64,000 nucleotides of DNA from the NCBI GenBank assembly GCA_030077755.1, contig JAQJZZ010000010.1, forward strand, positions 6,014,001 through 6,078,000, in the 5' to 3' direction. This document shows, piece by piece, positions 1 through 64,000 of the stretch. Under the pieces are notes generated by a model, which searched no databases, had not been told where the DNA came from, and was given only the letters and a program-made list of their open reading frames with translations. The translations under genes were made by a program, and so were the position numbers. The stretch is from Filosporella fistucella (lineage: Eukaryota; Ascomycota; Leotiomycetes; Helotiales). Each line of letters begins with the position of its first letter. Position 1 is the first letter of the stretch.

Positions 1-489
1 TTAACCTACGAACTGGATTTGGAGGATTATTGCGATTTGGATCATATCCCGGGGACTTTCGACTATGGGGTAGAGTGTAGGAACAGGGCGGAGATGGATT
101 TGGGATGCAATACTAGCAGATAAGCAGGAAAAATGAGACATTTCAGCATGCACGTAACGTAGCAAAATTATACAAATGACAGTCATCGTAACATCTGCAA
201 CAGCTTCGAAAAGCTTGTATCTGACTATTGCACATTGATCATATATGGTGGCAGCATTCTGCTAAGAGGGACGACAAGGATTAGGGATAAGAATGGCTGC
301 GAGAAAACTCCGAATGTAAAAGCATCGGTCAAGACAGAACAATAGCGGAAATAAGGTGTGACGAGTGGAGCGCATTCTAGCCATACATGTTATGGATTAC
401 TGAACTGCAGACGACGTCAATCATCCAGTATGCATACATGTAGAGTATTTCAATGTCCCCTGACTTTACATTGCTAAGGAATCTATAGT
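1..489. other. 3' flank of PXR1
   Basis: No supported gene; a short minus frame at 1-186 lacks features. May contain the PXR1 3' UTR. Confidence 0.4.
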
Positions 490-1692
490 CTACGACTGTG
501 ATTTGATCATGAAAATCTAGTGATGTTAGCATTTTGATGTCGGGATTGGGCACAAGCTGACATACCTGGTTCAGAGCGGCTGCATCCATACTCGCCATCC
601 GTTTTTGTGCTATATTTCTAGCCCTTACAGCATGTCTCCCTTGCATCATTGGCGTTGACCGACCACTCGATTCTGTAACAACTGGCGTGCTCTCCTTGGT
701 GGTTGCTGTTGAGGATGACTCTGACTCCATTGGGGTATCTTTGTGTTTCTCCTTCTTCGATCTTTTTCCCTTCTTCAATTCCTTCTCGCTATCCTCTTCC
801 CCAGCAGCAGCCTTCTCCCTTCGCTTCCGTTCCTTTTTCTCTTTCTTGTCCTTCTTCCTTTGCTTAGTTGCTAACTCGTCTGGTGAATCTTCTAGGTCGG
901 ACTTCGGCTTCTTGTCCTTCTTCGATCTCCTGGACGCTTTCTCCTCGACGGCCGGAGCTACCATCTCATTCGACTCGGTATTTGATCTCGACTTCTTCTT
1001 TTTGTCCTTCGATTTCTTGACTTTGATGGCGACAACTTTGGGTTCATCCTCTTCTAGAACCTCTATTTTCCGCTTCTTGGATTTCCTGGGCTTTTCGACA
1101 GGCTCCGGTTCCCCCTCAGATTCCGAAGAGCTCGAATCACTCGACTCACTAGAAGATCCTAATGCAAGCTTTCGTATCCGCTCAGCCTCTGCATCAATCA
1201 ATATTTGAATTTTGTCTCCAATCAAAAATCCTCCAGACACAAATCTTATGCTTCCCCATCGCTTCTCAGTATAAATCGCTCTTCGCAGATCGTCTCGTGA
1301 GCGTTGTTCCTTCTCAATCTCATCCTCTTGCTTTCCATTCAATCTACCAAGGAGATTTGTGAACGCATCGAGGCCCGTACACTCTCCATGTCCAACCCCG
1401 CTTCCAATCTTCGCGCCTAGACCAAGATTGTCATCCTTGATCGAGACTCGGATATGTGATGCATTGGCAGCGGTATGGAATTCAGCATGGGCAGCATCCT
1501 TAACACCAAGATAATCTCCAGGTTGCCAGCCCTGAGATGTCATGATTTTGTGTCCAAAACTCTGGGTATCGTTTGTCCATCTTGTATTATTTGGATCGTG
1601 GGATAATTTTATTTTGCTAGAAACAGAATTAGTACAGGGCATAACAGCTGAAATCTAGTTAAGTCATACTTCTTTGGTGCTGCGAGCCCCAT
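490..1692 (-). CDS. PXR1: PXR1-like G-patch nucleolar protein
   Basis: Three exons: complement(join(490..516,566..1616,1670..1692)), 366 aa. The tiny first exon gives MGLAAPK, the family's usual N-terminus. A G-patch follows (about residues 25-79, with GHKIMTSQGW and the NLGLGAK core). The middle is a long Lys/Glu/Ser-rich low-complexity region typical of nucleolar PXR1/PINX1 proteins. The last exon, reached through a GTATGT...CTAAC...TAG intron, restores the expected end IFMIKS plus QS. Without that intron the frame runs on with unlike sequence to 377. In yeast, Pxr1 assists pre-rRNA and snoRNA maturation and inhibits telomerase; the same role here is inferred from family. The reverse-strand 173-aa Ser/Phe-rich open frame is a mirror of the Lys-rich repeats. 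Confidence 0.93.
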
Positions 1693-1957
1693 TTTGGCGA
1701 TGCTAACAAGGAAAAATGAAGGGAATTCGTTATCGCAAAAAGTGTCTCTGGGACGTCAAAAATTTGGTGGAGCAAATCTGGACCGGGTCAGCGAGCTGCG
1801 CTAATTTTATGCTAGACCTAATTCGGCAAGTGGGTTGTCACCTTCAACTCATATAACTTCGTTCTTCACATTATTCGAAATCCTCAATTGTCCTAATTTC
1901 ATGCGTCTTCAGGTCATTTGATAACCCCCAATCAAGTGTCCATCTAAACCTCTCATC

Positions 1958-2529
1958 ATGGCCCCTCACAAATCACGCAAAATTGAATCCGAGGACGAAT
2001 CCGCGAGCGACAAGTCGAGTCTCGGCTCACCCATGAAGGAGGCTCATAGCATCCTAGACAGGGTTGGTGTTCTTGAAGTCCTGATTTGGAAATGTGGCTC
2101 AGAATGTTGCAGTATAACAAGGAGCGTGAAGCCAAACGAAAGGCAATTGAAGGTCGACATGAGGCGCGGGTCAAGGAGATCAGAACGCGGATCGATGAGC
2201 TCCACGGAATGAGCCGGGGCAAAATGTAAGTTTTGCTATTCATTGTCCTTACCAGTTTGGAAGTGCCAACTGTATACGAAGACACGAATTACTGCGCTAC
2301 CTATAAATTGTGCTCAACTTTGCTGCTAACATCTCACAGCATCAAATCACAAAAAACTCTTTGGGCTAGACTTGATGCTTTGAATAAAAGACGTCAAATC
2401 CTCGAGGGTCGAATCTTGAACAGCATGCAAATCATTGAGCTCAATACTAAGAACATCTCAAGTGAGCTGGCTGTGATTTTTGAGGGTCGCCTAGGCGAAA
2501 TGAATGAAACAACAAAACAAAAAGCCTGA
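1958..2529 (+). CDS. small charged coiled-coil protein, function unknown
   Basis: Proposed join(1958..2062,2113..2225,2340..2529), 135 aa. The second intron is clear: GTAAGT donor, GCTAAC branch, CACAG acceptor. The first uses a weak donor (GTTGGT) but is needed to join the N-terminal acidic Ser-rich part to the YNKEREAK frame. The product is almost wholly charged helix (KEREAKRKAIEGRHEARVKE, then LWARLDALNKRR) and looks like a coiled coil. No family recognised. It lies tail-to-tail with SVP26 and about 265 bp from the start of PXR1, so the two may share a bidirectional promoter. The first-exon join is the least certain point. Confidence 0.6.
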
Positions 2530-2850
2530 CTAGGTAAATTCCACCTGACTCCTTCTTTCTCTTGTCCTAACTTCGCAGTTTTCGGGGACCATTCAACTCC
2601 CCTCTAATCTTCGTACCCAAGGGAAATATTGCTATACATTATTGCTACACACATTCATGTACACTTACCCAGCAGCCGTTATGTAAGGATATTTAGGAAG
2701 ATACCCGCGGACGGTAATTTGCAGCATCAGCACATACCAAGCCTTAGCAGATTTCCATCTCCATATTCTATCATTGAAAGTGTGATATTCGTATAACGTC
2801 ATGCCAGTCTACACACCCATGCGAACGCCAGATATGCCCCTATTCATACA
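2530..2850. other. convergent 3' region
   Basis: Sequence between two converging gene ends (coiled-coil gene and SVP26). No coding frame or RNA gene seen; likely 3' UTRs. Confidence 0.5.
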
Positions 2851-3583
2851 TCAGAAATCCCGCTCTGCCGGTCTACTCCAGCCAGCAAGGTTTGCTAGTT
2901 CTCCAATCCATCCACGTATAGTATCTATGACCACCTTGAACATTCCCTGCCTCTTCTTGATTCCTGTAGGCTCCTCACTGTTCATCGTCGGTAAGACATT
3001 GTCGCTAGCTGAGAGGGAAACGAAGAGAGAGAATGGTACAAGCCAGACACAAAGTCCGAAGTAAGATGCGATTTCCGTAAACGTCGGTAGCATCGAGGGG
3101 TCATATCGAGTTTGGGGGTTGGCCACAAGTGAGGAGAACGAGAAGTGGTTGAACCAAACCCAGTGGTTGACAAGCACCAGAACTGCCATCCATCAGCCCA
3201 TACTCTCTAATGACTCTGCAGACTCTACTTACAACATGACGACAAGAATAGAGGGTCAGTGAGCTGTACAAGTGGAAACTTCCTCATATTTCCAAGGTAA
3301 ACCACATGTGAGAAGATACTCAAGGCCGAAAGCAGAACCGGGAAGCCATCTACTAGGCAAAGAAGAATCTGGAGCCCAATAATCGTGTAAATCATTCGTG
3401 AAAGCAGCTTCTTCGCAAACACCGTATGTTCTTCGACCAGTTCAGAAAGATAGTACAATCCGGAAGCTATCCAACAATCAGCTGCTGCCCACTCAAGTCT
3501 CGAAGAAACGTACCAATAGCCAGCGTTAAGAACAGAAAACTGAGCCCAAGGCCCATGTAACCAACGAGTGGTAGAATCCACAT
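2851..3583 (-). CDS. SVP26: SVP26/TEX261-family ER-Golgi membrane protein
   Basis: complement(join(2851..3182,3233..3466,3514..3583)), 211 aa. The ATG chosen gives MWILPLVGYMGLGLSFLFLT, a membrane segment running into the hallmark ASGLYYLSELVEEHT of the SVP26/TEX261 family. Further hydrophobic segments follow (around residues 50-70 and 75-95), with the conserved FLVLVNHWVWF block straddling the third exon junction and the charged C-terminal tail. Yeast Svp26 is an adaptor that loads type II membrane proteins such as mannosyltransferases into COPII vesicles; that role here is from family knowledge. Yeast protein is about 228 aa, so this is full length. Divergent from BUD23 with about 290 bp between starts. 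Confidence 0.93.
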
Positions 3584-3875
3584 TTTGACTTCTGCTCGTG
3601 CTACGAGACTTGCATGTTCGAGTTATCGCGGGGAGCTGACGGAAAGGGGTACTTCTAAATGTTGAAGCGTGTTCTGATCCTCCCCCGGATCTTGGGGTCT
3701 TGGCGCCACCGCCCCACCAAAAAGTTCGCAGAAAAATGACGATAAGACGACAATTTAATCTGCGATTGTGGAAATCGACGAACAGGCCACGGAACAACGA
3801 GACAAATTGATTTTAGGAGGGGCATTGAATGAGATAAGGTGCACCCATCTGCCACGGCAGAAGCAATCAGCAAAG

Positions 3876-4767
3876 ATGTCTCGTCCTGAAGATACACTGT
3901 AATTCCCCCACTCCCCTCCTCTTTGCGCCTGCTCATTGAGACAGTCCCCCAGATCTCCATTACAATGACACCGAGGCGCGCAAATACACAACTTCCTCCC
4001 GTATCCAAAATATCCAAGCTTCCATGACAGAGCGTGCACTTGAACTTCTGGACCTCGATTCTCCTGCGCTGATCCTTGACATTGGATGCGGTTCTGGTCT
4101 CTCTGGCGAAATCTTATCGTCTCTCGATCCCTCGGAAGGAGGTCCCCATACATGGATTGGAATGGATATTTCAGCTTCTATGCTGGATATTGCTTTGCAG
4201 CGAGATGTAGAAGGCGATTTGATGCTCGCTGATATCGGTCAAGGTGTGCCATTTCGAGCTGGTAGTTTTGACGCTGCTATTTCGATATCTGCTATTCAAT
4301 GGCTTTGCAACGCAGAGAGCAGCGAAGTTTCGAGTACTGGACGGCTGACACGATTTTTCAATGGATTGTATGCGAGTCTGAAAAGAGGTGGGCGAGCGGT
4401 GTGCCAATTCTATCCAAAGAATGAGCAGCAGCGGACAATGATAAGTGGTGCTGCTATCAAAGCTGGTTTCGGCGCTGGTATCCTCGAAGATGATCCTGGA
4501 ACTAAGAACGCAAAACTTTACCTAGTGTTGACTGTTGGTGGCTCGGCGGAAGAAGGCAACGGGGGTGATATTACCGGGGTGGTGAAAGGCATGGACGGCG
4601 TTGACGTCTTGGATGCGAGGAGGAAACACCGAGAGAAAGGCAGGAAAGAAGTCAAGAAAGGAAGCAAAGCGTGGATTCTGAGTAAAAAAGAGCAAATGGA
4701 AAGAAAGGGAAAGGTGGTGAAGAATTCGTCGAAGTATACGGGACGGAAGAGAAATATCAAGTTTTAG
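3876..4767 (+). CDS. BUD23: 18S rRNA (guanine-N7)-methyltransferase BUD23
   Basis: join(3876..3898,3945..4767), 281 aa. The 23-nt first exon (MSRPEDT) and a 46-nt intron lead into PPDLHYNDTEARKYT, matching the usual BUD23 N-terminus, so the ATG at 4024 is internal. The SAM-binding motif LDIGCGSGLSGE lies at about residues 52-63, followed by GDLMLADIG, FDAAISISAIQWLCNA and FYPKN. The C-terminal basic tail ends TGRKRNIKF, like other BUD23 proteins. Family function is N7-methylation of a conserved guanine in 18S rRNA (G1575 in yeast), acting with Trm112 in small-subunit maturation. Confidence 0.95.
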
Positions 4768-4901
4768 AGGATCTTAGAAGCATGGGTTGGCGTTTTGGGA
4801 GGGAAAATTATATCACGGAGCGTAACGATACTCGTTTTCATGCCACTTAACTTCTGATCCAGAAATCCTTAGCAGACTTATGAGTGACATCTCACTACCA
4901 C

Positions 4902-5837
4902 TTAGCCATTCAGGTTTGACAGTCTGCAGGCCCATATCATCGCCGCCGCCACTCCGTAATCCTCGCTGACTTCAAATGGACGCATGCCATTTGATGGGCA
5001 GATCGTCTTCTCCTTCAAGTCCTTAACCATCTGAGCATAGAATTCAGTGATCTCGAATAACATCTCCCTAGGAAATCTGTGCGGGAAATGGGCTTTACCA
5101 ATATATTGATATATCCATGCTTGTACAAAGTATTTACGCAGCGCATTTCCAGGCTTCGTAAGAGCCCAGACATAATTAAAGATTGCAGTTGTCACCATGT
5201 TTGATGATTTTCTCAGTTGTTCCAGTCGATGCATAGCCATGTTTTGAAGTCTCGAGATTTCGAGTCTGTCGGCCAGGAGCCAAAGCCGAGTCGGCGTATA
5301 GCTCTTGTCCGAGGCGATGTTGAGCTCTTTCTTAGAAGGATCTTCGCATCCGGCATGTTTCGTTCCAGCTGTTTCGTCAAGTTGAGGAGTATCGAGCTGC
5401 TTGGTGCAAAGCCATAGGTCTAATGTTTGAACCACATCAGTGGGATATTCCTCGAGGGAATATACCTGAATTTAAGCCTCGACCAAGACACTGTCGAACG
5501 CTCGTCGGACAAACGGCAGAAGAGTGACAAGCAAACTCTTTGTGAACGACAAAGTCCTCCGAATTTGAGCCTTGGCCGCCTTCGATTGTCACTAATTCCG
5601 TGGGCTTTCTGCATCGATCAAGTCGGTATGGATAAGTTGGTACCAGGAGTAGTAATAGTTCGATAATAATAAAACGAAACAACTTTAGACTTACGTAAAT
5701 CTGGGAGGCTTTTTCTTTGGGACAGTAGGTGGTAGACTTTGCATATCAGGCACGAATGTAGCGCTTCCAGAAGACTCTGCCTGAGGTGATGGAACTGTAG
5801 AGGGTGGTGGTGATAGAGAGTCGGACTTGTCAGACAT
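4902..5837 (-). CDS. BTB/POZ-like protein with damaged BTB core
   Basis: Proposed complement(join(4902..5465,5515..5608,5695..5837)), 266 aa. The Ser/Pro-rich N-terminus (MSDKSDSLSPPPSTVPSP) joins by a GTAAGT...GCAG intron to LVTI and DFVVHKEFACHSS, the start of a fungal BTB domain. C-terminal helices (RLWLLADRLEISRLQNMAM) are the usual region after BTB. The 49 nt at 5466-5514 between them still read, in another frame, PFVRRAFDSVLVEA then a stop and VYSLEEYPTDVV, that is, the missing BTB core with one extra base and a TAA. Treating those bases as an intron (GTTTGT...CTTAAATTCAG) restores frame but deletes the core. So it is either a pseudogene or a gene that splices out its damaged segment. 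Confidence 0.55.
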
Positions 5838-6308
5838 TGCGCAAAGATATTTTCGCCATAAGCAACAAATGATGGAAAGATTTCGATAGACTGGTCCGGC
5901 TGCAGCAGTATTGGATATTGTTTTGGAGCGTGACTGAAGCAAACGGGTGGAGGTCGACGGCAGCTAACGTACTTCTCAAAATTGGAGCATGTGTGAATGT
6001 GGCCGCGGAAAAACCGGTTGCGAAAAGTCAATTCGATCACTGACTAAATGGAAAATCCTATATCAATAAAATCACCAGAGCTATCCCTTGACTACACGAA
6101 CCCAAATCGCCCCCATATCAGAAATGAAAACTTTGCTGTGGGCAGTTATAAGATGCCGCGGTTAAACATTATCAATATCCTACTAAGGACAAATGAAAGC
6201 ACGAATCAAGGTCGGGAGTGGGACATCGAAACGAACTTGGAATTCCCTGCTATGCAACCTAGAATACAACCAACAGTCTACGTCCCCTCTGTACAATTTG
6301 AGATCTAT
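5838..6308. other. intergenic between BTB-like gene and IDH1
   Basis: Upstream of the BTB-like gene and downstream of IDH1. A short open frame at 6048 is mostly antisense to IDH1's last exon and has no protein-like features. Nothing else seen. Confidence 0.4.
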
Positions 6309-7634
6309 TTATGCTGCTGCCTCCATCTTATCCAAGACAGCACGGGTGAATTGATGTGTGCTACTCTCTCCTCCCATATCTCTTGTTCGTACATGACTAA
6401 ATCCAATTAGCATAATTCCTGTTATTCTAAGACACAAGCATACCCCTCAGCGATGACATCGTAGACAGCCTTAGAAATGCGGTTAGCATGCTCATCAAGT
6501 CCAAGATGTCTCAGCAGCATGGATCCAGAAAGGATCATAGCAGTGGGATTAGCTTGATCCTTGCCCTTGATGTCAAGACCAACGTGACGACATCCAGGCT
6601 CGAAAACTGCTACATCACGACCCATGTTGCAACCTGGGACGATACCAGGTCCGCCAACCAGGGCAGCTCCGACATTGGAAAGAATTCCTCCATACAAGTT
6701 AGGCATAACCATCACATCGAATTGTTGTGGCCGCGAAACACATTGCATAGAAGCGTTATCCACAATCATGTCGTTTGTCTCTAGCGTGGGGAATTCCTTG
6801 GCAACAGCGTTGAAGGTATTTCGGAAGAGACCGTCTGCGAGCTTCATGATGTTTGCCTTGTGAATACAAGTGACCTTTTTGCGGTTGTTCGCCAACGCAA
6901 AACTGAATGCAAATTTGGCAATGCGCTCTGACTTGGCGCGAGTAATAATCTTCAAAGACTCAACAACGCCGGGTACAGATTGGTGCTCAAGGCCTGAGTA
7001 CTCTCCCTCTGTGTTCTCACGGATAATGCACAAATCGACATTATCGTGGCGTGTCTTGTAACCCGGAATGTTCTTAATGAGAACAATAGAAGCGTAGATG
7101 TCGAGCTCCTGTCTCATAGCAACGTTGAAAGATTGGTGGCCGGATCGCTCGATAGGTGTGTGCAGAATACCCTTCAACCCAAGCTTGTTTCTCTTCAATG
7201 AGGCAATTGATTCACGGAAAAGGTCCTCGGAGTGTTTGTTGCCAGTTTCCACACCTGAAACATCAACCTGCTCCCATTCGACTGGCACATTGTCTGCCTT
7301 GAAGATTGTCTTCACGGATTCTGCCACCTCTGCTCCAATTCCGTCACCAGGAATGAGAGTAACGGTATACTTTCCACCATATTTAGTTGGCTTGAAGATA
7401 TCGGATTGGACGGTCGCGAAGGAACGAAGAGTCTATAAAAACAAACATTAGCCTTTCTCTCTGCTGCAGAAGCTCAGACTCGTGGCTGGCATACTTGGGC
7501 GGATTGAACCGGACCTGAAGCAGTTCGCAGAAGGCTCTGATAAGAAGCTTGAGTTAGCTGTCGATTCGTGCCATTGAAGCTTGTGGGTGTGCGAATCATA
7601 CCTGCGCCGACCGAACAGAGCTACGCGACAGCAT
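6309..7634 (-). CDS. IDH1: isocitrate dehydrogenase [NAD] subunit 1, mitochondrial
   Basis: Four exons: complement(join(6309..6396,6444..7432,7495..7536,7602..7634)), 383 aa. Exons 1 and 2 (MLSRSSVRSAQ, then SLLRTASGPVQSAQ) form an Arg/Ser-rich mitochondrial targeting peptide. The mature part opens with YTVTLIPGDGIGAEV and contains RENTEGEYSG, NDMIVDNASMQ and the MPNLYGGILSN block of the isocitrate/isopropylmalate dehydrogenase family. The last exon, after a GTATGC...GCTAATTGGATTTAG intron, gives GHVRTRDMGGESSTHQFT, the expected C-terminus; without it the frame ends early at 6422. IDH1 is the regulatory partner of IDH2 in the NAD-dependent TCA-cycle enzyme of fungi. Confidence 0.96.
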
Positions 7635-9427
7635 TGTGAATATTTGGAGTAGAGATCGTAGGTGGTGGAGAGAAAGAGTCGTGGTCGCAGCAAAATGAAG
7701 TTGTTCGGGCCTTGGTCTTGGATGGATCCGCTTTTCCTATTCAGGCATCGAACATCGGCATCTCACGGGTAGGTTTTCCCGAAGAAAAATCTTCATTGCA
7801 CGAAGACAACATGGGGTTCTAGAGCCTCATCATTCACTTTGGGCGCGCCGTTTTCTCATATCTCTCGCATTATGCATATTCAAACCTTGGTGGACGATGA
7901 TGTTATGGAATATACATAATACAGCACACCTTTCGTCTAGTTGTTTATGCCTCTTCCCTTGCCCCGAAACGAGATCGGAACACTGTCAGGAGCCGGTAAA
8001 TTCAACATCAACTCTTTCTCTTGAGACTCAAGTGAGTGCATGTTACTATGCAGTTTATCGGACACTCATTTCAAGGGGATTCAGTACCAAAACTTTATTT
8101 CTGAGTACTGCATATCATGTCGTTCAATACCAATCCTGAGCTACCCATGTAGCCTGTATCATTAGTCAAGGCCACTTCTCCATCTTTTGATTTCTGTTTC
8201 TTTTCTAAATCTTAGAAGTATTATACGATATCGACCTGGGTTGATCTTTGTGATCTTGTAGAGTATACGGTGAATTTGACATTGCCCTGTCACCCTGTCA
8301 ACCTGCTATGGGACGCGAGAGTGTCAATTGGGAGGCATATTTTCTTCAAGTCTCTTGCTTTGTGGCCAAGATTGAACTTCGGAATTTCAAACCAACGATC
8401 TTTCTGAGGTGTATCATCATTTGAGGTTATTTGAGGTTCTAGGTCCGGAGCGGCTCCCCATGGATGCATCCACGGCGCGCTCTGGGCTCTGGCTTGTCAA
8501 GGGCATTTTGCAAAGCCCAGGATGTTCAGCCGATTGATAGCCAAATCGCAAACCAACATCTAAATTATTGGATCGCTTTGTTCATAGCAAGACAAATTTT
8601 GACTTTGGTGTTGTTGGCATATTCAGAGCCTCAAAGCAGAGCTCGCTAAATTTGACAAATTGGGATCTGAATAGAATCAAGTTCTGAATAAGATGCGGCA
8701 AAGATATGGAGATCACTTATGCAACCTTCTTACAAATTGTTCTACGCTTTGTATCAATTCTTGTGACTTTTGATGAAACTGTCTCAAATTTACTTTCGAT
8801 GTGCGCTTGAAGACCCCGAAGCAGATATACACTAATACCATGCAACCGCATCAAGTCTGGGACATTGCGATGGCCCTCTAGTGCACGCCTCAATCACCAG
8901 ATAAATTCACTTTTCTTTCTCAACCAGCTTCTGTGTGGGTTCAACTACAAGGTGGCGGTCCCCATGTGTCCACACTCTTGCTCGGCAATCATCCTCAATA
9001 GTAACCTCAATAGTAATCAATGATCAACACCAAGAACACGCCATTTTAAATTCTTTCAAGTGCAGCTTGTTAGTATTGGATTCTTTGGTCACGATTTCTC
9101 TATTTGCGGTATCTGGTCCCGTTGCTTTGTTAGTTGAAGCTCGAGGTTCGTCATGATTGCCAATTTCGAGCCTCAATAGGGTGCCAATATGAGGCTGTCA
9201 ATAGCAAGGTCTTTTGACATGTTTTGTTCTCCTCAAATCTCAATAGGAACAAATCTCAATAGTAAGAGCATAAATTGGACTCGATACCCCACCTTGATTT
9301 CTCTCCTCCCTTCCTCACACACACCATCAAAACACAAAAACATACACATTCAAACACACTCGCTCACGGAGTTTATTTCCAAACCTCACACACATAAATC
9401 AACTACCTCCTACTAAATACATTCATC
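7635..9427. promoter_or_regulatory. 1.8-kb region between IDH1 and the pheromone gene
   Basis: No supported gene. The part nearest the pheromone gene carries five exact CTCAATAG copies and one GTCAATAG (listed separately), then a C/A-rich leader (repeated CACACA from about 9315 to 9405) just before the ATG at 9428, as is common for fungal 5' UTRs. Short open frames at 7897, 8464 and 8935 have no protein-like character. Confidence 0.5.
8994..9262 (+). repeat. five direct CTCAATAG octamers
   Basis: Exact CTCAATAG at 8994-9001, 9006-9013, 9172-9179, 9239-9246 and 9255-9262, with a one-base variant GTCAATAG at 9197-9204. All have the same orientation, 165-435 bp before the start codon of the pheromone precursor. 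Five copies of one 8-mer in 270 bp is far above chance. A transcription-factor site is inferred. Confidence 0.6.
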
Positions 9428-10264
9428 ATGAAGCTCACTGCAACCATTTGCGCCTTGATCCTTGCGGCAACTGTCTCCGCCACTGCACTTCCTGATGCCA
9501 ACCCGAATGCTCGTTGTGGTTACCCGGGACAACCTTGTGGAAAGGCAAAGCGTGAGGCCAATGCTCTCGCTGATGCTCGATGCGGTTATCCTGGCCAACC
9601 ATGTGGTAAAGTCAAGAGAGCAGCTGAAGCCTTCGCTGCTGCCTTAGCTGAGCCAAATGTGAACAATTCCTCCTCTCTTTATTCTTCAGATGGCACTAAC
9701 ACAATACAGGCTCTTCCAGAAGACGCAATTCTTGACGCCAGATGTAACCTTGTTGGAGGTGCATGCTACGAAGCAAAGAGACTCACTCGTGATCTCGCAG
9801 ACGTCGTTGCCGAGACTCAAGAGGACCCAGCTGCATTTTGGGCCAGCCTTAACATCGAGACCGAAGAGACAACCGAGAAGCTCAAGCGTGAAGCAGAAGC
9901 CCGATGCGGTTATCCCGGACAACCCTGCGGCAAAGTCAAGCGTACCGCTGAACCTGAAGCTGATGCTAGATGTGGTTATCCCGGCCAACCTTGTGGAAAA
10001 GCCAAGCGTGAAGCTCGTTGCGGATACCCCGGACAGCCATGCGGAAAGGCCAGGAGAGAAGCAGACCCAGAGGCTGACGCTCGATGCGGCTATCCAGGAC
10101 AGCCATGTGGCAAGCTACGTCGTGCAGCTGAGGCCATCGCTGAAGCTGTTGCTGACGCTGAGCCATTTGCTCGATGCGGTTATCCAGGACAACCTTGTGG
10201 AAAAGCTCGCCGCGATGCCCACGCTTTGGCACACGCAGCTGACGTCGCACTTGCCTCATTGTAA
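9428..10264 (+). CDS. ppg1: alpha-type mating pheromone precursor, eight repeats
   Basis: Signal peptide MKLTATICALILAATVSATA, then eight units ending in dibasic sites. Seven are ARCGYPGQPCGK followed by xKR or xRR (first Cys at residues 30, 52, 160, 182, 198, 220 and 250, unspliced numbering). The third unit is degenerate (ARCNLVGGACYEAKR, Cys 106). KR/RR sites fit Kex2 cleavage, and the alternating Glu/Asp/Pro-Ala spacers fit STE13-type trimming. The CGxPGQPC core matches alpha-pheromones of Helotiales, where a Trp often precedes the Cys; here it is Arg. A 51-nt stretch at 9659-9709 (GTGAAC...CACTAACACAATACAG) looks like an intron. It is in frame without stops, giving 278 aa unspliced or 261 aa spliced. 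Secreted peptide for cell recognition by the partner mating type. Confidence 0.9.
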   Translation: MKLTATICALILAATVSATALPDANPNARCGYPGQPCGKAKREANALADARCGYPGQPCGKVKRAAEAFAAALAEPNVNNSSSLYSSDGTNTIQALPEDAILDARCNLVGGACYEAKRLTRDLADVVAETQEDPAAFWASLNIETEETTEKLKREAEARCGYPGQPCGKVKRTAEPEADARCGYPGQPCGKAKREARCGYPGQPCGKARREADPEADARCGYPGQPCGKLRRAAEAIAEAVADAEPFARCGYPGQPCGKARRDAHALAHAADVALASL

Positions 10265-11566
10265 GCGCCTCGATCTCGCTTTACAGTGATTACGGATTAA
10301 TTCATCTAATGCCCGGATTTCTCGCCATACTGTTCGGTTGAACTTCGTTTGCTTATGCATACTTTCCTTCTTCATCTCTTTCAACTCTGCTCCTCACACT
10401 TAATCAGGAGATTTTACTATGATGGCAGTCCACGAAACTGTCTGTTAGATCGTCTTGTCTAGATGGGCTTCATGCGCATGGGATAGGAAGGTCGGAATGG
10501 GCGCTTTGGTAATATGTATCTTAACTTCAATGTACTGTTGAAAGCCCACAATTGATTCCCCTTTGAGTGTGATGTCGAATCCTTGGCTCTGCTGCAGCGT
10601 GAGTTTCATTGAAAATAATAGTTGCCCGTCCGTTCTTCGGTAACTTTTTACTCGCTCACAGACTACTTGACCCAGAACTCCTTGCCTTCGAGGACTTCTT
10701 GACGGATTACTTTGCTCAACTGCTCGATGCTGCCATTGTAACACTCGCGGAGTCTGATCGGGATTTGAATCTTCTCTGATTTTTAACATCCAGTTTGCTA
10801 TTATGTTTATCCTAGCTACTCTACAACTTTCATCCCAGATCCAGTTATTAAGCTCCGAGAAGGAGGTAGCGGAAGTCTAGAGTCTTCTTGGACGACTCTC
10901 CAGAGCCATTCAACGTGCGTCGGGGCTTATACCATTGTATTATAAGTTATTGGTAGGTTTCCACATTCTCAATAGGAGATATTCAAGAATTTGATTTACA
11001 GCCACATAACTACTGCTCTCATATTCTTCAATATTATTGTAGGATAATTTTCGAGGCGGGCAAATGGTTCTTCCCCAGTTTTGCTGACAACGGTCCGGTA
11101 CCGTTCCGTACCCACATCGTTCCTGTTGCTTCCAGCCTAAGTGAATTTGAAATGACAACATCGCAGTTCCAAACCCCGAGTAAGTGACGAAAAGGTGCTT
11201 TCAAGGCGGAAATTTTCTGCAGATCACAGGTGATTAAGACTCATAGACTGTTATTATAGATGTATTTTTGTGCCATGACGTCCTTAGCTCAGACCTTTGG
11301 GGATGCCCTCGAGTCAATAATTGAGTGAGAGCTGTCAAGCCAAGTTCTCATTTCTGTTAGTAGTCACTTACATTATTGTAGAATACGAAATATTTCCCCA
11401 TACTCGTCTGGCCTAGAATTGAGATCGAAATATACCGGGGTTCTGTTCCCGGGAATACATCTCATGATCAATCTGACTTTCACATTACCATATCCCTACC
11501 TAGTGAGCGCCATTCAGCCTCCACTGCAGAGGAAAACTCTCCTAAGGGATAAAACCTCTAGCTCAC
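10265..11566. other. intergenic, no gene seen
   Basis: 1.3 kb between the pheromone gene and the end of the first histidine-phosphatase gene. Open frames at 10445 and 10940 (minus) lack starts, splice context or protein-like composition. One isolated CTCAATAG occurs near 10970. Nothing else supported. Confidence 0.4.
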
Positions 11567-13070
11567 TCAAGCTGCCACCCACTCAACCCACTCCCTCTTC
11601 CCCGCCACGTTCCTCCTTCTCGTCTCCGTCTCCTCCCAGCGCGTTTCTCCTCTTGCATCGGCCTCCTTTTTCCTCCTTTCCATCTGCCGATGTTCCCTCT
11701 TGGCCTCCTTCTCCGCAGTCCACTCCACAGTATCCTTCATCTTCTTCCATCTTCTATCCTCGTATCTCAGAGACCACACTTGTCTTGGGATGAGCGTGGG
11801 GACTTCCGAGTTTCCTGGATATGTTCTGTCGAAACTTTGGAACTTCTTAAGTCGGTGACATTCATCCCATTGTTGCCGAACATTGGCGTCGATAGGAATA
11901 AGATCTTCGGCACTAGCACCAGCTCGCCATATCTCCTGCTCTGTCGGATATCGATAGCTCTTCCATTCCGCATTGTGGAACCTGTCCGGCTTCTCAACTA
12001 TAATGAATTAATGACTTTCTTAACATGGAGCAGGAATGCATTATGCACTTACTTCCCAGTAAATCTCTCAGGAAAGATCCATGACTGACAACGGCGATCT
12101 CCACATCTGCTCCCTTGGCGCTTTTCAATGCAGCTTGTGAAAAGTCATAAAGCTTAAGGCGAACTACCTCAAGTCTGGAATTATCACAATGCCCTTCATC
12201 CTGATTCTTCTCCCAGTTATCTTTTAGAAGTCTGAAATCGTAAACTGGTTCGGTAGATTGTTTATTGGCGCGAACATGGCCAAATCGGAATCCAAGGTTT
12301 CGTTTGGATCTACCCTTAGAGGAAGGAGATTTCCCCCATTCTCTGAGGTCGGCATCAGCAATTATCTGGAGAAAGTTAGCAAACTATTCAAAGGGAAAGA
12401 CACTACGATTTTGGTTTTTCCAATGACTGAGAAGTGCTCATTACACAATGATAAAGGCGAAAAGGGATAAGTGTGAAGCTTACCGAGATTCCTTTTCCTT
12501 TGAGCACGGATCGAAATGCTCTATAGGCGGTGTCCAAAGTGCGATCCATTGGCGAGCAGAGAATATGGGTAATATTGGCCATTCTGGAGAAAGTCTTTTG
12601 TAGTAATTCTGCTTGAGCCACGCCCTTGCGTGTGAGTTTTGGATCCCGAATACGGAACCGGTCCTTGGGTCCTTCTCCTGGTCTCATAACGTTGTGCTCG
12701 GCCTACTTTATTAGACAATATCTTGGTCAAGACTGCTTCAAGTACTCACCTCGGCGTGGCGGATGAAATGAATTATCAGTTGCCCGGGGTTGAACTTCTT
12801 CCAACAACAACTCACTGTTTTATGGGGGAGAACTTCATCGGCATGTTTTTGCAAGACAGTCATCTCTGGGTTGACATCATATTGATCTTCATCGGTACTT
12901 TCATCCTCGGAAGTAGATTTGCGTCGTTTAGCTGTGGGCTCATTTGAGTCTTCGCTGTCGATGATCCAAAGTCGTCGTCGCTTCGAAGCGTCAGCACCAA
13001 GGAGCTGACCGTCGACGAGTCCAAAGTTGACTCCAGTTTGTTCGGAAGGAGTTCGAATAACTTTAACCAT
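11567..13070 (-). CDS. histidine phosphatase superfamily protein, array copy 1
   Basis: complement(join(11567..11997,12053..12365,12484..12702,12750..13070)), 427 aa. The catalytic motif IHFIRHAE ends exon 1 (His about residue 105) and continues AEHNV in exon 2. The second Arg sits in CSPMDRTLDTA and the second His in EIAVVSHGSFL. A FHNAEWKSY box follows, then a long Arg/Glu/Lys-rich tail (EKEAKREHRQMERRKKEAD) predicted to be coiled coil, not seen in the other copies. The N-terminus is disordered with basic RRR/KRRK runs. It is the phosphoglycerate-mutase-like fold; substrate unknown, since family members act on sugars, nucleotides or proteins. First of five same-strand paralogues. Confidence 0.85.
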
Positions 13071-13928
13071 TGTGATAGAGGGTATTACGGATCTTTATAT
13101 GGAATGAAGTACGATGAGGAAGTGAGTTATATAAATTTTCCAAGAGGGATTGCTTCAGTAGGCAACGACTGGAAAATATATGTTTGGTTGGGATAAACGA
13201 GGTTGAAATGTGTAATAGGCCTTGAAAGAATATGAGAGCATTATAGCATGAGTTATGATAAAGCGCAGGAAAATTCTGTTAGGTTGGGCAAATTATGGGG
13301 TGGGGACTTCCGGATAGTGGCCGTTACTGACGTCGAGTGCTATTCCCTCCTGCTAGTATGTATTTATATTTACTTTTGCACAGCTCTTACTGATGTATTT
13401 ACTCTCCTTCAAAAATGACCCGTTATATTGACATTTGTCCTTGTTGGGCCTTCAGGGTTCCATCGACGGTCCGCTAAGAAAATAGTTAGCCACCGGACTC
13501 ATGAGCCTACCCAAAAGAAGTATGGACTATATATATTGAGAACAATCTTCAGAGAGAGATATACAGTATGTGAGTAGGTGGTAATCATTGTAGAATTAGA
13601 AGCACTGATTATACCGGCTCGGAGGAGGGTCCAGATCAATCACGTGGATGACAAGATCGCCCCCTTTTCTGTTTCGCTACGCAATAATCCCTGCAGATTG
13701 GAAGATTCGCAGCAAATCGGACTGTCATATACGTGGGCACCTTTCACATAGACTATTAACACCTGGAAATCTCAGGTCTTTGATCGCAATGTCTTCTTCT
13801 CACACCATGTTGTCACGTGGGACAGCTGAAAAAGAGCCTGAAGTAAGAGGATATAGCATTTCCCTAATTTTACCCCCCTAATCTGTACAACACCAACCCG
13901 ATATTTGCAACGCTTGCGGCAAGTAGAA
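13071..13928. other. intergenic, upstream of copy 1
   Basis: About 860 bp. The open frame at 13648 (+) has no recognisable features. No remnant of a sixth phosphatase was seen. Confidence 0.4.
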
Positions 13929-15132
13929 TCAATTGGGTACGCAAGCCATAGCAGGGATAGGTGATCGTGTTGGCATGCTTCTACGGCGTCTTTCCTGACT
14001 CTCTTGGGTCTCGCTCAGCTCATATTTTGAACAACCATTGCTCTCGATAAACTCCGGGTCAGCAAATTCGAAGCTTCTGCACTCCATGTTCCGAAAGTTT
14101 CCAGCTACCAAACATATCAGCCAAATTTCGTACGTCTTGGCACATTTTCCTTACCAGCATTCTTCGTCAAGATGTTTAGAAAGCTTCCATGCGAAACAAT
14201 AGCGATTTCGACATCACCAAATGTCCATGACTCAGTCTCCTTCGCCCCCAAAATACCCTTTTCGACGTAACGCACTTTTAGATTGTATAGAGAATGTACC
14301 ACACGTTGTGTTCTCGATTCGCCATCCTTCTTTGGCACCTCCCATCCCTCCTCAACTCTCGAAAGATCAACCATATGTCCTTTCCCCTCCTTCTGAAGTG
14401 TGCATCTGATCTGTTCCAGCGAAGAACCAGTCGACGAAAGGCCAGTACCAGTCTCCCTGAGCGGTGGTAGTGCTTTAATCTTGAGATTTGTTCTCTTGAC
14501 TCGCAGTCTTGGACCAAATCCGATCAACGATGTCTGTAATGTCCGGCGCATAGGGGAGCAGTAGATAGTGCAAATATTTTCCAGATGACGAAACGATTTT
14601 GAAAAGTCTCTGGCTTGGTCTCTTCCTAATAGGGTGAGCGGCGGGTCTGTGATATTCCATCGATTCTCGTGGGGGATGTTGTGCGTAGCCTGAAAGATGT
14701 TAGAGAAGGTGTCGAGCGGATCAGTGGTCGTACCTGTGCATGACGAATAAAATGAAAGATCATTTTTCTCTTCCGGTATGGAAATTTGAGCTCCGAAACC
14801 TGATTACAAGAATCTGGAGGGGCAGAAAGTGCTTTTTCGACAATTTGATACAGCGCCCCAAAACCCATCACAATCTTATGCTGAATTCCAATAGCCTCAT
14901 CCTCGGACGAGGCAGCGTCAAGACACGCGCACAGTCCCTCGAGGCTTTCAATCACATTATGGATATTCCATACTGTAGGGAGAGATAATACTGAATTGTC
15001 GTTGGTGGGAATCGTTGGCTTTCTCATTAATGGAGCTTTGCAAATTCCAAATATCAGTTGATACAAAATTGAGCCTTCTACCAGCATGACACTGAGCTTG
15101 TCAGCCATTTGCGAGACACTCATGGGAGACAT
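13929..15132 (-). CDS. histidine phosphatase superfamily protein, array copy 2
   Basis: complement(join(13929..14104,14155..14689,14734..15132)), 369 aa. Exon 1 codes a 125-residue N-terminal region without known domain and ends in IFHFIRHAQ (His 131). The phase-0 intron then leads to ATHNIPHENRW. The PPLTLLG block, YCSPMRRTLQT (second Arg) and IAIVSHGSFL (second His) are all present, so the protein should be catalytically competent. The last phase-1 intron precedes NFRNMECRSFEFADPE. The C-terminal TQESQERRRR resembles that of copy 3 (TQESRKK), linking these two as closest relatives. Confidence 0.85.
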
Positions 15133-15553
15133 CGCTTGAGAATCATCGAGGTTGTTTAGAAAGACTCCTGTCCGATGGTTGTCTTTTGGAATGAAAGATT
15201 CGATGTTTGTTGAGGTGATGAATTCTTGCGTGGGAGTAGGTGGTACTTAGGTGCGTCAGATCGCGACTTTCAAGGCTTGAGTCAGATCGATGATGGCAGT
15301 GCTGCTTGGGGGCGGTGAATTAGAATCTTAGAGAGGGAAAGAAATGTGCAGCTGTCTATCCAGGTACAATTAAATTACGGGAGAATAATGGAAAGTGGAT
15401 TAAAGGCTTCGAGCACCCCGGATTTTATATCAGGCACGCTACACCTAGCCCTTCCGGTCACTTGAAAACCTTTAACTTTGTTGGGAATTTCACGGAATTA
15501 TTAGAATAAAACTAAAATTTTATGCTTCATGTATTTCTCTTTCTCTAATAGCA
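15133..15553. other. intergenic between array copies 2 and 3
   Basis: Promoter-like A/T-mixed sequence upstream of copy 2; no coding frame seen. Confidence 0.4.
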
Positions 15554-16864
15554 TTAACGTGGTGTGTATTTTCCCTCGTAAGAAATTCCCGATGGAAGAT
15601 GGGTGTAGCTCTTCTTCCGGCTCTCTTGCGTCTCGATCAAGTCGTACTTTGAATATCCGTAACTATCAATCAGCCTCTTAAATGCAAACTCAAAAGTCTT
15701 GTACTCTGCGTTCCAAAACCTCCTCTCCGTATAATAGTTAGCGTGTCTTCGAGCTGTGAATATTCTTTGCGTACCTGGACTAAGTCTGAGCAGCTTGGCC
15801 AGAAAATCTCCGTGTGAGACAATGACAACTCCAACATCAGCCTCTTCTCCACTTGAAGTATTGTCCTCGTTCACGACTCCACGCTCCAACATGTTGGTTT
15901 TTATCTTGTAAAGCTGCTCCCGGAAATGGCTTGCCCTGCTCATGTCGTTCAGCGGTTCCCTGTTGGCTTCCCATCCTTCAGATAAAGCGCTGAAATTGAC
16001 AAAATCTTGGATCTGCTCGCTCATGAGTTGCTGTAATAGGTTATTGACAGAGCTTCCTCTGGAGCTTGGTCCATAGCCTTCTGCTCGACACTCTGGGAAC
16101 GCATCGATCCGAATTTTCTTGAAATTATTACGAAGATGAGGCTTGAAAGCTATTAGGGCTGTATGCAAAGCTCGATTTAGTGGGGAAGCAAATATGATTT
16201 TAACCGTAGACATTGGTGGAAAGAATGCTCCTAGACGCGATGCCTGGCACATTCCTTTTGCGGTGAGTGGCGGATCAACGTAGCTGCCCCGATTAGAATC
16301 TGTAAACACATTGTGAATAGCCTATAGACAAAATCAGTCTGTGCTTCACCACATCCAGATTCCAGAAAATACCTCAGCGTTGCGTATGAAGTGAAAAAAC
16401 AGCCTCCTTGTAGATTTTGTGGTCGACAGAAGGGGCCGAATTTTTGGTAGAGCACTAGAAAACGTGGATGTATTGCTCGTCTTCACAATCCTGCCACTCT
16501 TATCCACATGTACACTACCCAATCCCGTACGTAAGGCGCTTCCGGGTCTTGCTGTTACGTGCTTTCGAAGATGGCTTCTTTTCTGGTGAAGTGTGACCGC
16601 TTGTCGAAGTTCGGCTGCCTCATAAAGTGAGTCTTTTGCAAATGATGTGAGTTGCTTCTCGGTGTCTGGAACAGGAGAAGGAGGTGCAGAGGAAGTTTGC
16701 TGATTTGACAAGAGAGCCCTCCTGGAAGCTTGATCGGGATCTTGAAGTGCAAGATTTCCAATTCTATCGGAAACTTCGTTGACTATGGATTCCAATTGCT
16801 CATCCTTTTCTGCTTCAGTATCTATCAGCTCCGAAGCATTCTTAGCCGATTTCTGTCCAGCCAT
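15554..16864 (-). CDS. histidine phosphatase-like protein with Asn for catalytic His, array copy 3
   Basis: complement(join(15554..16321,16373..16864)), 419 aa from the ATG at 16864; an in-frame ATG at 17038 would add 58 aa. The motif reads FFHFIRNAE: codon AAC (16379-16381) replaces the nucleophile His (about residue 162). The other motifs remain (PPLTAKG, FASPLNRALHTA, VIVSHGDFL), so a pseudoenzyme or scaffold is likely. The intron found before the NAE box in other copies is here a 50-nt intron-like stretch (15725-15774, GTACGC donor, GCTAAC branch) that cannot be removed without a frame break and is therefore read through, ahead of RRFWNAEYKTFEF. Confidence 0.8.
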
Positions 16865-17903
16865 AATTGTACTCTGAAGTAAAATAAGGTTGAGTTTCTT
16901 CGTAAAGTGCGTGTCGTTGATCTTGGGTGTTGGAAGAAATGCACGCGGGCTAGATTGGAGCAATAACCCCTTGGAGGCGCTGCGAACAGCAAAAACTCCA
17001 GCCTCGCTTCGATTAAAGTTGATTTCACCAGCCTTCAAGTCTTGCGTGTATCAATGTTCGGATATCTTCAATAAAGCATGCTGGCAAAATGGATAGCATG
17101 TCACTTCAATAGCCCAGAAGCAGCATTATCGATACACCTCGCAGTACTCTGTAATCAAGCTTCGAAAGACCTCCAAATCAGTCTCGATTCTCGAAATACA
17201 AAAAGTGCTGAAACAGGCATCGATTACAACTTACTTCTGCATGTTACCACTTGATGCGCTACAGCCGCCTAATTCTGTATAACTAGCAAGGCACCGGATC
17301 TTCGTATCTTTGTGTGATGTGACACGAGGATCAGGACACAAACAGCAAATTACAATCCAAAGATTTGAAGGGCTCCATCTGTTAGTTTCTTAATGAATCT
17401 CACCTCGACGAATTTTGTGCTTTCTTCTTATTGCTATATTTACAGGCAAAGGAGGCTCAATATCTGCTTAAATCCAGCTCACTCCATCTACACAACCATC
17501 AATAATCTACGAAAGGATTCCAGTACCCTTCAAGCTTCAAATAATGTTGAGATATTGCTATTCGATTCTACGATATGTCATGGCTGCAAGTAGTGTACCG
17601 GATGGCAGACGATAGGGACTAAACCCCCAGGTAAGAACACAAAACGGAAATTAGAATCTGCTTCACACGGAAATCCAATGGTAATTGCCCACCAATTCTT
17701 ATTAGCGAATCTAGAGCATATAATTCATGAATACCCTTCGGATTAGACAGAGATGCATAATCGTAAGGTGTTTCGAAGCCCCTGCCTGCCATTGGGTCAC
17801 AATAGCCCAGACTCTCCAAGCTCTTTTGGACACACCGTTCACTATGCTCATAAGTCTATACAGGACTTGTAGCTTTGAAATTAGTTTTAATGGCATTCTC
17901 TTA
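16865..17903. other. intergenic, upstream of copy 3
   Basis: Probable 5' UTR and promoter of copy 3 (an acceptor-like TTTTACTTCAG lies just before its ATG on the minus strand). Short open frames at 17393 (+) and 17619 (-) have no recognised similarity. Confidence 0.35.
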
Positions 17904-18389
17904 TCAATAATTTGTGTGACCCGATGTATCGTCTGTATCATTATGTCTTCCTCCCCTTTGCTCTACTCCTACTCCCTTGGCCTGATTGCCGTTGAAAACC
18001 GTACCTTCACCCGTTCTGTCAGTATTATCTCTGGTAATTGCCTCGATATGTACCAAAATCTTCGATATAGTCGGCATTTGGGAAGCGGGTAGGTAGGTGG
18101 TGAGGGCGGTCACAAATTCTGTGTTCGTATGAGACTTCACTGTCCTTCCACGACTGCCGGAGGCGGGCCTTAGCCGTTGTAGATTTGTGCTTGAATGTTG
18201 AGGAGGATGCTTTTGGTCGACCTAAGATATGTCAGAACCACTTCAATGTCGAGAAAAGTGCATGCATGCCCTGCTGTTCGAGTACAGTTAGAACACGACT
18301 TCTGATGTTAGGTATCCTTTGATGCAAACGAACCAAGACAAATTGGGAGCAAAGATTGGAGATCGAACCTGAAGGATTTGGAAGTTCAT
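17904..18389 (-). CDS. possible small two-exon protein, unknown
   Basis: Speculative: complement(join(17904..18221,18369..18389)), 112 aa. A seven-codon first exon MNFQILQ, donor GTTCGA and an acceptor preceded by TCTGACATATCTTAG join in frame to a 106-codon open frame that is hydrophilic and Thr/Asn/Gly-rich. It could equally be chance; nothing resembles a known family, nor the phosphatases on either side. Confidence 0.2.
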
Positions 18390-19171
18390 GGCTGCCACGT
18401 TCGTTTTTTTGTGGGCTCGAAGATATGGGTCAAATTTCCGGTTTCAAAATCCGCGAGTCTGTTTTTCAGGAGGAGAGCCTAAGTACTCCACGCCACTGTT
18501 GTCAACAACTTGTCTCTGACTAATAGCGATAAGATGAAGGGGGAAAAGGAGTACGTTGAGTGTGATTGCAATTCTCCGTTCCTGCGCTGATAGATAGGCG
18601 TTCTATGATCTGTAGATCTCCAGGACGGAGCAGGCTGTCGGGACTGGCAGAAGGTTGGCGTTTCAGTTCAAGTTAGCACAGAGATAGGTGACAACGGAGG
18701 ACGCCAGATTTCCAAGAGAGCTGATTGATGGATAGACGACGTATACAACTTGTTTTACATACGGCAGACCGGAGGAAAACTACATGGGCAAGCATCAAAC
18801 GCCTCAACCCAATTACAAGTGTTATGAAACTCGTGGATGCATACTATTAATCATTTTCTGATAGAGAAATCTGTGCTCCTACCAGTTGAACAGAAAAGGA
18901 CAGTGCAAGTAGAGACATCCTGATTTCCCAAATTACAAGAACTGCGCAATACCAAGAGAACCTCTAAGAATTACACGGTAATCCAGTATCACGGCTGTGG
19001 TACTTGAGCTCCGGAAATAGTACCCTGTGCTTTGATCCTTCTGAATGACTCAAGAACTTTAACATCATGTCTGAAAAAGATCCCCTCTTAGAAACTCGCA
19101 GTGTATCTGTATCTACTGCCTTCGCCTATGATATATCGCCCAGTGGACCTTCAGCTCGGTGTACAACCTGT
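18390..19171. other. intergenic between array copies 3 and 4
   Basis: No supported coding frame; a short open frame at 19067 (+) is antisense to the end of copy 4. Confidence 0.35.
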
Positions 19172-20495
19172 TTACAAATCCTCGGCGGGTGGTCCCCAAG
19201 GATGTCTGTCGTGTATAATCGGAAGTATGTACTTTCCATCACCGAATTCGTATGACTTATATTCCGCATTGTAGAAATTGCATTCTAGCAAGAACTATGG
19301 TCAGCACTACCATTTCATTGAGAGGAGCCGAAAACTTACTCCCGTCAATAACCGAACCCAGAAATGCCGCATGTGACACTATCGCAATGTCTACATGTTT
19401 CAACGGGTCAAATTTGGCATTGTACTTTGCTCCTCCTCTTGTAGGTGTAAATGTGACATCTCTGTTCTCAAACTCCAAGCAGATGCTATGAAGAAACTCC
19501 CTCACTCGTAACGTTCGTGCCATATCACCACGTGTCTCTCTATTTTCCTCCCAACCCTGATGAACCAAAGACAAATCCACAAGATTTCGCTTTCCTGCTT
19601 TCTCTAGCTCTTTCTCAATGACTTCAACGGGTGATCCAGTTGAAGCATTTCCATTCCCAAATTCACGGAAGTCGGGGAGAGCTATCATGTTGATACCATT
19701 CATGCCAGTCTGGGGATCTGGTACAAGGCGTTTCTCGAAGGCTATGAGTGCAGTTTGAAGTGTTCGACGCATGGGAGAGCAAAGGATGAGGGATATGTCG
19801 TTCATGAACTCGAATCGGTCTCGGAGGCAGGCTGCTTGGCGTTCGCCCATAGGGGTAAGCGGAGGATCTTTTACTAACGTGTAAACGCCCTTTCTGACAT
19901 TGTGAGTTGCCTGTAGAGTCAGTGATATTCAGACAAGAAGCACACTAGATAAATAGAATTCAATGAATGTTACCTCGGCATGGCGAATGAAGTGTACCCT
20001 GAAGCATTTGCGATTCATCCTCAACTTGACGGGGGGTAATGGACGGTGAGCAATTCCAGGTCCGAAAGTACTTGGAACAAGCTTTCCTTCTTCGTTGCCT
20101 GAATCATTCTTGACTTTGGAGTTCTCCTGCGAGAGTTTTTTACATTGATCGTGATACGTCTTCAATGAGTCTAACGACTTCATACACTCATGCCAACCCT
20201 TGAATGCTATTTCGATCTCATCATGTCTGCCCTCGCAAATCTTGCAGGAAACCTTGAGCTGCTTCAATGAAGACACAAGATCGGATGTGATGTCAGATAT
20301 CTTGTTTTCGGAAGAAGAGGATTCGGTTTGCTCTAAGAAGCATTGGCAACTGGGGTTGCCGTTGGGGTATTTAATTTGAACTAATCGAGTGAGAAACGCA
20401 CTCGTCGCGAGCGGTACGTTATGAGTTACTGTCTTGTTGAGTTCATCGAGAGCCTCAGAGGACAAGGGTTCAGGAGCAGGATATTTTTCATCCAT
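19172..20495 (-). CDS. histidine phosphatase superfamily protein, array copy 4
   Basis: complement(join(19172..19284,19340..19910,19974..20495)), 401 aa. Exon 1 codes about 165 residues including a Cys-containing coiled stretch (KVSCKICEGRHDEIEIAF) and ends in FRVHFIRHAE (His 172). Exon 2 carries ATHNVRKG, KDPPLTPMGERQA, LCSPMRRTLQTA and IAIVSHAAFLG. The last phase-1 intron leads to NFYNAEYKSYEF and a short tail ending PAEDL. Catalytic residues are all present. Without the last intron the frame ends early at 19257. Confidence 0.85.
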
Positions 20496-20903
20496 GGTTG
20501 AGGCTGACGATAAGTGAGAGGTTTGAGAAGATGTTGGTGGCGTAACGTTGGCGGATGAAGATAGGTGTTCGTCGGAAGAGGGGATGATGGAGCACGATAT
20601 ATTAGTTTTGACGATATCGTTTACGAACTAACCCAGAAGATTTGGGGCTAGGCTTCTATTGCCTGACGCAGTTTTGTTTCGAGACAATACTAGCTTGCGT
20701 TCTGTTAAAATTCCTTTTCCGTCCAAAGTGCCGCAAATCGACTGAAAACAAGTCGATAGAGTAGGACGAGTTAGATAGGGCACGTCATTTACAAGTTACC
20801 CCGAAAGGTTCTGAATCGATCGTCCATGGCGTACGCGTCTCTGTTTCTTTACGAAAGCCTTGTTCTAGTGATACTTACCAGAGTCCTCCACTCAAATCAT
20901 CGT
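20496..20903. other. intergenic between array copies 4 and 5
   Basis: Upstream region of copy 4; no coding frame seen. Confidence 0.35.
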
Positions 20904-22391
20904 TTACTTACTTTGCTGAGCCACAAGAATGGTGTATTCGACAATCCTATCAATATCCTCTTGTGCCCATCCCCATTCCTTCATATACTTCAGTCTCAAT
21001 CTAGCTACCTTCTCTGCGCTTACTCTAGACTCCAACTTCGCCATTCCGGAATATGGTATACCGGAGCCTTCTTTGGTGCAGAACTCGAAGCTTACGCATT
21101 GTGCACTATGGAATTTGACAGAACATCGATATTAGCGTACTGATTCAAACAAAATCAGAAGCTAGGAAACTTACCCTTCTCTTCTCCAAGAACTTGCATC
21201 AGTGTGTTTTGATGTCCCACAACCAAGATTTCCACATTTCCATTCTTATTTAACTGCCCACGTTCGTTACCCGTCTGGCTCATCTCCCAAAGCATCTTTC
21301 TGATATCTTCTCCAACAATGTCTCTCGGAACCCAGTTATCTTCCCATCCTTGTGGTAAATTGCTATAGTCTATATTAACACCGGTCCGCTCGAAGACCTT
21401 GCTGATAGTATTGATATCCCTGCCAGTATTGCATGGGATTCTGCCCATCTCCCTCAGATTCGATCGTAGGACTATTGGGATGCCAGAAGCTAGGAGGGGC
21501 CGGAACGAGAATTTGTTGGTAATTTCGATAGTTCGGGTAGAGGGAGAGGAGACGACGTGGGTTTTGTTGTTCATGTGCTCGAAGCCTTTGCAAAGTCTTG
21601 CACAATGGTAGAGCCCTTTGCTGATGAGGTGGGGGTCAAGGATTCTTTTCAACTGTTCGACCGGGTACTCCCGGAATAGACTGTGGTAACCCTATCAAGA
21701 ACAATCAGTATTATCATCTTAGTGTTGAATGTAAATATACTAGAGTCTCAAGTCGCTCTGAGAGAGCAATATCAGATTGGCCCGGGTAGCATTATTCAGC
21801 GAGCTGTGAGAAATACACCGGCTGTAAAAATTAGGAAGATTTTGTTTAGACAGATGCTGGCAAATACAATCATCACTATTCAAATATGATTGAAAATCGA
21901 TTGTAGCCACTACGAAGAACTAGCCGAAAATGGTGTCAATGTTGAATAAGATTCGACTACTTTGTTCAGCTATACAAAGCACCCCAGAACAACCAGATCT
22001 AGAAAGAAAAACAGGAAAGTTTGCTCTGCCAGGAGTGTAGAGCGACTGCCAAACATACATAAGCTGATCAGGGGGATATGGCGCTGTGTTCTCCAAAAGT
22101 CTCAGAGAAGAGCAAGACATGGATAACGACGACCCAATGTCCTGCGACAAACTGGCCGAGCAAGAGCAGAACAAGAGCCGCACGTGTAAGGAACGACTAA
22201 GTCATCGGCGAAAGCAGTTGTGGTACTAAACGACTGAAACTAAACCGAAAGATCGAACCTACCTCAGCGTGCCTAACCAGGTGGATTGTTACCGTTGGCT
22301 GGGATTTTGGTGGAGCAGCAGCGGGAGGATCAGCAGATTCCTCTGCTGGGACAAAGCCAAAGCAGACACCGAGTGTGCAGATGAAAGACAT
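20904..22391 (-). CDS. histidine phosphatase superfamily protein with broken last exon, array copy 5
   Basis: Exon 1 22263..22391 is short (MSFICTLGVCFGFVPAEE..., ending VTIHLVRHAE, His 41) and lacks the long N-terminus of the other copies. A 571-nt intron leads to exon 2 at 21175..21691 (GYHSL, SSPSTRTIE, LVVGHQNTL). The phase-1 intron 21106..21174 ends in exon 3 with VHNA then TAA at 21092-21094, giving 219 aa. One frame away the same DNA continues CVSFEFCTKEGSG to a stop at 20904, the expected tail, so a small deletion has broken it. Removing 67 nt from GTAAGC (just after VHNA's GC) to a CTAG would restore frame but drops the SFEF box. Truncated gene or recent pseudogene. Confidence 0.6.
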
Positions 22392-23010
22392 TTTGTTTTT
22401 ATTTATTTGGCAATATTTTGTGGGAGAATTTATTGTGAGGTAAGAGTTCGAGGCTGTGAAAGGTGCTACGATATCTATGAATTCTAGGAATTCGACCATA
22501 AGGAGGAGCATCTACACGAATTCGCTCTCCTCATCGTAGCCGCATGATTATATGACGACGATAAAATTCGAACTGCAGGTTATAGCCGAGCATACTGGAA
22601 GTTACTTTAATTTTAATCATGTTGTGTATTTGCTATATGTATTCAGAGATTGGTAGCCACTGTGGCGAGGGAAGTGGTTCTTTATAGAAACAAGGTAGGA
22701 CCAGGTAAGGACAATGCCTGTGTAATTAACAGGTAGATCTGTTTGCTAAGCACAGTGCTTGCTGTTGCCCACAAACATGTTGCAGAAATTGTGCTTGCAA
22801 CGAGAAATTATTACATGCAGAGCTGCTGGAGAAAGCTTTGTGGAGCCAAGACAACAAAAAACACATTAAAAGAAGCAAGGATTGCACAGTAACTATCGTG
22901 CAAAAACCCTCAGCTTGAGGAAAATTGTTCAGAGAATCATAATCACGCTTCATTTCAAGCCCTAAATGAAGCAGCAAAGCTGGTGTTGATACAGGGTGTC
23001 ACATACACGT
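22392..23010. other. intergenic between array copy 5 and proteasome gene
   Basis: No supported gene; the 83-aa frame at 22726 (minus) is Leu/Cys-rich without context and overlaps the likely proteasome 3' UTR. Confidence 0.4.
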
Positions 23011-24016
23011 CTATTCCTCCATCTTATCATCCTCCGCTGCCTTGTCATCATCCTTTGTCTCCTCGTCATCGTCATCGCCCTCTAAATGCTTCTTCGCAAG
23101 CTTTTCTGCCTCCTCTAACAACTCCTTTGGAACCTCTTGATGTCTGCCCTTGGTAGGACCTTCTAGATTGCTGATCCAGGTCATCTCCAACTCAAATTCC
23201 TTGTCCTTGTTGTCGGCATGAGCGACATAGATAATTCTCGCAGCCTCCTTGACACCATCCAAAAGACTTAATTTTCCAGCAGCCAGGTCCAACTTTTCTA
23301 GCTCAGCCTTGGCGGTTTGTCGTCCCTTGCCAGTGGCAGCTCCATAGTATCCCCAGTACAATCCGCTTGGTTCGATCATGTAAAGACCTGGACCTCCATA
23401 CTTTTTCCCTTCAACCTTCCCACCCGAACCAATTGTAGGTCCACTCCCTACTTGTCCATCAACTGGTAACTCGAGCTCAGAATCCCAGCCTCCAACGATT
23501 GCGGTGACACCAAATGGTCTCACGGAAGAGTATAGGGTGTATGCTTGGAGATAGCCACCCATTCTGCTGGCGAGATCTGCGGTTGTGATTGGAGTCTTGT
23601 ATACTTTTCGCCAGCTTGCTGCTTCATCGCGTGCGCGGGAGGCAAAGTGTCTGCCGTCTGGTACTAATCCTGACGAGACCTGAATAATTAGCCACGATCA
23701 TATTTCGCATGAAAAGAGCTTCACTTACTGCACCCATGTGTCTATCGATTGTTGCAATACGCTTGTTTGCTCCGGGCTTCAACAGCTTGCTTGTGATGAC
23801 CTTTTCAACTGCAAGCACCACACCATCCTTGCACCTAATTCCAATGGATGTGCCTCCATTCTCTACTGCCTTGACTGCATATTCGACCTGAAAGTTTCGT
23901 CCATCTGGGGAGAAGACGGAGTTTGTAAGATCGTATCCTGTACCTATTGAAGTCTAGGGAGGTCAGAGCTGCACAGAAGGCTGAATGGCAATATTTCTGG
24001 TTCTGAAGCTTACCAT
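23011..24016 (-). CDS. PRE10: 20S proteasome alpha subunit (alpha-7/PSMA3-type, PRE10)
   Basis: complement(join(23011..23679,23729..23953,24014..24016)), 298 aa. The start ATG is an exon by itself: GTAAGC follows it at once, and the next exon begins [19 protein letters not shown], the alpha-subunit N-terminal signature, then [32 protein letters not shown] and the MGGYLQAYT segment identify the alpha type 3/PRE10 group. The C-terminus is a long acidic tail ([14 protein letters not shown]), typical of this subunit. Structural ring subunit of the 20S core; not catalytic. Both introns are short with good branch sites. Confidence 0.95.
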
Positions 24017-25159
24017 GATGAATTGTGTGAGGTGTTAAGGTTGAGAACTTCAAGGGGGGAGGATGAAGTTGTGTTTGGGAGGATTGATGAAGCTCTGTTG
24101 TCGTCGTCGTACCTTGCCTACACGTTCAAGCTCCAGGCACCTGAAGCGCGCGTTTGATTTAGCGTACAAGATGTGAGGCAGGATTTGAGGCAGCCAGGCA
24201 TAAATATCCACACATCACGTGATGCTACAAAATCGGGATGAATCGGTCAGTGGAAGTGGAATGCATCGGGGGTTTTAACAGGGGCAGACTTTCTTGATGC
24301 ATGGGAAATAATTTATAAATTATAGCACATACTGCAGTATCTTATTCAAGTAGTAGGCACTTTATAGAAGCCGCGATGTACCTACATTCCTGTGTGAATC
24401 ATTTGCTCAGTAGCAGCCAAAAGCCATAATTACAACCTGACAAAATCAACTCATACCCAACGGTGAGCTCACCATCTGTTCAAAAATCCCAAATGGGTCA
24501 GATGAGCCTCGTGTCGTGGATCCATTGGAGTGGTGAGGTTGATGGTGTAACGCTAAAAGCTCGATTTGTTTCAAGTGGCTTTCACCGCATTGAGATCCCC
24601 GTCATCGCTTCTAAATTAGAGACGGAGGGAGGGGTATTTCTTTGATACTTAACCTCACCACTTCCATTTCCTTTCTCTTCCTCTTCAACTTTTTGATCTC
24701 GACAATACACGACAGGAACAGCTTGCACTCGATCTCTTGCTGAATACCAACTTCAATAATCTTGCTTCTTTTCACCGCTCTTTGATACCCATTTCAACCA
24801 CCCAAACCTCCCTCGGTCGTCATCCTCCTGATTCCCCGGTTTCGTTTTTCGCATACCTCTACCTCAAGTACATAGCATAGTGAATATAAAGCAAACTAGC
24901 AATTCTTGCCTTTCTCCAAAGTCTGCACTGTCCGCTTCTTCGATTACCTTTGCACTTTCACAAATCTGACTTTAGGCATCCCTATTTCTCAGTCCCTGCC
25001 CAGACAGCCTTTGTTCCTTCAGGAACTCCAAAAGGCAGACTGGCTCTTTGCAAATCAACCCTTGCGCATCTCGAATTTATTCGCAGCAAGGTATGCTGCA
25101 TATCTTTGAGTGGTCCAGCAAACTGACACAAACGATAGCCATTATTCGAAACGCCCAAC
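24017..25159. promoter_or_regulatory. upstream region and 5' UTR of the 25160 gene
   Basis: About 1.1 kb between divergent genes. From 24650 the + strand is C/T-rich (CTTTCTCTTCCTC...), as in fungal promoters and leaders. A likely 5' UTR intron lies at 25091-25138 (GTATGC donor, AACTGACAC branch, GATAG acceptor). No other coding frame supported. Confidence 0.5.
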
Positions 25160-26044
25160 ATGGCCAGCCAAGATGAGCTCGCAATACTCTTCCAGCGAAA
25201 CTTCTCTCTCAACAACCAATACGTTGCTCCCGTAGAGGAGCCTAAACCAGTCGAAGAGCCATACGTTTATTCGATTTCACAACATTACCACCATTCCGCA
25301 CATGTTGTCTCGAAGCCATCCCGACCAGCCTCCGAACCCCCACAAACCGACCAACTTGCAACAGAAATCATCCTTAGCAGACATGGCGTAGATATTCATA
25401 GTCTCTTTCCATCCCAGATCGAGCTCTTCAAAACCGCAGATGCTAGCCAGCAAATGCGACTCGTTGAGCTCTGGCGAATCTGCCCACCTGATTACGGAGG
25501 ACATGCGTTAGCACAAGATCTCGGAAATTGGCCTGCAACTTCTTTCCACCAAGAAGAAGCTATGGCGAAACTCAGATACGAAAGACAGATGCTGGAGGAG
25601 CGAATGTCACGAGCAGGAGGAGACCAGCATAGCACAGGTAGTGCCGATGATACCATGAGCGACTCAAGCACCACCGCACCACTCACACCGATACAAGGCG
25701 GCGATGGACGTTGGAACAACATGCAGTCTGCAGAGCCATATATGCAATCAGGCTACGAATCACTCGCTCAACGTGAGTACGAGCAATCCGCTGGACCGCC
25801 CAAGGACGTCTATTCCCATTTTGGCACTGCAGTTGGAGGACAATCTTACAACCAAGCTACAGATCCCGTCTATAACAGTATCGAAGATGTACACAAGTTC
25901 CCGAATGTCGGCGGTGACTGGAACGCACTCCTTGCACAACGACAGATGGCGATGGAGAATCAATATGGTGCTTTCGAGCAACGTTTCCAGCATAATATGG
26001 GAGGAGTTACAGTAGCTGGCCAAGAAGACGAGGAGATGTTGTAG
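25160..26044 (+). CDS. Gln-rich protein of unknown function
   Basis: Intronless 294-aa frame from MASQDELAILFQRNFSLNNQ. A compact part at about residues 68-140 (ATEIILSRHGVDIHSLFPSQ, QMRLVELWRICPPDYGG) looks folded. It is followed by an EEAMAKLRYERQMLEERM helix and a long disordered Ser/Thr/Gln/Tyr-rich C-terminus with repeated QSGYESLAQREYE-like segments. No family recognised. The real start is supported by the long C/T-rich leader and 5' UTR intron just upstream. The acidic end (EDEEML) and low complexity suggest a regulatory or adaptor protein; this is inference. Confidence 0.8.
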   Translation: MASQDELAILFQRNFSLNNQYVAPVEEPKPVEEPYVYSISQHYHHSAHVVSKPSRPASEPPQTDQLATEIILSRHGVDIHSLFPSQIELFKTADASQQMRLVELWRICPPDYGGHALAQDLGNWPATSFHQEEAMAKLRYERQMLEERMSRAGGDQHSTGSADDTMSDSSTTAPLTPIQGGDGRWNNMQSAEPYMQSGYESLAQREYEQSAGPPKDVYSHFGTAVGGQSYNQATDPVYNSIEDVHKFPNVGGDWNALLAQRQMAMENQYGAFEQRFQHNMGGVTVAGQEDEEML

Positions 26045-27558
26045 ATACATACAAAGTAAATAGGCAGACAGAGCTTGGTAGAGTAGTTTCATTTGTTATT
26101 GCATGAAGGACGGACACAGACTGTTTCTGGTATAGGCATTGTTTGAGATGCATGTCATGATCATCGAAGGATGAAGAAGCGAAGGAATGGTGGAGGAAAG
26201 GGTCTTAGCATCTACCTCTTCGTCTCATGTTTTCTCTCAATCCTTTGATCAAGCTGGGTGGTGTTGGAGACCCGGTTTTGACACGCATGTACTCTCTTTC
26301 CACTGGAGCGTGAGGTACGTACTCCATGATTCTCCCCTGACCCCCTCCCTCTCCTCCCTCCCCATATCAGACCATTCCGCAGCATACCTACCTTTTTCTC
26401 CGTTACGATAGCATATGACTCGGTGGTGGAAGAGTCAGGTATGATTCCCACTTCCCTCCCTTCTTTCTCCCCACTCCACTGGCTCTCACTACTCACTTCA
26501 AGCATCTGGACGACAACAGGTCAGCTCAACCTGCGAGTTTACTGGCCGCTCTGGATTCCTGGACCTGGACTCTGGACCCTGGATTCCACTCCCCTTTCCT
26601 CCTCCCTCTTCTACAATAATCCATTTAGCTTAGTGATATCAATGAAAACCCTTTTCGCACATTGAGACTTGACTTTTTCCTCAATCTCGTGATTCGGTGA
26701 CTTGATGTTGGTCCACCCCACTGTGTATAGTCGGCTGACTGCTTTCGGAAAGTCTTTACTCAATCTTTCAATATCCTACTACTCAAACCATGTGTTTGGT
26801 CCTTTCTGGTCAAGTGACACATCTGTATAATTGAAGGAAATCCCTACGGTTTGGAGTGCTGCATATCCGCAGTATTCTCCCGCACTCCTATGAGTGATTA
26901 TTTGGTCTCAGAATCGGAAGAAGCACACCTTCTGCCTAATATGAGGCTGACAGCGAGCCAGACCACGAGGCTCGCAAGTATCGCCCCATTGTTTATGCTT
27001 GTATTATAGTCACAGCCGCCGACGAATCTCTGTCACACAATCATTGGGGGGCGCCCAGTCTTGTGCGACCTCACTGACTTTGTCAAGCATGCTTCATTTC
27101 CATCGTCCAGACCTCAGACTCACTTCTGCGTCCACAATTTTCTCTGCCATTTATCGGGGGAAGCTGGAGGAATTCACGGTTCCGCTGCTGCACCAGCATC
27201 CAGCGATGTTAAAAGCAGTCAATCGGTGGAGAATTTGGCTCTAGAGAAGTCAAGACATTTCCACGCTTTTCGGGAGTTACCCCTATAAAACTCGGAAGAC
27301 AAATTCGTTCTGCTTCTTGACTTTCTACTCTACTTACGCACTTTCAATCTCAGTAATCAAATACCTGATTATGTCTAATTTCTAGATTTCTAGCTTTAAA
27401 TTCTAAGTATATTCTAACACCCCAATTTCTCTCACCTAAACGCATTACGAGAATATAATAAAAGGAAAGTAATCTACGCATTGTTCTGTAGCACACGCCC
27501 CTCCGCCCCTCCGCCCCTCCAGACCGCTTCTATCCAGTACTCCAGCAAACTTGTTGCT
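26045..27558. other. intergenic, no gene seen
   Basis: 1.5 kb. C/T-rich blocks at 26340-26470 and a 9-bp tandem repeat at 27496-27520. Short open frames (26187, 26423, 26999 on +) look like noise. Confidence 0.4.
27496..27520 (+). repeat. short tandem repeat, three 9-bp CGCCCCTCC-like units
   Basis: Three back-to-back CGCCCCTC(C) units downstream of the MFS gene stop. Minor simple repeat. Confidence 0.6.
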
Positions 27559-29398
27559 TTATTTCTCATTCAGGGTATCATCTTCACTGGAAATTGGGCT
27601 CTCCGTGCCGCTATCCTGAATCTCTAGGTCTTCTTTCTTCGAGTTTGATGGTCTTGGTGGGATTGGTTTGATCCATATTAGACCGACAATAGCCCCAGCA
27701 CATCCGAAAGCGATGGCAACATAGAAACTATTCCTGTATTCCGGCAACAAATCTTTGGGAGTTTCCGAGCTGAGGAATGAACTGCCGATAGCTAGACCTA
27801 ACGCTGTAGCGACTTGCGCCGAGGTCTGTATGATGCCAGAAACAAGACCCTGGTCTTCAGGTGGTGTGGCTGCATAAGCTACGTTAAGATAATGGATGAA
27901 AAAGATCGCAGTTCCAATAGACATGACGATCGTTCCAGAAAATGTATATTGCCAGTATCCGGTATCAATATCGTTCCGCGAGATTAAGACCACACCGGCG
28001 GAAAGGATGATTGGCGCGATGACGAGAAACCATTTTGGAGGCATATACCTGTGGTTGTAGAAAGGTCCCATCAGGACGCAAAAGATCAGTGTCCCTATAA
28101 TGAGGGGGCTCCACATGACCGCAGATATTAGGGGTTTTCTCTGAACAAAATCAGCGTGTGTGCAAACGTGGATGAGATGGACATGATTGGAGACATACCT
28201 CTTGGACTCGGAGAAGGAATGTTGAACCATTCAGGACTGAGAGGTAAAAGCATCCGAACAGAAGCCCCGTCTGTACTGTCAGAGGTACCAAGTTGGAGTA
28301 CTTCCATACCCTTGCTGGGATGAGCGGGTCTACTTGTGGCAGGAATTTCCAGACGATGTACTGCTCGAAGACGAAAAACGAAATCAGGAGGCAGACTCCA
28401 ATGATGATGGGTGCAATAACTTTCGCGTGGCTCCATCCAGTAGGTGCTTCCGTGAATCCGTACACCAATATAGCACAAGCTGAGGTGACAAGGAATGCTC
28501 CGATAACATCAAGTGGTTTCTTTTCGACGGTTGCCTCGCGAGGTGTTGGTTCCAGGAGAAGGAAAGCAAGTATGCAAAGCAGCGTGCTGGATCCGAAGGA
28601 GATCCACAGAACACCACGGTAGCCAAGGCTGGTTGACGCAAATGCTCCTCCAACTAAAATTCTGTTAGCGTTTGCAGGGAGAAGAGGAAGAGATAGAGTG
28701 TTATAGGAAATTAATGAAAATAGCTATTTGCTTGGTCGAGGAGGGATATGCCGTACCTATGCTACCTATAATTGCACCAGTTGTCGAGCTCACTCCAAGT
28801 CCGGCTACTGCTAGCTCTCGTGCCTGACCCTTATATCCAATTCCGACCATAGCATAGGCGGTCGGTACCGTACATGCTGCTGCTGCTCCTTGAAGAGATC
28901 GGAAAATGCAAAGGGCGACGAAATTACTATCAATGCTTGCACCAAGCAGACCGAAAATAGAGAAGAAAATGAGGCCAAATGAGTAAACCAGCTTGTGGCC
29001 GTACATGTCCCCTATTCACAAAGATCCACTCGTTAGCTTGCTGGACTTCCTTAGGGAATGACAATCCTGCCAATCATATGATGCTGGAGAAGCTTACCGG
29101 CTCGACCCGCGAGGAGTAGAAGACTACCAAATGCCAGAGCGTAAGCACTCAAACTCCAGCTTGCTGTTGTCACGCTAACACCAAAATGCTCTGCAATATT
29201 CAATTGCCCATATGTCAAGCCCGTGACATTGAACGAGTCCAGTGTGAGGGAGCCGCAAATGACAGCGAAAGCTAGAGGTCTGGTGCGTTTGCGAAGCTTT
29301 GCTAGAAATGTGGTCGGCTCAAGCATTGGCGGGGAGTAAGAGCTCAAGATCACATCCTCTTGGCCATCATTTGGTTTGTCCAGCGCTGAGGAGGACAT
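27559..29398 (-). CDS. MFS multidrug transporter, DHA2-type (14 TMS)
   Basis: complement(join(27559..28140,28199..28653,28757..29011,29098..29398)), 530 aa. After a short acidic N-terminus, membrane segments start at PLAFAVICGSLTLDSFNVTG. The MFS motif A-like AGRAGDMYGHK is split by intron 1 (phase 1, GTAAGC donor). RSLQGAAAACTVPTAYAMVG and the GAIIGSIG segment follow. About 14 hydrophobic segments and the length fit the drug:H+ antiporter-2 family; the tail is Lys/Glu/Ser-rich and cytosolic. Substrate cannot be read from sequence. First member of a run of transport and catabolic genes to 38.5 kb. Confidence 0.9.
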
Positions 29399-31148
29399 GT
29401 CGTTGATCTGGGCCTGGGAGAACAGCAGTTCAGCAGCTGGTGACTCAAAACAAGATAGTAGAGAAGTGATACGTAGGATAAAGAAGCAGCCTTTGTTGTT
29501 TGAATGATCTCGAGAATATATGGAATTTCAAATACTTATAATCAGACTGTACATGTTAATGGAACAGCCGAAAAACGGCGGAAATAAGAATTTACTGTTA
29601 GAGTTGATTAACAGATCAATCTCGCTGACTGTAAAGTTTGGAGGCAAATAGCCATGAAAATATTCGGACGAACTAACACAGTTCGACAGCGGCTTAACAT
29701 TGTACCGTCAGAGTAGGAGCTCCTTCGTAACAGAAATGCCCTAAGAACACATTGAGAGATTCAAGCTCTGTTCAGGTACCTGATTGAGTGACTGAAACCG
29801 CCGAGTAAGGTGGAAATCACGAAAGAAACTCTATTACATATTTTCTCATGGATATGTCGAAAACGGGGCGGAGGCGGCGCAATGAACGTACCTTTGGAAT
29901 ATTGATAAGGGTCCTAGATTGTGATGGCAATTGCTTCGATACCCTTAATTAGAGCATAGTAACTGTACTACGTCCAAAGAACAAATTTTTATGTAGAATG
30001 ATTAGTAAACAATTCCGCATGCTCGGTTCACATCTTGGCCCCTTTTCGGCAACGGTCCAATATCATCCCGATAAGGCAAGATTGTTGAGTCTTGGGACTT
30101 TAGGTTCTATAGCTACCTCTCCAGTCCCTTGAAATGTGTTAATTGAATAAGACCGAGCCCAGGTGCCCGGAAGCAGGCCAAAGATGCTGATAGACAGAAT
30201 AATTGTTGGTGGGCAGTTCGAAGCTTGTGGCTTGTGGCGGTTAAGAAAGGGAGTCTCGAGAGCGAAATGGTGGAATGAGAGGCTTTGAAGGACTTTGTAT
30301 AGCAGAAGAGAGAGTTCACTTGAAATGCTTAACGTGTTACAAAAGTTTTGGATGTGCCATTCGACGTGGTCGGTCTCAGACGGTCACGTGGTCGCGCCTG
30401 CCCCCCCTTTACCTGGTCCCAAATGGGTCGATTTCAGCTACATACAAAAATATCGCGCTCACAGCCCCCCGATTCGTGGGCAGACAATTGCATTAGACAT
30501 CTTTGACCATCTGTATGGTAGCTTTCGTCATTTGGTTCTCTGGTTTATTTATTCATATTTTCATTGTATTTTAAACATGATTTTTCCAGGAAATCAAGTA
30601 GTTATATATTTCACTACACCTATTTCCTTATTTCCTCTCTGTGGAGAAGTCGGCAAATATTGATGAAGTAGTGCAAACGTGACTTGAAGCAAGTGTGAGA
30701 AGACTTTTCTATTCAACTCTTGTGGCCTTTGAAATGATTCTCATTCGATAAGCAGGAAAACCCCATTTTTTGAGAAGGAGAGGTCTTCTTTTCCAATGTC
30801 AGAATAAGCAGTGCTTACTCAGTACCCGGCATTGGGCATTCATGTCAATCACAGAGGAGTTTAGCCGAAACCTTGATAGTAATCATCAAATGCTAGCTGC
30901 TAAACTCGAATTTGAACTTTATTAGAGAGCATTAAGATCGCATATTTGTCATGACTCTACGGGCTTCTTTATGGTAGAATGAAATGACGCAGGCTCTAAA
31001 GAAATTGTTTCTCAATGCTATTACTCATGGAATGGAATGACATTGGCCCAGGGTGAAGTATATAACTATCATCCTTCCTCGCATAGAGATTTCTTTCATT
31101 CATATCAACGGACTCTCTTTCAGCGCTATAGATCCCACAGCATTCATT
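29399..31148. other. intergenic, no gene seen
   Basis: 1.75 kb between the divergent MFS and crotonase genes; contains promoters for both. The 122-aa frame at 30295 (+) has no protein-like features. Confidence 0.4.
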
Positions 31149-32091
31149 ATGTTTTCGCTCATTCATCTCGGGGTGATTTCGACTCTTCTCGCATCTTTTG
31201 CCTCCGCACTGGAGCTCCCTCAATACAAAGCCTTAATAACCTCTCAAGAAAAACCCGGCATCCTCGAAGTGACCTTCCACTTCCCTAATACCACAATCAA
31301 CCTCTGGAACCAAGCAGCCGTCGATGATCTCACAGATTTAGTCCAGAAGCTTCAAGTCGACAATGATACCAAAGTCGTGGTTTTCAAGAGCGATGTGCCC
31401 AAGTACTTCGTAGCTCATGCTGATTTGAACTTTGACATAAATAGTAAGTTGGTTATCCCGGGACTGAAGTTTTAGGGCTAATACAAAGATTCCAGATCCC
31501 GTAATAGTCAACCAGACGATAGAACTCTGTTACAACATGACCAACCTCCGCCAAACTACAATTGGTCTCGTCGAAGGTGTCGCTCGCGGCGGTGGGAATG
31601 AGTTCCTCGTCTCACTCGACATGCGCTTCGCAACCAAAACGCATACTTTCTTTGGACAGCCGGAAGTCGGTCTTGGTATAATCCCAGGACTGGGAGGAGT
31701 CCAATGGCTAGCTCGTCTCATTGGTCGCGGCCGTGCAATGGAGTATGTTCTCAGTGGGAAGGATATCAATGCCAATGATGCCGAGACAATTGGGTGGATC
31801 AATAAAGCTTTCGACACTTCGGCCGAGATGAATGGATATGTAGCGGATTTGACATCGAGAATAGCTTTGTTTCCTCTCAACGCAATTTACGCTGGAAGGC
31901 AGGCTGTCAACGCTGCGACGCGACCACCGATGCAGCAACTTCTGGATGATGGTGTGGTTTTCCTAGATCTCTTCCGTCAACGTTCGGTGCAGGAGAGAAC
32001 CAAGATTGGGGCACTAGAAGATGGAGATGGAGAAAGATTTTTGGGGGAGAACCTTCCATTATTGTATGCTTCAGCCGCCCCGGCTGTGTGA
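31149..32091 (+). CDS. enoyl-CoA hydratase/isomerase (crotonase) family with N-terminal signal sequence
   Basis: join(31149..31443,31496..32091), 296 aa. The start MFSLIHLGVISTLLASFASA is a good signal peptide, unusual for a crotonase. The crotonase core then begins TSQEKPGILEVTFHFP. The oxyanion-hole region EGVARGGGNEFLVSLDMRF and the QPEVGLGIIPGLGG block identify the family. Catalytic acids cannot be assigned to one reaction, so hydratase, isomerase or hydrolase activity stays open. The intron (GTAAGT...TTCCAG) is phase 1. Without the signal, cytosolic, peroxisomal or mitochondrial location would be expected; no C-terminal SKL is present (ends APAV). Neighbours are MFS transporters and an esterase. 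Confidence 0.88.
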
Positions 32092-32393
32092 AAGTCAGAC
32101 GGCGATTCTATGTAGGAAGGGGCACTTTTGATGCCATCATGGGTTTACCATTGTCCAGGGAAAGTAAATTGGTGGTTGTAATTATATATTGAATTTAGAT
32201 TAAGAGTAGATTGAAGTATGAGATCACTTTGCTGTGTGACTTTGACACAAGGAGCGTGAGTAAAGTGTACTGTGTGCTTCTGAGCTCGCTTTCTTGTTGG
32301 TGGATTCTCATGTCCTTACCACTGCCATCATCAGATTTCTGAAGCTGACCACGACCATTTTCGCGGAGCCAAAGTATGGCAAACATTAGCTAA
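32092..32393. other. convergent 3' region
   Basis: Between the converging crotonase and esterase genes; no coding frame seen. Confidence 0.4.
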
Positions 32394-33576
32394 TCATATG
32401 TTATAAACCTTCTTCAGAGCAACAATAGTATCTTCCACAAATTCCTTCGCCTTGTCCAGCATCCCATCCCAGTGTCCAAAAGGATGTCCACATCCCTCAT
32501 ACACCTTTAAAGTACTGGGTGTCCCTGCTTCGGCAAGTTTCTTATGGTAGGCGATACCCTCTGAAGTCAAGGTATCAATTTCAGCGACGTGTAACGAAGC
32601 CGGAGCAAGGTTAGCATGAGAAGATGCCAGAATTGGGGAAGCACGGAAATCAAGGGCTGCCTTCCGTCGTTTTTCTGTCGCTTGTCAGTCGTTGCGACGA
32701 CTCCACACTTGTTTCTCTAACGTCGAATATTGCTACGTACCTATATCAGTCCCTAACCACAAATTGTAAAACCATCGCAGTCGATTTAGGGGTAAACATG
32801 GCGCGAACTCATTTATGATATAACTCTCATAAGGACATCCCTTTTCTGCAGGTCCTTCCTTTGGAATATATCTTGCATCAACAGCGGGAACAATCAAGAT
32901 CTGCAACACCAGTTTCGGCATCTTAGGTTCGTCTCTCGCCATCAAAGCAAGAACAGCTGCTATCTGTCCACCAGCTGACAGTCCTCCAATTGAGACTCTT
33001 GTAGTATCAATTCCAAGTATCTCAGCTGAAGCAAACGTCCATTTTAGAGCAGCCCATGAGTCGGTCAGGGGAATAGGATGAGGATACTCGGGTGCAAGGC
33101 GGTAGTCCACATTGAGGACAATGCAGCCTACTGCTTGACATATTTGTCGACACCATGATTCATCGCTTTTCAGATTACCAATCACCCACCCGCCACCATG
33201 GTAGTTGACATGCGCGGGGAGTTTGCCGTCAGAGGTTTGGAGACCACCTGCTTTGATGGCTTCTGGAGTTGGATGGAAAACTTGGATAGAAATTTCGCCA
33301 GCTGGTTCCAAAACAGGGATCTTGTGTATCTTGATGCTCCCGACTTCTGGCATTGGACCAGGGGCGATGGGAAATGTGTATTTGGAGCGATCTGAGTTGT
33401 ATTCTTGGTAGCTTACTTGGTCCGCTCGTGTTCTTGGTGCTGGAATAATGTTATAACACCCTATGAAGTTTTCGATGGGAGGTACCTTGGTATTTTGTGT
33501 ATATTTCTGCAAACTGATGGTCCATTCTATCCACCACAGTCGGGTGGAGTGGGTTGACTAGGTTTGTGTTCGCCAT
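32394..33576 (-). CDS. alpha/beta hydrolase fold-3 (HSL-type) esterase/lipase
   Basis: complement(join(32394..32674,32741..33439,33486..33576)), 356 aa. The oxyanion motif HGGGW is at residues 111-115, the nucleophile elbow GLSAGG has Ser 185, and the third exon supplies the acid (EIDTLTSEG) and the His (EGCGHPFGHW). The triad is therefore complete only with both introns removed. The DYRLAPE block and length fit hormone-sensitive-lipase-like fungal esterases. No signal peptide: the N-terminus is MANTNLVNPLHP, so it is probably intracellular. Convergent with the crotonase gene. Substrate unknown; a short-chain acyl ester is likely for the family. Confidence 0.92.
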
Positions 33577-34217
33577 GATGTCGCTGAGGTATGGAAATGT
33601 CTAAAAAATATGTCGAATTGTGTAAAAAATCGCGAGCAGAAGATAAGTGACTTCTATCAAGTTCTACGCGTGTGTAGTCTTCTACCGCAAGCTTTGCAAA
33701 AGGGCCTTATGGTGTACTGAAATTGACTCGAAGATACATTTCCACTTTGATGTTGTCGAAGGTGGGGGTAGAAGCCACGCTACTGGGACGATCGGGAATA
33801 TCGCAACGTATGCATACCCCATCATCTTCCGGCTTACCACCCGTCTTGGCATAAGGGTTAAGCACATCTCTATCCAGAAAAGGATGATTGGTGATAGCAT
33901 CAGTTCAAGCAACATCAAGCAACGCCAAATGCTTATCAGTAATGATCGACAAACCGTTCATCCCACTTTCGCCATCTTCCGACATCAACCCGCCCCATAA
34001 TTGGATCCGCTCCTGATAGCGATATTTTGGTGATTGGAAACATTGTTACGTTGGTTTATCTCGGGAAAGCCGTGGTGAAAAGTTTCGTTGAAAGGTTCGA
34101 CAGGTTCAGAAGAATAATAATGACCTTAACACCCACATGGAAGACTCTGGGCTTTCTTGTCCTCCGAAATAAAGTGTTGATTGTATTCCTTGAATCACCC
34201 CAAGGTTGAAGAACACG
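33577..34217. other. intergenic between divergent esterase and MFS genes
   Basis: 640-bp shared promoter region. Open frames here are short and without features. Confidence 0.4.
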
Positions 34218-35833
34218 ATGTCTCCTCAGGTTGAGAACATGAAGGACCTTGCAATGGAGTCCAAGGAGAGCCCTTCCGATTCGGACATCGAAAAAGGCGT
34301 TGGTTCCTTTGGAAACACGTCTGACTATATTGTCGACAGGGCACTGGAGAAGAAGTTGCTTTGGAAATTTGACTTGCACATTCTTCCCATGCTTGCAATT
34401 ATGTATCTCTTCAAGTACATGCACCAAACCACATTAGCTACAGTAGACGCTGACCAGATTGAAGCTCAATCGACAAATCGAACCTGGGAAACGCCAAAAC
34501 CGACGGAATGACAAAAGATCTCCACTTCAAAGGAAACCAGTACAATATCCTTCTATCAATCTTCTACGTCCCTCTCGTTCTCACAGGACCGCCAATGAAT
34601 ATGCTCACCAAGCGCTTCGGAGCCAAATTCGTTCTCCCAATTGCAATGATGATTTTTGGAGGCATGGCAATGATCAGTGCTGGCGTGAAGAACTTTGGTG
34701 GTATTGTCACGACGAGATGGTTCTTAGGAATGGCTGAGTCTGGATTCTATCCTGGTGTCATTTTTTATCTCACCACTTTTTACAAGCGGAATGAGCTTGC
34801 TGGTAGATTGTCTATCTTCTATGCGGCATCTGAAGTGGCTGGAGCCTTCACGGGGCTCATCGCATTTGGTGTTTTTCAAATCAAATCAGCTTTGCATGGT
34901 TGGCAATATCTTTTCTTGATTGAAGGTATGTTTTGCTCGTATTATCCAGTGAGATTAATTTCTGACAATACGCCAGGAGGACTTACAGTCCTTGGTGGAA
35001 TCATTGCCATCATCGTGCTCCCCAAATCTGCCGCAACTGCTTATTTCCTAAACGACGAACAGAAGAGACTCGCATATCACCGCATCGCATCCAACTCTTC
35101 AACTGTAGTCGATTCAAAGTTCTCCTTTCGCCAAGCCATACGAGTATTCAAAGAAGACAGACTCTGGCCAGTATACATGATTATCGGTTTCTGTACAGGC
35201 GTGCCGCTATTCTCGGTCTCCAATTTCCTACCTCAGATTGTCGCGCAGCTTGGATACAGTACCGTCAAGACAAATTTGTACACTGTTGCTCCAAATGTGG
35301 TTGGAGCTTGCTGTGTCGTCTTCGTGGCATTTTCCTCAGACTACTGGGGAGATCGATCAATACATCTGGCTTCAACACTCGCTACAACGGCAGGAGGATT
35401 TGTCATTCTCGCGTGTGTTGACGTCCCAAACAATTTACACGTGGGATATTTTGCTTGCTTTCTGCTCTGCGCTGGTGGATTCATTACTTCCCCGCTCCTG
35501 TCGACTTGGTACAACAATAATACACCAGATGAAAACCAGAGAGCAATTCTTACTCCTGTTATGGTAGCCACCGCAAACTCGATGGGGCTTGTAGCTGCGA
35601 ATATATTCACAGAGAAGAGCGCACCTCGCTACTTGATGGCGAGTATCATTTGTGCTTGCTTTGGATTTGCTGGGTCAGCAATCGCTCTTGGCTTGGGATT
35701 TTGGATGAAGCATGATAATGCTAGGAGAAATAGACTACAGGGAGTCAATACGAAAGCAGGAGATGTGCCAACAAGTGAGATGGAAGGAGGACAGAAACAT
35801 CCGAGCTGGAGATGGATGGGTGGGGTCCCTTGA
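34218..35833 (+). CDS. MFS transporter, anion:cation symporter (DAL5/allantoate permease-like)
   Basis: join(34218..34414,34465..34925,34977..35833), 504 aa. Spliced, the first junction gives LFNSIDKSNLGNAKTDG, the signature of the fungal ACS/DAL5 family; unspliced, the frame ends at once. YNILLSIFYVPLVLTG, RWFLGMAESGFYPGV and YLFLIEG follow, and twelve hydrophobic segments fit. Intron 2 (34926-34976, 51 nt) keeps frame and has no stop, but splicing gives the expected IEGGLTVLGG. The family carries vitamins, nicotinate-type anions and allantoate; substrate here unknown. Divergent from the esterase, so co-regulation is possible. Confidence 0.92.
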
Positions 35834-36842
35834 GTCAGTTTTCAAGCACCAAGTCAGAATGACTTGCAAGTGCATCATTAATGGGAAATGATATGTACGC
35901 AAATTATACACACCTAAAGCAAAGGGAAGTTTCATTCAATGCGTTGAATCCAGGTCCTCCGTATGCGTATGTTGATTAATCAAAAGAAAACGACTCGGCG
36001 AAATTCACCTCGGTACCTACTTCAAGGGGTTCAGGAAGGAAAGCAAGTCAATTGTAGACGGGCTCATTCTCAATATTTCTTCATAGTGGAAACTTGATTG
36101 ACTTGATGTTTCCGTTCCGTTTTATGTCTTAAATCTGACTCTCTCGAAACAGCCACCACGGCTAGAAAAATGAGTCGAGTACTGCGTCCACATCGTGTAC
36201 AACTTCTACCTACTCCAACTTTCCCCATCTCCCCCTCGTTTAAAAACTTTCGCTTTCAAATTCCCCGAACTATTGCGGGGCAAACCTTCGGTGATTCTGT
36301 ATATAGTTGCATCTCCGTCATAAATATGTTCAAAGTGAAGTGGACAAGTCTTCTCTGACAATTAAACACAACTTCTTTTCCCTTTATCCCAAGGTCAGTT
36401 GGTAAGCTCGCCGCTTCTACTCAGACGCTAATCACCCAGCCTGAGCAGTACCAACTACTCACTCACGCATTTTATCTTCGATCAGGCTGGATAGGCAAGG
36501 TCGTTTTTATCTCATTTTTGTCGAATTTTGGCGATGATATCTGAGTAGCCCACACAGGCCCTCATGAAAATAGATCCACATTATGTCATGGATAAGTGCC
36601 TTAATATAGCCTAGGTATTAATAGATTATATTGTGTAAAATGTGATTTATCAGCTTTATATATCCTTTAGAGCTAGTTCAACTTTAGCCCCTATTAATAA
36701 ATTAGCATATCTATAATTCTTCAATAATAATATTTGGAGGAAGAGACTTAAAAACGAATTTCAGTGGTTTCTCGCCATTTATATACTTATCCATAGCATA
36801 ATCCAAAAGATTTCAAAGCTCATTAAACTTATGAAAAGATTA
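35834..36842. other. intergenic with A/T- and TA-rich core
   Basis: About 1 kb. From 36590 to 36760 the sequence is strongly A/T- and TpA-rich compared with its surroundings. A 31-codon frame on the minus strand (36711-36803, DYAMDKYINGEKPLKFVF...) could be a lost last exon of the acyltransferase. Confidence 0.4.
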
Positions 36843-38474
36843 TCACTTACAAACTCCAGCTCGAAAGCTACCACTCAGCCAATAATTTCCACCAGCATCT
36901 TGTCCAAAAATTTGGACTGAGTTACGAGGAAAGCTATCCGAGTGTCCGACTGAGAATCCGTAAGATGGTCGCCCAACAGAATTTGCTCTCCTATCAAGCG
37001 AAATTCCTTCTTTCATCACAGCACTGGAAAAGTCCATTTTGTAGAATCTCGCTTTCGACCAGTTGCTGTAACTGAACAAGAGCGAGCTTGTATCCCCCAT
37101 AACAAATGGACCACCCCTGAGAATATGAAAATAGGCTTCCATTTGATCAATTGTTCCTTGCTCCACGATAGCTCTTCGTAAAGCCTTGGCAGTGTCAGAT
37201 ATTGGTTTTGACAGGATCTCATGGCGCGGCAGAAATGTATAAACAGCTGCCACTGCATTTGACACATATGAGTTACCATGTGGTAGGAGAGTTGTTGATA
37301 GTATTCCACGAAGACTGAAGGCGTTCATTATTTCTATTGTACGATCTGTCCAAAATATCAGTATAATTCTCTGATTGAGCATCTGGAACCATATGGTTTA
37401 AGGGTTTTCTGGCACGCTTGATAACTATTGAGCTCACCACTCTCGATAAATGTTTCGAGGTCGAATATGCTTTAATAAACAGATAATAGGAAAGGGTTAA
37501 CTGACTCCGAATCCAAGGCATCTCTTTCAACACGAGACGAGTGAACCATGCTGTGAGTATATCGCTATCGCTGAGAAAGGGCGTTTGAGACCCGATGTCG
37601 CTCAAGGTTGCTTCCTTGATAGTAGCAAATGTAGAAGCGGGTATACACAATGTTCTGTCCTCTTCTGTCATATACCACTTCTCCCAGAATAGCTCAATTA
37701 TATACCGCACCCCAAATATAGCTAAATTTAGTCCTTTGAGCTGAAAATCCGCCAGGACATACCTCTCTGCTGGCGAGGAGCCGTAAGATGCCAGGGGATC
37801 GTAATCAAACCCCGTAAGTTGGGGAACTTCATGTTCTTTGCCGTTGAGGACGAGTGTCCATGCTTCAAAGAGGTTGGATACTCCCATGGCATCTGCGAAC
37901 CAATGGGGCCAAGTGAATGAGATCAAGGTAGCATCAGAAAATGACACAATATGGAGAGACATCTGTGGGGCATCGGTATAGATATAGTCCTCGAGCTTAC
38001 TCGGGGTATCTGGGTGCCGAGCAAACGAATTGAACATTTTATGATCTGAGTGAACAGATGGGCGAGTAGTCGCTTTTGGTAGTCGAGAGGTGATGGGATC
38101 ATGATCTATTCTAGTTTGATAATGAACCTGTGTATATCTGAACGCAGGTCTTTCCTTGCTGAAGGATGCAGGAACATGGTACTCAAGCCTGCCACTATTT
38201 TCCTATGAACTGTCAAAGCACGAAATATATAAGTCATTGTTTCATATCTCACGTCAAGTCGTACACGGCTGCCTAACTTTCTCCAGTTTCCCAACTCAAT
38301 TAAGTTTGTCAAGGCCGCTTTGAGTTTCTCTGCATCGAGTACGTCATCGAAACGTAGCGTGAGATCAATCACGACAGCTCGGTTTGGGGGTGTATCATCG
38401 TGGCCATTCAATTGGATTATGGTGTCTGTAACCACAGTTTCAGGCTTCAATCGCGGGTTGCTAAATGGCCACAT
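36843..38474 (-). CDS. BAHD-like/fungal acyltransferase (transferase family)
   Basis: Proposed complement(join(36843..37345,37506..38202,38253..38474)), 473 aa from MWPFSNP. The first intron is secure: after it the frame gives ENSGRLEYHVP. HWFAD (His 174, Asp 178) is the HxxxD catalytic motif, in FTWPHWFADAMG. SDSDILTAWFTRLV and NYWLSG are typical of the fungal transferase family, whose members acylate secondary-metabolite hydroxyls from acyl-CoA. The second intron (37346-37505, donor GTCAGT) is inferred because it joins PWIRN to RTIEIMNAFSLRG. An alternative (GTGAGC donor near 37430) is possible. An in-frame upstream start behind an intron-like CTAACCAAAAACTGCAG cannot be excluded. The end AGVCK may be truncated. 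Confidence 0.75.
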
Positions 38475-39453
38475 AGCTGCCCAGGCCAAATATGCCGAAG
38501 ATATCTGCAGTTTTTGGTTAGTTGAGCTTGAGAAGAGGGCATTTTTTCAAATATTAAGGACATTGGAGTTATATACAATGTGCAGAGACTGTACTCGATT
38601 TGGAGATACGAAGCACATGGATTCAGGTATATAACCTTGCGTAGATCTCAGCAACAGCAACCAACATATTTGGAGCTCTAAAGCCATTGGGTCGCGAATG
38701 TTAGATAGAATGACCCCAGGACCGTTCGGCCCGAAAGTTTAGAATCATTAATTTAGGCTGAAGTCGGATTTTTCCAACTATAACCATTCATAAAACCCCT
38801 TTCTTTTTCATGTTGAACCCAGACGTTCGGACACACGGGCCGTCTCGGTCTCCAAATGTAGTTCGGCTCGGGAAACAGCCAATCATAAATTAGCACATAG
38901 GTGAGGTGGCTCATTGTTGGAAGCCCTCACTTCAGCGAGCAGAGTCGGATAAATGACAGGATGCTGACAATTCCACAGAAAGCATCTAACTTCATCTGTA
39001 CAAACAGTGTTCACCAGAGCCCTACTCTATGTAAATACAGTCTCTGTTGTGTGTTTTCTCGAGTGCAAAAATTTAGATGAAAATTGCATCAAGGCAAGAA
39101 GATCCGCGAAATCACCAAAACAACCTCGAAGTCGAAAGAGATAATCGATTCAGAATCGCGAAAGTGCACAGTATTAGAGAGATATAAAGCCTTTGAAATC
39201 ACTGAGAAGTCGGTTCAAGTGATATTCAGTTACAATTCACCTGCCAATTTAAGATATACTGGTCTTACGGCTTGCGTTAAAAAGGCCGTTTGTCCAAAGC
39301 TCTGCCCATAATCAGACCAGACTACTTCATCGTCGAAAAACTTTTCCATGCCTGGTCTGTGACAATTGCTTAATTCAATCTTACACTACGGCTTCTGATT
39401 ACTGAAATCTCAAGGATGAAATGCTTAATTACCGGTGTCGTATAATAACGATT
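38475..39453. other. intergenic, no gene seen
   Basis: Upstream of the acyltransferase; a 75-aa frame at 39084 (+) has no features. Ends where carboxylesterase-like sequence begins. Confidence 0.35.
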
Positions 39454-40064
39454 GTTATCCCGTGTGAGCGGCGCAGCTGCAGCTGCACTCGCTGCCTCTA
39501 CTCAGAACATTATTGCATGTCCATTGGCGCGAGAGGTTCGGTAAGTGATCCTACTTGAACCAATGAACAGAATGTTGAGCAAACACATGACAAAGAATTT
39601 GGCTGGACTTACAACTTATCGTTACCAATACGCTGGCAATTTCACAAATCTATCTTCTGTTAGCGGGATAGGAGCGTATCACAGCTGTAAGTTCATAATT
39701 ATTCGCTATGAATCTCTGCTGACATAATATGCCAGCTGAACTACCATTGCTGTTTGGTACACACGATAATGTCTTCCCAGGACCCTCGTCAGCTTTTGAA
39801 TACAATGTCTTCGATGACATGGAAGGTAAGCTCTCTTCTCGAAAGTTTTTCCTGATTGGTACAATGGCTAATCTATGTCATAGCTGTTTGGCTTCATTTG
39901 CATCCAATTCTAGTGGGTAAACTGCTCGATGGACTGACGAAGAGGGGTATTTTGCCTAGCCTGAATATCAGCAAAATTCAAGCTCCATACTGCTGATTGA
40001 TTCGGAGGATATGCTACAATATCTCGTGACAGGCTAACGAATAGATGGAAATTGCACATTTTGA
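39454..40064 (+). pseudogene. C-terminal fragment of a type-B carboxylesterase
   Basis: Only the last quarter of a carboxylesterase/lipase is present. Readable blocks are ASTQNIIACPLAREVR, TYRYQYAGNFTNLSS, GIGAYHS joined by a GTAAGT...CAG intron to AELPLLFGTHDN, then FASNSSG, WTDEEGYFA, LIDSEDMLQYLVTG and RIDGNCTF. In that final frame three stops interrupt: TAA 39918-39920, TAG 39957-39959 (expected Trp) and TAA 40035-40037, before the natural TGA at 40062-40064. The catalytic Ser and Glu regions and about 400 N-terminal residues are missing. The His region of the family would lie near GAYHS. No intact copy in the window. A remnant, not an active enzyme. Confidence 0.85.
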
Positions 40065-40715
40065 TCGTCTAAATTTCGATGGCTATGGGCTGTTGAAAAA
40101 GAAGTAATGTATTGTGGAAGCCATTATATAGGATCTTCTCTGTAAATTGAAGGAATCCTCCTATTTCCATCATCATATCTCTCACGTTGTACATTGATGC
40201 TTCGGATGAAGTCGTAAATAAACTTTCAAAAGTCCCAAGACCTTGCCCTGTCAAATACCATAAGGAATATTTAAGATTCCGAGATTCACACCAATGGTTC
40301 CAAAGTTACCTTTCTTGTCATCAATATGTGCTTAGACAGCATTAGCTGCCGAAGAAAGTCCCATCCATCGGCTCTGCAAGCCGGCTGGTCGTCCCGTGTT
40401 TCTGACAGCGGTACGATATTTGAGATCTTTGGCATGAGGGTTAGATGACGATAAATTCACAACCTCGGATTATCCTTATCCAGCGGAGAATGTCCGTGTG
40501 CTGGCTTCGGTCATGTTTCCCTCGATGGAGTACCGTTAGCCGACTGAAGTGTGGCCGTTGTCTTCATCGTGAGTGAAACAGCCACTTGCTATTCGACTCT
40601 AATTTCTCGCATTTGAGAGCAAAGACCGCAGTAGTGCAAACAAAGCCAGTCTCTGGGTGCTTCAGTTATTGAATCTTAATAATTTCAAAAATATTTTCTA
40701 CAAGACCATGAAATA
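40065..40715. other. intergenic, no gene seen
   Basis: Between the esterase remnant and the ankyrin-type locus; the 61-aa minus frame at 40069 has no features. Confidence 0.35.
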
Positions 40716-43244
40716 TCACCATCTTAATGTGTAATTTGATTGAAACGGAATTGCAGGAGAACGAAGTGGCACATTAGGGTTCTTTCCCTGACGCTCCATA
40801 GCAGATTCGAGGACTCCCACGAATCTCTCGTCAGCAATTCTCTCTTCTCTACCCAGAAACTCTCTATGGTGTCTCTCCTGGACAAAAAACAGAGATGCCT
40901 CGGGATCAGCTTCGAACTCAAGTAAAACCCGTACATTCTCAATGATATGATTCTCTACAGCTCTGAATAGTGCTGTCTTGCTCGCTTTGTCCATGTCATC
41001 CTGGTCAGCGCCTGGGATGAGTAGAAATCGCAAGACGTGATACGTTCCTTTCATAGCCGCCACTTCGGTCAGCAAACCTGGTGTTATTTGATTGCTGCCA
41101 ATGTCAATTAGAGCGCGGATTGTATCGATGTGACCTTCGGTGGCTGCCATGAACATTGCATCGGGGCCCCAAGCATCTTCGGCATGAGCGTTGGCTCCTT
41201 TGCTTATAAGTAAGAGAACGATCTGAGTCATGTCTCTCTCGGCTGCTAAATGCAGTGCAGTCCTTTGTATCCAGTCTCTTGCGTCCGAGAATTTGGAGAT
41301 TGCCGGTGTGTAACTTTGGCTCCAGCGAGAGAACGGAAAGACCGGACAGAACCTCTCCCTGACGGGATGGCGGATGGCTGGCTGTGGTATGAAGTAACGG
41401 GATCGCTATAGTACATACTTTCGGAGTCTGTCGATTCCTCCCATGTCTCACCAGACCATCGAATTTGGGTTGCATTGGGTCGGTCCCATGAAGCTCTCGA
41501 AATAGGGCGTGCGTCCTTAGATTTCATACTTGATCGGGATGGTCGAGGCTGAGCAAGCGTAGAGAAGATGAGACAGGTCGCGGCTCGATTTGGTTCTCAA
41601 CCTTTGTATGATTTTGGGAAGAATTTGTTCAATGAATTGCTGCCTTTTCTTTTTTCTGGAAGGTGTATCAATTGGCTGTCCCAGGCTTTCCCTTAACTCC
41701 ATATCGATCGCTATCATTTCCCCTTCAGGCAGAAAGCTCCTAGTGTTGGGATCATAAATGAGGTTGCCACTCTGTAAGCTTGTGGGTCTTTTCCTGGGTT
41801 GGATATACTGCGCAGGCCCATCAAATATTGGTTCGGAAGGTTCAGGGTCCATCATAGCCACTTTCTTGGATGTCCTTATCCTGCTTGGCAATTTCTGTGT
41901 TTCTACACTAACTCCTCTATCATAACTATATCTCCGGTAGGGTGGACTACTCATCTGAGACAGGCCCTCGAGGGGCGACCAGAATGGCATTCTGCTCGCA
42001 ATTACAAACTTAGGACTTCTGGACCGTCCTCGTGCAAAGCCTCCTTCAAAATCCGGAAATTCTCCCACATTTTCGACTACTGACGCAGATACCTGGGGCT
42101 GAACCGTGCCTTCGTCTTCGTCTTCAATGCCAGCCAAGTCTGCAAACTGCTCGGAACAATTTTCTAAGTGCTCTGTCTCTGGCACTTCGGTGTGACATGG
42201 GATAGAAATATGAATATCGCGGGTACCTCGAGATATGACGCCCTGTTTGACTGTGGGATATGTTGGCTCAGTTGGCACTGGTATCACGTGATGCTGCGAT
42301 GCCACGGGCATTGGAGAGCGTTCAGAGTCGTCGCTATAATGATCGTTGATGGAAGTCGCAGGAATTGTGAACGTAAATAGATTATCACGAATGCCGTCCA
42401 GCGCGGAATCTTGAAACCTGAAGGTTGCAAACGTTTCCCACACAAGACCTTCGCTCTGGGTGTCTCCTGCGGAAGACATGACTCTAGACTTTGAAGTGTA
42501 CTCGTCGTAACTTTCTGCATAAGAGCATGTCTCCGCAATGAATCTCTGCAATATGATGTTTTCCTCCGTTGGCTCCTCTCCGACCCGTGGAGTCAAGGCT
42601 CTTGTTCTGAGAATCTGCTCAATTCGTGGAAGCTGGGATGTGGGGCGGTTCAAGTCTTGCTGCATTTGAGGTATATAGGCAGCATTATTTCGTATTTCTT
42701 CGGTGGTTAGCTCTATGAACTCAACGCATCGGAGTAGCAGAGGTATCTTGCTTGATCTCTCGATCATGAATTCTGTCTAGGTGTAAGCTTGAAGGCTTTC
42801 CTTGGTGGGGGTAAAATGGATAGACAAACGAAGCAATCACATCATAATGTCACGCTATAAGGCCCATATACAACGTCAACTTGTCTTTCAATTTCTGCAC
42901 ACCCTCCCGTCCAGTACCTCCCACTTCATGCTCTTTTTCAGTGATCCAGGCACGTATTTATCTACCAAAATGGTCATGTCCGTTATGACTCCACCGCAAA
43001 GTCCAATAACATGAATCAAACTGCTGCGCGATGCGGGAGGGTATTCGAAAGAATTTTCATCGCAATCAGTTTTCAACGTCTCTATACAGATCCCTAGACC
43101 AGAGAGATCGTTAGGCAACAACGACAGCTCTTTCTGAGTCTCGCGCACTCTACCTGCAACTTGCCGGATCTTGATGGCCAGTGGGCCGATTGATGCTAGT
43201 ATTCCAGCGCATGCCACTGTGATGGATAGAGGCTCCGTGAGTTC
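40716..43244 (-). pseudogene. probable STAND-type N-domain/ankyrin protein pseudogene
   Basis: The 5' part codes a fungal STAND N-terminal domain (TEPLSITVACAGILASIGPLA, LGICIETLKTDC). The codon where Met is expected, just before TEPLS, is CTC, and no in-frame ATG precedes it nearby. Near 42903-42911 the frame breaks: MKWEVLDG is followed one base off by EGVQKLKDKLTLYMGLI, the expected continuation. A 416-codon frame then runs to about 41517 (disordered, Ser/Pro-rich). It breaks again near 41540-41565 and 41290-41350 before ankyrin repeats (RTALHLAAERDMTQIVLLL, GPDAMFMAATEGHIDTI, KTALFRAVENHIIENVRVLL) to the stop at 40716. Some breaks might be introns, but the N-domain one has no room for one. 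Confidence 0.6.
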
Positions 43245-44087
43245 TGTATGATCTCTCCCTCGCGGGAACACTTGATGTTCAAGACATGTCGTCCTGAGCA
43301 GAGCGGCTGAGCATGCACTGCATGCAGTCTTGAGCGCAACAATACCTGCCTCTGTTGTATCCTCGGCCAATCAATAATGTCCTGATCATGTTTGGGACAA
43401 CATCGACTAAACGTTGTCTAAAGGCATCTCAAGAAGATCAATATTTTCCCCAATCGAGAGCTCTCTCATTGAATACAAATGAATGTGACGTGAACGCGAA
43501 GGAGACTAGGCAGTTGATTCTGATAGCGATGTTGCGTTATACTTTGGGACTTCGTAGCTAGTTGTGAATGTGGGACAGCTCATCACCAAAGTGGACGGCT
43601 AGACCGACCCCCACTTTCCCGCCAAACCGCTCGCCACTCATGAGACATCGGACCCGAGCGGATATATGGTCCATTCAACTCCTTCCCATTCAATACACCA
43701 AGATTTCGCAGCCAGGTTGGTTTGGCAGTGTCTGCAGACTACTGCGCATTAATCCAGATATCCGGATTCAAGAAAGCTAAAAGAAACCCAGATTATGGTA
43801 CTCGACAACGGCAATGATGCTAAATCAGGAAGGTCAGCGTTTGCAATTTCGTGTTAGCGGCTACACGTGCATCTATCGATGGTGATAACGATGCGGAGGT
43901 CGCCACTACTACAGATTGCCGATATTGGTTCCTGGAACTACGGTCGAGGATAAAATGCTTATATGTCTTGACTCTCTTGGCCGTTCTTGTATTCGAGTCC
44001 CAACCCCACGGTCCGAAGCTTGACCAGTATCTCGGAAATTCGCCTTGAAATTCTACAACCTGAATTCATCGACTCAATTGAGCAAGA
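43245..44087. other. intergenic, no gene seen
   Basis: Between the divergent ankyrin-type locus and the phosphoesterase gene. Short frames at 43355, 43568 and 43851 (+) look like noise. Confidence 0.35.
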
Positions 44088-46545
44088 ATGAGGGTTTCTC
44101 AAATCATCACGGGAGCGATAACAGTCGGCTTCGCTGCAGCATGCGATTCTTGCTACGGGCCTTCCACTGAGGTGGTTCATGAGAGGCTTGTCCGGAGGAT
44201 TCAGCCGGAGTCATCTGAGGCAACTGTCAATCCGAAGGCACCTTTGGAGTGGGGACAGATTAATTTCTTGCATACTGTTCGTCTCCCATTGAGAATATCG
44301 ACAAGCCTTGAACTAACTGAAAGCCACAGACTGATACTCATGGGTGGCTTGAAGGCCATCTGAAAGAGCAGAACTATGGTGCTGATGTAAGTTCGGTTTG
44401 TGTCTCCTCCACTGGAGACTGTCGAGGTGGACATTGAAGAACAAGAATGGGAATTTTCTGAGTTCCGAAGCATGGAAATCTCAAACTTTGTTGGAGGTCA
44501 ATTGGTTGACGAGAATATCATATAGTGGGGAGACTTTGTTTCCTTCCAGAGACACATGAAGCAGAAGGCTGGCAATTTGGCGGTGGACTTGCTGGTCGTT
44601 GACACGGGTAAATTTCGATTGCAATTTCACTACGTCTCTAACCCAAGCTAATGGGATCTATAGGTGACCTTCATGATGGAGCTGGTTTGAGTGATGCAGC
44701 TCTGCCAAACGGAGTTCTGTCAAATCCCATTTTCGACGAGATTGATTATGATGTGCTCTCAATTGGTATGGGGCAACTTCCTTGATATTGGAACTCTGCT
44801 GATATCTGCTCAGGAAATCATGAGCTCTATGTTTCTGAGATTGCATATGAACAGTAAGTGCTACTCTCTGGCTTTTTGAACTGTATAACTATGAGCAATC
44901 ACATCAGATGTTACATTTGTTGCATGTGCTAACTCGGTAGAATAGCTTTTACAACTTCAGCAAGGTTTGGGGCGAAAAATACTTGACGAGCAACGTCCAG
45001 ATCCTCAACCCTGCAACTGGAGCATTCGATTACATTGGAAACAAGTTCCGATACTTCAAGACGGCTCATGGTAAGCGGATCAGCCTTGAGCATTAAAAGA
45101 CCATCTGACATGTGTATAGGTCTCCGTATCATGTCTTTTGGCGTGCTTTTTGATTTCACAGGGAACTCCAACGTTTCGAAGGTCATCAAGGCTGCTGATA
45201 TGGTCAAGCAACAATGGTTCCTCGACGCCGTTAACTTCGATCAGCCAATTGACCTCTTCCTCGTGATCGGACACAACCCAATCCGATCCACTGATTATGC
45301 CAACACTCTTGGACTGGTTCATAAGACAATCAGAGCTCTGAAGCCTGAAACGCCAGTCCAGATGTTTGGTGGCCACAGCCATATCAGAGACTTCCAAGTT
45401 TATGATGATAGAAGTACTGCTATGGAGTCTGGTAAGTACATGCCAAGAAGTCGAACCCATTTCTGACAATGAAAGGACGCTACTGCGAGACTCTCGGCTG
45501 GCTATCAATGAGCGGCATCAATTCCTCCAGCTATACCGGTCTAATACAGCCAAGAGGTGTAGCTAACCCATCGAGAAAAGCCACCAATGCATCAAATTCC
45601 GGCATTGTATACTCTCGAAGATATCTTGATTGGAATCGACGCACCTTTGAGTACCACGCTACCAATTCTCAAGTTAGCACCTTCGACTACCACAGTGGTC
45701 TCCGAGTCTCAAGTGACATCACTGCCGTTCGAAAGAAGCTGAACCTTACCTCTCTCTACGGCTGCGCTCCAGAAACATACTGCGCGTCATGCAAGCCTTT
45801 CGGCGCAGCAGGAAACATCTTCACTCTGATTCCCATCGCCTTAGGCGCAACAGTGATCAATAAATCCCGCTCGGAGGTCGCTCGCTATATCCTTGTCAAC
45901 TCAGGCAGCATTCGCTTCGACCTTGTCAAAGGTCCCTTCACGTACGATGACAGCTTTATCGTCAGTCCGTTCAATGACGCCTTTCAATATATCCCCAATG
46001 TTCCATACGATATGGCCCGAAAAGTCCTCGCGGGTTTGAACGGAGCCGTATTACCAGACAAGAGAAACGATGGTTTAGTATACAATTCCATGCCCCAGGT
46101 GAAAGACTCTTGTGTGGACCCGACTATAAGTCTCGTCACAAGAAATACGGGCGAGCTCAGGTCCCGCAGCACAGGTTTCACTCGCCGCCAAACAGTCGTC
46201 ACGCCCGGGTATGTTACAACCGACGACTTCGGCGACGACGGGGACGATACTCCACACTCCAAGATTCCATCCTACACTCAACCGAACTATATCCAAGGCA
46301 ACGCCTCTTTCCCTACCGATGGAACCAACCCAGCTGTCGTGGATGTAGTTTTCTTTGACTATTTCGCTAGCACGGTTGTCTCGGTTTTGAATGGATTCGG
46401 AGGTGCGTATTCGTTGAGCGATGTGCAGTACTACGTTGATCAGAGCTATACGGCGCAGAACTATTTGCCGGATTATGCGAAGTTGTACTGGCAGACGAAT
46501 GTGCCGAATTGTCCCGTGGGAGAGGGTGTGGGGTATAATGATTGA
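44088..46545 (+). CDS. secreted metallophosphoesterase, 5'-nucleotidase-like
   Basis: Eight exons: join(44088..44276,44330..44386,44526..44607,44664..44765,44814..44853,44946..45070,45120..45431,45476..46545), 658 aa. Signal peptide MRVSQIITGAITVGFAAA. The metal-binding motifs come in order across the junctions: TDTHGWLEGH (exon 2), DTGDLHDGAG (exons 3/4), GNHELY (exons 4/5), VIGHNPIRS and GGHSHIRD (exon 7). The C-terminal half (from GRYCETLGWLS) carries CAPETYCASCKPFG and a repeated-Asn secreted domain. It resembles fungal Ser/Thr-phosphatase/5'-nucleotidase family proteins that release phosphate outside the cell; actual substrate unknown. Intron 2 (139 nt) is longer than the rest, and its acceptor is the least certain join. 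Confidence 0.9.
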
Positions 46546-47379
46546 TTCCGTTGCCAGGAAGAGAGATGAGTGTTGGTGGAGTGGGAATTGGTGGGGTCAT
46601 TGAATTTATAGCAATACGATGATATACTTTAAGTCGTGCTAAAATCTGCCCCCACCAACTGTAATATTTAATTCTTTTTTCTGATTTGGGTTTCAAGTGT
46701 AACGCTTCTGAATCAGAAACACGCTGGTTGGTAATCGCTATGATACTACTCAGACAGGCACCATCCCTCCCACCCCCGACTGAAGAGCCTGCGAAAGATC
46801 ATAATGTTTGAATCATTTAAGCCGCAGGTTTCGAGGCTACTGCTAAAAAGTGACTGGCAACCAGATGGTGTTTAAAATTTGTATGCACTATCTATATGCG
46901 TGAGCGTTGAGTCCGGTGAAGTGGCTGGTCGGCAGGTCATGGGCAGGAGTTGTGCGCTTTCTGATTGTTGGTGCAGTTTGCAATAGCCTAATGAGAGGAT
47001 AAAGGATGTCTCCTGAACGCAATCATGATGGCAGGATGATAAGTGGAAATTCCTCTCTGTATATGTGAGCTGAGTGATGGCAGTTGAGAAGAGAGAGCCT
47101 CCTGATACGATATCAGAAATGCTGAGATAAGAGAACTTTAGAGAAGCATTACAGGGGTATTGCTTCCCAGTTCTGGGGCACACTCGTATTATAATCGCCA
47201 GTGCTATTCCTCATAAGATCCATTCGTTTACTAAGAGGTTGAATTGATTCGATTTTCCTTCCTCTGCTTAGCCCATTCACTTTACCGTCTCAGAATCCTC
47301 ACAGAAATGCAGAAGTATGGATCTCCTTCGAGTCTTCTTCTTTCTCTGTCTGGGTATTCCGATGTTGTTAGCAACGTTC
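46546..47379. other. convergent 3' region
   Basis: Between the phosphoesterase and the BTB-derived gene. Minus frames at 46367 and 46872 are antisense or without features. Confidence 0.4.
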
Positions 47380-48003
47380 TCATCGTACGGATGATGAGAC
47401 TGCAGTTACCTCATCGCGATAACCATTTAATTTAGAAACCTCTTCCTTGACGTAGAAATCTTTCGAATTCTTGGTGTAGTCTACAATCTCTTCCGGCTTA
47501 GCCGTGAGTTGTCGGAAACGAGTTGCAAGTTCAATCAGCATATCCTTTAGAAATTGATGTTGTGTTTGCTCAAAACTAGTCGGCTCTAATTCGCGAACGC
47601 AACAGTCAATTAGAAGCCGGCGTAGACGGCTGCCCTTGGAGGTGTTCTTCCAAACATAGTCTATTGAACTAGTAGGGAGACACTTTCGGTCCTCAGAGAT
47701 TCTTTCCACGAAGTCAATCAAGTTATTCTGTAATCGTGGGATTAAGAGCTTGTCTGCGAGAATCCACAGCTCAAGTATAGAGCGCGCCATATCGCCGTCC
47801 GCAGGATCAGGATTGTCCTTCAATTGCTGCGTGTACAACCATTCCGAAAACCGAGTCATCGCTAGGTCATCAATTTTCTCCAAGGTATAAATTGGAATAT
47901 TTGGGAGCGGAAGTGCGAGTCTATACATAGGATGTGAGGACATCAAGTGAATCATGGTCTTTAGTTGACTGAGCTGAATGGGCAGTGTCCAGGTCTGGAT
48001 CAT
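47380..48003 (-). CDS. BTB-derived protein lacking the N-terminal half of the domain
   Basis: Single exon, 207 aa from the ATG at 48003 (the frame is open a little further but without ATG). IYTLEKIDDLAMTRFSEWLYTQQL matches the second half of fungal BTB domains (YTLE...V..F..WLYT). The following helices (LELWILADKLLIPRLQNNLIDF, SSIDYVWKNTSKGSRLRRLL) match the region after BTB in the gene at 5 kb. The VHKE-containing first half of the domain is absent, and no upstream exon providing it was found. May be a truncated paralogue; expression cannot be judged. Confidence 0.6.
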   Translation of the reverse strand: MIQTWTLPIQLSQLKTMIHLMSSHPMYRLALPLPNIPIYTLEKIDDLAMTRFSEWLYTQQLKDNPDPADGDMARSILELWILADKLLIPRLQNNLIDFVERISEDRKCLPTSSIDYVWKNTSKGSRLRRLLIDCCVRELEPTSFEQTQHQFLKDMLIELATRFRQLTAKPEEIVDYTKNSKDFYVKEEVSKLNGYRDEVTAVSSSVR

Positions 48004-48299
48004 TCCCGCTTCAAGGAAGCAAACATTCACAAGAATTTATCTGATCATTCACCGGTACGAGCTCAGAAAGTCCCAAGCAGGGGAAGATGAATGTCAAAAA
48101 TACCATGAGCATAATGGCATCTGAGGAGTTGGAACGCTGCAGAGACGGTGGGCCATTTCCTGTTGACTGTATTCGCGTTTATGATTCTACAACAATCTGC
48201 TGACTAGCTTTGATCACCTCGATTGAATTCGTAAGCTGTTGAAGATGGTAAAATCTTCTGTCTGAAGCTATTCACACGCAAGTAATCTTAGATCTAGCA

Positions 48300-49363
48300 T
48301 CAAAGCCCATCGATCCGCTTTCTCAACTTGCCGATATCCTCTGAGGTCGTCTTGCAGCAGCCACCAACATAAATTGCTTTCCAAACCCCGCGCTCACGGA
48401 CTTGACTTACAATGTCGAACATCGTTTCGTCCCATGGCATCTAATTTGCATCAGCCAACTGAAAAAAGAGAATTCGGGAGGAGGAGTGCATCTTACCATA
48501 TTATCTGCCTCTGTTTTCTTCTCCCATTCCTTGGTAACGGTATTATATACCTCGCCCCTCGTGCCATCCGGATATATCACCAAAGCAGGCCACTCTCCAA
48601 CCTGGCCTTTCTTCACCATCTCTCTAACCGCTGCCTCAAACTCCCCAATCAAGGCTTCTACTTTATTGACTCTCGTACAATTGATACCAATTGCAAAGGG
48701 AACATCGAGTCCTGCTTTCGGGCTCAATAGGCTCGAGACGAGCGTTTCCACGGATGATCCATCCGGCAAGGTAAAGGTCTCCCTGGGGAATACACAGCTG
48801 ATCCAGAAAGGTCGGTCGATATTGAACATTGTCTCCCTAACAGCCAGAACCTCTTTCAGAATAGGAAGAGTCTCGAAGGCGATCACATCAATTGTTTCCC
48901 ACGTCGTGGCGTCAGAGGAAAATACATCGAGTCGCCGTGAATGCCAATCGCGTAAAGTCTCCCTCGTATTATGACCAGAATCATACGCACCGCTGTATTC
49001 GGTGCTAGGTATCATGCTTGCTCCATAAGCACCAAGACTGAGTGCTACCTTGCCCTTTCCATGTCTGCTCTGAAGACTGTTCTTTGCAATCTGTACAGCA
49101 TCTTTCATGTGATTCTTAGCTTCACTTTTACCTATATTTGTTCGAGCAAAGCCTTCAAACGATGCCTGATATGTCGCGCTTAGAATAACGTCAGCGCCTG
49201 CAGATGCAAATGCTGATTGCGCTTTAGTGAGGGTTTCTCGGCCTTCTGGTGAGAGAAGTAGATGCGATGACCAGAGCGGAGTTGAATCGTCAAAGGAACA
49301 AGCGTATTGGTCTGTAAGGGAAGTCCCCAAACCGCCATCTAATAATACCACTGGTGTAGCCAT
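48300..49363 (-). CDS. homocysteine S-methyltransferase
   Basis: complement(join(48300..48440,48497..49363)), 335 aa. MATPVVLLDGGLGTSL is the typical N-terminus. GADVILSATYQAS, FETLPILKE and the zinc ligands in GINCTR and GGCCKT (exon 2) identify the Zn-dependent homocysteine S-methyltransferase family (yeast Mht1/Sam4). It makes methionine from homocysteine using S-methylmethionine or S-adenosylmethionine. Exon 2 is essential, since it holds the paired Cys; unspliced, the frame ends at 48407 without them. The intron has a GTAAGA donor and GGCTGATGCAAATTAG end. Upstream in-frame sequence to 49417 has no supported use. Confidence 0.94.
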
Positions 49364-49574
49364 CTTACTCTTATCGCCGATCGTGGGTGAAGTCAGATGA
49401 AGTCGGGAGTGGGGCAAAGCTGATATTTTTAGCGGCGGGAAGATTTTCTTGGTGGGGCAGGGATCCGTTTGTGTAGCAGACAGTCTTATATCATCTCAAT
49501 GGCAGGACATGAAATATAATTTCTGGGCTCAGAAATCAATAATTACTTGCAAATCACCCTGGAATACTGAACGA

Positions 49575-51517
49575 TCAGTAGATCCTGCCAGTACTTTGCT
49601 TCGGTGTCTTTGCTGCGTTCTTCTTTTTCGTCAAGGATTTTTTTGCAGCTGCCATTTCAGCACTTCTTCGCTTCCGTCTTTTGACAACCCCATGCAGCAG
49701 CTTCGCTCTGCCTTTGGCACCCTTCCTCATGATTTCTCTCCTTTCAGAGAGCGATTTTTTCGACCACATATTTTGAAGTGAAGTCAATGATTGAATGGTA
49801 TCCGTGATGCCGATACTTTTTAGCCACGCACGACGAGTGATAGCGTAATCGCTCCTATCGCCAGCAAAATCCTCGAGACAATAGCCAAATGCCGACTCGA
49901 AAGCATCCCACGTAATATCTCCACGGCTATCGTCCAATTCCGCTGCCTTGCGCATAATTTCCAGTCGTTTTTGCGGCCCTAACATACTCCACGCAACTTC
50001 GGTGCGTTCTTTGACCTTTACTCCAGATTCAGTTTCGGAGGCCTGAAAACAAAAAGGCTGGTGATTAAGGTCGATTGCCGCCAACCATTCCTTTCTCTTC
50101 TCATCAAAACCTTTACTGTTGGAAAACAGTTTATTCTCATGAAGGCAATACTCTTCTTCAAAGTCTGCCCAGAGTGGGATTGGAGGGCTGAGCATCACGT
50201 TCAAGTATGCAGCTTTTTCTTCGACGGACCTGCGTGCGGCAAGCGACAGTGTACTGTACACATTCTCGACAGCTCTCCCCTCTTCCTGAGACTTACATAA
50301 TCGGTAATACTCCTGCTCGATGAGACCCAGATCTTTCAGCCAGAGAGTGCGTTTCGTAATGGTAGCGTCGTAGCCTGTCAATTTACGCTCTGGGATGTTG
50401 AAGAAATGCCATTCAAGTTTGGCGAAAGAGAGGGGTAAAGCAGTTTCAGGCACTGGTCGTAAAGGAAGTAGGCCAGCGGAAAAGTTTTCGTTGTGTCTCA
50501 AATTAACTGCTTTTACCTCCACCCCTCGCCGTACCATGGCTAGCTTAGAGGCCCAAGTATCCTCTGCTTCTTGTTTTTTATAATCTGATACCCATAGTCT
50601 TGAGAAGACAGGTTCCTCGAGCCCAACCTTGACGATCCACATACTCCTGTCCATGCCCGGGGGTAAATATAGATTCTCAAGCTCACCATAGCTCAGATAT
50701 TTTTGAGGACGCAATAGGAACGCATTGAGCTTGATGGCTTCGGATGTAGTCGTAATCGATAGGGGTAGATTATTTGTAACCGGCCCAAGTGGTACTCGCT
50801 GCGAGAGTAATGTCGAGGAAGTTTGAAGAGGAGGGTATTGATGTTGTGCTGAGACACATGCTTGAGCCGTTCGAGAAGGGGGTTGCCGTCCACCACTACC
50901 TAAAGCACTGGTGTACATGGCTTGAGAACCCAGACACGAAGAGTCATATGAGGATTGATTCAGTATTGCCGGTTGTGAAAAGGATGTGGGAGGATAGGTT
51001 TGATGAAATCGATGAGTAGGAGTAGCTTGCGGAAGCATTGCAGAGCTATGTGAGTTTGAAGCGGATGGAGAATGATATTGAGTGGTTTGGGCAGTCGGCG
51101 TTTGGTGAGACATGACTTGTATAGGAGGAATAGATTGGGATCTATGTTTTGCGTTCAGTCATTTGCCCAGTTCAGGAAGAGGTACACCAACATATTTATT
51201 TTCTGTCCACTCATTTCTCTAATCGCATTTGCAATGCCCTCATCAACCCAACCCCGCATAATTTCAATTTCCTTTGCATTCCTCACTTCACTCTCTCTTG
51301 CAATTGCTGCTAGTCCATCACTGTAAAATCCGGCATTCTCTCTTCTATTCGCCAACGACTTTTCAGCTATATGTACTGGTTTTTGTGTTACAATCTCGTC
51401 TCCGCTTGATATACTAATGACTGAACTCCGCCGCTTCTTCGGACTCTCATCTCCGCTCGATATGCTGATGATGGATATGCGACGCTTTATCGACACTTTT
51501 GGAGGATGGCGCGTCAT
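49575..51517 (-). CDS. SIM-containing protein with four degenerate W/R/K repeats, unknown function
   Basis: complement(join(49575..51141,51186..51517)), 632 aa. Exon 1 holds two copies of ISISSGDE (residues 17-24 and 34-41), each with basic residues around, like SUMO-interaction motifs. The junction is phase 2 (GTACCT donor, ACATAG acceptor) and gives NMLV-SQSIPP. A Gln/Ser-rich disordered stretch follows (about 121-230). From about residue 260 four modules recur, each closing with W/Y..L....R.....KA: DTWASKLAMVRRGVEVKA, NVYSTLSLAARRSVEEKA, VAWSMLGPQKRLEIMRKA and NMWSKKSLSERREIMRKG. The closing helix resembles the second half of HMG boxes. The C-terminus is Lys-rich. Probably nuclear. Confidence 0.8.
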
Positions 51518-52778
51518 GCTGTGAAGCGTGAGAATCTTTCTCAGGCCAGTGTTTACAAGGTTTCCCCGCCACGCGTTGAGAATAGCTTCGCGTTGAGAGC
51601 ACTGACCAGGTCACGTGAAATCGCGACCCAAACACGACTTCAGGTGGTGGCAGTCATCTTTCCTTCACTTGCCAATCCCGGACGTTGTCAATTGCCAAAT
51701 GCTCTTGCAGCGCATACCATTGCTGGATCGGACTGCCCAAAATATGTTAGTTCCCGTTCTGCCTATACTCAAAGAGGACAACCCGTCTGGCTGTTCTATT
51801 CCGCCATTGAACCGATGGAACCTCCCCTCGAACTCTCCCTTCAGCAACATCTCTCACGTCAGAAATAACTTGGATATTGTCTTAGACTAACTGGCTGACG
51901 AGCTTGAAGGGGCCGACGCAGGCAGCTCCGAGCCACTAATAGCAGTCAACATGCGCGCCCAACAATGCACTTTTCAATGATTTACATTCAAGACAGAAGA
52001 ATATTCGTGCAGAATTGCTTCCCGAGACTGCATTCCAAGGGTTGTAATCCAGTAGGAACGTTAGGAGGTGGCTTCGCTCCCACCCTTTTTTGTTTCGACT
52101 TAATAGGAAGCGAGTATGGTTAAACGAATGCGTGTAAATGAGACCGCGTTCTTGCTCAGAAGTGGAGTCTATTCTTGACTCTTCGGTACGTACCACCTGA
52201 GCAAGGTTTGATGCACGATGGAAGTTAGTAAGCCGGCAGATATGATCGCCGGCCTCGCTTTCGCTCAAGTGCTCCTTCGCTTGCTCTTTTGAATCTTTTG
52301 CTTTGAACGGGTAAAGGAACCGATTTTGCTTGTTGTTTTAAGAGTATGCCATATTCTTGGATGTATTAGTGATCTCATTTTCATGCTTTCTGATTTCAAT
52401 CTATTCATTTTCGTTGGATAATAACATGATCTTATGTTCTTGAAAATAGCCAATGTAGCTAGGTCTTCAGCATTTTCTGAGAATAATTTTCATGTTATTG
52501 CCTCCTCACCTGGCTTACGAAAGCAGAAGTCTAAAAGAGTCACTTTATTATTAGAGCTGATTCTTGGCTGGCAGTGTAACAAGGCATACAGATCAGATTA
52601 ACATAAGCTTAATCCTAGATCCGTCTATGTTGGTCACTGGTGGTCTTCTGGTTGCATGCTCACATCGGGAATAGTAACAAGCAGAGGCCCTGATCCGATG
52701 GCCTGGTATATCCATATATAATTATCTTATTCTGGTCGTACTTCATTTCTCTCTATCAACATTTTCAACCACGCTGCC
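51518..52778. other. intergenic, no gene seen
   Basis: Shared upstream region of two divergent genes. Frames at 51506-51890 (+) and 51936-52268 (-) lack features. A TATATATAATTATC stretch near 52711 is promoter-like for the next gene. Confidence 0.4.
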
Positions 52779-55700
52779 ATGAAGCGACCCTTTCTCAATC
52801 ATTGCCTTGTGGCAGTGATAATCTTCTTCACAACCATTTCTGTGGTTCACGGAGCTACTCTTGCTTCTCGCGACAGTGATAAGTGGGCAAAACGGTCCGA
52901 CTCCTTTGGTCTTGACCCAAAATCCAACTCATCATTCACCGTACATGCTCGGCAAGGCCCCGACCGTCCAAAATGGCTTCGAATACTGCCTCTTGGAGCT
53001 TCTATCGTGAGAGGCTGGGGCCCCAATGGTGCCCAGACTGATGGCTTTCGCAAGGCACTGCGGGATCGACTCAGGAAGGATGGCTACGAAGTCAATATGG
53101 TTGGGAGCCAGTAAGCCACTCATAGTTGTAGATTTGAATGTATATCTCTTCAAGCTAACTTTACATTTACAGGACGTATCTCGGTGGGATGCGGGACAGT
53201 AATCACGAAGGACACCCGGGTCATCGTGTGGACGAAATTATCAACGACGTCGATGCCACAGCAGGCATGAAGCCAAATGTAGTACTGATCAATGCCGGCA
53301 CCAATGACGCCCAGCAAAATTATGACCAGATGCGTGGGACCTTTGACAGACTCAAACAACTCATCAAGAAAGTGCAGGATATGCATCCTCAGACCACTGT
53401 CGTTCTATCGACAATCTTGATGACTACAAATACAGATGCCAACAATCGAGTCTACAATTTTAATAGACAGATACGTCAGTACATAAATGGCCAAGCTAGT
53501 TCTGGTTACCCAGATGGCAAGATCATTATCGCGGAAATGAACGACGGTGAATTTATCACGCAGAGTCAAATGCAATCAGATGGTATTCATCCGAACGAGG
53601 AAGGCTACCGCCGAATGGCCGCTGTATGGAACAAAGCGATCTCAGAGGCTATCACTAACCGGCATTGGGTTACAGAGGCTCAGGTAAATTGTTCTCCCCT
53701 CCTCCGTGTCCCAGAGACGAGCAAAATCGAAATGGTCTCCTTGGCTGGTCGTTTGGCTAATTATATGACTTCATAGGATAATGGCGTTCCAGATAATGGT
53801 CCTGGTGACAGCAATTGTGAAAAGATCCCGGGTAAGGCAGATGGGCCACATCAAACACAGAAGGGGTATGGCTTCGATGACGGACCATATAGACACACGG
53901 GAGTCAGGGCTGATGTCAGCAACAACAACATACTTCCATTCCCTCGCTATGATGCAGACAAGAAAATTCTGTTTGCGCAGATTGTCAATTCGGGTGGAAA
54001 TCCTGACCCGAAAGGAGCGATTGATGACTTAGTGTATTGGCGGCGGAAGAGCGGCAGAATACCCTTCGTTGAGATAGACTACTACACGAACCATGGAGAT
54101 GGCAAGTTTACTGACCCCCCTATCACCGTTGGTATGCCATTTGATTGTCCCAGCGAGGATATACGGTAGGTTGCTATTTATCTTTGACATGTCGGTATTC
54201 GTATAACTTCTGAGCTTGCTAATCTAACGATCTGGTTTGCAGATTTGCCGACGTCAATGGCGATTCTTTGGATGATTTTCTCTGTATTGGAAGTAACGGC
54301 AATGTGAGAGTTGCAGTCAACCAAAAGTCCGGCTCATCAGCAATTTTCCGTGACGCAGGATTGCACCGAGACCCTGGCCCTGGCTGGGAGAATCGCCATG
54401 TGCGAATTGGAGATATTGATGGTATGTGCTTGTATCTCGGACTTGTAAGGAGTCTGCATACTTTGTGCCTGAAATTGACATCTATGTGACCAGGCGATGG
54501 AAGAGCAGACTACTGCCTCATCGGTGACGATGGCTTCACACACTGCTGGCGTAATGGAGGCCTTGGTGACATTGCCGCATATTGGCAGGAAATTGGCATG
54601 ACCTTTGCACCTAAGGGAAAAGGCGATATTAGAGGGACTAGGTTAGTACGACTGGCTTTGGAGGATCTCTTGATATGACAGCTATACTTACGTGAGTTGT
54701 CGATAGATTTCTCGATTTGAACGGGGATGGCCGAGCCGATTGGGTCTGGGTAGGTGATAAAGGGGACACTGATATCTATATAAACAAAAGAGGACCCGGT
54801 CCGAACGAAGACAGGTATGGTCTTGTACCGTACTGGCAGCGTGCTGAAAGCTTTCATGGCGGCATGGGAGTGGCAGGTGCTCGGGACCGCGTCCATTTTG
54901 CAAGACTGCTTGCCAAAGATGGCTCAGGACGTCGCGATTACGCCTACCTTACAACTGTCGGCTTTCCAGACGTCATAAATGAGTTCATCACGATTGAAAT
55001 CTGGCGGAATGATGGAAAGGGTGGGACTCAGAGCATGAGCGATTTCAACCGATATTGCGATGTGAGTTCTCCGTGTTCGAAAATTCTCCAGTCTGCGTTG
55101 CTGACTTTGTCTCGCTCTTTGCTAGGTCAATGGTGATGGCAAAGATGACTACTTGCATATACGTCCGAATGGAGACATTGAACTCTGGTTGAACATTGGG
55201 CAGCCTCCGGAATGGGGACGACCAGGAGTCATTCAAAATATCGGAGCCATTGACCCTAAGGCAGTACACTTTGCGAAATGGGTATGCAGTGGAGGAATTA
55301 CCCCGTACTTAGAGCACATTTCACTAATGTTATGTTTTATATATTTAGGAAGGAGGAAAGCGTTGCGAGTTGCTCGTCGTAGATAGGTGGTCAGGTAGGG
55401 TCTCAATTCAGCACGACGAGGGCAGCGGAGATAGACCTCATTGGGGTAACCCGACACTACTCGGGCCCGAATTTCGATGCGACCTAGGCTGGGGCGTTGG
55501 CGTTTTCGATATGGCACATCACTTTGCTGATGTCGATGGTGATGGGAGAGCTGACTACCTGTGCATGGAGAAGAATGGCAGGACTTTTGGCATGCTCAAT
55601 GGACGCAATGGCCCACGAGATCTGGGCCAAGTGAAATTCTCGGAGGATAAAGATCGAGCTAATCATCGTTTTGCGGACGTGAACGGAGACGGCAAAGCAG

Positions 55701-57387
55701 ACTTTCTCTGGATTGATAAGTTCAGTGGAGAAGTGCACGTATGGTACAACCAAGGAGTACGAAGCTCACGACCTGCAGATGGAAGTATGATCCAGTGGGA
55801 TCCCAAAGGGGTGCTTTATAACGGCGTCGATCGTGGCCCTAACGAGTATTTCCCGGACTACGATGGCGACGGAAGGGCAGACATTCTTCGTGTCAATCCA
55901 ATCACCAATTGGGCGGAAATCTGGTTTAATAGCTGCCCCCTTGGTACAGGAGGCGATGACCCTGATTCTAATCCAAATCTCCCAAAGTATCCTCCGGATC
56001 CGCCCCCACTGACTTGCCCAGCCGAAGGTAAACCGTGTAGACTTAATCCTCTGGTATGTCCTAGCGACCTGGAAGATAGGTATGATGCACCTGTTGGAGA
56101 CAATGGGTCTCAATTACGCACAAAAAGAAAACGCCATGTGGCTCTGGAACGTCGTGTCGACAAACCTCCAAAATACTGGCCAGTAGTTGGAGGAGTATTA
56201 GCCATTATGCGATATGTTCCGTATCCTTCGGGTGCAGCCAATTATGTTAATCGATGGCAGGCTTTTGGCCGACCAGCGCTGCTGAGATATATCGTTTACG
56301 ATTGGGGAAGCTGCAACGTCGCGACTGATGACCCTAGGATCGAAATTCTGAATGTCGAACGGGATCAAAATGGAATACCGAGAGCACCACCCACTGGCGG
56401 AGACAATGCGGTTCTTCTTCACAGCGACCATGTTTGGGATGTGAGTGATTCGGCACTGACTTCTATGATGACCGTGCTAATACATATTGACAGAGAGGGC
56501 AGCTGCAACGCTTTATTGACGACGCCATTCGGGGTGTCTTGCGATCTGGTAGCAGAGAGAGACTGCCGCCAAATCCACTGTCGGCAGACTTCTTCGCAGC
56601 GGGAACTGGCCTCTGGGACAGGTTTTTCCAAGCCTTGGACAACCATGGATTTGTTGGATTCAATGGTCAAGGTCCGATAGGTGTTGATAGAGGGCGTGGC
56701 TCATCTCGGATTGCGTAAGTGATATCGCCTGTCCTCTGACTACTTAAGCCAAAGCTTATAATACATCACAGAGAATGTGCTGGAAGTGAAAACAACATGT
56801 ATGGCATGGTGATGCTCGAAGAGGATTTAAATCTCGTCAAGGGTCGAGTAATGCAGAACTATGAGCCATACTCAATCGAAGAGAGAGAAGATAACCAATC
56901 ACCATTACGTGAACTGGCTCGCGCTGGTCTCCGCCCGGGGGGTGAAAACTTGCTCAACTACGCGCTGACCCAGATTCGACTCGTTTTTGCCGTGTTCGAT
57001 TATATGAACAGCAATGATGTGTCAACTCGTTTCCTCCGTATCATGGCAGACCACGAAACCGAGTTCCAGAACCTAGAAAATGCAGCGTTTCAAACCTGGA
57101 GACTGGAGCATCCAACTGCCCCAAACCAGGATATCGTAGCTTGGTGGCGTCGCTGGATCGAGGATTCGAACTCCTTGATCGGGTCCAATGCGAGGGAGTG
57201 GGTGAATCGAGCAGTTGAAGCCGTTCGTGAGGAGGTGGAGGCAGCACAAGCTCGACGGGCAGCTGACGGGCTGCCTCCTGCTCATCTCCATACTCGAACG
57301 TTGATAATTCTTGCCGCCATGGTTTCGGACTCGGCTCTCGATCCCATGAGATTGCCAGGTGTTCCACCACCTTCGAACGATAAATGA
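52779..57387 (+). CDS. secreted SGNH/GDSL hydrolase fused to VCBS/FG-GAP repeats
   Basis: Ten exons: join(52779..53110,53173..53683,53777..54165,54243..54421,54494..54641,54707..55061,55126..55281,55349..56440,56494..56714,56772..57387), 1332 aa. Signal-anchor-like N-terminus (CLVAVIIFFTTISVVHG). SGNH hydrolase: LPLGASIVRG (nucleophile Ser 75), INAGTND, DGIHPNEEGYRRMA. Seven calcium loops of the D-x-D/N-G-D type follow (DVNGDSLDDF, DIDGDGRADY, DLNGDGRADW, DVNGDGKDDY, DVDGDGRADY, DVNGDGKADF, DYDGDGRADI), which should form a beta-propeller. After a Pro-rich linker and a KRKRH site comes a C-terminal domain of about 400 residues without known family. Likely an extracellular carbohydrate or ester hydrolase. 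Confidence 0.9.
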
Positions 57388-58548
57388 GTGGGAGAATTAA
57401 TGTGTTCTAGAAGAAGGGTTCCTAGGAAGCATAGATTCATTCGTTTGTCGTTGTCCTATGGACTGTCTTCGTGCCCTCTTAATTTCAAGTGCTGTATGAG
57501 AAGCAAGTTAATATATTATATAAATTAGACTTATGTTAGAAAGATACTGAACACAGAGAGAAAGACACAAGAGAAACAAGAAGCTGTGACTCAGGAATAC
57601 TTATCTTGTTCTTCGTGAAGAGGAAGTGTAAGATCATGTTCGTGCTGAAGTAAGCAGAGCCATTTTCTATCATTTCTCTAAATGAAGCAAGTCCGTCGTT
57701 AGGGGTCATATTGGTCACGAGTCGCTGTTATTTTAGTTAATTCCTCTTCAAAGGTCTTGAAGTTTCCTTATCCAATGAAGACGACGATGGGGTTGTCCTC
57801 ACCGTGGATATTGTAAACAGTACCACAAATAAAACAAATAATGAAGGAGGGTAAGCAGCTGGTGGTCTTCAGTAGTTATGGCATAATTGTCTAAGTGCTA
57901 TGTACAGAAGGTCGAGCCCTGGAATGATATGGAAAAACACTAGAAAATAGCTGAACACGTGCCACACGTGACTAGTACTGATTACAGAGCCTTTTTACAA
58001 TATATGCATTTTATGCGTACTTCCGTAGCTCCTCTTCTTTTTGCGGACCGTCTTGAGTCCGTGAACTGCGAAAAGCCGCCACGAACAAGGTACTCTCGGT
58101 ACTCTCAACCTGGCTGCTGGCACGTTCCCCATACTCACATCCATGTAACTGTAAAGTACTGTACGCCATTTACGCGAGTACGGTGATACGGCAAAAATTG
58201 TTCGTGCTCTCTCTTCGGCCAGCATGTGAATACCATTCCAACTCGTTGTCCTTGCCTGCGCATCAACAATCGGATCTATTTTTCAACTCTTTTGTATCAG
58301 TATGGATTTGAAGATCATCCAGCATGAGCCAGCCCTGCCGCTTGATAATCTCAGTACCGGCGAACCCGGAGCTGGTCGTCCTCAATCTCTCACTCGGCTG
58401 TGTATAAGAACACGAACTCGCTCTTCTCCCTGAGCTGCTTCTCAAACATATATGAATCATCTTGTTCCATTTCGACTACCTTTTTTACGTTTCTCTTCGA
58501 TTGCGCCAGAAACCCTTTGCGCTCCTGTGGTCGTACATTGCGGCCAAG
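57388..58548. other. intergenic, no gene seen
   Basis: 3' UTR of the SGNH gene and promoter of the ABC transporter. Short frames at 57536 (-), 57959 (+) and 58263 (-) look like noise. Confidence 0.4.
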
Positions 58549-61500
58549 ATGAAAGATGTTCAACCGACCGGTGGTGGAATTCAAAGGGCAGATAGTAACA
58601 TAGGAGATGACCCTGAGTCCCCTGAATCCAAAACATCAGACGCTACTGGCTTACGACGTCCGAACATGGAGCTGACAAGAGAAGGCGAACAACGGATCCA
58701 TGATTTAGCAAGAGTCTTCTCAGGCATGTCTACCACGACGAACGCCAGATCAATAGATGTCAATCCATTTCATGATAATCACTCTCCTTTGCTAGATCCG
58801 TCGTCTCCAACCTTTAGCGCTGAATATTGGGCAAAAATCTACCTCAGAGCAGTTGCTACGGATCCGATTCGATTCCCTCAGCGAACAGTTGGAGTCTCTT
58901 ACCGAGACCTTGATGTTTTTGGATTTGGAAGTCGTACCAGCTACCAAAAAGATACTTTGAATGTCTGGTTTCATGCCGTCGATATCATCAAAGGTCTATT
59001 CCGGGGCAAGGAAAGAATACCCATCCTTACCGATTTCGATGGCTTGGTTAAACCGGGCGAGATGTGTCTTGTTCTAGGGCGTCCAGGTAGTGGGGTTTCT
59101 ACATTGCTAAAAACCATTGCAGCCAAGACAGATGGGCTTTGGGTCAGCGAGCAAGCTCAATTCAATTATCAAGGTATGTTTTCACTTCCTAATACTCCTC
59201 TACCTGATGTTTTGACGAAATACATCAGGCATCACCAGAGACTACATGGCATCCCACTTCCGTGGTGAAATGATATATCAAGCAGAGACAGACGTTCACT
59301 TCCCTCACCTTACGGTGGGCCAGACTCTCATGTTTGCTTCGCTTGCTCGAACGCCCAAAAATCGACTTGACGGTGTATCACGAAATCGCTATGCCCAGCA
59401 CATGAGAGATGTTGTCTTGGCTATATTTGGTCTTTCACATACCATAGATACCAAGATTGGCAACGACTTCATTCGTGGTGTTAGCGGTGGAGAACGTAAA
59501 CGAGTCAGTATAGCTGAGGTTCTTTTGAGCCAAAGTCAGATTCAGTGCTGGGACAATAGCACCCGCGGACTAGACAGTGCTGCTGCCCTTCAATTCGTCA
59601 AAACATTGCGCCTCGCTAGCAACATGGTAGAGTCGACTGCTCTCGTCGCTGCTTATCAAGCCTCTCAGGACATGTATGATGTGAGCATTTCTTCTTTCAT
59701 ACCTATATATCTGCCTTTGACTGACCGCTTCGAGATATTTGACAAAGTAGCCGTGCTATATGATGGCCGGCAAATCTACTTCGGTCCAAAAGAGCTCGCA
59801 AAGAAATATTTCACTGACATGGGATATAACTGCCCTCCCCGTCAAACTACAGCTGACTTTCTCACATCTTTAACGAACCCAAGCGAGAGGGAAATCATGC
59901 CTGGATTTGAGGCCAAGGTCCCACGCACCGCAGATCAATTTGCTCAAAGGTGGGCCATTAGCGAAGCCAAACAACGTCTTCTTCAGGATATCGATTATTT
60001 TGAGGAGCAATTCGAAATTTCTGACGTCCATTTCGAAAAGTTTAAAACTTCCCGGAGAGCCCAGCAAGCTTCATCCATGTACGTACTTCTTTCCACTGAT
60101 AGTCACTCAGTACCCACTTGCTGACATTGGCAGTCGTCCGGCATCGCCCTACACCATCTCGATTCCCATGCAAGTTAAGATTTGCATCGATCGTGGATTT
60201 CAGAGAATTCTCGGAGACAAGACCTTCACCTACGTAAATATTGCAGGAAATCTCGTCATCTCTTTGGTTCTTGGAAGCATTTTTTTCAACCTTCCTGATA
60301 CTACGTCAAGCTTTTATGGGCGAGGCGCTTTGTTGTTTGTGGTCGTCTTATTCAATGCTTTGACTAGTGCTCTCGAGGTATATCAGTCAACTTATGTAAT
60401 GTATGCAATAACTAACTATGTTCAGGTATTGCCTCTCTACGCTACTCGCCCCGTTGTGGAGAAGCATGTCTCGTTCGCTCTTTACCACCCATTCTCAGAA
60501 GCAATTGCCTCTATAATCTGCGAATTTCCCTCTAAAGTTGTCTGCGCAATAGTGTTTAATATTCCGCTTTATTTTATGACTGGTCTGCGTCAAGAAGCAG
60601 GCCCTATTTTCGTATATCTCCTCTTCGCATTCACTTGCACACTAACGATGTCGATGATTTTTCGGACTATTTCTCAACTCTCTCGGACACTTTCCCAGGC
60701 AATGACACCTATTGCGGTCTTCGTCATTGGCCTGATTATCTATACCGGATTCGTGCTGCCAATCCAGAGCATGAAAGGATGGCTGCGATGGATTAATTAT
60801 CTTAATCCAATTGCGTATGCATTCGAGGCACTCATGGCCAACGAGTTCCATAATCGCGATTTTCCATGTGCCCAGTTCATCCCCTCGGGTGCAGTTTATG
60901 CAGATGCTACCGGGAAACAAAGGAGTTGTCTGGTAACTGGTGGCACCCCTGGTTCCAGCTTCGTAAATGGCGATGCTTATATTGGAAGTGTCTACGGATA
61001 TGAGTATGGACATATATGGAGGTACGTACGATCCCTTGCTCTGATCTGGCGATGACTAATTGAAGAAGAAATTTTGGTATTCTCATCGTTTTCATCATCT
61101 TCTTTTCATTTTTATATTTTCTCGCAGCAGAAAAGATAGCCTTCGAAGTCTCCAAGGGTGAGGTTTTGATTTTCCGCCGCAGCCACAAGTTCTTCAATAA
61201 GTCCAAGAGAACTACTCGAGACGAGGAATCACAGGCTACTCTCACAGGCGTCGAGATGATCGCGACCGCACTACCGAGTGCTTCTGAGCCCGGGAAAAAT
61301 TTGAGAATTCAGCGACAGACCTCTGTATTCCATTGGAAGGACCTTTGTTATCAGGTCAACATTAAAGGGACTCCACGGGTCATCCTAGACCAAGTGAGCG
61401 GTTGGGTGAGGCCCGGCACACTCACTGCACTTATGGTGAGTACTTCGCATCCACTGAGATTTTTGATGCTTTGAATGTGACGGATTTTGCAGGGAGCCAG

Positions 61501-63666
61501 TGGAGCAGGCAAGACGTCACTCCTGAACGTCTTGGCTGATAGAGCAGATGTTGGCGTAGTATCCGGTGATGTTCTTGTCGATGGTTATCGGCGGTCAAAT
61601 TCGTTTCAGAGAGCCACAGGATATGTTCAGCAACAAGACGTCCATCTACCTACATCAACTGTCCGAGAGGCATTGCAATTCAGCGCGCTCCTGCGACAGC
61701 CTGCAGATGTTTCTAAGACAGAAAAGCTAGCTTATGTTGAGGACGTCATTCAGCTTCTGGAGATGGAGGAGTACGCGGAGGCTGTGGTTGGTGAGCCAGG
61801 AGAAGGTGATGACTTCTTAAATACTGAATATCCAAGGCTTGCTTTCGACTGCTAACAACAATTCCCGTGTAGGTCTCAACGTCGAACAACGGAAACGTCT
61901 CACCATAGGTGTCGAGCTGGCAGCGAAGCCCAGTTTGCTCCTGTTTTTGGATGAACCCACATCTGGACTCGACAGTCAAACCGCGTGGTCAATTTTAATG
62001 CTTATTCGAAAGCTTGCCAACAACGGCCAAGCTATTTTATGCACTATTCATCAACCTTCGGCTATTCTATTCCAGCAATTCGATCGCCTGCTACTTCTAG
62101 CTAAAGGCGGCAAAACTGTGTATTTCGGTGACATTGGTCCTGAGGGGAGACAAATGATCGGCTACTTTGAGAAAAATGGGGCCAAAAGATGCGAGCCACA
62201 ACAGAATCCTGCCGAATGGATGCTTGAAGTGATTGGTGCCGCTCCTGGTGTGGCTGTTGATAGGGATTGGGTACAAGTGTGGCGCGAAAGTTCGGAATAC
62301 AGCTCCGTCATCCAGACACTCCAACACATGCGAGAACACCCAAGCACGAATGACGGCAGAGAACCAGAGCATGCTTCTCCGTCATTCGCTTCTCCGTTTC
62401 ATTTCCAACTCTACATGTGTTTGAAACGAGCTTTTGAGCAGTATTGGCGGACTCCATCATATATCTATGCCAAATTAGGGCTTTGCTTCACAACTGTATG
62501 TATCGCTATCAGTCTTCCCTCCTCACAGATGTCACAACGTTGACAACACCCAGAGTTTTTTGCTAGGGCTCTCTTTCATGAACACGCCCCTCTCCCTCCA
62601 GGGTCTCCAAAACCAAATGTTTTCCTTTTTTATGCTCCTTCAAATCCAAGTTTTCATGGGTTACCAAGCTATGCCCAACTTTGTCACCCAGCGACTCCTG
62701 TATGAAGCCCGCGAACGCCCCTCTAAGACCTATTCGTGGGGGGCCTTTATAGTCTCTAATATTCTCGTTGAGATCCCATGGGCTACTCTGGCAGCTGTGA
62801 TAATTTTCTTGTGTATGTATTATCCTATCGGTATGCATCATAACGCGGAATGGACGAACGAGGTGGCTTCGAGGGGCGGGCTGATGTTCCTACTTATCTG
62901 GACGTTTATGATGTTTGGAAGCACTTTTACGAGCATGGCTGTTGCAGGTGTCGAGACCGCGGAGATTGGGGCTATCATTACCGCCATTCTTTTCACTTTG
63001 AGTTTGATCTTCTGTGGGTAAGTCAACCCCACTCCCAACTGCATATCTCCATCACGTACTGATAAGCTATAGAGTACTAGTGACAAAAGATGCTCTTCCG
63101 GGTTTCTGGATATTCATGTATCGTGTTTCACCATTCACATATCTCATCTCCGCATTTCTGTCTACTGGTCTCGCCAATGCTCCTGTAAGTTTTCATATTC
63201 TGCAGCAGTCACATTCTACGGATAAATATCGGAGCACTTGCTCCAGGCCAACTGCTCTTGAGATCTTGCATTTTGCGGCCAAAAGTGTGCAGTGACATCA
63301 ACTGACTTCAAATTTACACAGGTAACATGCTCGACTGCTGAGCTCGTCACTATCAGTCCTTTCGCTGGCCAGACTTGCGGTCAATATATGGCGCCATACA
63401 TGCAGCTTGCTGGAGGTACTGTTGTCAATCCTGACGCTATAATTGACTGCCTATATTGTTCAGTCGCACAATCAGACATTTTCTTGGCTAGCATTGGCTC
63501 TAACTTCGGCGATCGGTGGAGAAATCTTGGAATCATGTGGTTTTATGTCGGTTTCAATACAGTAGCGGCCATTGGCTTGTATTGGTGGGCGAGAGTTCCC
63601 AAGTCCTGGAGTGTTACGGACTTGCTTAAAAATTTGAATGTCAAGGTAGTCGATGAGGTTCATTAA
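58549..63666 (+). CDS. PDR-type ABC transporter (ABCG, full length)
   Basis: Eleven exons: join(58549..59173,59229..59680,59735..60078,60134..60377,60426..61021,61069..61435,61493..61805,61873..62495,62554..63017,63073..63184,63322..63666), 1494 aa, the usual PDR length. NBD1: Walker [14 protein letters not shown] (Lys replaced, as in the family), [13 protein letters not shown], Walker [15 protein letters not shown]. First membrane domain ends near [19 protein letters not shown]2: [12 protein letters not shown], the degenerate [26 protein letters not shown]. The second membrane domain ends with a Cys-containing extracellular loop. ATP-driven efflux of hydrophobic compounds or azoles is the family role. 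Introns 59681-59734 and 60378-60425 keep frame, so retention would not truncate the protein. ATG 58549 chosen as the first in frame. Confidence 0.94.
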
Positions 63667-64000
63667 GGTATACTTGGCATCGCGATGGTACAAGCAGGGT
63701 TGCAGGAACACCATTATTCGGTTGCTTCTGTGTGTTTATTCTATTGAGCTTATTTCCGAACTTGGGAAATTTGCAGGAAGATATGTAAATTTACCTCTCT
63801 ACTCTGGAAGGATCATTGAATTCGATCTCTGCTAGCTAACACCATTATTATTTTCTATGGATTCAGTATACATCATTCTCATCATTCTTCCACTCCTGTA
63901 GCCCGCTCTTACTAGGCGGCTGGATTTTTGATTCTCTGCAGACTTCACTAGGTTACAACCACAACTCCATCTCCATATCCCCATCATTATACCCTCTACC
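63667..64000. other. 3' flank of the ABC transporter
   Basis: Likely 3' UTR; C/T-rich to the window end. Nothing coding seen. Confidence 0.4.

Follow-up and report, generated by a model that had tools for sequence, protein, structure and literature searches.

The tandem of histidine-phosphatase genes described here raises the question of how five strongly diverged copies of one domain came to stand in a row, and whether each is still an enzyme. The window, the whole 64,000-nucleotide stretch of Filosporella fistucella DNA that was analysed, holds the five genes HP1-HP5 within 10.8 kb (11567-22391), all on the minus strand, and the gene models agree with the preliminary description of a one-strand tandem. 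The models, with the motifs retained in the alignment, are as follows:

13070-11567, minus strand: HP1 (copy 1), 427 aa, exons 13070-12750, 12702-12484, 12365-12053 and 11997-11567, from the gene model and its translation; RHAE, SPMDRT, REWG and VSHG retained, with a C-terminal tail that is charged by composition.
15132-13929, minus strand: HP2 (copy 2), 369 aa, exons 15132-14734, 14689-14155 and 14104-13929; RHAQ, SPMRRT, RETG and VSHG retained.
16864-15554, minus strand: HP3 (copy 3), 419 aa, exons 16864-16373 and 16321-15554.
20495-19172, minus strand: HP4 (copy 4), 401 aa, exons 20495-19974, 19910-19340 and 19284-19172; RHAE, SPMRRT, REFG and VSHA retained.
22391-21092, minus strand: HP5 (copy 5), 219 aa with a strong second donor, exons 22391-22263, 21691-21175 and 21105-21092; RHAE, SPSTRT, REMG and VGHQ retained.
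20904-21105, minus strand: alternative last exon of HP5, spliced from the donor GTTTCC at 21170 and reading GNAQCVSFEF, its frame open for 62 codons starting at SFEF.

The 3' end of HP5 lies at 21092 or 20904, depending on the splice site chosen. The predicted products of all five genes carry diverged branch-1 histidine-phosphatase domains. Pfam PF00300 is over its cut-off on exon 2 of HP2 (E 2.9e-10), HP3 (E 2.6e-9), HP4 (E 4.9e-12) and HP5 (E 1.4e-5). HP1 exon 2 exceeds the cut-off in the genome scan (29.3 bits against 21.7), which lists 20 PF00300 matches, four of them in the array; the HP1 exon 3 region, the sole piece of this gene in the direct Pfam test, gives no PF00300 match. Protein queries with HP1, HP3, HP4 and HP5 against the 45.8 Mb genome all retrieve four dispersed relatives outside the array (C12, C10, C4a and C4b), plus one weak match per query. 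Since these queries find so few genome matches elsewhere, the array is not a product of chance. The best non-self score of HP5 falls on C10, outside the array, and not on the neighbouring copies.

The catalytic residues of branch-1 histidine phosphatases comprise an R-H motif, a second Arg, an acid and a second His. In the alignment this set is complete in HP1, HP2, HP4 and HP5, while the first His and the acid are missing in HP3. The motifs RHA(E/Q) and SP..RT, earlier attributed to all five copies, hold for those four but not for HP3, which reads RNAE and SP..RA. At the acid site the array subfamily carries R-E-x-G, in contrast to the Q-E-x-S of ordinary 'phosphoglycerate mutase-like' relatives (C12, C10, C4a, P0005-P0011 and others). 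Those proteins resemble the array in PF00300, R-H-[AG]-x, SP..R[TA] and a later V-[ST]-H, whereas C12, C10 and C4a differ from it in Q-E-x-S, in having no intron after the motif and in lacking a long N-terminus. The changes in HP3 map to the following positions:

16379-16381, minus strand: AAC (Asn) codon of HP3 at the place of the nucleophile His in the other array genes (sequence, gene model and alignment column).
16082-16084, minus strand: GCA (Ala) codon of HP3 where 9/10 aligned domains have Glu (alignment column E93).
15725-15774, minus strand: intron-2 place of HP3, whose 50 nt include GTACGC as donor, CTAAC and AG and form an uninterrupted part of the open frame.

HP3 has lost both its nucleophile His and its acid Glu, and the protein should therefore be incapable of the phosphohistidine mechanism. 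HP3 is thus predicted to be inactive, either an early pseudogene or a pseudoenzyme. The loss of these two residues had been overlooked in the preliminary description.

It is an even call whether HP3 is a gene early in decay, in which relaxed selection removed catalytic residues and a splice site while the frame stayed open. Among 31 near-invariant columns HP3 has lost H, T, E, D, I and S, two of them catalytic. The intron-2 place is no longer spliceable in frame by the three removals tried, as taking out 50, 52 or 55 nt breaks the frame in each case. The search of HP3 against 5.8 billion proteins, which reaches only relatives with exact short words in common, yielded 5311 candidates, none of which qualified as a homologue at E <= 0.001. 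Against decay, all 419 codons are still open, the gene's own frame has the highest codon score (0.083), and 25/31 near-invariant columns are intact; its losses exceed those of HP1, HP2 and HP4 and resemble those of HP5 (24/31). A working pseudophosphatase that regulates the active copies, and that still binds either the ligand of the family or a sibling, is only tentatively proposed. HP3 keeps both motif Arg residues and the second His, and, going by their titles, the structure entries 3oi7 and 3ll4 show a His-to-Ala mutant of YKR043C holding sugar bisphosphates, so that the fold can apparently bind ligand without the nucleophile. The protein search, however, found no RNAE orthologue, and the damaged intron-2 place suggests relaxed constraint. 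Assembly errors are a very improbable source of the HP3 changes: a single-base change separates AAC from CAC (His), and another GCA from GAA, yet two separate substitutions would be required, both in catalytic codons of one gene whose remaining frame is open.

Structure modelling places HP3 in the same fold class as solved family members. The model of its exon 2 has a mean pLDDT of 78.9, lacks the first strand and falls below a confidence of 50 at residues 182-198. It gave 36 structure matches at E <= 0.001, the top ones being branch-1 phosphatases, at TM-scores of only 0.38-0.53. By this model the fold would be that of YKR043C (3f3k), Sts-2 (3d4i), tau55 (2yn0) and TIGAR (3e9c); YKR043C, TIGAR and the Sts proteins are matched by sequence profile as well. 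Across these 36 matches the fold alignments show 13-23% identity, and no substrate can be transferred from the solved branch-1 phosphatases. NCBIfam matches were likewise rejected as a source of a named substrate, being far below the cut-off, with none for HP5, and modelling the first exon of HP4 gave an unusable fold, with a mean pLDDT of 38.7. Judged from sequence, HP1, HP2, HP4 and HP5 would most likely be intracellular phosphatases of small phosphorylated metabolites, with activity, substrate and location all predicted.

The origin of the array is best approached through its introns. All five gene models contain a predicted GT-AG intron in phase 0, directly after the codons of R[HN]A[EQ]:

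12703-12749, minus strand: shared intron 1 of HP1, 47 nt, phase 0, gene model.
14690-14733, minus strand: shared intron 1 of HP2, 44 nt, phase 0, gene model.
16322-16372, minus strand: shared intron 1 of HP3, 51 nt, phase 0, gene model.
19911-19973, minus strand: shared intron 1 of HP4, 63 nt, phase 0, gene model.
21692-22262, minus strand: shared intron 1 of HP5, 571 nt, phase 0, gene model.

The phase-0 intron reported earlier after RHA(E/Q) is therefore present at the same place and phase in 5/5 gene models, with RNAE as the HP3 form of the motif. A YTRAY branch-like site lies 12-20 nt from the 3' end in 9/10 assigned introns; in the remaining one, intron 2 of HP5, it stands at -30. A second common predicted intron, in phase 1 before N-A-E-Y-x-S-[FY], occurs in HP1 (as the third), HP2 and HP4, and its donor in HP5 is ambiguous. 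In the dispersed relatives C12, C10 and C4a one open frame runs uninterrupted across the intron-1 place, and should C4b have a motif-proximal intron, it would sit further downstream. Together with the 5/5 agreement in place and phase, these uninterrupted frames support the earlier proposal of descent from one spliced ancestor. The intron after RHAE may not be general in the subfamily, because its member P0003, from a 1418-base contig that may or may not be genomic, reads RHAEADHN uninterrupted.

The explanation considered probable is that the array consists of diverged members of an R-E-x-G subfamily, formed as an intron-bearing ancestor duplicated in place, with HP3 now inactive and the others probably active. 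The subfamily would have diverged from the ordinary branch-1 histidine phosphatases of fungi. Going by the tandem order and the intron common to all copies, an ancestor with the intron after RHAE appears to have been duplicated on the spot, and the duplicates would then have diverged until the catalytic domain alone could be aligned, four copies keeping the residues of the phosphohistidine mechanism and HP3 losing two. Trees with weak inner support indicate that part of this duplication probably predates the split from Sclerotiniaceae.

The preliminary description had instead suggested a lineage-specific family under changing selection, produced by local duplication and fast divergence. On such a reading one founder duplicated only in the lineage of this fungus, and the rapid divergence of all five copies followed its separation from the Monilinia and Botrytis relatives. 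Such a private origin is now judged unlikely. It fits the intron common to 5/5 copies and the finding that all four dispersed relatives retrieved by the protein queries carry Q-E-x-S and not R-E-x-G. The search of HP4 against the 5.8 billion proteins gave two hits at E <= 0.001, Monilinia laxa EYC80_004437 (P0001) and M. fructigena DID88_010036 (P0002), with about 37% identity over 53% of HP4; P0001 has the R-E-x-G site, and the acid-motif stretch is absent from the protein model of P0002. The first tree had 22 rows and used 14 of the 20 searched-out proteins, leaving out P0002, P0009, P0012, P0013, P0017 and P0020. The second, with 19 rows, dropped P0019, P0018 and C4a for long or uncertain branches and took HP5 with the alternative tail; C4b is absent from both. 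The split between R-E-x-G and Q-E-x-S received 98/98 (22 rows) and 100/98 (19 rows), with all five copies on the R-E-x-G side. Within that side, Monilinia laxa P0001 falls among HP1-HP4 (96/96 and 82/92, respectively), and HP5 pairs weakly with Botryotinia globosa P0004 (68/37 and 81/54). An exclusive HP1-HP5 clade is marginally rejected, at p-AU 0.049 (22 rows) and 0.043 (19 rows), which goes against the lineage-specific claim. HP1-HP4 alone are not rejected as a clade (p 0.304 with 22 rows, 0.385 with 19 rows), and HP1-HP5 plus Monilinia P0001 are not rejected either (p 0.175, 19 rows), so duplication may still be private to the lineage in part. The end branches are very long, and the program warns of false joins.

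Divergence within the array is deep. Domain identity between array pairs is 26-40%, and synonymous differences amount to 0.74-0.86 per site in 10/10 pairs. The corrected synonymous value is infinite in nine pairs and 3.59 in HP4-HP5; owing to this saturation of synonymous sites, no dN/dS ratio can be given for the array. The motif R[HN]A[EQ] is preceded by 103 residues in HP1, 129 in HP2, 160 in HP3, 170 in HP4 and 39 in HP5, bearing out the long N-terminus described for copies 1-4. A common N-terminal domain was rejected, since all 15 pairs among six N-termini (HP1-HP4, P0001 and P0003) are dissimilar, the highest z being 0.88. The HP1 tail, a putative coiled coil in the preliminary description, has 48% K/R/E/D in its last 82 residues. 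Pfam gave nothing over the cut-off for four N-terminal exons, for the last exon of HP1 or for 16900-19150 read in two frames. A transposon or repeat was also rejected as the cause of the array: 16900-19150 and HP5 intron 1 match only themselves in the genome, and 10400-23700 holds no direct or inverted repeats of at least 40 bases. It seems quite improbable that the array forms a set of enzymes and a pseudoenzyme, with HP3 as a ligand-binding regulator of active neighbours, unrelated N-termini giving each copy its own place or partner, and R-E-x-G as a helotialean invention under fast diversifying evolution.

Tandem histidine phosphatases in an ascomycete genome have a counterpart in the PMU1 family, PMU1 being a branch 1 histidine phosphatase. 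Candida glabrata has tandem CgPMU1-3, three histidine-phosphatase paralogues of which two are specialised in substrate and regulation (PMC6027888). The likeness is one of description, and the array's domain identity of 26-40% compares with 81% between CgPMU2 and CgPMU3 (PMC6027888). The array is set apart by its shared intron, by N-termini that are long and unrelated to one another, and by a member without catalytic function. A literature search, conducted mostly outside subscription journals and by titles and abstract beginnings, found no description of the array or of the R-E-x-G subfamily there. What is new is the subfamily, along with the cluster it forms and the dead copy within it; specialised tandem histidine phosphatases were already known from yeast.

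If the array is ordinary, it adds another example of birth and death in a fungal gene family. An exact-short-word search of 5.8 billion proteins finds few relatives (at E <= 0.001 two for HP4, but none for HP3), which suggests that homology between such genes soon drops below detection. In a compact locus with four probably active copies, a fifth that has lost its catalytic residues and one intron shared by all, one could trace how phosphatase genes arise, diverge and either die or are put to new use.

The five histidine-phosphatase genes (PF00300, branch 1) that the preliminary description placed on the minus strand at 11567-22391, here HP1 to HP5, are borne out by hand-built models checked by translation, in a 45.8 Mb genome of 19 contigs, the window being positions 6014001-6078000 of C9. 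The array is real, its place is correct and its first reading was mostly correct; the exceptions are a mistake over catalysis and an evolutionary claim that went too far.

Gene models of the array (hand-built, checked by translation) and flanking genes
6422-7432: isocitrate-dehydrogenase-family gene, left of the array
9428-10264, plus strand: likely alpha-factor-type pheromone precursor, left of the array, with a hydrophobic start and repeats
HP1, minus strand: 427 aa, four exons
HP2, minus strand: 369 aa, three exons
HP3, minus strand: 419 aa, two exons
HP4, minus strand: 401 aa, three exons
HP5, minus strand: 219 aa, three exons with the strong second donor
23011-23953: proteasome subunit gene, right of the array

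Every assigned intron has GT-AG borders, and a YTRAY branch-like site, counted without a chance control, lies 12-20 nt from the 3' end in nine of ten introns and at -30 in the tenth, HP5 intron 2. A codon score, with the window's other genes as its training set, peaks in the annotated frame in 5/5 genes, with small margins in some. In the roughly 2.2 kb between HP3 and HP4 (16900-19150) no gene can be recognised; neither of the two frames checked gave a Pfam match, and the DNA matches nowhere else in the genome.

A ten-domain profile hits branch-1 phosphatases of known structure, with 50 distinct sequences at E <= 0.01. NCBIfam matches of the array proteins all fall far below cut-off, so no substrate is named, and we think HP1-HP4 putatively intracellular because no signal peptide is visible in them by eye. 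For function, the closest parallel comes from the tandem PMU genes of Candida glabrata, where CgPMU2 and CgPMU3 are reported to have turned into phosphatases under phosphate and thiamine regulation (PMC6027888). HP4 exon 1 (19974-20495) gives a weak DASH_Dad2 match (E 0.024, 15.5 bits vs a cut-off of 26.9), probably reflecting merely a helical region.

RHA(E/Q) had been assigned to all five copies; HP3 departs from it with RNAE, and its acid column holds Ala, with Glu in 9/10 aligned domains. In the histidine-phosphatase family, these absent H and E residues carry the phosphohistidine chemistry. HP3 keeps 25/31 near-invariant columns (those where nine or all of the ten remaining rows agree), losing H, E, D, I, S and the T beside the second Arg; the others keep 28/29 (HP1), 28/30 (HP2), 28/28 (HP4) and 24/31 (HP5), the last making the count of losses in HP3 not unique, while their location is. 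Judged by sequence, HP3 would be inactive because its catalytic residues are lost. At its intron-2 place the donor, CTAAC and AG are still present; splicing from that donor to any of three acceptors tried, which takes out 50, 52 or 55 nt, breaks the frame, and read-through preserves it. The exon-2 model, lacking the first strand, has a mean pLDDT of 78.9, falling below 50 at residues 182-198, exactly the intron-2 place, and gives 36 fold matches at E <= 0.001, including Sts-2, YKR043C, tau55, Huf and TIGAR (TM-score 0.38-0.53 by query length). HP3 may be either a decaying gene or a pseudoenzyme in use.

HP5 begins with a 129-nt exon followed by an intron (21692-22262, minus strand) of 571 nt vs 44-63 nt in the other copies, about tenfold longer, its DNA having no second match in the genome. 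With the strong donor of intron 2 the protein ends at HNA*, and a weak donor four bases further yields GNAQCVSFEF and a 62-codon open frame counted from SFEF, coding-like with a codon score of 0.128, the two remaining frames scoring -0.03 and 0.026. The weak-donor tail fits the family pattern better and may be the one used.

The HP4 protein retrieved two matches at E <= 0.001, Monilinia laxa and M. fructigena, and HP3 none at that threshold, while a profile of HP1-HP5 and the two Monilinia proteins retrieved 20 proteins (P0001-P0020). Read by eye, the acid site is R-E-x-G, as in the array subfamily, in P0001 (M. laxa), P0003, P0004 (Botryotinia globosa) and P0015, Q-E-x-S in P0005-P0014, P0016, P0017 and P0020, and Q-E-A-T in P0018; P0002 (M. 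fructigena) lacks the stretch, and P0019 is ambiguous. The genome has 20 PF00300 matches, four in the array; the motif survey covered four dispersed relatives (C12, C10, C4a, C4b), all Q-E-x-S.

The proposed phase-0 intron directly after R[HN]A[EQ] is present in all five gene models, and a phase-1 intron precedes N-A-E-Y-x-S-[FY] in HP2, HP4 and HP1, in the last as the third intron. C12, C10 and C4a have a single open frame across the intron-1 place, and any intron in C4b would, by eye, sit further on. Counting against the shared intron is the subfamily protein P0003, with RHAEADHN unbroken on a 1418-base contig that may be genomic or from RNA. In C4b (L024 1899-2760, minus strand; G000:C4 near 1886900) the RHAE motif is soon followed by an in-frame TAG, which would mean a short intron or damage to the gene.

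Domain identity is 26-40% between array pairs, N-termini show no similarity in 15 pairs compared (highest z 0.88), and synonymous differences are saturated in 10/10 pairs, making the suggested dN/dS impossible on these sequences. A first tree of 22 rows (HP1-HP5, C12, C10, C4a and 14 of the 20 profile-found proteins) places ten rows, including P0019, on the R-E-x-G side (support 98/98) and joins HP1-HP4 with P0001 (96/96). In a second of 19 rows, with three rows dropped and HP5 given its alternative tail, these values are 100/98 and 82/92, and HP5 joins P0004 (81/54). Most inner branches are weak and terminal branches very long, with a program warning that such joins are possibly false. The R-E-x-G subfamily is, in our reading, real. 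The lineage-specific radiation suggested earlier is not supported, and a partly older cluster is likely. A clade of HP1-HP5 alone gives p-AU 0.049 (22 rows) and 0.043 (19 rows); HP1-HP4 alone gives 0.304 and 0.385, and, with 19 rows, HP1-HP5 plus P0001 0.175, or 0.376 with P0003 too.

ARCGYPGQPCG occurs seven times in the pheromone precursor, along with one diverged repeat, ARCNLVGGACY, and each unit precedes KR or RR. One survey (PMC10569646) is reported to have RCGYPGQPCG in five species among its 14 from Ploettnerulaceae, Drepanopezizaceae and Mollisiaceae, and WCGRPGQPC in 31/36 Sclerotiniaceae, which hints that the fungus lies near the former group, so that Monilinia and Botryotinia would belong to another family. 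Arrays of this kind are already known; what is new here is the subfamily with its shared intron, and the dead copy.
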